From positions 1 to 32,388 of the forward strand of contig NZ_JAAKZV010000076.1 of assembly GCF_011044975.1 (NCBI RefSeq): 32,388 bases of DNA, given 5' to 3'. The position numbers were made by a program, and so were the translations under genes. The notes beneath the pieces are model-generated. The model was not told where the DNA came from. It saw only the letters and a list, made by a program, of their open reading frames with translations, and ran no database searches. The first letter of the stretch is position 1. Each line of letters starts with the position of its first letter. This stretch comes from Streptomyces coryli. GTDB taxonomy: Bacteria; Actinomycetota; Actinomycetes; Streptomycetales; Streptomycetaceae. Of this stretch, positions 1 through 32,388 are shown in pieces.

Positions 1-678
1 ACCGAGCACAGCCCGCACCGCCCCCGGCCAGTCCGCCGACCACAGCAGGTTCTCCGGCCCCAGCACCGTCGGATGCCCCGCATGGTCGTACAGCAGCGCC
101 CGCACCGCCCCGCCCCCCGGAGCCCGCAGCGTGAGCACGCCGGTCCGCTCATCGTGCGGGCCCTCCGGACCCTGCCGATTGGCGGCCACCCCCGGCGTCG
201 CCGCCAGGCACCAGTGCGCCTCGACCGTCTCCTCCGTCCCAGCGGCCTCCGCGGCGAGCCCCGCCACCGCCACCACCAACCGGGCCGCCAGATCCTCCTC
301 GTACTCCTCCGCATCCGCGGGATGCAGCGCCCCCGTCCAGCCCGACGGCCCCGAGTGGGTATGCGAGGCGCACACGACCACCCGCTCCGCGGGGATAGCA
401 AGCCCCCGCCCGACAGCACTCCGCAACTCCCCCGCCAGCGGTCCACCGACCGCGACGGCGTCCAACGTCAGCCACGCCACTCCGTCGGCACCGGAACCCA
501 GACAGATGAGCGTCGCCAGCAGCGGATCATGGGTGCCCACCGCCCCGCGGTCACCGCGCGCCGCGTAGCCGCCGAACGGGCGGCCCGGCTCCGGCGTGAT
601 GTCGGCGGTCGCGGCCCGTAGCACGAGTCCGGCTGCGGGGGTCGACTGCGGCTGCTCCGGGGTGGGTTGGACCGGCAC
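1..678 (-). CDS. Neutral/alkaline ceramidase-like protein, N-terminal part (3' truncated by window edge)
   Basis: The minus frame is open from a GTG at 678 to the window edge (226 codons), with a purine-rich GGAGAGGAAG five bases before the start. The translation carries the hallmarks of the neutral/alkaline non-lysosomal ceramidase N-terminal domain: an early ATADITPEPG segment, a CASHTHSGP motif near residue 110 holding probable zinc-ligand histidines, and a DHAGHPTVLGPENLLWSADW segment near the edge. Family enzymes hydrolyse the amide of ceramide, but many actinobacterial members with this domain have no tested substrate, so the reaction is inferred. No signal peptide is visible at the chosen start, unlike secreted ceramidases, which suggests a cytoplasmic enzyme. 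It diverges from the hydroxyacid dehydrogenase at 781 and shares with it a palindromic operator candidate. The C-terminal half, with the remaining metal ligands, lies outside the window. Confidence 0.8.
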   Translation of the reverse strand, partial: MPVQPTPEQPQSTPAAGLVLRAATADITPEPGRPFGGYAARGDRGAVGTHDPLLATLICLGSGADGVAWLTLDAVAVGGPLAGELRSAVGRGLAIPAERVVVCASHTHSGPSGWTGALHPADAEEYEEDLAARLVVAVAGLAAEAAGTEETVEAHWCLAATPGVAANRQGPEGPHDERTGVLTLRAPGGGAVRALLYDHAGHPTVLGPENLLWSADWPGAVRAVLG

Positions 679-731
679 GGTGACTTCCTCTCCAGGATGG
701 CGCCGCGGATTGTGCGCGCCTCGCTCCGATG

Positions 732-749
732 TTACGGTCCGGACCGTAA
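732..749. promoter_or_regulatory. Perfect 18-bp palindrome, candidate operator
   Basis: The sequence TTACGGTCCGGACCGTAA is a perfect 18-bp palindrome in the 102-bp region between the divergent ceramidase-like and hydroxyacid dehydrogenase genes. It sits about 31 bp before the dehydrogenase GTG and 53 bp before the ceramidase GTG, so a bound repressor could control both. Its GGTC-GACC halves resemble the core of sites bound by GntR/HutC-type regulators such as DasR, but the central and flanking bases differ. The cognate regulator is not in the window. Confidence 0.6.
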
Positions 750-780
750 TTGCCGCCAGAGTCGTCAGGCAGGAGACCGC

Positions 781-1776
781 GTGCGTCCCGTCATCGCCGT
801 AGCCCTGGACGAAGGACTGCGCGAGCTGTTCTTCACGCCGCAGCAGTGGTCCGCCCTGGAGGCCGCGGCCGAACTGCGCGTCTGCGGCATCGCCCCGGAC
901 GCGATGGCGCGTGCCCTCGCGGACGCCGAGGTCGTGATCACCGGGTGGCGCACGCCGCGCCTCCACGGCGGCCTGCTCGCCGCCGCGCCCCGCCTCGCCC
1001 TCGTGGCGCACACGGGAGCCGCGGTCCGCTTCCTGGTCGGCGACGAGGTCTTCGGCCGGGGCATCCGCGTGACCCAGACCGGCGCGGCCATGGCGCCGCC
1101 CGTAGCCGAGGTGTCGCTCACCTTCACCCTCGCGCTGCTGCACGGCCTGCACCGCCACGACCACGCGCTGCGCGGCGGCGGGAACTGGGACGAGGCCAAG
1201 CAACACAAAGCACCGGCCCACGAGTTGCGGGGCTCCGTCATCGGCGTTGTCGGCGCCTCCCGCACCGGCCGCGCGTACCTGCACATGCTCAGCGCCCTGG
1301 GCGCCGTCCCGCTCCTGCACGACCCCACCTGCGACGAAGCGGCCGCCGAGCGCCTCGGCGCCGAGCTCGTACCGCTCGACGACCTGCTGCGCCGCTCCCG
1401 CATCGTGGCGCTGCACGCCCCCGCGATCCCCGAGACCCGGCACCTGCTCGGCCGCCGCGAACTGGCCCTGCTCCCGGACGGCGCCGGCCTGGTGAACACC
1501 GCCCGCTCCGCGCTCGTGGACTCCGCGGCACTCCTCGCCGAACTCCGCACCGGCCGCATCGACGCCGCCCTCGACGTCTTCGACGAGGAACCGCTCCCCA
1601 CCACCAGCCCCCTGCGCACCCTCCCCAACGTGCTGCTCTCCCCGCACGAAGCGGCGGGCACGACGGAAGCCCGCCGGCGCCAAGGCCAGATCGTCGTGGA
1701 CGAGATCACCCGCCACCTGACCGGCGAGAAGCTCCAGCACGAGGTCACCCCGGATATCATGGCGATCAGCGCCTGA
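781..1776 (+). CDS. D-isomer-specific 2-hydroxyacid dehydrogenase
   Basis: This is a 331-residue NAD(P)-dependent oxidoreductase of the D-2-hydroxyacid dehydrogenase family, which interconverts 2-keto acids and D-2-hydroxy acids. The Rossmann motif is GVVGASRTGR in the middle of the chain. The catalytic triad is visible: Arg in NTARSALVD (about residue 242), Glu in FDEEPLP, and His289 in SPHEAAG. The GTG at 781 is chosen because an AGGAG stretch lies about 7 bases upstream; the open frame reaches back to 667, but that part is basic, lacks family similarity and would cover the palindrome at 732-749. Substrate specificity cannot be read from sequence. Divergence from a ceramidase-like gene across a shared operator suggests one regulon, perhaps for an imported carbohydrate or lipid-derived compound, which is inference only. 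Confidence 0.88.
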   Translation: MRPVIAVALDEGLRELFFTPQQWSALEAAAELRVCGIAPDAMARALADAEVVITGWRTPRLHGGLLAAAPRLALVAHTGAAVRFLVGDEVFGRGIRVTQTGAAMAPPVAEVSLTFTLALLHGLHRHDHALRGGGNWDEAKQHKAPAHELRGSVIGVVGASRTGRAYLHMLSALGAVPLLHDPTCDEAAAERLGAELVPLDDLLRRSRIVALHAPAIPETRHLLGRRELALLPDGAGLVNTARSALVDSAALLAELRTGRIDAALDVFDEEPLPTTSPLRTLPNVLLSPHEAAGTTEARRRQGQIVVDEITRHLTGEKLQHEVTPDIMAISA

Positions 1777-1901
1777 GCCGAGCCGCTCGGCGAGCCGGCC
1801 TCACGGACCAGGACCGTTTCTCCGAGGGAGGCGAGGGGTACTCAGGGCGCCGGCCGCGACCCCCAGGGCGATGACGTCGCGACCCCGAAGGAGGCGCGGG
1901 C

Positions 1902-2870
1902 GTGACCGTTCACATCGGCACCTCCGGCTGGCAGTACCGGGACTGGCGCGGGGTGCTGTATCCGCCGGGAGTGCCGCAGCGGCGCTGGCTGGAGGCATAC
2001 GCCGAAGGCTTCGGCACCGTCGAGCTCAACAACTCCTTCTACCGGCTTCCCGCGCGCGAGCTGTTCGCGGCGTGGCGCGAACGCACCCCGGAGGACTTCG
2101 TCTTCGCCGTGAAGGCCAACCGCGAGCTGACGCACGTCAGGAGGCTGCGGGAGCCGGCCGAGCAGGTGCGGCAACTGCTCGGCCATGCCGAAGGCCTCGG
2201 CGGCCGGCTCGGGCCCGTCCTGCTGCAGCTCCCGCCCTCACTGCGCGCCGATCCGGCGCTGCTGGACGACTGCCTCAGCTGCTTCCCCGCGGCCGTCCGG
2301 GTCGCGGTGGAGCCGCGGCACGACTCCTGGTGGACGCCGGCGGTACGCGCGGTACTGGAACGGCGCAATGCCGCGCTGTGCTGGGCGGATGTCGAGGCCC
2401 GGCCGGTGACCCCACTGTGGCGGACCGCCGACTGGGGCTATCTGCGGCTGCACCTCGGCACCGGGCTGCCCTGGCCCCGGTACGCACCGGACGAACTGCA
2501 CACCTGGGTGCGGCGGCTCGCCGCCGGCCGGCCGGACGGCAGCGACCTGTACGTCTACTTCAACAACAGCGAACCCGACGGCGCCGCGGTCCGCGACGCC
2601 GTGGCGTTCGCGGGCGACGCCGTCGCGGCGGGCATGAAGGTGGACCGCGTACCCAGGCTGCCCCCTCAGCGGGAGCGAGGCGGGACCGGATCGCCCCACG
2701 GCGCCTCCAGCGCCGACCGCAGCGCCGCGACCGCCTCTTTGCCGATACGGTCCGCCAGCCGCGCCTCCAGCTGCTCGAGCGCCCGGCGGGCCTGCGCGTG
2801 GGCGCGCTGCCCGGTTTCGGTACGGCGGATCAGCCGCTGCCGCGCCGACGACGGGTCGTGCACCTGCTGA
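1902..2870 (+). CDS. DUF72 (YecE-like) family protein with overlapping 3' tail
   Basis: The N-terminal 245 residues match DUF72 (YecE family): the opening HIGTSGWQYRDWRG, then FGTVELNNSFYRLP, a FAVKANRELTH segment, VAVEPRHDSWW and the late DLYVYFNNSE segment. The fold is TIM-barrel-like and the function is not established. GTG at 1902 is chosen for the AAGGAGG at 1888-1894. DUF72 proteins normally end soon after the FNN segment; here the frame runs on for about 70 codons to 2870, antisense to the MarR gene that ends at 2666. The tail is Arg/Ser/Cys-rich and looks like a shadow of the MarR frame. No plus-strand frame has a stop between 2640 and 2868, so a single frameshift would not restore a normal end. 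Either the overlap is real or a stop codon has been lost. Confidence 0.82.
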   Translation: MTVHIGTSGWQYRDWRGVLYPPGVPQRRWLEAYAEGFGTVELNNSFYRLPARELFAAWRERTPEDFVFAVKANRELTHVRRLREPAEQVRQLLGHAEGLGGRLGPVLLQLPPSLRADPALLDDCLSCFPAAVRVAVEPRHDSWWTPAVRAVLERRNAALCWADVEARPVTPLWRTADWGYLRLHLGTGLPWPRYAPDELHTWVRRLAAGRPDGSDLYVYFNNSEPDGAAVRDAVAFAGDAVAAGMKVDRVPRLPPQRERGGTGSPHGASSADRSAATASLPIRSASRASSCSSARRACAWARCPVSVRRISRCRADDGSCTC

Positions 2871-3109
2871 AGGAGGCCGGCGGCGACCAGCGCGTGGACG
2901 GCCTGGTGGACGGTCTGCCGGGTGACGCCGGTGCGCCGGGCCAGCGTGGAGATGGTCGTGCCGTCCTCGTCGAGCGCGGCGAACAGCTGCACCTGCGGCG
3001 GCGTCACTGTAGGCAACCCCTCGTCCGCCAGGGCGGCGAGCAGCCCGTCCTCGAACCATCGCCGGGCCGCACCCAGCAGTTGCAGCAGGTCGCGTTGGGA
3101 TTCGGTCAT
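2666..3109 (-). CDS. MarR family transcriptional regulator
   Basis: A 147-residue winged-helix protein of typical MarR length. Helices around TVTPPQVQLFAALDEDG, the recognition region ISTLARRTGVTRQTVHQAV and a wing with DPSSARQRLIRRTETG are all recognisable. MarR proteins are dimeric repressors usually released by a small phenolic ligand and commonly control a divergent neighbour and themselves. The gene diverges from the quercetinase-type cupin at 3195, and the 85-bp intergenic region is packed with TGTCAGG/CCTGACA half-sites, so it most likely represses that operon and itself; the inducer may be a flavonoid or a breakdown product (inference). Its last 205 bp lie antisense to the 3' end of the DUF72 frame. 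Confidence 0.88.
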   Translation of the reverse strand: MTESQRDLLQLLGAARRWFEDGLLAALADEGLPTVTPPQVQLFAALDEDGTTISTLARRTGVTRQTVHQAVHALVAAGLLQQVHDPSSARQRLIRRTETGQRAHAQARRALEQLEARLADRIGKEAVAALRSALEAPWGDPVPPRSR

Positions 3110-3137
3110 CGCATCCTTGCCCGGCGTCGGTGAGGAA

Positions 3138-3154
3138 TGTCAGAGTACCTGACA
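3138..3154. promoter_or_regulatory. MarR operator candidate 1
   Basis: TGTCAG-AGTAC-CTGACA is a 17-bp inverted repeat with six-base arms. It lies between the divergent MarR and quercetinase genes, next to a second inverted repeat built from the same half-site. Position and repetition fit an autoregulated MarR operator. Confidence 0.6.
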
Positions 3155-3160
3155 TACATC

Positions 3161-3175
3161 GTCAGGCAGCCTGAC
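3161..3175. promoter_or_regulatory. MarR operator candidate 2
   Basis: GTCAGGC-A-GCCTGAC is a 15-bp inverted repeat with seven-base arms around a single base, using the same TCAGG/CCTGA half-site as the repeat at 3138-3154. It lies 19 bp before the quercetinase start and overlaps the region expected to hold the promoter and leader, so binding there would block transcription. Confidence 0.6.
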
Positions 3176-3194
3176 ACACGCGAGGTGACCGTTC

Positions 3195-3752
3195 ATGACC
3201 ATGGAATACGCGACGCGCTACCGCAACGCCTCCCGGATACCGGCGGATCCGGGCCGGCCCTACGTCATCGAGCAGGGCGAAGGCGACCGCGCCCACCTGT
3301 TCGGCGACCTGATCACCGTCTACGCGGGCGGCGAGCAGACCGAGAACACCTTCAACTTCTTCACCGTCGAAGGCCCCAAGGGCGACATCATCCCGGCCCA
3401 CCTGCACACGGACACCCACGAGGTCTTCTACGTGACCCAGGGCGCCGTCCGCCTCTTCGCCGAGGGCCCCGACGGCAAGCAGCTCGAACGCACCCTCACC
3501 CCGGGCGACTTCGGCTTCGTTCCGAAGAACTGCCCGCACGCCTACCGGATGGAGCGCCATCACACCCGGATCGTCGGCGTCGCCGCCGGACCCGGCGGCA
3601 CCTTCGAGCGGTTCTTCGAGACCCTGGGCACGCCGACGGAGCAACTGGGCCTGCCGCAGCGTCCGTGCGTCCCCGAGCCGCACGAGTTCGCCGACGCGGC
3701 CGCCGCCTACGACGTCCGCTTCCTGCCCGGCCTGCGGTGGCGTACGGCGTGA
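3195..3752 (+). CDS. queD: Quercetin 2,3-dioxygenase, monocupin type
   Basis: A 185-residue single-domain cupin, the same size class as the nickel/cobalt quercetinase of Streptomyces sp. FLA. The metal ligands fall at the expected places: His69 and His71 in PAHLHTDTHEVF, Glu76 in the same motif, and His115 in KNCPHAYR. Known family enzymes cleave the heterocyclic ring of flavonols such as quercetin with O2, releasing carbon monoxide and an aromatic ester (depside). The ATG at 3195 follows a GAGGTG at 3182-3187. Its TGA overlaps the GTG start of the downstream hydrolase (GTGA at 3749-3752), so the two are translationally coupled. Regulation is probably by the divergent MarR repressor. The natural substrate could be another flavonol or a related enediol-like compound. 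Confidence 0.85.
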   Translation: MTMEYATRYRNASRIPADPGRPYVIEQGEGDRAHLFGDLITVYAGGEQTENTFNFFTVEGPKGDIIPAHLHTDTHEVFYVTQGAVRLFAEGPDGKQLERTLTPGDFGFVPKNCPHAYRMERHHTRIVGVAAGPGGTFERFFETLGTPTEQLGLPQRPCVPEPHEFADAAAAYDVRFLPGLRWRTA

Positions 3753-4627
3753 CCGACGAGCTGCGGAAGCTGATCGCCGCGCCGCACCCCGAGCACGCCC
3801 CGCTGCCGCCGGCCGCCGAGCGCGCGGGCGGGATCCGGGTGCTGCGCGGCGTCCCGTACGGCACCGTCGAGGGCGGCCGGCCGCTGGAACTGGACCTCTG
3901 GCTGCCGGCGTCGGCGGCCCGGCCCGCCCCCGTCGTGCTGTTCGCGCACGGCGGCGGCTGGCGGCGCGGCCGCCGCGACGACATGGGCGTGCACACCCGC
4001 CGCTGGACGCCGACTCCCTTCGAGCGCATCGCGGCGGCCGGCTTCGCGGTCGCCGCCGCGGACTACCGGCTCAGCGGCGAGGCGGCCTTCCCCGCCCAGC
4101 TGGACGACCTGCGGACGGCGCTGCACTGGCTCGGCGTCCGCGCGGCCCAGCTCGGCATCGCCGCCGAACGCACGCTGGCCTGGGGCGAGTCCGCGGGCGG
4201 CCACCTGGCCGCGCTGCTGGCGCTTACCCACCGCGACCCGCCGCTGGCGGGCGCCGTCGTCTGGTACGCACCCGCGGATCTGACGACCGCCCGGCCGCCC
4301 TTCGATCCCGCGGAGCCGGCGACGCCGGAGGGGCTGCTGCTCAGCGCAGCACCCGCCACCTCCCCCGCACGCGCCCGCGCGGCCAGTCCGCTGCATCAGG
4401 TCCACGCCGACGCACCGCCCTTCTTGCTCGTGCACGGCGAGCAGGACCGCCTGGTGTCCGTATCGCACAGCCGCGACCTGGCGGCCGCGCTGCGGAAAGC
4501 GGGCGCCCCGGCCGAGCTCCGTACGGTGCCGGGCGCCGATCACGGCTGGCACGGCCTGGGCGACGCCGGCGTGGCGGAAATCTTCGCCGCCTCACTGGAG
4601 TTCGCCGCCACCACCCTTCGAATCTGA
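3749..4627 (+). CDS. Alpha/beta hydrolase (esterase, HSL/BD-FAE-like)
   Basis: A 292-residue hydrolase with a complete catalytic set: oxyanion motif HGGGW (67-71), nucleophile Ser148 in GESAGG, Asp233 in HGEQDRLV and His265 in GADHGW. There is no signal peptide, so it is cytoplasmic. The GTG start at 3749 overlaps the stop of the quercetinase gene by four bases, indicating coupled translation and a linked role. Since quercetinase releases a depside ester, this enzyme is a good candidate to hydrolyse that ester to protocatechuate and a phloroglucinol carboxylic acid. That role is inferred from context; the family also contains kynurenine formamidases and carboxylesterases with broad activity. 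Confidence 0.85.
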   Translation: MTDELRKLIAAPHPEHAPLPPAAERAGGIRVLRGVPYGTVEGGRPLELDLWLPASAARPAPVVLFAHGGGWRRGRRDDMGVHTRRWTPTPFERIAAAGFAVAAADYRLSGEAAFPAQLDDLRTALHWLGVRAAQLGIAAERTLAWGESAGGHLAALLALTHRDPPLAGAVVWYAPADLTTARPPFDPAEPATPEGLLLSAAPATSPARARAASPLHQVHADAPPFLLVHGEQDRLVSVSHSRDLAAALRKAGAPAELRTVPGADHGWHGLGDAGVAEIFAASLEFAATTLRI

Positions 4628-4652
4628 TGGCCCGTCAGATACCGTCGGCCGC

Positions 4653-6248
4653 ATGGACACCGTGGATCAGCTGCTCCGGGCCCAGTGGAACGACCACCGG
4701 CCCGGCCTCCGCCACGACGACCTGGAGCTCAGCCGGCACGATGTGGCCGCGGCCGCCGCCGCGCGGGCCGCGCTGCTGGCGGAGCTGCTGCCGCCGGGAG
4801 CCGAGCCGCATGTCGGGGTGCTGCTGGGCAATGTGCCGGAGTATCCGCTGTGGCTGAGCGCCGCCGCGCTCGCCGGGGCCGCGGTGGTCGGGATCAACCC
4901 GACGCGGCGGGGCGAGGAGCTGGCCCGGGACATCCGGCACACCGAGTGCGCGGTGATCGTCACCGAACGGGAGCTGCTGCCGCTGGTCGAGGGCCTCGGG
5001 ATCCCGCTGCTGGTCACGGACTCCGACGCGTACGGGGAACGGCTCGCCCCGCACCGCACGGCGAGTCCCGTGGACTTCCCGGAGCGCGCCCCCGGCGACC
5101 GGATGCTGCTCACCTTCACCTCCGGCTCGACCGGCGCGCCGAAGGCGGTGATCGTCACGCAGGGGCGGCTGGCGCGGGCCGGGCAGGCGCTCGCGCGGCA
5201 GTTCCGGCTGGGCCCCGAGGATGTGCACTACGTCTGCATGCCCCTCTTCCACGGCAACGCGGTGATAGCCGGCTGGGCGCCCGCACTGGCGGGCGGCGGG
5301 GCAGTAGCGCTGCGCCGTACCTTCTCCGCGTCCGGGTTTGTCCCGGACGTGCGCCGCTACGGGGCCACCTACTTCACGTACGTGGGACGGGCCGTCCAGT
5401 ACATCCTGGCCACGCCCCCGAACGACGACGACCGCGACCACCGGCTGCGGATGGGCTTCGGCACCGAGGCCGGGGCGGTGGACGCCGCGCGCTTCGAGGA
5501 GCGCTTCGGGGTGCCGCTCATCGAGGGCTACGGTTCGTCGGAGGGCGGCGCCGCGATCCAGCGGACGCCGGACACCCCGGCGGGAGCGGTGGGCCGGGCC
5601 TCGCCAGGAGACGATCTCGCGGTCGTCGATCCGCGGACGGGCGCGGAGTGCCCGCCAGGCGTCATCGGCGAGCTGGTCAACCGGAGCGCCTCGGCCCGCC
5701 GCTTCGAGGGCTACTGGCGCAATGAGACGGCGGCGGCCGAACGCCGCCGCGGCGGCTGGTACTGGTCGGGAGACCTGTTCTTCCGCGACGAGGACGGCTG
5801 GCTCTACTTCGCCGGGCGCGCCGACGACCGCCTCCGCGTGGACGGCGAGAACCTGGCGGCCGCCGTCATCGAGGGCATCCTCGCCCGCTACGCCCCCGCG
5901 GCCGCCGCCTGCGTCTACGCTGTCCCCGACCCCGTCACCGGCGACCAGGTGATGGCGGCGCTGGCGCTGCGCGAGGCCTTCGACCCGGAGGACTTCCGCG
6001 CCTTCCTCGACGCCCAGGACGACCTCGGCACCAAGGCGGCCCCACGGTTCGTACGGATCATGGACCACCTCCCCGTGACCGCCACCAGCAAGGTCCGCCG
6101 CAGCGAACTGCGCGCCGAGGCCTTCCGCTGCACCGACGAGGTGTGGTGGGCGCCGGAGGGCGGCCCGTACCGGCGGCTGACCGGGGCGGACCTGGACAAA
6201 CTGCTGCGCCGCTACGAGGAGCACGGCCGCGCGGCGCTGCTCGGCTGA
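4653..6248 (+). CDS. Acyl-CoA synthetase (AMP-forming), FadD17-like
   Basis: A 531-residue member of the adenylate-forming ANL superfamily. The P-loop FTSGSTGAPKA spans residues 155-165, YGSSEGG is the A5 motif, WYWSGDLFFRDEDGW and GRADDRLRVDGEN give the A7-A8 region, and Lys480 in TSKVRRSELR is the acylation lysine. It activates a carboxylic acid to its CoA thioester through an acyl-adenylate. The overall look, opening MDTVDQLLRAQWNDHRPGL, recalls mycobacterial FadD17-type proteins usually annotated as long-chain fatty acid CoA ligases, but the acyl pocket cannot be judged by eye. It starts 25 bp after the esterase, with no clear ribosome binding site, so it is probably in the same transcript. 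An aromatic acid from flavonoid breakdown is a possible substrate. Confidence 0.87.
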   Translation: MDTVDQLLRAQWNDHRPGLRHDDLELSRHDVAAAAAARAALLAELLPPGAEPHVGVLLGNVPEYPLWLSAAALAGAAVVGINPTRRGEELARDIRHTECAVIVTERELLPLVEGLGIPLLVTDSDAYGERLAPHRTASPVDFPERAPGDRMLLTFTSGSTGAPKAVIVTQGRLARAGQALARQFRLGPEDVHYVCMPLFHGNAVIAGWAPALAGGGAVALRRTFSASGFVPDVRRYGATYFTYVGRAVQYILATPPNDDDRDHRLRMGFGTEAGAVDAARFEERFGVPLIEGYGSSEGGAAIQRTPDTPAGAVGRASPGDDLAVVDPRTGAECPPGVIGELVNRSASARRFEGYWRNETAAAERRRGGWYWSGDLFFRDEDGWLYFAGRADDRLRVDGENLAAAVIEGILARYAPAAAACVYAVPDPVTGDQVMAALALREAFDPEDFRAFLDAQDDLGTKAAPRFVRIMDHLPVTATSKVRRSELRAEAFRCTDEVWWAPEGGPYRRLTGADLDKLLRRYEEHGRAALLG

Positions 6249-6300
6249 CCCGCCGCCGACGCCCCGCATGGCGTCGTGACGCACCTCCCGCGCCCAAACA

Positions 6301-6315
6301 GTGGTGTCCCACCAC
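6301..6315. promoter_or_regulatory. Short inverted repeat upstream of the MHS transporter
   Basis: GTGGTG-TCC-CACCAC is a perfect six-base-arm inverted repeat in the 144-bp gap between the acyl-CoA ligase and the transporter. It could be a regulator site or a weak hairpin separating the two transcripts. No T-run follows, so I do not call a terminator. Confidence 0.3.
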
Positions 6316-6392
6316 ATGTGCCGGTGACCTGCGGATTTCTACGGTGTGGCGACATCGAGTCGTCCCCGAACCCGCTACCGGAAGTGGTCACC

Positions 6393-7769
6393 ATGCCCTC
6401 CTCGGCACCCGCACCACCGCAGTCCCACTCACTGCGCCGCATCGTCGCCGCGAGCCTGATCGGCACCACCATCGAGTGGTACGACTTCTTCCTCTACGGC
6501 GCCGCCGCCGCGCTCGTCTTCAACGAGCTGTTCTTCCCGGACTCCGACCCGCTCACCGGCACCCTGCTGAGCTTCGTGACGTACGCCGTCGGCTTCGCCG
6601 CCCGCCCGCTCGGGGCGCTGGTCTTCGGACACTACGGGGACCGCCTCGGCCGCAAGAAGCTGCTGGTCCTCAGCCTGCTGCTGATGGGCGGCGCGACCTG
6701 CGCCATCGGCCTGCTGCCGACCCACGCCACGATCGGCTCCCTGGCACCGGTGCTGCTCACGCTGCTGCGCCTGGTGCAGGGCTTCGCCCTCGGCGGCGAG
6801 TGGGGCGGCGCGGTGCTGCTCGTATCGGAGCACGGTGACCCGAAGCGCCGCGGCTACTGGGCCTCCTGGCCGCAAACCGGCGCCCCCGCCGGACAGTTGC
6901 TCGCCACCGGCGTGCTGGCGGCGCTGACCGCGCTGCTGTCGGAGAGCGCCTTCAACTCGTGGGGCTGGCGGATCCCGTTCCTGCTGTCCGGTGTCCTCGT
7001 CGTGGTCGGCCTGTGGATCCGGCTGTCGGTGGAGGAGTCGCCGGTCTTCAAGGCCGCACGGGAGCAGGCCGAGAAGACCCCGTCCGACGACGAGCCGCCG
7101 CTGATCGGCGTGCTGCGCCACCACTGGCGCGACGTCCTGGTGGCGATGGGCGCGCGGATGGCCGAGAACATCAGCTACTACGTGATCACGGCCTTCATCC
7201 TCGTCTACGCGGTCGAGCAGGCCGACATGAGCAAGCAGACGGCCCTCAACGCGGTGCTGATCGCCTCGGCCGTGCACTTCGCGGTGATCCCGCTGTGGGG
7301 CGCGGCCTCCGACCGGTTCGGCCGGCGGCCGGTCTATCTGCTGGGCGCGGCCGGTATCGGCGCGTGGGCGTTCCCGTTCTTCATGCTGATCGACACCAGC
7401 AGCTTCGGCGCCCTGCTCCTCGCCGTCACCGTCGGCCTGGTCCTGCACGGGGCGATGTACGCGCCGCAGGCGGCGTTCTTCTCGGAGATGTTCGCGACCA
7501 GGATGCGCTACTCGGGCGCCTCGATCGGCGCCCAGTTCGCGTCCGTTGCGGCCGGCGCCCCGGCCCCGCTGATCGCGACGGCGCTGCTCGCGGACTTCGA
7601 CAGCTCTACCCCGATCTCGCTGTATCTGCTGGCGGCTGTGGCGCTGACGCTGATCGCCGTGTGGGTGGCGAAGGAGACCCGGGCGCGCGACCTGTCCGGC
7701 CAGGATGCGGGCGGCCCGCCCGCCGACCGGGTGGCGGCGGAGGCGTCCGCCACCCGAAGCCTGCCGTAG
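6393..7769 (+). CDS. MFS transporter, metabolite:H+ symporter (MHS) family
   Basis: A 458-residue polytopic protein with about twelve hydrophobic segments. The opening IGTTIEWYDFFLYGAAAA is characteristic of MHS-family symporters (relatives of ShiA, ProP and KgtP), which import small metabolites such as shikimate, osmolytes or dicarboxylates with protons. The loop motifs GHYGDRLGRKK after TM2 and GAASDRFGRRP after TM8 are the duplicated MFS A motifs. The ATG at 6393 is chosen because GGAAG lies just upstream; the frame is open further back but that part is not hydrophobic or conserved-looking. It follows the quercetinase-esterase-ligase genes in the same direction and may import an aromatic acid, but the 144-bp gap and hairpin leave separate transcription possible. 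A terminator follows directly. Confidence 0.88.
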   Translation: MPSSAPAPPQSHSLRRIVAASLIGTTIEWYDFFLYGAAAALVFNELFFPDSDPLTGTLLSFVTYAVGFAARPLGALVFGHYGDRLGRKKLLVLSLLLMGGATCAIGLLPTHATIGSLAPVLLTLLRLVQGFALGGEWGGAVLLVSEHGDPKRRGYWASWPQTGAPAGQLLATGVLAALTALLSESAFNSWGWRIPFLLSGVLVVVGLWIRLSVEESPVFKAAREQAEKTPSDDEPPLIGVLRHHWRDVLVAMGARMAENISYYVITAFILVYAVEQADMSKQTALNAVLIASAVHFAVIPLWGAASDRFGRRPVYLLGAAGIGAWAFPFFMLIDTSSFGALLLAVTVGLVLHGAMYAPQAAFFSEMFATRMRYSGASIGAQFASVAAGAPAPLIATALLADFDSSTPISLYLLAAVALTLIAVWVAKETRARDLSGQDAGGPPADRVAAEASATRSLP

Positions 7770-7772
7770 CGC

Positions 7773-7802
7773 TGCCGGTTTGCCGGAACGGCAACGGCAT
7801 TT
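7773..7802 (+). terminator. Probable Rho-independent terminator after the MHS transporter
   Basis: Starting four bases after the transporter stop, TTGCCG-GAA-CGGCAA forms a tight stem, extended by a second pairing TGCCG (7773-7777) with CGGCA (7795-7799) across a two-base bulge. A short ATTT run follows. The structure is compact and correctly placed to end the transporter transcript. Confidence 0.6.
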
Positions 7803-7874
7803 GCCTCCTCCGTGCCGCCGGATGACCCTGGACACGTCACCGCCCAGGACATCCGGCGCAACGGAGGAATGCCC

Positions 7875-8513
7875 ATGTCGACAGCGCAGCCCACCGACCC
7901 GACGGAGTTCTGGGAGGACCGCTACCGCGCCACCGACCGCGTCTGGAGCGGCGAACCCAACCCGCTGCTCGTCAGGGAAGCCACCGATCTGAAGCCGGGC
8001 ACCGCGCTCGACCTGGGCTGCGGCGAGGGCGCCGACGTCCTGTGGCTCGCCGCCCGCGGCTGGCAGGTGACCGGCGTGGACATCTCCGCCACCGCGATCG
8101 AGCGGGCGGCGGCGCACGCGGCCGAGGCCGGCCTCACCGAGCAGGTCGCGTTCGAGCGCCACGAGCTCGGCGTCACCTTCCCGGAGGGCAGCTACGACCT
8201 GGTCAGCGCACACTTCCTGCAGTCACCGGTGGCCCTGGACCAACACGGCGTACTCAAGCGCGCCGCCGCCGCGGTCGCCCCCGGCGGCACCCTGCTGATC
8301 GTCATGCACGCCGGCTGGGCCACCTGGCAGACACCCGAGGAACGGCCGGTCGCCGACGTCGTGTTCCCCACCCTCCAGGGCTTCCTCGACGATCTCGCCC
8401 TGCCGCCCGGCTGGCACCTGGAAACCCAGGACGCCGTGACGCGGGTCTCGAACGCCCCCGACGGCAGGCCCGGCACCCGCACCGACAACGTGTGGCGCCT
8501 GACCCGTCGCTAG
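7875..8513 (+). CDS. Class I SAM-dependent methyltransferase
   Basis: A 212-residue Rossmann-type methyltransferase. Motif I is ALDLGCGEGAD, the acidic end of strand 2 is VTGVDIS, and a post-motif region YDLVSAHFLQSP is followed by VAPGGTLLIV (motif III). The N-terminal FWEDRYRATDRVWSGEPNP segment is typical of a broad actinobacterial group related to TehB/thiopurine-type enzymes; the methyl acceptor is unknown. ATG at 7875 is preferred over the ATG at 7869, because GGAGG at 7863-7867 gives a spacing of seven bases to the former and one base to the latter. The stop codon overlaps that of the convergent PucR gene in a shared CTAG at 8510-8513. It has its own leader after the transporter terminator, so it is probably monocistronic. 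Confidence 0.86.
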   Translation: MSTAQPTDPTEFWEDRYRATDRVWSGEPNPLLVREATDLKPGTALDLGCGEGADVLWLAARGWQVTGVDISATAIERAAAHAAEAGLTEQVAFERHELGVTFPEGSYDLVSAHFLQSPVALDQHGVLKRAAAAVAPGGTLLIVMHAGWATWQTPEERPVADVVFPTLQGFLDDLALPPGWHLETQDAVTRVSNAPDGRPGTRTDNVWRLTRR

Positions 8514-10330
8514 CCCGCCAGCCGCAGCAGCCGCAACGCCAGCTGGATCTCCAGCACTCGGGCCGGACTCTGCCAGTCCGGCCCGAGCAGCGCCGCGACC
8601 CGCTCCAACCGCTGCGCCACCGTGTTCACATGGACGTGCAGCACGTCCTTCGTCCGCACCGGACTCATCCCCGCCGCGAAGTACGCCTCCAGCGTGTGCA
8701 CCAGCTCCGTGCCCCGCCGCGTGTCGTAGTCCGCGACCGCGCCGATGGTGCGGCGTACGAAACCCTCCACATCCCGGGTCTCACCCAGCAGCAGCCCGAG
8801 GAAGCCGAAGTCCTCCGCCGCCGCGCCCTCCCCCTCGCGCCCCAGCGCCAGCATCGCGTCGAGGCACCGCACCGCTTCCGCGTACGCCACCGCGACCGCC
8901 GCGGGCTCGCCCGCGGGCGCGGGCACCGGCGCCGAGGCGCCGACCGTCACCGGGGCGTGCACGGCGGCGCCGAGGTGCCGGGCGGCCTGCGCCGCCGCGT
9001 TCGAGGCCGAACCGCCCGCGGGCACGAGCAGCACCACGCCCCCGTCCCGCGCCGCGGCGAGCCCGTGCCGTACGGACGCCAGATGCCCGGCCGCGTCGAC
9101 GAGCCGCTGCCGCCCCGCGGGATCGGTGAGGTCGGCGCGCGCCGCCAGCACCACATGCGCGGTGTCCAGCTCCGCGCCGAGCCGCGCGGCGCGCTCGCGC
9201 AGCAGCCGCGGCTCGCGGCCCGGCGCGTCCAGCAGGTCGTCGAGGAGCTCGCCGCGCACCCGCTGCTCCGCCTCGCCGGCCGAGCGGCGGGCCAGCAGCA
9301 GCAGCGAGGTGACCATCGCGGCCCGCTCCAGGGTGCGCTGGTCGAGCGGGTCGAGATCGGGATGCCCGTGCAGCATCAGCGCACCGAGGCACTCACCGCC
9401 CGCAGCGACCGGCGCCACCCAGGCATCGCCGTGCCGCACGGCATGACCCTCGGCCCGTACCGGCACGGACTCCGCCGCCGTGAACTCGACCTTCCCGTCG
9501 AGCACTTCGGCGAGCGCGTCCGCCACGTCCTCCACCCCGCCGCCGCGCAGCACCAGCTCGGTGAGCCGGTCGTGCACGTCGGAGGCGCGCTCCATGGTCT
9601 CCTTGGCCGCCTCCAGGCCTGCCACCGCGGCGCGGGTCCTGGCGAGCAGGTCCGCGGATTCGATGGCGACCGCGGCGTGCGCGGCGAAGGAGCCGAGCAG
9701 CGCGATCTCCTCGCGTTCGAAGACCCGGGGCCGCCGGTCCGCGGCGTAGAGCACGCCGATGACCTCGCTGCCGAGGGTGAGCGGCACGCCGAGGATGGCG
9801 ACCAGACCCTCGTCGCCGACCGCCGTGTCGATGTGCTCCATGTGCCGGAAGCGCGGATCGTCGAAGTAGGAGTCGGTGGCGTACGGGCGCGCCGTCTGCG
9901 CCACCAGGCCGCCCAGGCCCTCGCCCATGCCGAGCCGCAGCTGCTGGAAGCGGGCGGCGACCGAGCCCTCGGTGACGCGCATGTAGGTCTGGCCGCTGGC
10001 CGGGTTGTTCATGCTCAGATACGCGACGTCCGTGCCGAGCAGCGAGCGGGCCCGGTGCACGATCGCGTGCAGCACCGCGTCCAGGTCGCGCAGTCCCGCC
10101 AGGTCGTGGGCGGTCTCGAAGAGTGCGGACAGCTCGGTCTCGCGGCGGCGCAGGCCCTCGTGCTCGGCCCGTACGGTCAGCGCCAGGTCGCGGGCGCGGG
10201 CGAGGGCGGCAACCTCCGTATCCGATGCCCCGTCGGCGCGGGCGCGCAGCACCGGCTGCTCGTACTCGCCCGCGGCCGCGCCGCGGGCGAGGAGCTCCAG
10301 GTAGGGCAGCTCGGGCTGAGTGGGGGACAT
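8510..10330 (-). CDS. GAF domain-containing PucR/CdaR-type transcriptional regulator
   Basis: A 606-residue regulator. A GAF domain covers roughly residues 70-230 (ALFETAHDLAGLRDLDAVLH through VIGVLYAADRRPRVF), followed by a helical stretch, a central region typical of CdaR-type proteins, and a C-terminal PucR-type helix-turn-helix with YFAAGMSPVRTKDVLHVHVN and TVAQRLERVAALLG. Such proteins are usually ligand-responsive regulators of catabolic genes. The ATG at 10330 has AAGGTAGG nine bases upstream; a GTG six bases further up is possible. It begins 38 bp after the stop of the 3-hydroxybutyrate dehydrogenase-like gene on the same strand, so the two are probably cotranscribed and it may regulate that operon. 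The GAF ligand is unknown. Confidence 0.86.
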   Translation of the reverse strand: MSPTQPELPYLELLARGAAAGEYEQPVLRARADGASDTEVAALARARDLALTVRAEHEGLRRRETELSALFETAHDLAGLRDLDAVLHAIVHRARSLLGTDVAYLSMNNPASGQTYMRVTEGSVAARFQQLRLGMGEGLGGLVAQTARPYATDSYFDDPRFRHMEHIDTAVGDEGLVAILGVPLTLGSEVIGVLYAADRRPRVFEREEIALLGSFAAHAAVAIESADLLARTRAAVAGLEAAKETMERASDVHDRLTELVLRGGGVEDVADALAEVLDGKVEFTAAESVPVRAEGHAVRHGDAWVAPVAAGGECLGALMLHGHPDLDPLDQRTLERAAMVTSLLLLARRSAGEAEQRVRGELLDDLLDAPGREPRLLRERAARLGAELDTAHVVLAARADLTDPAGRQRLVDAAGHLASVRHGLAAARDGGVVLLVPAGGSASNAAAQAARHLGAAVHAPVTVGASAPVPAPAGEPAAVAVAYAEAVRCLDAMLALGREGEGAAAEDFGFLGLLLGETRDVEGFVRRTIGAVADYDTRRGTELVHTLEAYFAAGMSPVRTKDVLHVHVNTVAQRLERVAALLGPDWQSPARVLEIQLALRLLRLAG

Positions 10331-10368
10331 GTGCACAGACCTACCTTGCGGAACGTGGGAAGCGCCAG

Positions 10369-11160
10369 TCAGTGGGCGGTCCAGCCGCCGTCGAGGACGA
10401 GCGAGGTGCCGGTGACGAAGGCGGCCTGCGGGCCGCACAGGTACGCCACCGCCTCGGCCACCTCGTCCGGCTCCAGCAGCCGCTTCATCGCCTGGTCGGC
10501 GAGCAGCACCTCGCGCAGCACCCGGTCCTCGGGGATGCCGTGCGCGGCCGCCTGGCCCGCGATCTGCCGTTCGACCAGGGGGGTGCGTACGTAGCCCGGG
10601 CAGACGCAGTTGGAGGTGACGCCGTGCTCGGCGCCCTCCAGCGCGGCGGTCTTCGACAGGCCTTCGAGGCCGTGCTTGGCGGCGACGTAGGCGGCCTTGT
10701 ACGGCGAGGCGCGCAGGCCGTGCACGGAGGAGACGTTGACGATACGGCCCCAGCCCTGGCCGTACATGTGCGGCAGCGCGCCGCGGATGAGCCGGAAGGG
10801 CGCCTCGAGCATCACCGTCAGCACCTTGGCGAAGATCTCGGGCGGGAACTCCTCGATCGGCTTGACCAGCTGCAGCCCGGCGTTGTTCACCAGCACGTCG
10901 GTGCCGGCCGCGGCCTGCTCGGCGGCGTCGAGGTCGGTGAGGTCGAGCGGCAGCGCCTCGACGGTGCCGGGCGCGGCCGCCGCCACCAGCTCGCGGAGCC
11001 CGGCGGCGTCGAGATCCACGGCACGCACCTTCGCGCCCGCCGCCGCGAGCCGCAGCGCGCAGGCGCGGCCGATGCCGCCCGCGGCGCCGGTGACGAGGGC
11101 GGTGCGGCCGGAGAGGTCGCAGACGGAGGGGACGGGAACGGCTGCGGGTGCGAGGCTCAT
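10369..11160 (-). CDS. 3-hydroxybutyrate dehydrogenase-like short-chain dehydrogenase
   Basis: A 263-residue classical SDR. The cofactor motif TGAAGGIG is at 24-31, NNAG at 92-95, and the catalytic Ser145, Tyr158 and Lys162 lie in NVSSVHG and YKAAYVAAKHG. The SSVHG-SPYKAAYVAAKHGLEGL pattern and the C-terminal VTGTSLVLDGGWTAH match D-3-hydroxybutyrate dehydrogenases, which oxidise 3-hydroxybutyrate to acetoacetate with NAD+ in ketone-body and polyhydroxybutyrate use. The Asn of the SDR tetrad appears to be replaced by Met117 (VLTVMLEAPF). The start at 11160 is the only good ATG, though the ribosome binding site is weak. The PucR regulator follows 38 bp downstream, and an inverted repeat at 11195-11213 lies upstream. 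Confidence 0.82.
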   Translation of the reverse strand: MSLAPAAVPVPSVCDLSGRTALVTGAAGGIGRACALRLAAAGAKVRAVDLDAAGLRELVAAAAPGTVEALPLDLTDLDAAEQAAAGTDVLVNNAGLQLVKPIEEFPPEIFAKVLTVMLEAPFRLIRGALPHMYGQGWGRIVNVSSVHGLRASPYKAAYVAAKHGLEGLSKTAALEGAEHGVTSNCVCPGYVRTPLVERQIAGQAAAHGIPEDRVLREVLLADQAMKRLLEPDEVAEAVAYLCGPQAAFVTGTSLVLDGGWTAH

Positions 11161-11194
11161 GGCCGCAGGCTAGGCAGCGGCGCGCGCGGCACCG

Positions 11195-11213
11195 ATGTGG
11201 CCCCGCGCCACAT
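11195..11213. promoter_or_regulatory. Inverted repeat upstream of the SDR-PucR operon
   Basis: ATGTGGC-CCCGC-GCCACAT is a 19-bp repeat with perfect seven-base arms, 35 bp upstream of the SDR start codon. It is well placed to be an operator for the downstream-encoded PucR regulator, though nothing in the sequence ties it to that protein. It could also be a hairpin in the 89-bp gap after the Nudix gene. Confidence 0.45.
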
Positions 11214-11249
11214 TCCCCGGGGGTGCGATGGCGTGGCGCCCCATGCGGT

Positions 11250-11741
11250 TCAGGAGACGGTCGGCGTGTCCACCGGCGCGAACCACGTCGGCGCGTCCGA
11301 GAGCGCCATCTTGATCCGGGTCAGATCGAACTCCCCCAGCTCCGCCGGCAGCGCGTCCAGCGCGAACCAGCCGACGTCGAGCGACTCGTCGTCGTTCACC
11401 CGCGCCTCGCCGCCGATGGCGCGGCACTTCATGGAGATGTCCATGAACTGGCACTGATCGCCGTTCGGATACGCCATCGGCTCCAGCCCCTGCACGAGGA
11501 TGACCCGCTCCGGCTCGCAGTGCACACCGGTCTCCTCGTGGACCTCGCGCACGGCCGTCTCGGCGGGCTGCTCGCCCGGCTCCGGGATGCCGCCGATGAT
11601 CGCCCAGCGGCCGGTGTCCGCCCGTCTGCCGAGCAGCACCCGGTCGGCGTCGTCGAGACATACGACGCTCACGCCGGGCAGGAAGAGCAGCTGCTGGCCC
11701 GCGCTGGCGCGCAGTTCTCGGATGAAGTCAGGCGTAGACAT
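11250..11741 (-). CDS. NUDIX hydrolase
   Basis: A 163-residue protein with a perfect Nudix box at residues 51-73 (G51, E57, then REVHEETGV), the magnesium-binding helix that hydrolyses a nucleoside diphosphate linked to another group. The surrounding RRADTGRWAIIGGIPEPG and the late DVGWFALDALP segments resemble ADP-ribose pyrophosphatase or MutT-like housecleaning enzymes common in Streptomyces. The substrate cannot be told by eye. The ATG at 11741 follows the stop of the SRPBCC gene by 10 bp, with GGGCGG as a weak ribosome binding site, so the two form an operon divergent from a TetR regulator. Confidence 0.85.
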   Translation of the reverse strand: MSTPDFIRELRASAGQQLLFLPGVSVVCLDDADRVLLGRRADTGRWAIIGGIPEPGEQPAETAVREVHEETGVHCEPERVILVQGLEPMAYPNGDQCQFMDISMKCRAIGGEARVNDDESLDVGWFALDALPAELGEFDLTRIKMALSDAPTWFAPVDTPTVS

Positions 11742-11751
11742 GCCGCCCAGG

Positions 11752-12213
11752 CTACGAGATCACGGCGCCGCCGCGCTCGGCCCGGCGGCGCACCGACCCC
11801 AGCAGGCGCCGGACGACCACGAGGTGGCCGCGTGTGCCGACGACGAGCGCCCCGTAGATCCGGCCGCCCACGCCCGGGAACGCGGCCCGGGTCTCGGCCC
11901 GCAGCCGGGTGCGGTCAGGACCGAGGCGGTCGAGACGGAAGGTCAGCGCGTACGCCGAGAACCGGTGCCGCCCCCGCAGCACCAGCTCCCGCCCGGGCTC
12001 GGCCGCGGCCACCCGGAAGCCGACGACCGCCGACCCCGCGGCGAGCGGCCGCGGCCCGGCCGGCGCGCGGTCCTCGGCGCCGATCAGCCCCGCGAAGCGC
12101 CCTCCGGCCCTCCCCGAGAAGGACCGCTCCACCACCACTCCCAGCTCGCGCCAGACGTCCTCGGCCCCGGCCTCGATGACGGCGGCGTGCTCGTCCACGT
12201 ACGGCAGCGACAT
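11752..12213 (-). CDS. SRPBCC/START-like family protein
   Basis: A 153-residue protein beginning MSLPYVDEHAAVIEAGAEDVW. The early alternation of strand and amphipathic helix (VWRELGVVVERSF), the central VGFRVAAAEPGRELVLRGRH and the strand YALTFRLDRLGPDRTRLRAETRA look like the helix-grip (START-like) fold that binds hydrophobic ligands. No catalytic residues are evident and the ligand is unknown. The ATG at 12213 has GGAGG five bases upstream. It diverges from the TetR gene at 12271; two matching operator-like palindromes lie between, so it is very likely the TetR target. The Nudix gene follows 10 bp downstream. Confidence 0.72.
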   Translation of the reverse strand: MSLPYVDEHAAVIEAGAEDVWRELGVVVERSFSGRAGGRFAGLIGAEDRAPAGPRPLAAGSAVVGFRVAAAEPGRELVLRGRHRFSAYALTFRLDRLGPDRTRLRAETRAAFPGVGGRIYGALVVGTRGHLVVVRRLLGSVRRRAERGGAVIS

Positions 12214-12227
12214 CGTTCCTCCATTAT

Positions 12228-12243
12228 TAGAGAGCAGTCTCCA
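12228..12243. promoter_or_regulatory. TetR operator candidate, site 1
   Basis: TAGAGAGCAGTCTCCA is an imperfect palindrome sharing 14 of 16 bases with the site at 12251-12266. It lies 15 bp before the SRPBCC start, where a repressor would block the minus-strand promoter. Confidence 0.6.
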
Positions 12244-12250
12244 ATACAAA

Positions 12251-12266
12251 TAGAGAGTACTCTCCA
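12251..12266. promoter_or_regulatory. TetR operator candidate, site 2
   Basis: TAGAGAGTACTCTCCA contains the perfect 12-bp palindrome GAGAGTACTCTC at 12253-12264. It ends five bases before the TetR start codon. Two near-identical sites 23 bp apart, about two helical turns, suggest cooperative binding by TetR dimers and autoregulation. Confidence 0.65.
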
Positions 12267-12270
12267 GAAC

Positions 12271-12858
12271 ATGGCCCGGCCACCTCGCTACTCCACCGAT
12301 CAGCTTCTGGACGCCGCGGCGGCACTCGCCGGCACCGGCGGTCCGGCCGCCGTGACGATGACGGCCGTCGCCAAATCCGCGGGCGTTCCCAGCGGTTCGC
12401 TCTACCACCGCTTTCCCGGGCGCCCAGCGCTGCTCGCCGAGATGTGGCTGCGCACCCTGGGGCGATTCCACGTGTCGTACACCGACGTCCTCGCCGGCCC
12501 CGGTGAGCCGCGACCACTCGCGCTCGCGGCGGCCCGCCATGTGGTGGAGTGGAGCCGCGAGCATCCGCAGGCGGCCCGCATCCTCCGCTACGGCGCGGCC
12601 GACTTCGGCAAGGAGAGCTGGCCCGCGCCGGCCCTGGAGCGGCTGGAATCCGCCAACGCCCAGGTGATGTCGGCCGTGGCGAGCCTGGCGACCCGGCTCG
12701 GCGCGACCGACGACACCGCGCGGGAACGGGTGACGGCGGCCCTCATCGAGGTCCCCTACGGCCTGGTCCAGCGCCATCTGCGCGAGGGAACGCCCGTACC
12801 CGCCACGGCAGTCGACATGGCAGCCGACTGCGCCGAGGCGCTGCTGCCTCCGGCCTAG
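12271..12858 (+). CDS. TetR family transcriptional regulator
   Basis: A 195-residue regulator. The N-terminal helix-turn-helix is clear: YSTDQLLDAAAALAGTGG, then VTMTAVAKSAGVPSGSLYHRFPGRPALLAEM, ending in the typical LYHRF recognition helix. The C-terminal part is a helical ligand-binding domain of usual length. The ATG at 12271 lies just after the second operator copy and has no strong ribosome binding site, so the transcript may be nearly leaderless. It diverges from the SRPBCC-Nudix pair and probably represses both that pair and itself. The stop codon overlaps that of the convergent PH-like membrane protein in a shared CTAG at 12855-12858. Confidence 0.87.
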   Translation: MARPPRYSTDQLLDAAAALAGTGGPAAVTMTAVAKSAGVPSGSLYHRFPGRPALLAEMWLRTLGRFHVSYTDVLAGPGEPRPLALAAARHVVEWSREHPQAARILRYGAADFGKESWPAPALERLESANAQVMSAVASLATRLGATDDTARERVTAALIEVPYGLVQRHLREGTPVPATAVDMAADCAEALLPPA

Positions 12859-13409
12859 GCCTCGGCCGCGCCGCCGTTCGGCAGGACCCGCAGGCGGTCG
12901 CGGATCGCGCGGACCGCGTCCTCCGCGTCGTCGACCGTCACCGTGAAGGAGTGGTCGTCGGCCAGCTTGACCTTCAGGCCCTCGCCGCGCCGTACCACCA
13001 CGCAGGTGCCCTTCTCCGGCCGCCAGCGATAGCCCCAGCCGCCCCAGTGCCGCGGCGTGATGGTGGGGAGGAACTCGGCTCCCACGATGTCGCTCAGCAG
13101 AATGCGGCGCCGCGGCACCCCGAGGTGGCCGCAGCGCACCTCGAGCGAGTCCTCGTCGACCTTGACCGCGACGTGCACGAACGCGAGCGTGCCGAACAGC
13201 ACCAGCACGCCGGCCGCGATGCAGCCGACGATGGACATGATCAGCGGGGCGGGACCCGACGTCCAGGGGGCCTCGACGGCCAGCTCGATTCCGAGCGCCA
13301 TGCAGGCCGCACCCACGGCTGCGAGCAGCCATTGCACGCGGTTCGTCGCCCGTCCGGTCCAGATCTCCGGAGCGTCCTCGGCATTGCCCGCCGGGGAGTG
13401 GTCCTTCAT
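12855..13409 (-). CDS. Membrane protein with bacterial PH-like domain
   Basis: A 184-residue protein. After a short polar N-terminus come two hydrophobic segments (about residues 28-47, WLLAAVGAACMALGIELAV, and 55-80, LIMSIVGCIAAGVLVLFGTL) forming a hairpin. The soluble remainder has the strand pattern of bacterial PH domains: VKVDEDSLEVRCGHLG, PRRRILLSDIVGAEF, the Trp-rich HWGGWGYRWRPEKG, and VVRRGEGLKVKL. This organisation is common in actinobacterial integral membrane proteins of unknown function. The ATG at 13409 has a poor ribosome binding site. The gene lies 47 bp downstream of the racemase-like gene on the same strand; no functional link between them is evident. Confidence 0.72.
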   Translation of the reverse strand: MKDHSPAGNAEDAPEIWTGRATNRVQWLLAAVGAACMALGIELAVEAPWTSGPAPLIMSIVGCIAAGVLVLFGTLAFVHVAVKVDEDSLEVRCGHLGVPRRRILLSDIVGAEFLPTITPRHWGGWGYRWRPEKGTCVVVRRGEGLKVKLADDHSFTVTVDDAEDAVRAIRDRLRVLPNGGAAEA

Positions 13410-13456
13410 ATGAGGCAGCCTACGCGCATCGGGGCGCCCGGGCAGGCCTCCGTCAC

Positions 13457-14245
13457 CTATCCGTGTGCAGGCGCCCCGGCGCGCAGCAGCCGGCCCTCGG
13501 CGTAGGTCTCGGCGGCGACAGGCAGCGCCGCGGCACGGCCGTTGAGAAGAACGAGCACGGAGCCGGCGGCCGCCGCCTCCAGATCCGGCTCGGCGCCGAT
13601 GCGCCGCAGCGCCTGCGCGGCGACCGCCCCCGCCGAGCCGTGCAGCGCGACCGGCGGGGCGCCGGCGGGCTGCACCGCGGTGCGGATGCGCTCGGCGACG
13701 AGCTCGTAGTGGGTGCAGCCGAGGACGACGGCGCGCAGCTCCGCGGGGGTACGGCCGGCGGCGTCGGCGATCGCGGCGTCGATGGCGGCCTCGTCGGCGC
13801 GCTCGACGGCGTCCGCGAGCCCGGGGCAGGCCACCTCGGTGATGTCGGCGCCGTTCGCGAACTGCGCGATGAGATCGCGCTGATACGGGCTGCCGGTGGT
13901 GGCGGGCGTCGCCCACACGGCCACCGGGCCGCCGCCGGCCGCCGCCGGCTTGACCGCGGGGACGGTGCCGATCACCGGCACGTCCGGCTCCAGCTCGGCG
14001 CGCAGCGCGGGCAGGGCATGCACGGAGGCGGTGTTGCAGGCGACGATCAGCGCGTCGGGCCCGTGCTCGGCCGCGGCCCGCGCGCAGCCCAGGGCGAGCT
14101 CGCTGATCTCGGCCGCGGTGCGCGGTCCCCAGGGCATGCTGTCGGGGGCGCTGGAGAGGATGAGGTCGGCGTCAGGACGCAGCCGTCGCACCGCCGCGGC
14201 GGCCGCCAGCAGCCCGGTTCCCGAGTCGATGAGCGCGATCTTCAC
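13457..14245 (-). CDS. Aspartate/glutamate racemase family protein, MurI-like
   Basis: A 262-residue protein with the paired catalytic cysteines of cofactor-independent Glu racemases: Cys70 in VACNTAS and Cys177 in LGCTHYEL, plus the opening LIDSGTG with Asp7 and Ser8, and WATPATTGSPYQRD. Glutamate racemase makes D-glutamate for peptidoglycan. Two features are unusual: the P-Y-G-x-K-S segment of MurI is MPWGPRTAAE here, and the second half of the first Gly-rich loop is TGLL instead of VGGL. Streptomycetes normally have a separate core murI, so this may be a paralogue with another amino-acid substrate. The start is a GTG at 14245 close to the divergent glycosyltransferase. The PH-like membrane protein follows on the same strand. 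Confidence 0.78.
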   Translation of the reverse strand: MKIALIDSGTGLLAAAAAVRRLRPDADLILSSAPDSMPWGPRTAAEISELALGCARAAAEHGPDALIVACNTASVHALPALRAELEPDVPVIGTVPAVKPAAAGGGPVAVWATPATTGSPYQRDLIAQFANGADITEVACPGLADAVERADEAAIDAAIADAAGRTPAELRAVVLGCTHYELVAERIRTAVQPAGAPPVALHGSAGAVAAQALRRIGAEPDLEAAAAGSVLVLLNGRAAALPVAAETYAEGRLLRAGAPAHG

Positions 14246-14303
14246 CCCGTCACTTTAATCGACCTGCCGCCTGCTGCCGGGGAGGGTGCGGCAGACTGCG
14301 GCC

Positions 14304-15455
14304 GTGACCGTGATCGCGTGGACCGCCGCACTGTCGTTGGCCGCCTGGGTGTGGCTGCTGCTCTGCCAGGGCTTCTTCTGGCGTACGGACGTCCGCCTCC
14401 CGGAGCGCACCGAGCCCGCCGCCTGGCCGTCCGTCGCGATCGTGGTCCCGGCCCGCGACGAGGCGGACGTACTCCCGGACAGCCTCCCCTCGCTGCTGGC
14501 GCAGGACTACCCGGGCCCGGCCGAGGTCTTCCTCGTCGACGACGGCTCCACCGACGGCACCGGCGAGGTCGCGAAGAGGCTCGCCGCCGAGCACCACGGG
14601 CTGCCGCTCACCGTCACCGACCCCGGCGACCCCGAGGCGGGCTGGACCGGGAAGCTGTGGGCGGTACGGCACGGCATCGCGCTCGCCCGGACCCGTACCG
14701 GCGCCGAATATCTGCTCCTCACCGACGCGGACATCGCGCACCGGCCGGACAGCCTGCGCGAATTGGTCGGCGCCGCCCGCTCCGCGGACCTCGATCTGGT
14801 GTCGCAGATGGCGCGGCTGCGGGTGGCGACGGGCTGGGAGCGGCTGATTGTCCCCGCCTTCGTCTACTTCTTCGCGCAGCTCTATCCGTTCCGCTGGGTG
14901 AACCGGGCGAAAGGGCGTACGGCCGCCGCGGCCGGCGGCTGCGTGCTGCTGCGCACGGAGGCGGCGGAGCGGGCCGCGATCCCGGAGTCGATCAGGCACG
15001 CGGTCATCGACGACGTCTCCCTGGCCCGCGCCGTGAAGCGCTCCGGTGGCCGGATCTGGCTGGGGCTCGCGGAGCGCGTGGACAGCGTGCGGCCGTATCC
15101 GCGGCTCGCGGAGCTCTGGCGGATGGTGTCGCGCAGCGCGTACGCCCAGCTGCTGCACAACCCGCTGCTGCTTGCCGCGACCGTCGTCGGGCTGATCGTC
15201 GTCTATGCGGCGCCGCCCGCCGCGCTCATCGCGGGCCTCGCGAAGGGGAGTCCGGCCGCCGCCGTCGCGGGCGGCGCCGCGTGGCTGATCATGGCCGGAA
15301 CCTACCTTCCGATGCTGGCCTATTACGGACAACGGCGGTGGCTCACTTTGCTGCTTCCGTTCACGGCCGTGCTCTATCTGTGCATGACGGTCGACTCGGC
15401 GGTGCAGCACTACCGCGGGCGCGGGGCCGCCTGGAAGGGGCGCACATACGCGTGA
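14304..15455 (+). CDS. Family 2 glycosyltransferase, hopene-associated HpnB-like
   Basis: A 383-residue membrane-bound GT-A enzyme. An N-terminal hydrophobic segment (AWTAALSLAAWVWLLLC) is followed by QGFFWRTDVRLP, the catalytic domain SVAIVVPARDEADVLPDSL, VFLVDDGSTDGTG, the nucleotide-binding LLLTDADIAH, and VIDDVSLARAVKRSGG as the acceptor-site acidic motif. Two or three transmembrane segments at the C-terminus anchor it. GWTGKLWAVRHGIA and the overall layout match the family named HpnB for its place in hopanoid clusters; its exact sugar acceptor is not established. No other hopanoid gene is in the window. The start is uncertain: GTGs at 14286, 14304 and 14310 are possible, and GGGGAGG abuts the first; 14304 gives the family-like N-terminus. 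Confidence 0.78.
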   Translation: MTVIAWTAALSLAAWVWLLLCQGFFWRTDVRLPERTEPAAWPSVAIVVPARDEADVLPDSLPSLLAQDYPGPAEVFLVDDGSTDGTGEVAKRLAAEHHGLPLTVTDPGDPEAGWTGKLWAVRHGIALARTRTGAEYLLLTDADIAHRPDSLRELVGAARSADLDLVSQMARLRVATGWERLIVPAFVYFFAQLYPFRWVNRAKGRTAAAAGGCVLLRTEAAERAAIPESIRHAVIDDVSLARAVKRSGGRIWLGLAERVDSVRPYPRLAELWRMVSRSAYAQLLHNPLLLAATVVGLIVVYAAPPAALIAGLAKGSPAAAVAGGAAWLIMAGTYLPMLAYYGQRRWLTLLLPFTAVLYLCMTVDSAVQHYRGRGAAWKGRTYA

Positions 15456-15533
15456 GCGCGCCCTGACCGGCGGTGACGTCGCCGATCCGTTACTTGGAGG
15501 ACGCGACGCCTTTACACGATCTGTACACCGGAG

Positions 15534-15588
15534 TTGGTCCGTTTCTCCCTGGTTCGCTCGTATTAGTGACACCCAGTCACTTCGAGCG
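15534..15588 (+). promoter_or_regulatory. Nested inverted repeat and possible promoter upstream of the Gln-rich gene
   Basis: CGCTCG (15555-15560) pairs with CGAGCG (15583-15588), enclosing AGTGAC-ACCCA-GTCACT (15565-15581). The two nested arm pairs give a strong interrupted inverted repeat about 55 bp before the next start codon. TTGGTC at 15534 with TCGTAT 18 bases later could be a promoter overlapping it, but this match is weak. The rest of the 187-bp gap shows nothing else I can support. Confidence 0.4.
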
Positions 15589-15642
15589 CGGAAAACAACC
15601 CTCTTATCGGTCTCCCCAACGGGCACATCGTGGGCTTAACTT

Positions 15643-16146
15643 ATGGCCATGACCACCCCCCGCACATATGGCGGCGGCTACTACCCGCACGCAATCCCGG
15701 ACACCCCGATCTACGACAGCCTCGTGGCCGAGCGCGGCACCCCGCAGATCGCGCCGATCCGGGTCCCCTCCTCGTACGACACCGGCAGCCACCTGCCGGC
15801 GCTGCCGCCGGCCCGCCCCGCGCTGCCCGCCGCACCCTCGTATCAGCACCAGCAGCCGTACCAGCAGCAGCCCCATCAGCAGCAGCACACGCCGCCGCAG
15901 GGCTACCAGGCCGCGGCGCCGCAGCCGGCCAACCCGCTGTCGTACATCCCGCAGCAGGCCTCCCAGCCCCGCTACCAGGCCCCGCAGCAGCCGCAGCAGC
16001 AGCGCCCCGCGGCGCAGCACAACTCCGGCTTCGAGGCGATGCGTCCGGTGGCCCCGCGCCCCGCCCAGGCCCGCCCGGCGCAGCCGCAGTACCCGGACCC
16101 GTACGCACAGCCCCAGCAGAGCTACGACCCGCGTCGCGGGTACTGA
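15643..16146 (+). CDS. Gln/Pro-rich conserved hypothetical protein (DUF6643-like)
   Basis: A 167-residue protein of unknown function. Its first 45 residues (TYGGGYYPHAIPDTPIYDSL, then VAERGTPQIAPIRVPSSYDT) look like the conserved N-terminal block of a streptomycete family I recall as DUF6643. The rest is low complexity: runs of Gln, Pro, Ala and Tyr (for example YQHQQPYQQQPHQQQ) with a final YDPRRGY. There is no signal peptide or membrane segment, and the tail is probably disordered. The ATG at 15643 is used, though the ATG at 15649 is equally possible; neither has a clear ribosome binding site. The gene precedes the beta-helix/AAA+ gene by 96 bp in the same direction. Confidence 0.75.
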   Translation: MAMTTPRTYGGGYYPHAIPDTPIYDSLVAERGTPQIAPIRVPSSYDTGSHLPALPPARPALPAAPSYQHQQPYQQQPHQQQHTPPQGYQAAAPQPANPLSYIPQQASQPRYQAPQQPQQQRPAAQHNSGFEAMRPVAPRPAQARPAQPQYPDPYAQPQQSYDPRRGY

Positions 16147-16242
16147 GCACCGCCGGTTCGCCCCGGCCTCGCGCGCTACGGTGTAGCAGGCAAGAGCACG
16201 CAAGTCGTACCGGCGCGAACGCAGTGAGGGCTAAGCGAGACC

Positions 16243-18651
16243 ATGGCACAGGGCTCCGTCCAGGTGACGCACACCTCGACCTCGCGGTGGCGTCGCCGCA
16301 CCGGGGAGTACGGCTCGCTGACCGCGGCCCTCGAGGCGGCGGGCGACGGGGACGTGCTGTCCATCGCCCCGGGCACGTATCGCGAGAACGTCGTGGTGGT
16401 GCACGCCGTCACGCTGCGCGGCCCTGACGCCGCCACCGGCTCGGTCCGCATCGCCCCGGCCGACGGTGTGCCGCTCACCGTCCGCGCCGCCGCGGTCGTC
16501 GAAGGCCTGCACATCGAGGGCCAGGACTCCTCGGCGCCGGCCGTCCTCGTCGAGGACGGCACCCCCGAACTGGCCGGCCTCCGGGTGGTCTCCCGCTCCG
16601 CCGCCGGCATCGAGGTGCGCGGCGGCGCCCGGCCCGTCGTACGCCACTGCACGGTCGACAACCCTGGCGGTACGGGCATCTCCTTCACCGGCGCGGCCGG
16701 TGGACTGGCCGCGGACTGCGAGGTGTTGGCCGCGGGACAGGACGGCGTGACGGTGCGCGGCGGGGCGCGCCCCCGTCTGGAGCGCTGCCGGGTGCACCAC
16801 ACCGCCGGTGCCGGCATCGCCGTCGTCGGCGAGGGCTCGACGGCCGAGGCCGAGGGCTGCGAGGTGTACGAGACCGGCGGCACCGGCGTGCAGGTCTCCG
16901 CCCGCGCCACCGCCCACCTCACCGGCTGCACCGTCCACCGCACCGCCACCGACGGCGTCACCCTCGACACCGACGCGGTGCTCACCCTCGACGGCTGCGA
17001 ATTGCACGACATCCCCGAGAACGCCGTCGACATGCGCTCCCGCTCGCAGTTGAACCTCACCCGCACCACCGTCCGCCGCTTCGGCCGCAACGGCCTGTCG
17101 GTCTGGGACCCGGGCACCCGGGTGGCGGCCGAGGAGTGCGAGATCCACGACAGCACCGGCGACTATCCCGCGGTGTGGGTCAGCGACGGGGCGGCCGCGG
17201 TGCTCGACATGAGCCGGCTGCACGATGTCCCGGACGCCGTCTTCGCCCTCGACCGCGGCTCCCGCGCCGACCTCAGCGGCTGCGACATCTCCCAAGTCCG
17301 GTCCACCGCCGTGTCGGTGAGCGACGGGGCCGCGGTGCAGGTGACCGACTGCCGGATCCGGGACGCGGCGACGGGCGCCTGGTTCCGGGACCACGGCAGC
17401 GGCGGGCGGATCGCTGACTCCACGATCGACTCGGTGGCCACGGGCGTGATCGTCACCAAGGGCGCGGATCCGTCGGTGGAGCGGACCACGGTCAGTTCGG
17501 CCGGCGAGGCCGGGGTGTACGTGTCGGCGCAGGGGCGCGGCTCGTTCCACGGCTGCCGGGTGACGGGCAGCCGCGGCTACGGCTTCCACGTCATCGACGG
17601 CTGCAAGACGGTGCTCACGCGCTGCCGTACGGAGCGCTGCGCCCGCGGCGGTTACGAGTTCGCGCTGGAGGGCCCGGTCACCGAGGACTGCACGAGCGAC
17701 GAGAGCAGCGAGCGGGCCGGTGCGGCAGATGCCGCGGCTCCGGCGCCGGCCCGTACGGTCAGGGAGACCGGGCTGCTCGCGCAGCCGGCGGTGCAGGCCG
17801 CGGAGCCGGCGATCCCGGCGCCCGCCGCTCCCCCGGCCGCGGAGTCCCGGCCCGCGGGCGACGTCCTCGGTGAACTCGACACGCTCGTCGGCCTGGAGAG
17901 CGTCAAGCGCGAGGTCCGCACGCTCACCGACATGATCCGCGTCGGCCGGCAGCGCGAGAAGGCCGGTCTGAAGGCCGCCTCGGTCCGCCGCCACCTGGTC
18001 TTCACCGGCTCCCCCGGCACCGGCAAGACGACCGTGGCGCGGCTGTACGGCGAGATCCTCGCCGCGCTCGGCGTGCTGGGGCGCGGCCACTTGGTCGAGG
18101 TCTCCCGGGTGGATCTGGTGGGCCAGCACATCGGCTCCACCGCGATCCGCACCCAGGAGGCCTTCGACCGGGCCCGCAGCGGCGTGCTGTTCATCGACGA
18201 GGCGTACGCGCTCTCCCCCGAGGACGCCGGACGGGACTTCGGCCGGGAGGCCATCGACACCCTCGTCAAGCTGATGGAGGACCACCGCGACGAGGTGGTG
18301 GTGATCGTCGCGGGTTATACGGCGGAGATGGAGCGCTTCCTGGCCGCCAACCCCGGGGTGGCGTCCCGCTTTTCACGCACCATCAGATTCGGCGACTACT
18401 CGGCGGACGAGCTGCTGGAGATCGTCGTGCAGCAGGCCGAGGAGCACCAGTACCACCTCGCGGACGGCTCGGGCGAGGCGCTGCGGAAGTACTTCGACGC
18501 GCTGCCGAAGGGCCCTGGCTTCGGCAACGGGCGCACCGCCCGCCAGACCTTCGAGGCCATGGTCGAGCGGCACGCAGGCCGGGTGGCTCAGCTCGCCGAG
18601 CCGACGCACGACGAGCTGACGCTGCTCTACCCGGAGGACTTGCCGGGCTGA
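16243..18651 (+). CDS. Right-handed beta-helix repeat protein fused to a CbbX/SpoVK-type AAA+ ATPase
   Basis: An 802-residue two-part protein. Residues about 20-480 are a long run of imperfect 20-25-residue repeats of the pectate-lyase/NosD type (GIEVRGGARPVVRHCTV, GVTVRGGARPRLERCRV, GVYVSAQGRGSFHGCRV), predicting a right-handed parallel beta-helix. An Ala/Pro-rich linker (about 485-540) leads to an AAA+ domain: Walker A GSPGTGKTT at 589-597, Walker B VLFIDEA at 648-654, and a likely arginine finger in SRFSRT near 709-712. The ATPase resembles the CbbX/SpoVK group, which includes the ESX secretion ATPase EccA, where the N-terminal partner is a TPR domain instead. No signal peptide is visible, so the beta-helix is probably cytoplasmic and may be a scaffold or substrate-recognition arm. 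The 3' end overlaps the convergent membrane hydrolase gene by 25 bp. Confidence 0.88.
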   Translation: MAQGSVQVTHTSTSRWRRRTGEYGSLTAALEAAGDGDVLSIAPGTYRENVVVVHAVTLRGPDAATGSVRIAPADGVPLTVRAAAVVEGLHIEGQDSSAPAVLVEDGTPELAGLRVVSRSAAGIEVRGGARPVVRHCTVDNPGGTGISFTGAAGGLAADCEVLAAGQDGVTVRGGARPRLERCRVHHTAGAGIAVVGEGSTAEAEGCEVYETGGTGVQVSARATAHLTGCTVHRTATDGVTLDTDAVLTLDGCELHDIPENAVDMRSRSQLNLTRTTVRRFGRNGLSVWDPGTRVAAEECEIHDSTGDYPAVWVSDGAAAVLDMSRLHDVPDAVFALDRGSRADLSGCDISQVRSTAVSVSDGAAVQVTDCRIRDAATGAWFRDHGSGGRIADSTIDSVATGVIVTKGADPSVERTTVSSAGEAGVYVSAQGRGSFHGCRVTGSRGYGFHVIDGCKTVLTRCRTERCARGGYEFALEGPVTEDCTSDESSERAGAADAAAPAPARTVRETGLLAQPAVQAAEPAIPAPAAPPAAESRPAGDVLGELDTLVGLESVKREVRTLTDMIRVGRQREKAGLKAASVRRHLVFTGSPGTGKTTVARLYGEILAALGVLGRGHLVEVSRVDLVGQHIGSTAIRTQEAFDRARSGVLFIDEAYALSPEDAGRDFGREAIDTLVKLMEDHRDEVVVIVAGYTAEMERFLAANPGVASRFSRTIRFGDYSADELLEIVVQQAEEHQYHLADGSGEALRKYFDALPKGPGFGNGRTARQTFEAMVERHAGRVAQLAEPTHDELTLLYPEDLPG

Positions 18652-20975
18652 GCCGGCACCGTCTTGCCGCCCGCGAGGCGGCGCAGCAGCCAGGTGCGCT
18701 CCTCGGCGAAGGCGGGGTCGGTGGGGTAGTCGGAGTGGCCGTTGATCGGGGCCGGGAGCGGGTGTTCCGGCGTACGGCCGTAGCAGACCGGGTCGCGAAG
18801 GGCCGGGCGGTCGATGTCGGTGCCTTCGCCGTCCTCGAGGTCGATCGGGCCGCCGATGGGGTCGGTGGGGCGGTAGAGGTTGCGCCAGGTGGCGAGGTCC
18901 TTGTGCAGTGCGGTCAGCTGGGCCGAGCCGAAGTAGGCGGGGAACCAGCGGCCGTAGAGGCGGGTGAGCGGTGAACCGTAGGTCAGGAGCGCGACCTTGC
19001 TCCTGACCGTCGGGTCCAGCTGCCAGATGGCGGCCGCGGACAGGACGCTGCCCTGGGAGTGCCCGGAGAGCACCAGGCGGCCCTTGTGGCGGTCGGTCCA
19101 GGTGCACATCCGCCAGGTCAGGTCGGGTACGGCGCGCTCGGCGTAGCAGGGCGGGGCGAAGGTGTGGGCGGCGCGCGGCCAGAAGGTGCCGACGTCCCAC
19201 AGGATGCCGATGGTGCGGCGGGCGGAGGCGTCCTTGTACGCCCGCCGGCCGGTGGTCAGCAGCAGGATCAGCAGCGCGCCGACGAGCCAGGAGCCGAGCG
19301 CCTGTCCGGTGGCGGCGCAGGCCGGTACGACCCCGGGTGCGTCCTCGGCGGCCCGGCCGGGGACGGCGCCCGTGATCCAGGCGCCGGCGACCGCGCCGCC
19401 GGAGAGGACCAGGTTGGCGACCGCGAGGACCGCGAGCATGCGCGGGGCGGCGTCGGTGAGGTCGGCGCGGGCCACGGCGCCGGCGATGGACCGGCTGCGC
19501 GGGGTGGACAGGCGGTCGTGCTCGGCGTCGTCGGGGTAGATGCCAGGGATCTCTCCGAAGACCTTGCGCTTGACCCGCCACAGCCGGATCCCGGCGCCCA
19601 CCGCCAGCAGGATCAGGACGGCCAGTATCAGCGGTATCACGGTGGCCTGCCAGGACAGCACCACCGGCGGGCCGGGGATGGAACCCGGGTCCCCTGGGGT
19701 GGCGCCGCGGTCCAGCCAGTCGCCCATCCGCTGGGCGAGGCCGCCGGAGTACACCCAGCCCAGCGCCCCGGCCAGCAGCGCGACCACCGGGCCGGCCATG
19801 CCGCCCAGCACCGGGGACCGGCCCTCGGACTGGCGCTGCAGCACGAAAGCGGCCACCGCGAGCGCCGCGATCAGCACGCCCTGCGCGACGGCGACGCCGC
19901 CGAAGAACGACGTGCCCGGCAGCCGCCCGCCCTCGGCCCATCCAGGGCGTGTCCAGGCGGTGTGCACCAGCGTGGCGGCCAGCACCGCGATCGCCCCGCC
20001 GGGCAGGATCCGGACTGCCCAGCGGTCGCCGTCCAGCTCCTCCATCTCGGCCTCGCTGCGCCCGCGCCGGCAGACGACGGCGAGCACCGCCACCCAGCCG
20101 ACGGCGGTCAGGCCGATCAGCACCCGGCCGACCGCCGCCAGCACCCCGGAGTCCTCCGCGGCGGTGGCCGCCAGCAGCGCCGAGGCGATGATCAGCAGTG
20201 CGGCCGCGGTGTGCGCCGCCCGCAGCCGGGCGACCAGGCGCCGCCCGTACCAGAAGCCCGGCAGCGACAGGACGGGCCGGTCGCCGTCCTTCTCCGGTGT
20301 GGCGGGGCCGGTGCGCGGCGGCGGCGAGGCCGACTCGTAGGCGCTCCAGGTGCGGTGCGAAAGCCACCACAGCAGCGCCGCGATCAGTGCGGGGATCAGC
20401 GCGCCGACGGCGAGCCGGCGGCCGGGCTCGCCCCACCAGCCGCCGCTCTCGGCGGACATGAAGCTGAGCCAGGACTTGCCGGCCACGCAGTGCGCCGATC
20501 CGGCGCACTGCCAGGCCATCAGATCCACCGTCACCTCAACGGCCGCGGCCACGAACTGCACCGTCAGCGACAGCGCGAGGAGCCGTACCGCCACGTCGTA
20601 GAGGCGCTGCGCCGCCGATTTCGCCGGGGCGGCGGGCCGCACCCAGTGGGCGAGATTGACGACCATGAACGGCAGCAGCACCAGCCACAGCGCGCGGGCG
20701 CCGTTGCCCGACGTCAGATTCGACCAGCAATACGCCTCCGGCACCGGCCGCTGCCCGTTCTGCGGCTGCTCCTCGGCCTTCTCGTCCACCGCCCGCCGGT
20801 AGATACCCGCGGTGTGGTCGCCGGTGATCAGCACCGTCCGCGGATCGTCCAGCATCTCCTCGGGCGTCGTGCCCCCGACGCCGTGCACCAGTAGTTCGAG
20901 CGAGCAGCGCGCTCCCCCGCCCGGCTGTGCCGGCACCGCGGGGTCGCCCGCGGCCTTCCCCGTCTCCAGAGCCAT
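18627..20975 (-). CDS. Polytopic membrane protein with a split alpha/beta-hydrolase domain
   Basis: A 782-residue protein with about ten hydrophobic segments between residues 90 and 580. The N-terminus holds LELLVHGVGGTTPEEM (HGVGG at 31-35), which looks like the first strand and oxyanion region of an alpha/beta hydrolase. The nucleophile elbow comes far later, as LSGHSQGSVL with Ser640, followed by TYGSPLTRLY, Asp705 in YRPTDPIGG and His747 in NGHSDYP, a plausible Ser-Asp-His triad. The membrane region would thus be inserted into a lipase-like fold, or the two soluble ends pack together beside the membrane. The ATG at 20975 has GGGGGA seven bases upstream. The 3' end overlaps the beta-helix/AAA+ gene. 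The activity is unknown; lipid or ester hydrolysis at the membrane is an inference. Confidence 0.72.
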   Translation of the reverse strand: MALETGKAAGDPAVPAQPGGGARCSLELLVHGVGGTTPEEMLDDPRTVLITGDHTAGIYRRAVDEKAEEQPQNGQRPVPEAYCWSNLTSGNGARALWLVLLPFMVVNLAHWVRPAAPAKSAAQRLYDVAVRLLALSLTVQFVAAAVEVTVDLMAWQCAGSAHCVAGKSWLSFMSAESGGWWGEPGRRLAVGALIPALIAALLWWLSHRTWSAYESASPPPRTGPATPEKDGDRPVLSLPGFWYGRRLVARLRAAHTAAALLIIASALLAATAAEDSGVLAAVGRVLIGLTAVGWVAVLAVVCRRGRSEAEMEELDGDRWAVRILPGGAIAVLAATLVHTAWTRPGWAEGGRLPGTSFFGGVAVAQGVLIAALAVAAFVLQRQSEGRSPVLGGMAGPVVALLAGALGWVYSGGLAQRMGDWLDRGATPGDPGSIPGPPVVLSWQATVIPLILAVLILLAVGAGIRLWRVKRKVFGEIPGIYPDDAEHDRLSTPRSRSIAGAVARADLTDAAPRMLAVLAVANLVLSGGAVAGAWITGAVPGRAAEDAPGVVPACAATGQALGSWLVGALLILLLTTGRRAYKDASARRTIGILWDVGTFWPRAAHTFAPPCYAERAVPDLTWRMCTWTDRHKGRLVLSGHSQGSVLSAAAIWQLDPTVRSKVALLTYGSPLTRLYGRWFPAYFGSAQLTALHKDLATWRNLYRPTDPIGGPIDLEDGEGTDIDRPALRDPVCYGRTPEHPLPAPINGHSDYPTDPAFAEERTWLLRRLAGGKTVPAQPGKSSG

Positions 20976-21098
20976 GGCTGTGTCCCCCGGTATTCACCTG
21001 TCGTGGTCAGGACACCAGGATTCCGGTTACGCCTGGCGTGCGCAGCACAGCGCGCAGAAGGAGAGTCGAAATCGTGACGTCGCACGCACGGCCCCGGC

Positions 21099-21114
21099 AC
21101 ACCCGGCCGGGTGT
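21099..21114. promoter_or_regulatory. Perfect 16-bp palindrome upstream of the DeoR gene
   Basis: ACACCCGGCCGGGTGT is a perfect 16-bp palindrome, 25 bp before the DeoR-family start codon, in the 164-bp region divergent from the membrane hydrolase gene. It could be an operator for autoregulation, or a hairpin in the leader. I see nothing else convincing in this intergenic region. Confidence 0.4.
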
Positions 21115-21139
21115 CGTACGGGCATGGGAAGATGAGGCG

Positions 21140-22003
21140 ATGGGCGACAACCAGAACCTCCTGGCCGAGCAGCGCCGCGCCCTGATCCTCGATGAGGTCA
21201 GGCGGCGCGGTGGCGTGCGGGTCAATGAGCTCACCCGGAAGCTGCATGTCTCCGACATGACGGTGCGCCGGGATCTGGACGCGCTCGCCCGCCAGGGTGT
21301 GATCGAGAAGGTGCACGGCGGCGCGGTGCCGGTGGTCGAGGCGTCCACGCACGAGCCGGGGTTCGAGGCCAAGTCGAGCATCGAGACCAGCGCGAAGGAG
21401 CAGATCGCGCTCGCCGCCGCCGCGCTGGCCCAGCCCGGCAGCGCGATCGCGCTCTCCGGCGGCACCACCACGTTCGCGCTCGCCCGGCAGCTCACCGACA
21501 TCCCCGGCCTGACGGTGGTGACGAACTCGGTGCGCGTCGCCGATGTCTTCCATGCCGCGCAGGCGGGCACCTCCCCGCTCGCCCAGCCGGGCGGCACCGG
21601 TGCCACCGTGGTGCTCACCGGCGGCGTGCGCACGCCCTCCGACTCCCTGGTGGGCCCGGTGGCCGACCAGGCCATCCGCAGCCTGCACTTCGACGTGCTC
21701 TTCATCGGCGTGCACGGCATATCCGTGCAGGCCGGGCTGTCCACGCCGAATCTCGCCGAGGCCGAGACGAACCGCTGCTTCGTGCAGGCCGCGCGCCGGG
21801 TCGTGGTGGTCGCGGACCACACCAAGTGGGGGACGGTGGGGCTGAGTTCATTCGCCTCGCTGGACGAGGTGGACGCGCTGGTGACGGACTCCGGGCTGAG
21901 CGCCGGGGCGCGCGCGGAGATCGCCGAGCAGCTGCCGGAGCTGGTGGTCGCCGGCGAGCAGAACGGCTCGTATCCCGACGGCGCGCGGGGGGCGGGGAGC
22001 TGA
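21140..22003 (+). CDS. DeoR/GlpR family transcriptional regulator
   Basis: A 287-residue repressor. The N-terminal DeoR helix-turn-helix is clear (LILDEVRRRGGVRVNEL, KLHVSDMTVRRDLDALARQG, VIEKVHGGAV), followed by the sugar-isomerase-like sensor domain with LSGGTTTFALARQL, VVTNSVRVADVF, VLTGGVRTPSDSLVGP, FIGVHGIS and VADHTKWGTVGLSSF. These regulators normally sense a phosphorylated sugar or nucleoside and repress catabolic genes; the ligand and target are not evident here. The start at 21140 is supported by GGGAAG eight bases upstream; the open frame continues further up but lacks family-like sequence. Its stop overlaps the start of the SRPBCC gene by one base (TGATG), so the two are cotranscribed. 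Confidence 0.87.
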   Translation: MGDNQNLLAEQRRALILDEVRRRGGVRVNELTRKLHVSDMTVRRDLDALARQGVIEKVHGGAVPVVEASTHEPGFEAKSSIETSAKEQIALAAAALAQPGSAIALSGGTTTFALARQLTDIPGLTVVTNSVRVADVFHAAQAGTSPLAQPGGTGATVVLTGGVRTPSDSLVGPVADQAIRSLHFDVLFIGVHGISVQAGLSTPNLAEAETNRCFVQAARRVVVVADHTKWGTVGLSSFASLDEVDALVTDSGLSAGARAEIAEQLPELVVAGEQNGSYPDGARGAGS

Positions 22004-22479
22004 TGGCGCGGCTGCTGCGCCCGGTGCCGCTCGGCTTCGCCGACGAGGCGCCGGTGCGGATGGTGTTCACCCGGCACCTGACCGCGCCGCCGCACGCGGT
22101 GTACGAGGCGCTCGCCGAGGACACGCCGGGCTGGTCCCGGTGGTTCGCCGCGGTCAGCCGGGCCCAGTCGTTCGAGGGCGGCCGCCGGGTCCGGCTCAAG
22201 GGCGGCATCCGCTTTACGGAGACGGTGCTGGCCGCGAAGCCCGACGAGCGCTATGCCTACCGCGTCGAGCAGACCAACGCCCCCGGGCTCACCGCCCTGC
22301 TGGAGGACTGGCGGCTCTCCCCCACCCCCGGCGGCACCCGCGTCGACTGGGTGTGGGCGGCGGACGGCCCGGCGCCGGTGCGCGCCCTGATCGGCCTGGC
22401 CCGCCCCGGCCTCAACCGCGCCTTCGGTCAGGCCATGCGGGCGCTGGACGAGCGGCTCAGCAAGGCCAGCGGCCAGTAG
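22003..22479 (+). CDS. SRPBCC family (polyketide cyclase/dehydrase-like) protein
   Basis: A 158-residue helix-grip protein. [20 protein letters not shown] opens the START-like fold; a Trp-rich turn ([12 protein letters not shown]) follows, then strands with [21 protein letters not shown], the [20 protein letters not shown] strand pair and a long C-terminal helix ending in [12 protein letters not shown]. Such proteins bind hydrophobic ligands; no catalytic site is obvious. Its ATG shares an A with the TGA of the DeoR gene (TGATG at 22001-22005) and GGGGAG precedes it, so translation is coupled. The 3' end overlaps the convergent Cds1-like gene by 23 bp. Confidence 0.82.
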
Positions 22480-23593
22480 CCAGGAAGCTGTCGATGGCCG
22501 TCGCGTACGGGCCGATGTCCAGGCCCTGTTCGGCGAGCCAGGCGTCCGAGTAGTACTTGTCGAGGTAGCGGTCGCCCGGGTCGCAGAAGAGGGTGACCAC
22601 GCTGCCGGTCCTGCCCTGCTCCAGCATCTCCGCGATGATCTTGAAGGCCGACCACAGCCCGGTCCCCGTGGAGCCGCCCGCCTTGCGGCCGATGGCGGTG
22701 TCCAGGGCCCGTACCGCCGCGACGCTCGCCGCGTCCGGGACCTTCATCATCCGGTCGATCGAGGAGGCGACGAAGCTCGGCTCCATCCGCGGCCGGCCGA
22801 TCCCCTCGATGCGGGAGCCGGTCTCGCAGTGCGTCTCCGCGTCGCCGGTCACCCAGCCGTCGAAGAAGCAGGAATTCTCCGGGTCGGCTACGCATACGCG
22901 GGTGTCGTACTGCATGTAGTGGATGTAACGGGCGATCGTCGCCGAGGTGCCGCCGGTGCCCGCCGTCGCCACCACCCAGGCCGGCTCCGGGTAGCGCTCC
23001 AGGCGCAGCTGGCTGAAGACGGACTCGGCGATGTTGTTGTTCCCGCGCCAGTCCGTGGCCCGCTCCGCGTAGGTGAACTGGTCCATGTAGTGGCCGCCGG
23101 TCTCCTCGGCCAGGCGGGCCGAGACCTCGTACATCGTCCGCGGGTCGTCCACCAGATGGCACTGCCCGCCGTGCCACTCGATGAGCCGGGTCTTCTCCTT
23201 GCTCGTCGTGGCCGGCATCACCGCGATGAAGGGCACCCCGATCAGCCGGGCGAAGTACGCCTCGGACACCGCGGTCGAGCCGCTGGAGGCCTCGATCACC
23301 GGGCGGCCCGGCCGGATCCAGCCGTTGCACAGCCCGTAGAGGAACAGCGAGCGTGCCAGGCGGTGCTTCAGGCTGCCGGTGGGGTGGGTGGATTCGTCCT
23401 TGAGGTACAGGTCGATGCCCCAGTGCTCCGGGAGGGGGAAGAGCAGCAGGTGCGTGTCGGCGGAGCGGTTGTTGTCGGCCTGAACCTTGCGCACGGCTTC
23501 CTTGAGCCAGGCCCGGTACGCCGGGTCGCTGCGGTCCACGTCAATGGTCTGCGCGGGTCCGCTTGCCGCCTGTGGGTCCAGTACGCCGCTCAC
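22457..23593 (-). CDS. PLP-dependent cysteine synthase-family enzyme, Cds1-like
   Basis: A 378-residue fold-type II PLP enzyme. Lys76 in the [11 protein letters not shown] motif is the PLP-binding lysine, [20 protein letters not shown] is the substrate/phosphate-binding stretch, and [20 protein letters not shown] is the PLP-phosphate glycine loop. The long insertions and the [20 protein letters not shown] context resemble the mycobacterial cysteine desulfhydrase Cds1 (Rv3684 type) more than ordinary CysK, which suggests a role in cysteine degradation to sulfide, pyruvate and ammonia; cysteine synthase-like activity cannot be excluded. The start is GTG 23593 or 23596, both served by AGAAGGAG just upstream. 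The frame stays open further up into a palindromic repeat element, but that extension is not protein-like. It is convergent with the SRPBCC gene (23-bp overlap). Confidence 0.84.
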
Positions 23594-23636
23594 CACGCCG
23601 CTCCTTCTGCCGTGCCTGTTCCGCCCGGGTCCGGGC

Positions 23637-23815
23637 TCAGGGCCTGTTTTGAGTCTCCCGCCTGCGCCCCGACATCCGGCACGCACGCTCGCCGCACGGC
23701 GCAAACGGACCGGTGGCTCCGCCACAGGACCATTTGCACCGCACGCCGATCGCACGCACCGGACGCCGCTGCGCCGCGCTTCGCGCAACGACGGGAGACT
23801 CAAAACAGGCCCTGA
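23637..23815. repeat. Palindromic MITE-like element, 179 bp, with 24-bp terminal inverted repeats
   Basis: The ends are perfect 24-bp inverted repeats, 23637-23660 and 23792-23815, beginning TCAGGGCCTGTTTTGAG and ending at CTCCCG on the left. The inner parts of the two halves are also roughly complementary: segments next to the centre (about 23675-23717 and 23721-23763) match at about three bases in four, with GTGGC-TCC-GCCAC (23713-23725) as the tip. The whole unit could fold into one long imperfect hairpin. The right half is about 14 bases longer than the left, so the fold has bulges. There is no open frame for a transposase and no clear target-site duplication. The GGGCCTGTTTTGAG-type end resembles insertion-sequence ends seen in streptomycetes, so a non-autonomous element is likely. 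It lies 44 bp upstream of the Cds1-like start. Confidence 0.75.
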
Positions 23816-23892
23816 CGATCATAAGGCGGCTCTGGTGTGGCGGCCCGGGCACGGGCAGACTCGATGGGTGGGGTGCTGAGGAGGGGTGCACG

Positions 23893-24228
23893 GTGGGTGA
23901 CACGGAATTCACCGCGCGTGGCGTGCGGATCGGGCGCTGGCTGCGCTCGCTGACCCGCGCGGGACAGGTGCGGATCAAGGACGGCAGGCTGCAGCTGCTC
24001 ACCAGCCAGGGCCGGGAGATCGACAGCGCGCCGGTGCAGCACGTGCACACCGGCCGGCCGCTGTTCGGGCGCGGAGGCCGCGCCCTCGCCACGTTGAACG
24101 GCCATCGCTACACGCTCACGCTGGGGCCCGCGGACACGCGTTCCGGGCCGAGCGGGCCGCCGGACGAGAACCGCTTCCTCGAGGCGGTCCACACGGCACG
24201 CGCCCGCGCCCGCGGGCAGCGCGTCTGA
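23893..24228 (+). CDS. Small conserved-looking hypothetical protein
   Basis: A 111-residue protein I do not recognise. The sequence is basic with alternating short strands (GVRIGRWLRSLTRAGQVRIK, DGRLQLLTSQGREIDSAPV, GRALATLNGHRYTLTLGP) and a final helix ENRFLEAVHTARARARG, suggesting a small beta-rich, PH-like domain rather than a membrane or secreted protein. GTG at 23893 is chosen because GAGGAGGGG ends six bases before it. The frame runs back into the palindromic element, but that part looks non-coding. The gene is separated from the element by about 77 bp, so its promoter probably lies between or inside the element. The RsbW-like gene follows 37 bp downstream in the same direction. Confidence 0.65.
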   Translation: MGDTEFTARGVRIGRWLRSLTRAGQVRIKDGRLQLLTSQGREIDSAPVQHVHTGRPLFGRGGRALATLNGHRYTLTLGPADTRSGPSGPPDENRFLEAVHTARARARGQRV

Positions 24229-24265
24229 AGCCGCACAGCTCACCGACCCTCCCAGGGGGCCCGCC

Positions 24266-24784
24266 GTGACCAGGTGGCCGCACCGGCACTGCACCGTGGA
24301 GCTGGAAGCAGCTCCCGCCCGCATCGGCCAGGCGCGCAGAATCGTCTCGGCACAGTTGCGCTACTGGCATCTCGACCCACTCGTGGAGACCGCCGCGCTC
24401 GCGCTCACCGAGCTGCTCACCAACGTGCACCGGCACGCCGAGCCGGACAAGCACTGCACGGTGGAGCTGGAGCTGCGGCCCGGCGAGCTGCTGGTCTCCG
24501 TACGCGACGCCGACCCGCGGCTGCCCGAGCTGCGGCCGCCGGAGCCGCTGTCCGGGTGCGGGCGCGGGCTGCCACTGGTGGCGGCCGTGTCGGAGCACTG
24601 GGGCTGCCGGCGGCAGGAGGGCGGCGAGGGCAAGTGGGTGTGGTTCTCGCTCGCGGCTCCCCCGGCCCCGCCGGCCCCGCCACCCGCGAGGCCGCCGCTG
24701 CGCGCGTACGGGAACGGCGGCGGCGAACGCGGCGACGCCCGCCCGCCCCGGTTGTGGGGGCAGACGGGCGCCGCGGGGGCCTGA
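24266..24784 (+). CDS. RsbW-like ATP-binding protein (HATPase_c)
   Basis: A 172-residue protein with a compact GHKL ATPase fold: N box ALTELLTNVHRHA, G1-type box LLVSVRDADPRLPEL, and G2-type GCGRGLPLVAAVSEHWG. It resembles the many Streptomyces anti-sigma-factor kinases of the RsbW/SpoIIAB type, although the partner sigma factor or anti-anti-sigma is not encoded nearby. The C-terminal 40 residues are Pro/Ala/Gly-rich and likely disordered. The GTG start at 24266 has AGGGGG upstream. It ends six bases before the stop codon of the convergent ABC permease. Confidence 0.8.
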   Translation: MTRWPHRHCTVELEAAPARIGQARRIVSAQLRYWHLDPLVETAALALTELLTNVHRHAEPDKHCTVELELRPGELLVSVRDADPRLPELRPPEPLSGCGRGLPLVAAVSEHWGCRRQEGGEGKWVWFSLAAPPAPPAPPPARPPLRAYGNGGGERGDARPPRLWGQTGAAGA

Positions 24785-24789
24785 GGCCC
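24777..24789. terminator. Stem-loop at the convergent junction of the RsbW-like and permease genes
   Basis: GGGCC-TGA-GGCCC forms a perfect five-base stem whose three-base loop is the stop codon of the RsbW-like gene, and it ends just before the opposing TAG of the permease. A structure here could end transcription from both sides. No T-run follows, so the assignment is weak. Confidence 0.35.
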
Positions 24790-24790
24790 G

Positions 24791-27346
24791 CTACTCCGTC
24801 GCGATCGCGCGCAGCACATCGAGCCGGGCCGCCCGCCGTGCGGGCCGCCAGCCCGCCAGCGCCCCGGCCAGCAGGCCGACCAGCGCCACGACGGTCAGCT
24901 GCACGGGCGGTACGGAGAAGGCACCCGTGCCCGCGCTGTCGGAGGCCTTCACCAGCGCCCAGCCGAGGAACGCGCCGAGCCCGAGCCCGCCGGCCGTGCC
25001 GAAGGCGGCCACCAGCAGCGACTCCCACCGCACCATCGCCCGCAGCTGGGCGCGGGTCTGGCCGACGGCGCGCAGCAGGCCGAGCTCGCGGGTGCGCTCA
25101 TGCACGGCGAGGGTGAGGGTGTTGGCGATGCCGAGCAGGGCGATGAGGATCGCCAGGGCGAGCAGCGCGTAGACCAGGGTCAGCATGATGTCCATGCCGG
25201 CCGCGGCGCTGTCCGCGTACTCGTCGCGGGTCTGGACCTCGGGGTTGCCGTAGTCCTTGGCGACGCCCTCGACGGCGGCCTTGCCGTCCGCCTCGCTCAC
25301 GCCGTCCTTGAAGCCGACGGCGACGACGGTGTCGGAGTCCTGCAGCTGATGCGGCTGCCAGGCGGCCCGGGTGACGACGTAGTCGCCCGCGATGCCGTCC
25401 TCGGCGTACACCGCGCGCACGGTGAACCGCTCCTTCGTCCCGTCCGTGAACGTGAACTCGGCGGTGGAGCCCGGCCGGTAACCGCGCTTGTCCGCCTCGC
25501 CCTCGGAGACCGCGACCCCTGTGGTGCCGAGCCCGTCGAGCGAGCCCTCCACCGTGCCGAGGTCGAGGACGTCCGGCATCCGGGCCGGGTCGGTGACGGT
25601 GAGCTCGCGCCCGCTGCCGTCGATCCGGGCCACGCCCTTGCCGAGGCCGAGCGCGCTGTCCACCTCGGGCAGTTCGGCGACCGCGGGGGCGAGCTTCGGG
25701 CTCAGGCCGTTGGGGCCGGCGCCGAAACCGGAGGCCTGGATGGCCACATCGCCGGCGAAGGACCGCGACACGGTCTGGTTCATGGTCGTCTGCAGCGACG
25801 ACGCGAAGACCGTGAACAGCGAGACCACGGCGACGCCGATCATCAGCGCGGTGGCGGTGGCGGCGGTGCGCTTGGGGCTGCGCAGCGCGTTCTGCTTCGC
25901 CAGCCGGCCGGTGACGCGGCGCAGCGGGGCGCCGAGGGTCCGTATCGCATACGCAGCGGCCACCGGGCCCATGACCACGAAGGCCGCGAGGGTGGCGACG
26001 GCGCCGGTCGAGGTCAGCATCACGGACGGCCCGGAGGCGGCCCCGTAGACGGTCAGCGCGACGCCCGCCAGGGCGAGGACCGTACCGACGATCATGCGGG
26101 TACGGGACGCCCCCGCCGACTCCACCGCGGTCTCCCGCAGCGCGGCCAGCGGCGCGGTGCGCCCGGCGCGTACGGCGGGATGCAGCGCGGAGGCGACGCA
26201 CACGACGAGGCCCACGACGAACGGCAGCACCAGCGACAGCCACTTGATCACCAAGTCGCCCTCGGGGAACGGGAATCCGACCGCCGGGAACAGCGCCCCG
26301 AGACCGGCCGCGATCCCGATGCCGCCCACGACCCCGGCCGCGGAGGCGACCACGGCGACGGCCACGGCCTCGACCATGGTCTGCCCGACGACCTGGCGCC
26401 GGGTGGCGCCGAGGGCGCGCAGCAGGGCGTTCTCGCGGGTGCGCTGGGCGACGACGATGGCGAAGGTGTTGTGGATCGAGAAGGTCGCCACCAGCAGCGC
26501 GATGCCGGCGAAGACCAGCAGCATCATCGTGAACATGGACAGGAACTGGCCGGAGATCTGCTCCTGGCTCTCCTCGGTGATCTCCTGGCCGGTGACGGCC
26601 TCAACACCCTTGGGCAGGACCGGCTTCAGCGCGTCGACGAGCTCCTGCTGGCTGACGCCCGGACCGGCGCGCACCTGGATGGAGGCGGCCTCGTCCGCCT
26701 TGGGCACGAGGTACTTGGACGCGTCGGCGCGGGTCAGCCCGGTGAAGGTGGTCTGCCCCATGCCGTCCTCGCCGCCGAACTCCGAGATCCCGACGATCTT
26801 GATCTTGAGCGGGTCCGGGGTCCGTACGACCGTGCTGTCGCCGATCTTCAGGTCGCCGGTCTTGGCGGCGCCGCGGTTGATGACCGCCTCGCCGTGGCTC
26901 TTCGGCGCCCGGCCCTCGGCGAGTTGATACGCGTTGAGCTGCGGGTCGGCGATCCAGTTACCGGCGAGGGTGGGCGGGCCCTGGCCGCCGATGGGCTTGC
27001 CGTCGCTGCCGAGCAGCAGGCCGCGGCCCTGGATGTCCGGCTGGGCGGCGGCCACGCCGTCGATCCCGGCGACCTTCTCGGCGAGCGCGGCGGACACCGG
27101 CTCCCGGGTGCCGAAGGACTCCCCGGGCGTGGTGATCGCGTCCGCGCTGCGGACGACGGCGTCGGTGCCGCTCGTCGCCCGGCCGAACATGGTGTCGAAG
27201 GCGCTTCGCAGGGTGTCCCCCATGACCAGCGTGCCGGCCAGGAAGGACACGCCCAGCAGCACCGCGAAGAAGGTGCCGGCGAACCGCCGCTTGTGCGCGC
27301 GGAGCGAGCTGGCGCTGATGCGCAGCGAAGCGCTGGTCGCACTCAT
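24791..27346 (-). CDS. ABC transporter permease, FtsX/MacB-type with two FtsX domains
   Basis: An 851-residue permease. After an N-terminal segment (RFAGTFFAVLLGVSFLAGTL) and a large extracytoplasmic domain with signs of the MacB periplasmic core, a first FtsX-type group (MLLVFAGIALLVATFSIHNT, then AQRTRENALLRALGATRRQV) is followed by a second soluble domain and a second FtsX group near the C-terminus (NTLTLAVHERTRELGLLRAV). The usual class exports antibiotics, peptides or lipids, or transmits mechanical signals to envelope enzymes, and substrates are not readable from sequence. The ATG at 27346 overlaps the ATPase stop (ATGA), and AGGAGG lies 11 bases upstream. Together with the SHOCT and ATPase genes it forms one operon, divergent from a TetR gene. 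Confidence 0.9.
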   Translation of the reverse strand: MSATSASLRISASSLRAHKRRFAGTFFAVLLGVSFLAGTLVMGDTLRSAFDTMFGRATSGTDAVVRSADAITTPGESFGTREPVSAALAEKVAGIDGVAAAQPDIQGRGLLLGSDGKPIGGQGPPTLAGNWIADPQLNAYQLAEGRAPKSHGEAVINRGAAKTGDLKIGDSTVVRTPDPLKIKIVGISEFGGEDGMGQTTFTGLTRADASKYLVPKADEAASIQVRAGPGVSQQELVDALKPVLPKGVEAVTGQEITEESQEQISGQFLSMFTMMLLVFAGIALLVATFSIHNTFAIVVAQRTRENALLRALGATRRQVVGQTMVEAVAVAVVASAAGVVGGIGIAAGLGALFPAVGFPFPEGDLVIKWLSLVLPFVVGLVVCVASALHPAVRAGRTAPLAALRETAVESAGASRTRMIVGTVLALAGVALTVYGAASGPSVMLTSTGAVATLAAFVVMGPVAAAYAIRTLGAPLRRVTGRLAKQNALRSPKRTAATATALMIGVAVVSLFTVFASSLQTTMNQTVSRSFAGDVAIQASGFGAGPNGLSPKLAPAVAELPEVDSALGLGKGVARIDGSGRELTVTDPARMPDVLDLGTVEGSLDGLGTTGVAVSEGEADKRGYRPGSTAEFTFTDGTKERFTVRAVYAEDGIAGDYVVTRAAWQPHQLQDSDTVVAVGFKDGVSEADGKAAVEGVAKDYGNPEVQTRDEYADSAAAGMDIMLTLVYALLALAILIALLGIANTLTLAVHERTRELGLLRAVGQTRAQLRAMVRWESLLVAAFGTAGGLGLGAFLGWALVKASDSAGTGAFSVPPVQLTVVALVGLLAGALAGWRPARRAARLDVLRAIATE

Positions 27347-28110
27347 GGCTTTCGCGCCTCCTGTACGTCGAGTGACTTCATGCGGTCCAGAACGGAATCG
27401 GCGGTGGGGTTCTGCATCCGGTCGACGAGCCGCCCGTCGGCGAGGAAGATCACCTCGTCGGCGTGCGCGGCCGCCACGGGGTCGTGGGTGACCATGACGA
27501 CGGTCCGGCCCATCTCCCGTACGGTCCGGCCCAGCAGGTTCAGCACCTCCTCGCCCGAGCGCGAGTCGAGGTTGCCGGTCGGCTCGTCCGCGAAAACCAC
27601 GTCCGGCTGGCCGGCGAACGCCCGCGCCACGGCGACGCGTTGCTGCTGCCCGCCGGAGAGCTCGCTCGGCCGGTGGTGCAGCCGGTCGCGCAGCCCGACG
27701 ACGTCGATGAGCGTCTCGAGCCACTCCGGGTCCGGGCGGGCGCCGGCGAGGTCCATGGGGAGGGTGATGTTCTCCGCGACGGTCAGCGTCGGGAGGAGGT
27801 TGAAGGCCTGGAAGACGAAGCCGATGCGGTCGCGGCGGAGCAGCGTGAGCCGCCGGTCGTCGAGCCCGCTCAGCTCCGTGTCGCCGATGTAGGCGCCTCC
27901 CGAGGTGAGGGAGTCGAGGCCTGCGGCGCAGTGCATCAGGGTGGACTTGCCGGACCCGGACGGGCCCATGATCGCGGTGAAGCGAGCGGCCGGGAAGTCG
28001 ACGCTCACGCCATCAAGGGCCCGTACCTCGGTGTCATCGACGCCGTAGACCTTCACGGCGTCGATGACCCGGGCCGCCGCGGCAGTCAGCACCGGGGCGG
28101 AGATGTTCAT
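27343..28110 (-). CDS. ABC transporter ATP-binding protein (MacB/LolD-type)
   Basis: A 255-residue ATPase. Walker A GPSGSGKST at 49-57, Q-loop FVFQAFNLLPTLTV, signature ELSGGQQQRVAVARAF, Walker B VVFADEPTGNLD, and H-loop VTHDPVAAAHADEV are all present. The NLLPTLTVAENI and EPTGNLDSRSG segments place it with MacB/LolD/FtsE-type ATPases that pair with FtsX permeases. The ATG at 28110 overlaps the stop of the SHOCT-domain gene by four bases (ATGA at 28107-28110), and its own stop overlaps the permease start in the same way, so the three are translationally coupled. The substrate is unknown. Confidence 0.93.
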   Translation of the reverse strand: MNISAPVLTAAAARVIDAVKVYGVDDTEVRALDGVSVDFPAARFTAIMGPSGSGKSTLMHCAAGLDSLTSGGAYIGDTELSGLDDRRLTLLRRDRIGFVFQAFNLLPTLTVAENITLPMDLAGARPDPEWLETLIDVVGLRDRLHHRPSELSGGQQQRVAVARAFAGQPDVVFADEPTGNLDSRSGEEVLNLLGRTVREMGRTVVMVTHDPVAAAHADEVIFLADGRLVDRMQNPTADSVLDRMKSLDVQEARKP

Positions 28111-28406
28111 GCGGCACCACCCTTGCCCGCGGAGCTGCCGAACTCGTCGTTCAGCACCGAGAGCCGGCGCCAGTACTCGTCCTCGTCGATCTCGCCGGAG
28201 GCGAAGCGCCGGCCGAGCATCGAGACGGGCGAGTTCTCGCTGTAGCGCTCGCGCTGCTGCCACGGGGCGCCGCGGCCGCGGCCGCGCCACACGGTGCGCC
28301 GCATGAGGAAGAAGAAGCCGGCGATCACGGCCGCCCACATCAGCGGGAAGAGCAGGATCCACGGGCCGGGGCCACCGTCGGGGCCGGGGTGTGCAAGGAA
28401 GTCCAT
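28107..28406 (-). CDS. SHOCT domain-containing small membrane protein
   Basis: A 99-residue protein. The N-terminus MDFLAHPGPDGGPGPW is followed by one hydrophobic segment (WILLFPLMWAAVIAGFFFLM), a basic stretch, and a C-terminal SHOCT domain, MLGRRFASGEIDEDEYWRRL. SHOCT domains are short C-terminal helical modules thought to mediate oligomerisation or regulate an attached domain. The ATG at 28406 has GAGGAG nine bases upstream. As the first gene of the SHOCT-ATPase-permease operon it may stabilise or regulate the transporter, or act in the envelope stress response. It diverges from the TetR gene at 28575. Confidence 0.8.
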   Translation of the reverse strand: MDFLAHPGPDGGPGPWILLFPLMWAAVIAGFFFLMRRTVWRGRGRGAPWQQRERYSENSPVSMLGRRFASGEIDEDEYWRRLSVLNDEFGSSAGKGGAA

Positions 28407-28495
28407 CTCGTTCAGCTCCTCGGTAGGAACGGCTTCGTTGTCGCTTTCGAGACTCGTCCTCCGGGCGCCGGAAAGCGTCGTACGGCCAGCGGCAG

Positions 28496-28526
28496 CTGCC
28501 CTGCTCCCCCGGGAGTACGGGGGCAG
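28496..28526. promoter_or_regulatory. Nested inverted repeat in the SHOCT/TetR divergent region
   Basis: CTGCCC (28496-28501) pairs with GGGCAG (28521-28526), enclosing CTCCC-CC-GGGAG (28504-28515). The structure is asymmetric in its spacers, so it could be a leader hairpin of the SHOCT operon transcript or a second operator. The palindrome GGCAGCTGCC abuts it at 28491-28500. Confidence 0.3.
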
Positions 28527-28545
28527 GTCCGGGGTCCTCCCGGCT

Positions 28546-28567
28546 CTGTACCTATTGGTATGTACAG
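28546..28567. promoter_or_regulatory. TetR operator candidate upstream of the TetR-DUF4865 genes
   Basis: The 22-bp site has arms CTGTAC (28546-28551) and GTACAG (28562-28567), with further symmetric TA steps inside, giving CTGTACnTAnnnnTAnGTACAG. It ends seven bases before the TetR ATG and would cover the TetR promoter or start of transcription. It is also near the divergent SHOCT operon, so one repressor may control both sides. Confidence 0.65.
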
Positions 28568-28574
28568 TGAGGTC

Positions 28575-29135
28575 ATGAGCACCCGGGAACGCCTCCTCGA
28601 GGCCACGCAGGAGCTGCTCTGGGAGCGCGGTTACGTGGGGATGAGCCCGAAGGCCATCCAGCGGGAAGCCGGCGCGGGCCAGGGCAGCATGTACCACCAC
28701 TTCGCGGGCAAGCACGACCTGGCGCTCGCCGCGATCCGCCGCACGGCGGAGCGGATGCGGGCGGCGGCCGACGCCGACCTGTCGGGGCCCGGCACGGCGG
28801 CGGACCGGATCGGGGCGTATCTGCGGCGCGAGCGCGAGGTGCTGCGCGGCTGCCCGGTCGGGCGGCTCACGCAGGACCCGGATGTCATCGCCGATCCCGA
28901 ACTGCGCCGCCCGGTGGACGAGCTCTTCGACTGGCTGCGGACGCGGCTGTCGGAGGTCGTGGCCGAGGGCGTACGGGCCGGCGAACTCGACGCCGCCCTC
29001 GACCCCGAAGACACCGCGGCCGCCATCGCGGCGGCGGTGCAGGGCGGTTACGTCCTGGCGCGGGCGGCGCAGTCGGCGGAGCCGTTCGAGCACGCGGTGC
29101 GCGGGGCGCTCGGCCTGATCCGTACCAAGAGCTGA
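28575..29135 (+). CDS. TetR family transcriptional regulator
   Basis: A 186-residue regulator. The helix-turn-helix is standard: TRERLLEATQELLWERGYVG, MSPKAIQREAGAGQGSMYHH and FAGKHDLALAAIRRTAERMR. The C-terminal domain (about residues 80-180) contains CPVGRLTQDPDVIADPELRR and FDWLRTRLSEVVAEGVRAGE, a layout common in YcdC/LmrA-type regulators. The ATG at 28575 lies just after the 22-bp palindrome; GTGAGG precedes it closely. The DUF4865 gene follows 14 bp later, so the two are cotranscribed and probably autoregulated. The divergent ABC operon is a second possible target. Confidence 0.87.
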   Translation: MSTRERLLEATQELLWERGYVGMSPKAIQREAGAGQGSMYHHFAGKHDLALAAIRRTAERMRAAADADLSGPGTAADRIGAYLRREREVLRGCPVGRLTQDPDVIADPELRRPVDELFDWLRTRLSEVVAEGVRAGELDAALDPEDTAAAIAAAVQGGYVLARAAQSAEPFEHAVRGALGLIRTKS

Positions 29136-29149
29136 GAGGACGTGTCGAC

Positions 29150-29743
29150 ATGCATGCGATGCAGTACGAGATAACGCTGCCCGCCGACTACAACATGGGG
29201 ATCATCCGGGAGCGGGTGGCCACCAAGGGGCGGCTGCTGGACGGCTTTCCGGGGCTGGGGTTCAAGGCGTATCTGATGCGGGAGCGGGGTGTCGCGGGAT
29301 CGCCGGTGAACGCGTACGCGCCGTTCTACGTGTGGAACACCGCGGAGGGCATGAACTCCTTCCTGTGGGGCGACGGCTTCCGCGGCATCATCCGCGACTT
29401 CGGGCGGCCGGTGGTGCAGCACTGGACGGGGCTGGGGTTCGCGCCCGGTCCTGCGTACGGGAGGGCGCCGCGGGCGGCCGCGATCTCGCGCCGGACGCTG
29501 GGCGGGAGCGAGGATCCGGCGACGGCGATCGGGGCGGCGCTGGGCGAATCGGCGACGGTGCCGGGGCTCCATTCCGCCACCGTCGCGATCGACCCGCGCC
29601 ACTGGGAGCTGGTGCGCTGCACGCTGTGGGATGGCGCGGCGCCTGAGGACGCGGGCGACCGCTACGAGGTGCTGTATCTGTGCACACCGGAGATCGATGC
29701 GCCGGCGTCGGCGGTTCCGGCCGTTGTCAGTGCCGCCGTTTAG
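29150..29743 (+). CDS. DUF4865 family protein
   Basis: A 197-residue protein. The N-terminus MQYEITLPADYNMGIIRERV, the middle GSPVNAYAPFYVWNTAEGMN with FLWGDGFRGIIRDFGRPVVQ, and HWTGLGF are characteristic of DUF4865, a family of putative ligand-binding or isomerase-like proteins with no established function. GAGAGGA lies nine bases before the ATG at 29150. Its position 14 bp after the TetR gene fits the frequent pairing of this family with TetR regulators, so it is probably expressed with, and repressed by, the upstream TetR. No transmembrane segment or signal is present. Confidence 0.82.
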   Translation: MHAMQYEITLPADYNMGIIRERVATKGRLLDGFPGLGFKAYLMRERGVAGSPVNAYAPFYVWNTAEGMNSFLWGDGFRGIIRDFGRPVVQHWTGLGFAPGPAYGRAPRAAAISRRTLGGSEDPATAIGAALGESATVPGLHSATVAIDPRHWELVRCTLWDGAAPEDAGDRYEVLYLCTPEIDAPASAVPAVVSAAV

Positions 29744-29752
29744 CGTGTGGAC

Positions 29753-30658
29753 ATGCGGTGGCGTTGTGCGGGGGTTCGGTGGCGGAAGGGGGTGCCGGGA
29801 TGGCGCTGGTTCCATCCGGAACACGGCGACCGCGCCGGAGGCGAATTGCGGCTGGGGGCGGCAGTGTCCCTGGCGGTGCCGGACGGTGTCGTGCGCGAGT
29901 GTGTCGGCGTCGTACGGGCCGGGCGGCGGCTGCCGTGTCCCGACGCGGCCGCGACGCCCGCCGCGGCCGTGCGGGACCAGTGCGAGCGGTGCGCGGCGCT
30001 GGACCGGTCGCAGTCCGTCGCCGCGGACACCGTGCCGGACGACCCGCGGACGTATGCCGTGTATCTGGCCTGGTTCGGGACCGGCCTGGTGAAGGTGGGG
30101 ATCACCGCGCAGGAGCGGGGTCCGGCGCGGCTGCTGGAGCAGGCGGCGGTGTGCTTCACGTTCCTGGGGCACGGGCCGCTGATGTCCGCGCGCCGCACCG
30201 AGGCGGTGCTGGGGGCCGCGCTCGGCATCCCGGAGCGGGTGCGGTCGCCGCGCAAACGGGCGGCGCGGGCCGCGCTGCCCCCGTCGGAGGAGCGGGCGGC
30301 GGAGCTCCGCGGGCGATACGAGGCGGCGCTGGCGGTGCCGGGCTGGCAGGAGACCCTGACCCCGGCTCCGTACGAACTCGTGGACCACGCCGCCCACTTC
30401 GGCCTGGAGCCGCGGGCGCCGCGGCCGACGGCGCGGGTCACGGGGCTGGCGGCGGGCGCGGCGCTGACCGGGACGGTGCTGGCGGTCGCGGGCTCGGACG
30501 TATACCTGGCGACGGGGGCGGGTGAGCTGCTGCTCGACGCGCATCTGGTCGCGGGCTGGCCGCTGTGCCGGCCGGAGGGTGACGGTCTCGCGCCGCCGCC
30601 GACGGAGCCGATGGCAGCGGCCGGCCAGGAGGGTGTCACGCCGGAGGCGCTGTTCTGA
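29753..30658 (+). CDS. DUF2797 family protein with GIY-YIG-like segment
   Basis: A 301-residue protein. DQCERCAALDRSQSVAADTV with a CxxC pair and the central AVYLAWFGTGLVKVGITAQE, RGPARLLEQAAVCFTFL and GPLMSARRTEAVL stretches match the DUF2797 family. The YLAWFGTG-LVKVGIT-R arrangement resembles the start of a GIY-YIG nuclease core (Y, then KVGxT and a catalytic Arg), which is only suggestive. The function is unestablished. ATG at 29753 is used; GTGs six or eight bases upstream are possible. It begins nine bases after the DUF4865 stop in the same direction and may share its transcript, though no functional link is obvious. Confidence 0.75.
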   Translation: MRWRCAGVRWRKGVPGWRWFHPEHGDRAGGELRLGAAVSLAVPDGVVRECVGVVRAGRRLPCPDAAATPAAAVRDQCERCAALDRSQSVAADTVPDDPRTYAVYLAWFGTGLVKVGITAQERGPARLLEQAAVCFTFLGHGPLMSARRTEAVLGAALGIPERVRSPRKRAARAALPPSEERAAELRGRYEAALAVPGWQETLTPAPYELVDHAAHFGLEPRAPRPTARVTGLAAGAALTGTVLAVAGSDVYLATGAGELLLDAHLVAGWPLCRPEGDGLAPPPTEPMAAAGQEGVTPEALF

Positions 30659-30830
30659 CGTGGGGTCCGGCGCCGCTGCTTGCAGATGCTCTCCGCCTCG
30701 GACTCGACGAGCAGCACCACGCCGGTGCGCACAACGCTAGCGCGGACAAATCCAGTTGACAGCGGCTCCCGGTGCGCGTTCCGTACCGTCCAGTTGTCTG
30801 CTCGTTGCCCCGAGATTGGACGTACCGTTC

Positions 30831-31766
30831 ATGGCCATACGCCCCGCCCGTCCCGACGAGCTGCCCGCTCTCGTCGAGCGTCCCGGCCGGCCCGAGCGCA
30901 ATGCCGGGACCGCCGCCTACCTCGCCGATCTCCTGGCCAAGAAGTGCACCCGCCCGGAGTGGTGTCTGGTCGCGGAGGGTGCGGACGGCGGGCTGGACGC
31001 GGCCGTGGCGCTGTGGACCCTTCCGGGCAAGGACGTCCCGATGGCCTTCGTGCTGCTCGAAGCCCCGTGGGACGAGCCGGGCCTGGCCACGGGCCGGGCG
31101 CTGCTGGACGAGGCCGCCGCGCTGGCCGCTTCGCTCGGGACCGAGGAGCTGGAGCACGTCGTCGACTCCCCGGCCCAGCCGCCGCAGTTCCAGGAACGGC
31201 CCGACCGCCGCGTCGAGCTGCTGCTCGCCTCGGGCTTCACGTCCGTCCGCGAAGGCCGCCGCTTCCGTCTCCGCGACGACGCCGAACTCCCCGCCGTGGA
31301 CGAGCGGCTGACCTGGCGCGCGCTGCCGGAGCTGGGCCGCGAGCCATTCCTCGACCTCCTCGCCGCGACGCTCCCCACCAGCGCCGACGCCCGCATGGCC
31401 GCCGATGTCGCCGAGCATGGCGCCCGCGGAGCGGCCGAGATCTTCCTTACGGACATGGAGGGGCTGTCGTACGAACCCGACTGGTGGGAGCTCGGCTACG
31501 CCCCCGACGGCACCCCCGCCGCCGCCAGCCTCCCGGCCCGTAACCCCACGACCGCCGTGATCGGCCTCGTCGGCGTGCACCCTGTCCATCGCGGCAAGGG
31601 CTACGCCACCGCGGTGGTGGCCCGCGGCACCCGCCTCCTCCAAGCGGCCGGCGCCGACGAGATCCGCGGCGACTGCGACGCGGCCAACATCCCGATGTTC
31701 AGGGCATTTGAACGAGCCGGTTACGAGAACTTCGCCGACCGCCAGGAGTTCGCCCGCCGGTTGTGA
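30831..31766 (+). CDS. GNAT family N-acetyltransferase
   Basis: A 311-residue protein. The C-terminal part has a GNAT core: the strand VIGLVGVHPVHRGKGYATAV with the acetyl-CoA-binding HRGKGYA loop, then the helix VVARGTRLLQAAGADEIRGD and the DAANIPMFRAFERAGYEN motif. The N-terminal half (IRPARPDELPALVERPG, and a segment ending DDAELP) could be a degenerate first GNAT domain, so this may be a tandem-GNAT enzyme. Substrate unknown. ATG at 30831 is chosen over the frame start at 30756, which lacks a ribosome binding site and looks non-coding; TTGGA is the nearest upstream purine-rich run. The 172-bp gap before it holds a TTGACA at 30756 with no convincing -10. Confidence 0.83.
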   Translation: MAIRPARPDELPALVERPGRPERNAGTAAYLADLLAKKCTRPEWCLVAEGADGGLDAAVALWTLPGKDVPMAFVLLEAPWDEPGLATGRALLDEAAALAASLGTEELEHVVDSPAQPPQFQERPDRRVELLLASGFTSVREGRRFRLRDDAELPAVDERLTWRALPELGREPFLDLLAATLPTSADARMAADVAEHGARGAAEIFLTDMEGLSYEPDWWELGYAPDGTPAAASLPARNPTTAVIGLVGVHPVHRGKGYATAVVARGTRLLQAAGADEIRGDCDAANIPMFRAFERAGYENFADRQEFARRL

Positions 31767-31778
31767 ACAGGAACGGCC

Positions 31779-32388
31779 TCACGCCCCCGCCAGCACCTTC
31801 TCCAGCTCGCTCCCCCACCCCAGCAGCGCCTCGTCCGCGTCCCGCCGGGCGACGATCTGCAGCCCGAGCGGCAGCCCGTTCGCCGCGTGCCCGGCGGGCA
31901 CCGTCAGCGCCGGCACCCCGGCGTTGCTCCACGGCAGACACATGATCGCGCTGCCCGTCGTCGCGAACCCGCGCGGCGCGGGCCCGGGAGCCGGCGGCGC
32001 CACCCACGCGTCAATGCCGCTCTCATCCATCGCCGCCGCCAGCCGCTCCCGGGTCCGCACCCGGTCCGCCAGCGCCGCCTCGTAGTCCGCCCGCGACACC
32101 GCCCGCCCCTCGGCGATGGCCTGCACCGTCTCCGGCCGATACCGGTCGGCGTGCCGCGCGAACCAGTCGGCGTGCGCCTGCGCCAGCTCGTAGCGGTTGG
32201 CGTGGTGCACCTGCACCAGAATTGCGTCGAAGTCGGCCATCACCGGCACCCGCCGCACGTCGTAACCGGCCGCCCGCAGCAGCTCCAGCTGCCCCTCGTA
32301 AGCCGCCAGCCCCTCCGCGTCCGCCCGCTCCAGATACGGCCCTTCCGGGACCCCCAGCACCGGCCGCCGCCCATCGGCCGCCTCCGTC
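31779..32388 (-). CDS. Amidase, C-terminal part (5' end beyond window edge)
   Basis: About 202 residues of the C-terminal region of an amidase-signature enzyme are present. RRPVLGVPEGPYLE, YEGQLELLRAAGYDVRRVPV, the late ADYEAALADRVRTRERLAAAM and PALTVPAGHAANGLPLGLQI, which is the well-known amidase C-terminal signature, are all recognisable. Amidase-signature enzymes cleave small amides through a Ser-cisSer-Lys triad located in the N-terminal part, which is not in the window. The reading frame is open to the window edge, so this is a partial gene. The family also contains the GatA subunit of the tRNA amidotransferase, but the tail looks like a stand-alone hydrolase. Confidence 0.85.
   Translation of the reverse strand, partial: TEAADGRRPVLGVPEGPYLERADAEGLAAYEGQLELLRAAGYDVRRVPVMADFDAILVQVHHANRYELAQAHADWFARHADRYRPETVQAIAEGRAVSRADYEAALADRVRTRERLAAAMDESGIDAWVAPPAPGPAPRGFATTGSAIMCLPWSNAGVPALTVPAGHAANGLPLGLQIVARRDADEALLGWGSELEKVLAGA

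Follow-up and report, generated by a model that had tools for sequence, protein, structure and literature searches.

The window, by which we mean the whole analysed stretch of 32,388 nucleotides of Streptomyces coryli DNA, is of high GC content and carries a cupin gene followed by a gene for an alpha/beta hydrolase (Table 1). The cupin stop codon TGA (3750-3752) and the GTG start codon of the hydrolase share 4 bp in the form of GTGA. An acyl-CoA ligase gene begins 25 bp after the hydrolase (292 aa) with an ATG at 4653, and it is followed by the gene of an MHS transporter, for which ATG 6393 is a likelier start than the upstream GTG 6276. Further on, a PucR gene is located at 8510-10336 on the minus strand. 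A preliminary description of this DNA had already reported the overlap of the cupin stop with the start of a complete Ser-His-Asp hydrolase, the ligase 25 bp downstream and the transporter gene, and all of them were recovered here. Beyond that description, a MarR-family gene is found divergent from the cupin gene, and two palindromes are located in the region between them.

Table 1. Coordinates of the features at the cupin-hydrolase locus, numbered as in the window.
Feature	Position	Strand	Evidence
Divergent MarR-family regulator, proposed flavonol-responsive repressor	2666..3109	-	Pfam MarR_2 1e-12
Putative operator site 1, ATGTCAGAGTACCTGACAT	3137..3155	.	One mismatch to the conserved core
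Putative operator site 2, TCGTCAGGCAGCCTGACAC	3159..3177	.	Exact core
queD-type monocupin flavonol (quercetin) 2,4-dioxygenase	3195..3752	+	phmmer match to QueD, metal ligands
BD-FAE-family alpha/beta hydrolase, proposed flavonol-depside esterase	3749..4627	+	Pfam BD-FAE, triad pattern, pairing, co-occurrence, tree

The cupin comprises 185 aa and matches the QueD structures 5FLI, 5FLJ and 5FLH over residues 1-184 with a phmmer E-value of ~3e-93. Its 3His/1Glu metal site is complete. The preliminary description had read the ligands of the Streptomyces sp. FLA enzyme at the same residue numbers in this monocupin, and H69, H71, E76 and H115 are indeed present. Among the aligned cupins, the three histidines occur in 91 out of 91 sequences and E76 in 90 out of 91. 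From these similarities, it is near certain that the cupin is a QueD-type quercetinase (EC 1.13.11.24).

The hydrolase matches the Pfam family BD-FAE (PF20434) at 2e-44 (152.1 bits, cut-off 26.8). It carries the serine S148 in a GESAGG motif, D233, H265 and an HGGxW motif, where the triad is assigned from the alignment pattern. Its best match in the PDB is Lip_vut4 (6NKF, E 1e-32). BD-FAE is a broad family of esterases, which counts against a specific assignment to depsides. A classification as tannase (EC 3.1.1.20) was rejected: subtype B tannase, the sole tannase model matched, reaches 25.4 bits with a cut-off of 300. Across 57 distinct hydrolases from such gene pairs, S148 is found in 55, D233 in 57 and H265 in 56, with one residue unread at the latter position. 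The HGGxW residues H67, G68, G69 and W71 as well as R76 and R107 are invariant (57 out of 57). The catalytic serine is replaced by Ala in the distant genome G405 and by Tyr in locus L035, and these two hydrolases may be inactive or misread. The G405 locus nevertheless carries an amidohydrolase, a gene that is treated below. Because the serine is lost in these two cases, a function as depside esterase is weakened as a rule for every homolog.

Conservation of the cupin-hydrolase pair

The preliminary description had pointed to a genome search for conserved adjacency of queD and the hydrolase gene, and the pairing turned out to be conserved across species. We confirmed 149 cupin relatives; counts over 80 loci refer throughout to the best 80 of these 149 and hence to close relatives. 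A hydrolase homolog is found in 50 of the best 80 loci. When the window is included, both genes are located on the same strand in 51 out of 51 cases. The genes overlap by exactly 4 bp in 32 of them; three others have an overlap of 1 to 35 bp, and a gap of 262-1652 bp is observed in 15. In locus L064, the hydrolase gene lies 5 kb upstream of queD, and in L005 and L008 the hydrolase match is split into two pieces. No hydrolase match was found in the examined stretch of 30 of the best 80 loci, six of which (L027, L044, L051, L055, L068 and L079) have a contig end less than 1.4 kb from queD. A replacement esterase was not seen among seven scanned downstream genes, one from each of seven of the 30 hydrolase-less loci. 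Three of these seven genes have no Pfam match, and the others belong to SpoIIE, TPR, FMN dehydrogenase and argininosuccinate synthase.

In 295 genomes of the genus Streptomyces, queD is intact in 41 and present as a two-frame copy in one more (G282). The hydrolase clade, delimited at E < 1e-75 by a line that was set after the score gap was seen, occurs in 30 genomes, and 29 of these 30 also have queD. Thus, 29 genomes contain both genes, 13 queD only, one the hydrolase only and 252 neither. The resulting Fisher p of 6e-29 is indicative only, as the genomes are related, kinship inflates the statistics and the cut-off was chosen post hoc. Among the 13 queD-only genomes, G245 has a hydrolase beside queD but in two frames; among the 29, G009 carries both genes on one contig at a distance of 271 kb. 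A hydrolase match at E < 1e-75 is missing in 12 of the 41 genomes with intact queD, G245 among them. Together with the 30 of 80 loci (best 80 of 149) that lack a match, this means that queD is often kept alone, which would be compatible with a role purely in detoxification.

At the level of the class, a queD-like cupin (E <= 1e-30) was found in 11 of 393 genomes. Five of these belong to close relatives, four with the hydrolase in the short stretch examined and one (G610) without. The remaining six cupins are distant (35-49% identity), and all of them are located beside a hydrolase homolog of 42-56% identity, in two cases with one gene in between. Two further distant cupins were found in genus genomes, G072 (47%) and G012 (35%), and neither genome has a hydrolase match at E 1e-35 in the genome search. 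In G072, a BD-FAE hydrolase directly follows the cupin (40% identity to the window hydrolase, Pfam 1.6e-54), and in G012 no hydrolase was found in the 16 kb examined. Altogether, seven out of eight distant cupins (35-49% identity) have a BD-FAE-type hydrolase adjacent or one gene off. Chance adjacency is rejected on the co-occurrence in the 295 genomes and on these distant cupins, and the comparison argues for a strong functional tie of the hydrolase to the quercetinase. Cupin and hydrolase also diverge in parallel (Mantel r 0.69 with 55 pairs and 0.76 with 49 pairs, p 0.0005), but shared descent alone can produce this, and we give it little weight.

Plasmids provide a further view on the pair. 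Among 26 plasmid records with a cupin match, 13 regions were examined. The alphaproteobacterial plasmid of Alloyangia carries a bicupin relative followed by a BD-FAE hydrolase, again with a 4-bp overlap, and the queD-hydrolase pair is present on the plasmid of NBC_01558. A carboxylesterase-family gene is located directly upstream of the cupin in Thioclava and three genes upstream in Klebsiella variicola, where the region also contains a GH1 glycosidase, an AraC regulator and an alpha-L-rhamnosidase. The neighbours annotated as alpha/beta hydrolases in Rhodococcus and Haloarcula are no clear relatives (<90 bits). An adjacent esterase gene was not seen in the plasmid regions of Priestia, Salipiger, Croceibacterium and Halalkalicoccus. 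Three records came without a gene table (H1, Streptantibioticus; H4, Nonomuraea; H9, Rhizobium); in H1 and H4, tblastn retrieved MarR and queD and no hydrolase.

We calculated a tree of 66 hydrolase sequences, the base of which is not resolved. A clade of 51 sequences (support 100/99) unites the linked hydrolases of Streptomyces, Kitasatospora and Amycolatopsis acidicola with the distant G405, and the nearest relatives of the window hydrolase in the tree come from Streptomyces. Outside this clade are seven unlinked hydrolases of the genus Streptomyces, the other distant linked sequences, L064, the alphaproteobacterial hydrolase and the unlinked sequence of G294, which is placed beside a distant linked one. 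Unlinked relatives of the hydrolase gave 18 matches between E 1e-35 and 1e-56, plus the split copy of G245; the eight of these 18 that were included in the tree (L160-L167) all fall outside the main clade. The hydrolase of G278 is unlinked, yet it lies inside the clade beside a linked sequence, which suggests a loss of queD in this genome.

Ligase and transporter genes

The preliminary description had joined queD, the hydrolase, the CoA ligase and the MHS transporter to one catabolic unit, in which the ligase or the transporter would deal with the aromatic acids. The narrow spacing of 25 bp between hydrolase and ligase fits such a unit, and so do the best model scores of the MHS protein, which are below cut-off and point to a metabolite/H+ symporter and a shikimate transporter. 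The genomic context of both genes argues against it. In 80 other queD loci (best 80 of 149), the ligase query matches only two proteins, with 28-29% identity, and the MHS query likewise only two, with 36% identity. A ligase ortholog is found in 49 out of 101 Streptomyces-genus genomes. Nine of them also have an intact queD (G001, G026, G049, G061, G076, G080, G085, G094 and G104), and in all nine the ligase is located on a separate contig or at least ~90 kb away from queD. The curated models that fit the ligase best are steroid-22-oyl-CoA synthetase, FadD17 and FadD1, none of which reaches its cut-off. An MHS ortholog (at least 63% identity) occurs in 45 of 61 genomes, and in 40 of these 45 a PucR-type gene was read by eye within ~0.3 kb of it. 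The PucR gene of the window adjoins a gene whose product scores above the cut-off of TIGR01963, a model for 3-hydroxybutyrate dehydrogenase.

The weak and rare matches, the ligase position away from queD and the MHS-PucR association speak by context against both genes as operon members. They are neighbours, separate from the queD module, and a catabolic unit of all four genes is highly improbable. What holds of the four-gene flavonol operon is the quercetinase with a coupled putative depside esterase, which is well supported by comparative evidence; the ligase and the transporter have to be removed from it, along with their supposed handling of aromatic acids.

Proposed regulator and promoter palindromes

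A MarR homolog is found in 63 of 80 queD loci (best 80 of 149) and is divergent and directly upstream in 60. In 74 of these 80 loci, the palindrome core GTCAGGnnnCCTGAC occurs within 133 bp upstream of queD, 71 times exactly and three times with one mismatch. It is present at all 63 MarR-bearing loci and at 11 of the 17 MarR-less ones. The palindrome is missing at L049, L062, L067, L069, L076 and L080, where a MarR match is missing, too. In five of these six, a gene of one family is located divergent from queD, which is of the AraC type in the one member scanned. The palindrome was not found at the six distant class cupins. The two sites of the window are 22 bp apart, and the identical spacing is observed in L001, L002, L003, L007 and L017.

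We searched 20 whole genomes, picked from loci having the site, for the pattern TGTCAGGNNNCCTGACR. Of its 23 distinct occurrences, 22 coincide by coordinates with a queD promoter, and a control pattern was matched in a single genome. The one other occurrence (G675, L152:5672) precedes a DUF1427 gene by ~130 bp; this gene points away from the site and belongs to a cluster that also comprises TetR-like, MFS and alpha-L-rhamnosidase genes. A search with one mismatch allowed was applied to nine further genomes, seven of them with queD. A site at queD was found in G039, G086, G104, G110 and G112 and was not found in G009 and G134. At other positions, five isolated matches were scattered over four genomes (G110 with two; G086, G278 and G294 with one each), and the control pattern was matched in two genomes.

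In MarR autoregulated catabolic operons, the regulator gene is divergent and a palindrome is conserved in the promoter region that it shares with the operon, and this layout is found here. We propose the MarR protein as a flavonol-responsive repressor of the queD operon, which would bind the promoter palindromes and would be released by the flavonol or the depside. PMC4416304 reports quercetin-inducible transcription for queD of Streptomyces sp. FLA and terms its regulatory mechanism elusive; the words "gene cluster", "operon" and "esterase" are absent from the main text. A candidate regulator with a putative 19-bp palindromic operator is proposed here for this promoter.

Probable flavonol breakdown and related systems

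From the data above, a two-step breakdown of plant flavonols, e.g., quercetin, is the probable task of the regulated gene pair, and the locus probably represents a small inducible flavonol-cleavage operon. QueD of strain FLA is described in the literature as an enzyme that uses O2 to open quercetin-type flavonols at the C ring, which yields CO and the depside 2-protocatechuoylphloroglucinol carboxylate; PMC4416304 gives a depside ester as the product of quercetinase. The metal-dependent monocupin of the window would catalyse the same reaction. The serine hydrolase would then split the aryl ester of the depside to protocatechuate and 2,4,6-trihydroxybenzoate; from kaempferol, 4-hydroxybenzoate would arise in place of protocatechuate.

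The gene neighbourhoods of the relatives bear on the fate of these products. An amidohydrolase gene is located downstream of queD in eight of 80 loci and between cupin and hydrolase in seven of 80 (best 80 of 149), the seven being all those with a hydrolase in view. The order cupin, amidohydrolase, hydrolase is also found in G134 (amidohydrolase identity 87%) and in two distant genomes, G405 (71%) and G442 (53%). The best solved match of the amidohydrolase is 2F6K, a metal-dependent hydrolase of unstated function, and further matches include uracil-5-carboxylate, gamma-resorcylate and 5-carboxyvanillate decarboxylases. Gamma-resorcylate is 2,6-dihydroxybenzoate, with one hydroxyl fewer than the A-ring acid of the depside. 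In these related operons, the amidohydrolase-type enzyme would decarboxylate 2,4,6-trihydroxybenzoate to phloroglucinol; the gene is missing in the window locus. In L076, a DUF1427 gene is situated between queD and the amidohydrolase; in L061, DUF1427 looked likely by eye, but no match was found in the stretch scanned, and we do not claim it.

Within 3.5 kb of the pair, G072 carries genes for a 4-hydroxybenzoate 3-monooxygenase (NF006091, 603.8 bits, cut-off 351) and PcaDC (NF051488, 536.8 bits, cut-off 390). In G442, a match to the 4-hydroxybenzoate 3-monooxygenase model (559.9 bits), a PcaJ/ScoB-family CoA-transferase and a LigB-family dioxygenase are found within ~7 kb. A catechol-type intradiol dioxygenase (G623) and an aromatic-ring hydroxylase (G558) are located next to the hydrolase, and an alpha-L-rhamnosidase, which would release the flavonol from rutin, occurs near the pair in G405 and G642. 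These genes are such as a route from flavonol via depside to protocatechuate and 2,4,6-trihydroxybenzoate would need, and they make depside splitting by the hydrolase the simplest single account. We therefore regard a flavonol depside esterase as the best reading of the hydrolase, with a probability of roughly three in four.

Two other functions have to be weighed against it. The hydrolase might act before QueD and, in the manner of a feruloyl esterase, strip acylated flavonol glycosides of their acyl or hydroxycinnamoyl groups, which would free the flavonol for the dioxygenase. The alpha-L-rhamnosidase near some pairs makes glycosides plausible substrates, and the BD-FAE family owes its name to a feruloyl-esterase-type activity. 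Such a deacylase would often be exported, whereas the hydrolase starts with MTDELRK and has no obvious signal peptide by eye; moreover, the decarboxylase-like partner and the PobA and PcaDC neighbours of relatives fit the products of the depside. We consider this function unlikely. Even less likely is a cupin clade that acts on another 3-hydroxy-4-oxo heterocycle, e.g., 2-alkyl-3-hydroxyquinolones, with a hydrolase that cleaves N-acylanthranilate like the amidase that goes with Hod. The chemistry is analogous: a CO-releasing 2,4-dioxygenolysis is described for Hod and Qdo in PMC6479552, and a hydrolysis follows. The window cupin is, however, similar over its full length to a quercetinase of measured activity, and a rhamnosidase, 4-hydroxybenzoate hydroxylase, protocatechuate-pathway genes and a gamma-resorcylate-decarboxylase-like partner are found near relatives.

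With depside splitting as the preferred reading, we tend to see here a dedicated module of Actinobacteria and some proteobacteria, composed of a MarR-type flavonol sensor, QueD and a depside esterase that would form a new functional clade of BD-FAE. A longer form would add a 2,4,6-trihydroxybenzoate decarboxylase and a DUF1427 membrane protein; rutin would enter by way of a rhamnosidase, and the products would leave through the protocatechuate and phloroglucinol routes. Pathway accounts draw the hydrolysis of the depside without a gene: unnamed gut esterases are postulated for this step in PMC8269047 ("gut esterases") and PMC12940152. In the open-access papers searched, among which most subscription journals are missing, no gene assigned to depside hydrolysis was found. 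Papers matching the term "depsidase" mostly deal with tannases. New in this work are a candidate gene clade for depside hydrolysis and, in relatives, a decarboxylase candidate that may act on the A-ring product. Like the candidate regulator, each would allow actinobacterial flavonol breakdown to be predicted from genomes.

In comparison with QueD of Streptomyces sp. FLA (5FLH, 5FLI and 5FLJ), the window cupin is a full-length monocupin ortholog with identical numbering of the metal ligands; a MarR gene, a proposed operator and a coupled predicted esterase are present at the window locus in addition to what PMC4416304 describes for QueD. With BD-FAE esterases such as Lip_vut4, the hydrolase has the family, the Ser-Asp-His pattern and the HGGxW motif in common, but it is only a distant match of Lip_vut4, and its clade is a separate one that goes together with flavonol dioxygenases. 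The gamma-resorcylate and 5-carboxyvanillate decarboxylases are matched in sequence by the amidohydrolase of the longer operons, for which an activity on 2,4,6-trihydroxybenzoate is predicted, and which the window locus lacks. An esterase was reportedly found in the rutin degradation of Aspergillus flavus by Child, Simpson and Westlake in 1963. It reportedly acts on the depside made by quercetinase, and the reaction proposed here is alike; the Aspergillus enzyme is fungal, and a gene or sequence for it was not found. Hod and Qdo, the 3-hydroxy-4-oxoquinoline 2,4-dioxygenases, are accompanied by a following amidase. This system works alike in that a CO-releasing ring cleavage precedes the hydrolysis of an acyl-aryl bond, which is an amide there and an ester in the proposed window pathway. 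Unlike QueD, Hod and Qdo are not cupins but cofactor-free proteins of the alpha/beta-hydrolase family, according to PMC6479552.

Genes flanking the pair and their regulators

The MHS transporter, the PucR regulator and the 3-hydroxybutyrate dehydrogenase of the window look like a module of their own. Transporter and regulator adjoin each other in most genomes of the genus Streptomyces that were checked; in the window, they are separated by a methyltransferase gene. A PucR-type regulator, with 41-42% identity to that of the window, is also the gene immediately 3' of queD in two Amycolatopsis loci.

Upstream, a DUF72 reading frame overlaps the MarR gene on the opposite strand by about 200 bp. 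Since its family match is limited to residues 20-237, the 3' end of this frame may be altered or misread.

Location of the features discussed
Feature	Locus	Position
DUF72 reading frame	window	1902-2870
MHS/PucR/dehydrogenase genes, putative module	window	6393-11160
PucR regulator	window	8510-10336
PucR-type regulator, Amycolatopsis	L064	8754-10424
PucR-type regulator, Amycolatopsis	L065	2716-4386
Second operator copy and nearby genes, S. flavidovirens (G675)	L152	5208-10408
Consecutive gene row, G072	L168	3862-8886
Klebsiella variicola plasmid cluster	L127	1-10447
QueD-like cupin, His76	L094	1501-2019
Same cupin gene	L158	7592-8140

Clusters with possible rutin or B-ring genes

The S. flavidovirens genome carries a second copy of the palindromic queD operator, near genes for DUF1427, TetR-like, MFS and alpha-L-rhamnosidase proteins, possibly a rutin branch of the same regulon. 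What looks like a rutin-degradation cluster was found on a conjugative plasmid of Klebsiella variicola, where quercetin dioxygenase, GH1 glycosidase, carboxylesterase, AraC and alpha-L-rhamnosidase genes are clustered. Genome G072 has consecutive genes for PcaDC, 4-hydroxybenzoate 3-monooxygenase, a LysR-like protein (so labelled by eye), a distantly related QueD-like cupin and a hydrolase of the BD-FAE family; this row resembles a compact B-ring pathway for kaempferol/quercetin.

Split genes and a possible four-His cupin

The hydrolase match is broken into two frames or pieces at three loci (L005, L008 and L170, the latter in G245), and queD itself is split in genome G282; these are possibly frameshifts, through sequencing error or decay.

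At L094, a QueD-like cupin (35% identity) neighbours an amidohydrolase and a hydrolase whose catalytic Ser is replaced by Ala. In the cupin, the metal ligand Glu76 is exchanged for His. According to an excerpt of PMC4416304, the engineered E76H variant of FLA QueD retains an activity of about 2% and folds like the wild-type enzyme, and thus the L094 cupin may represent a natural four-His relative.
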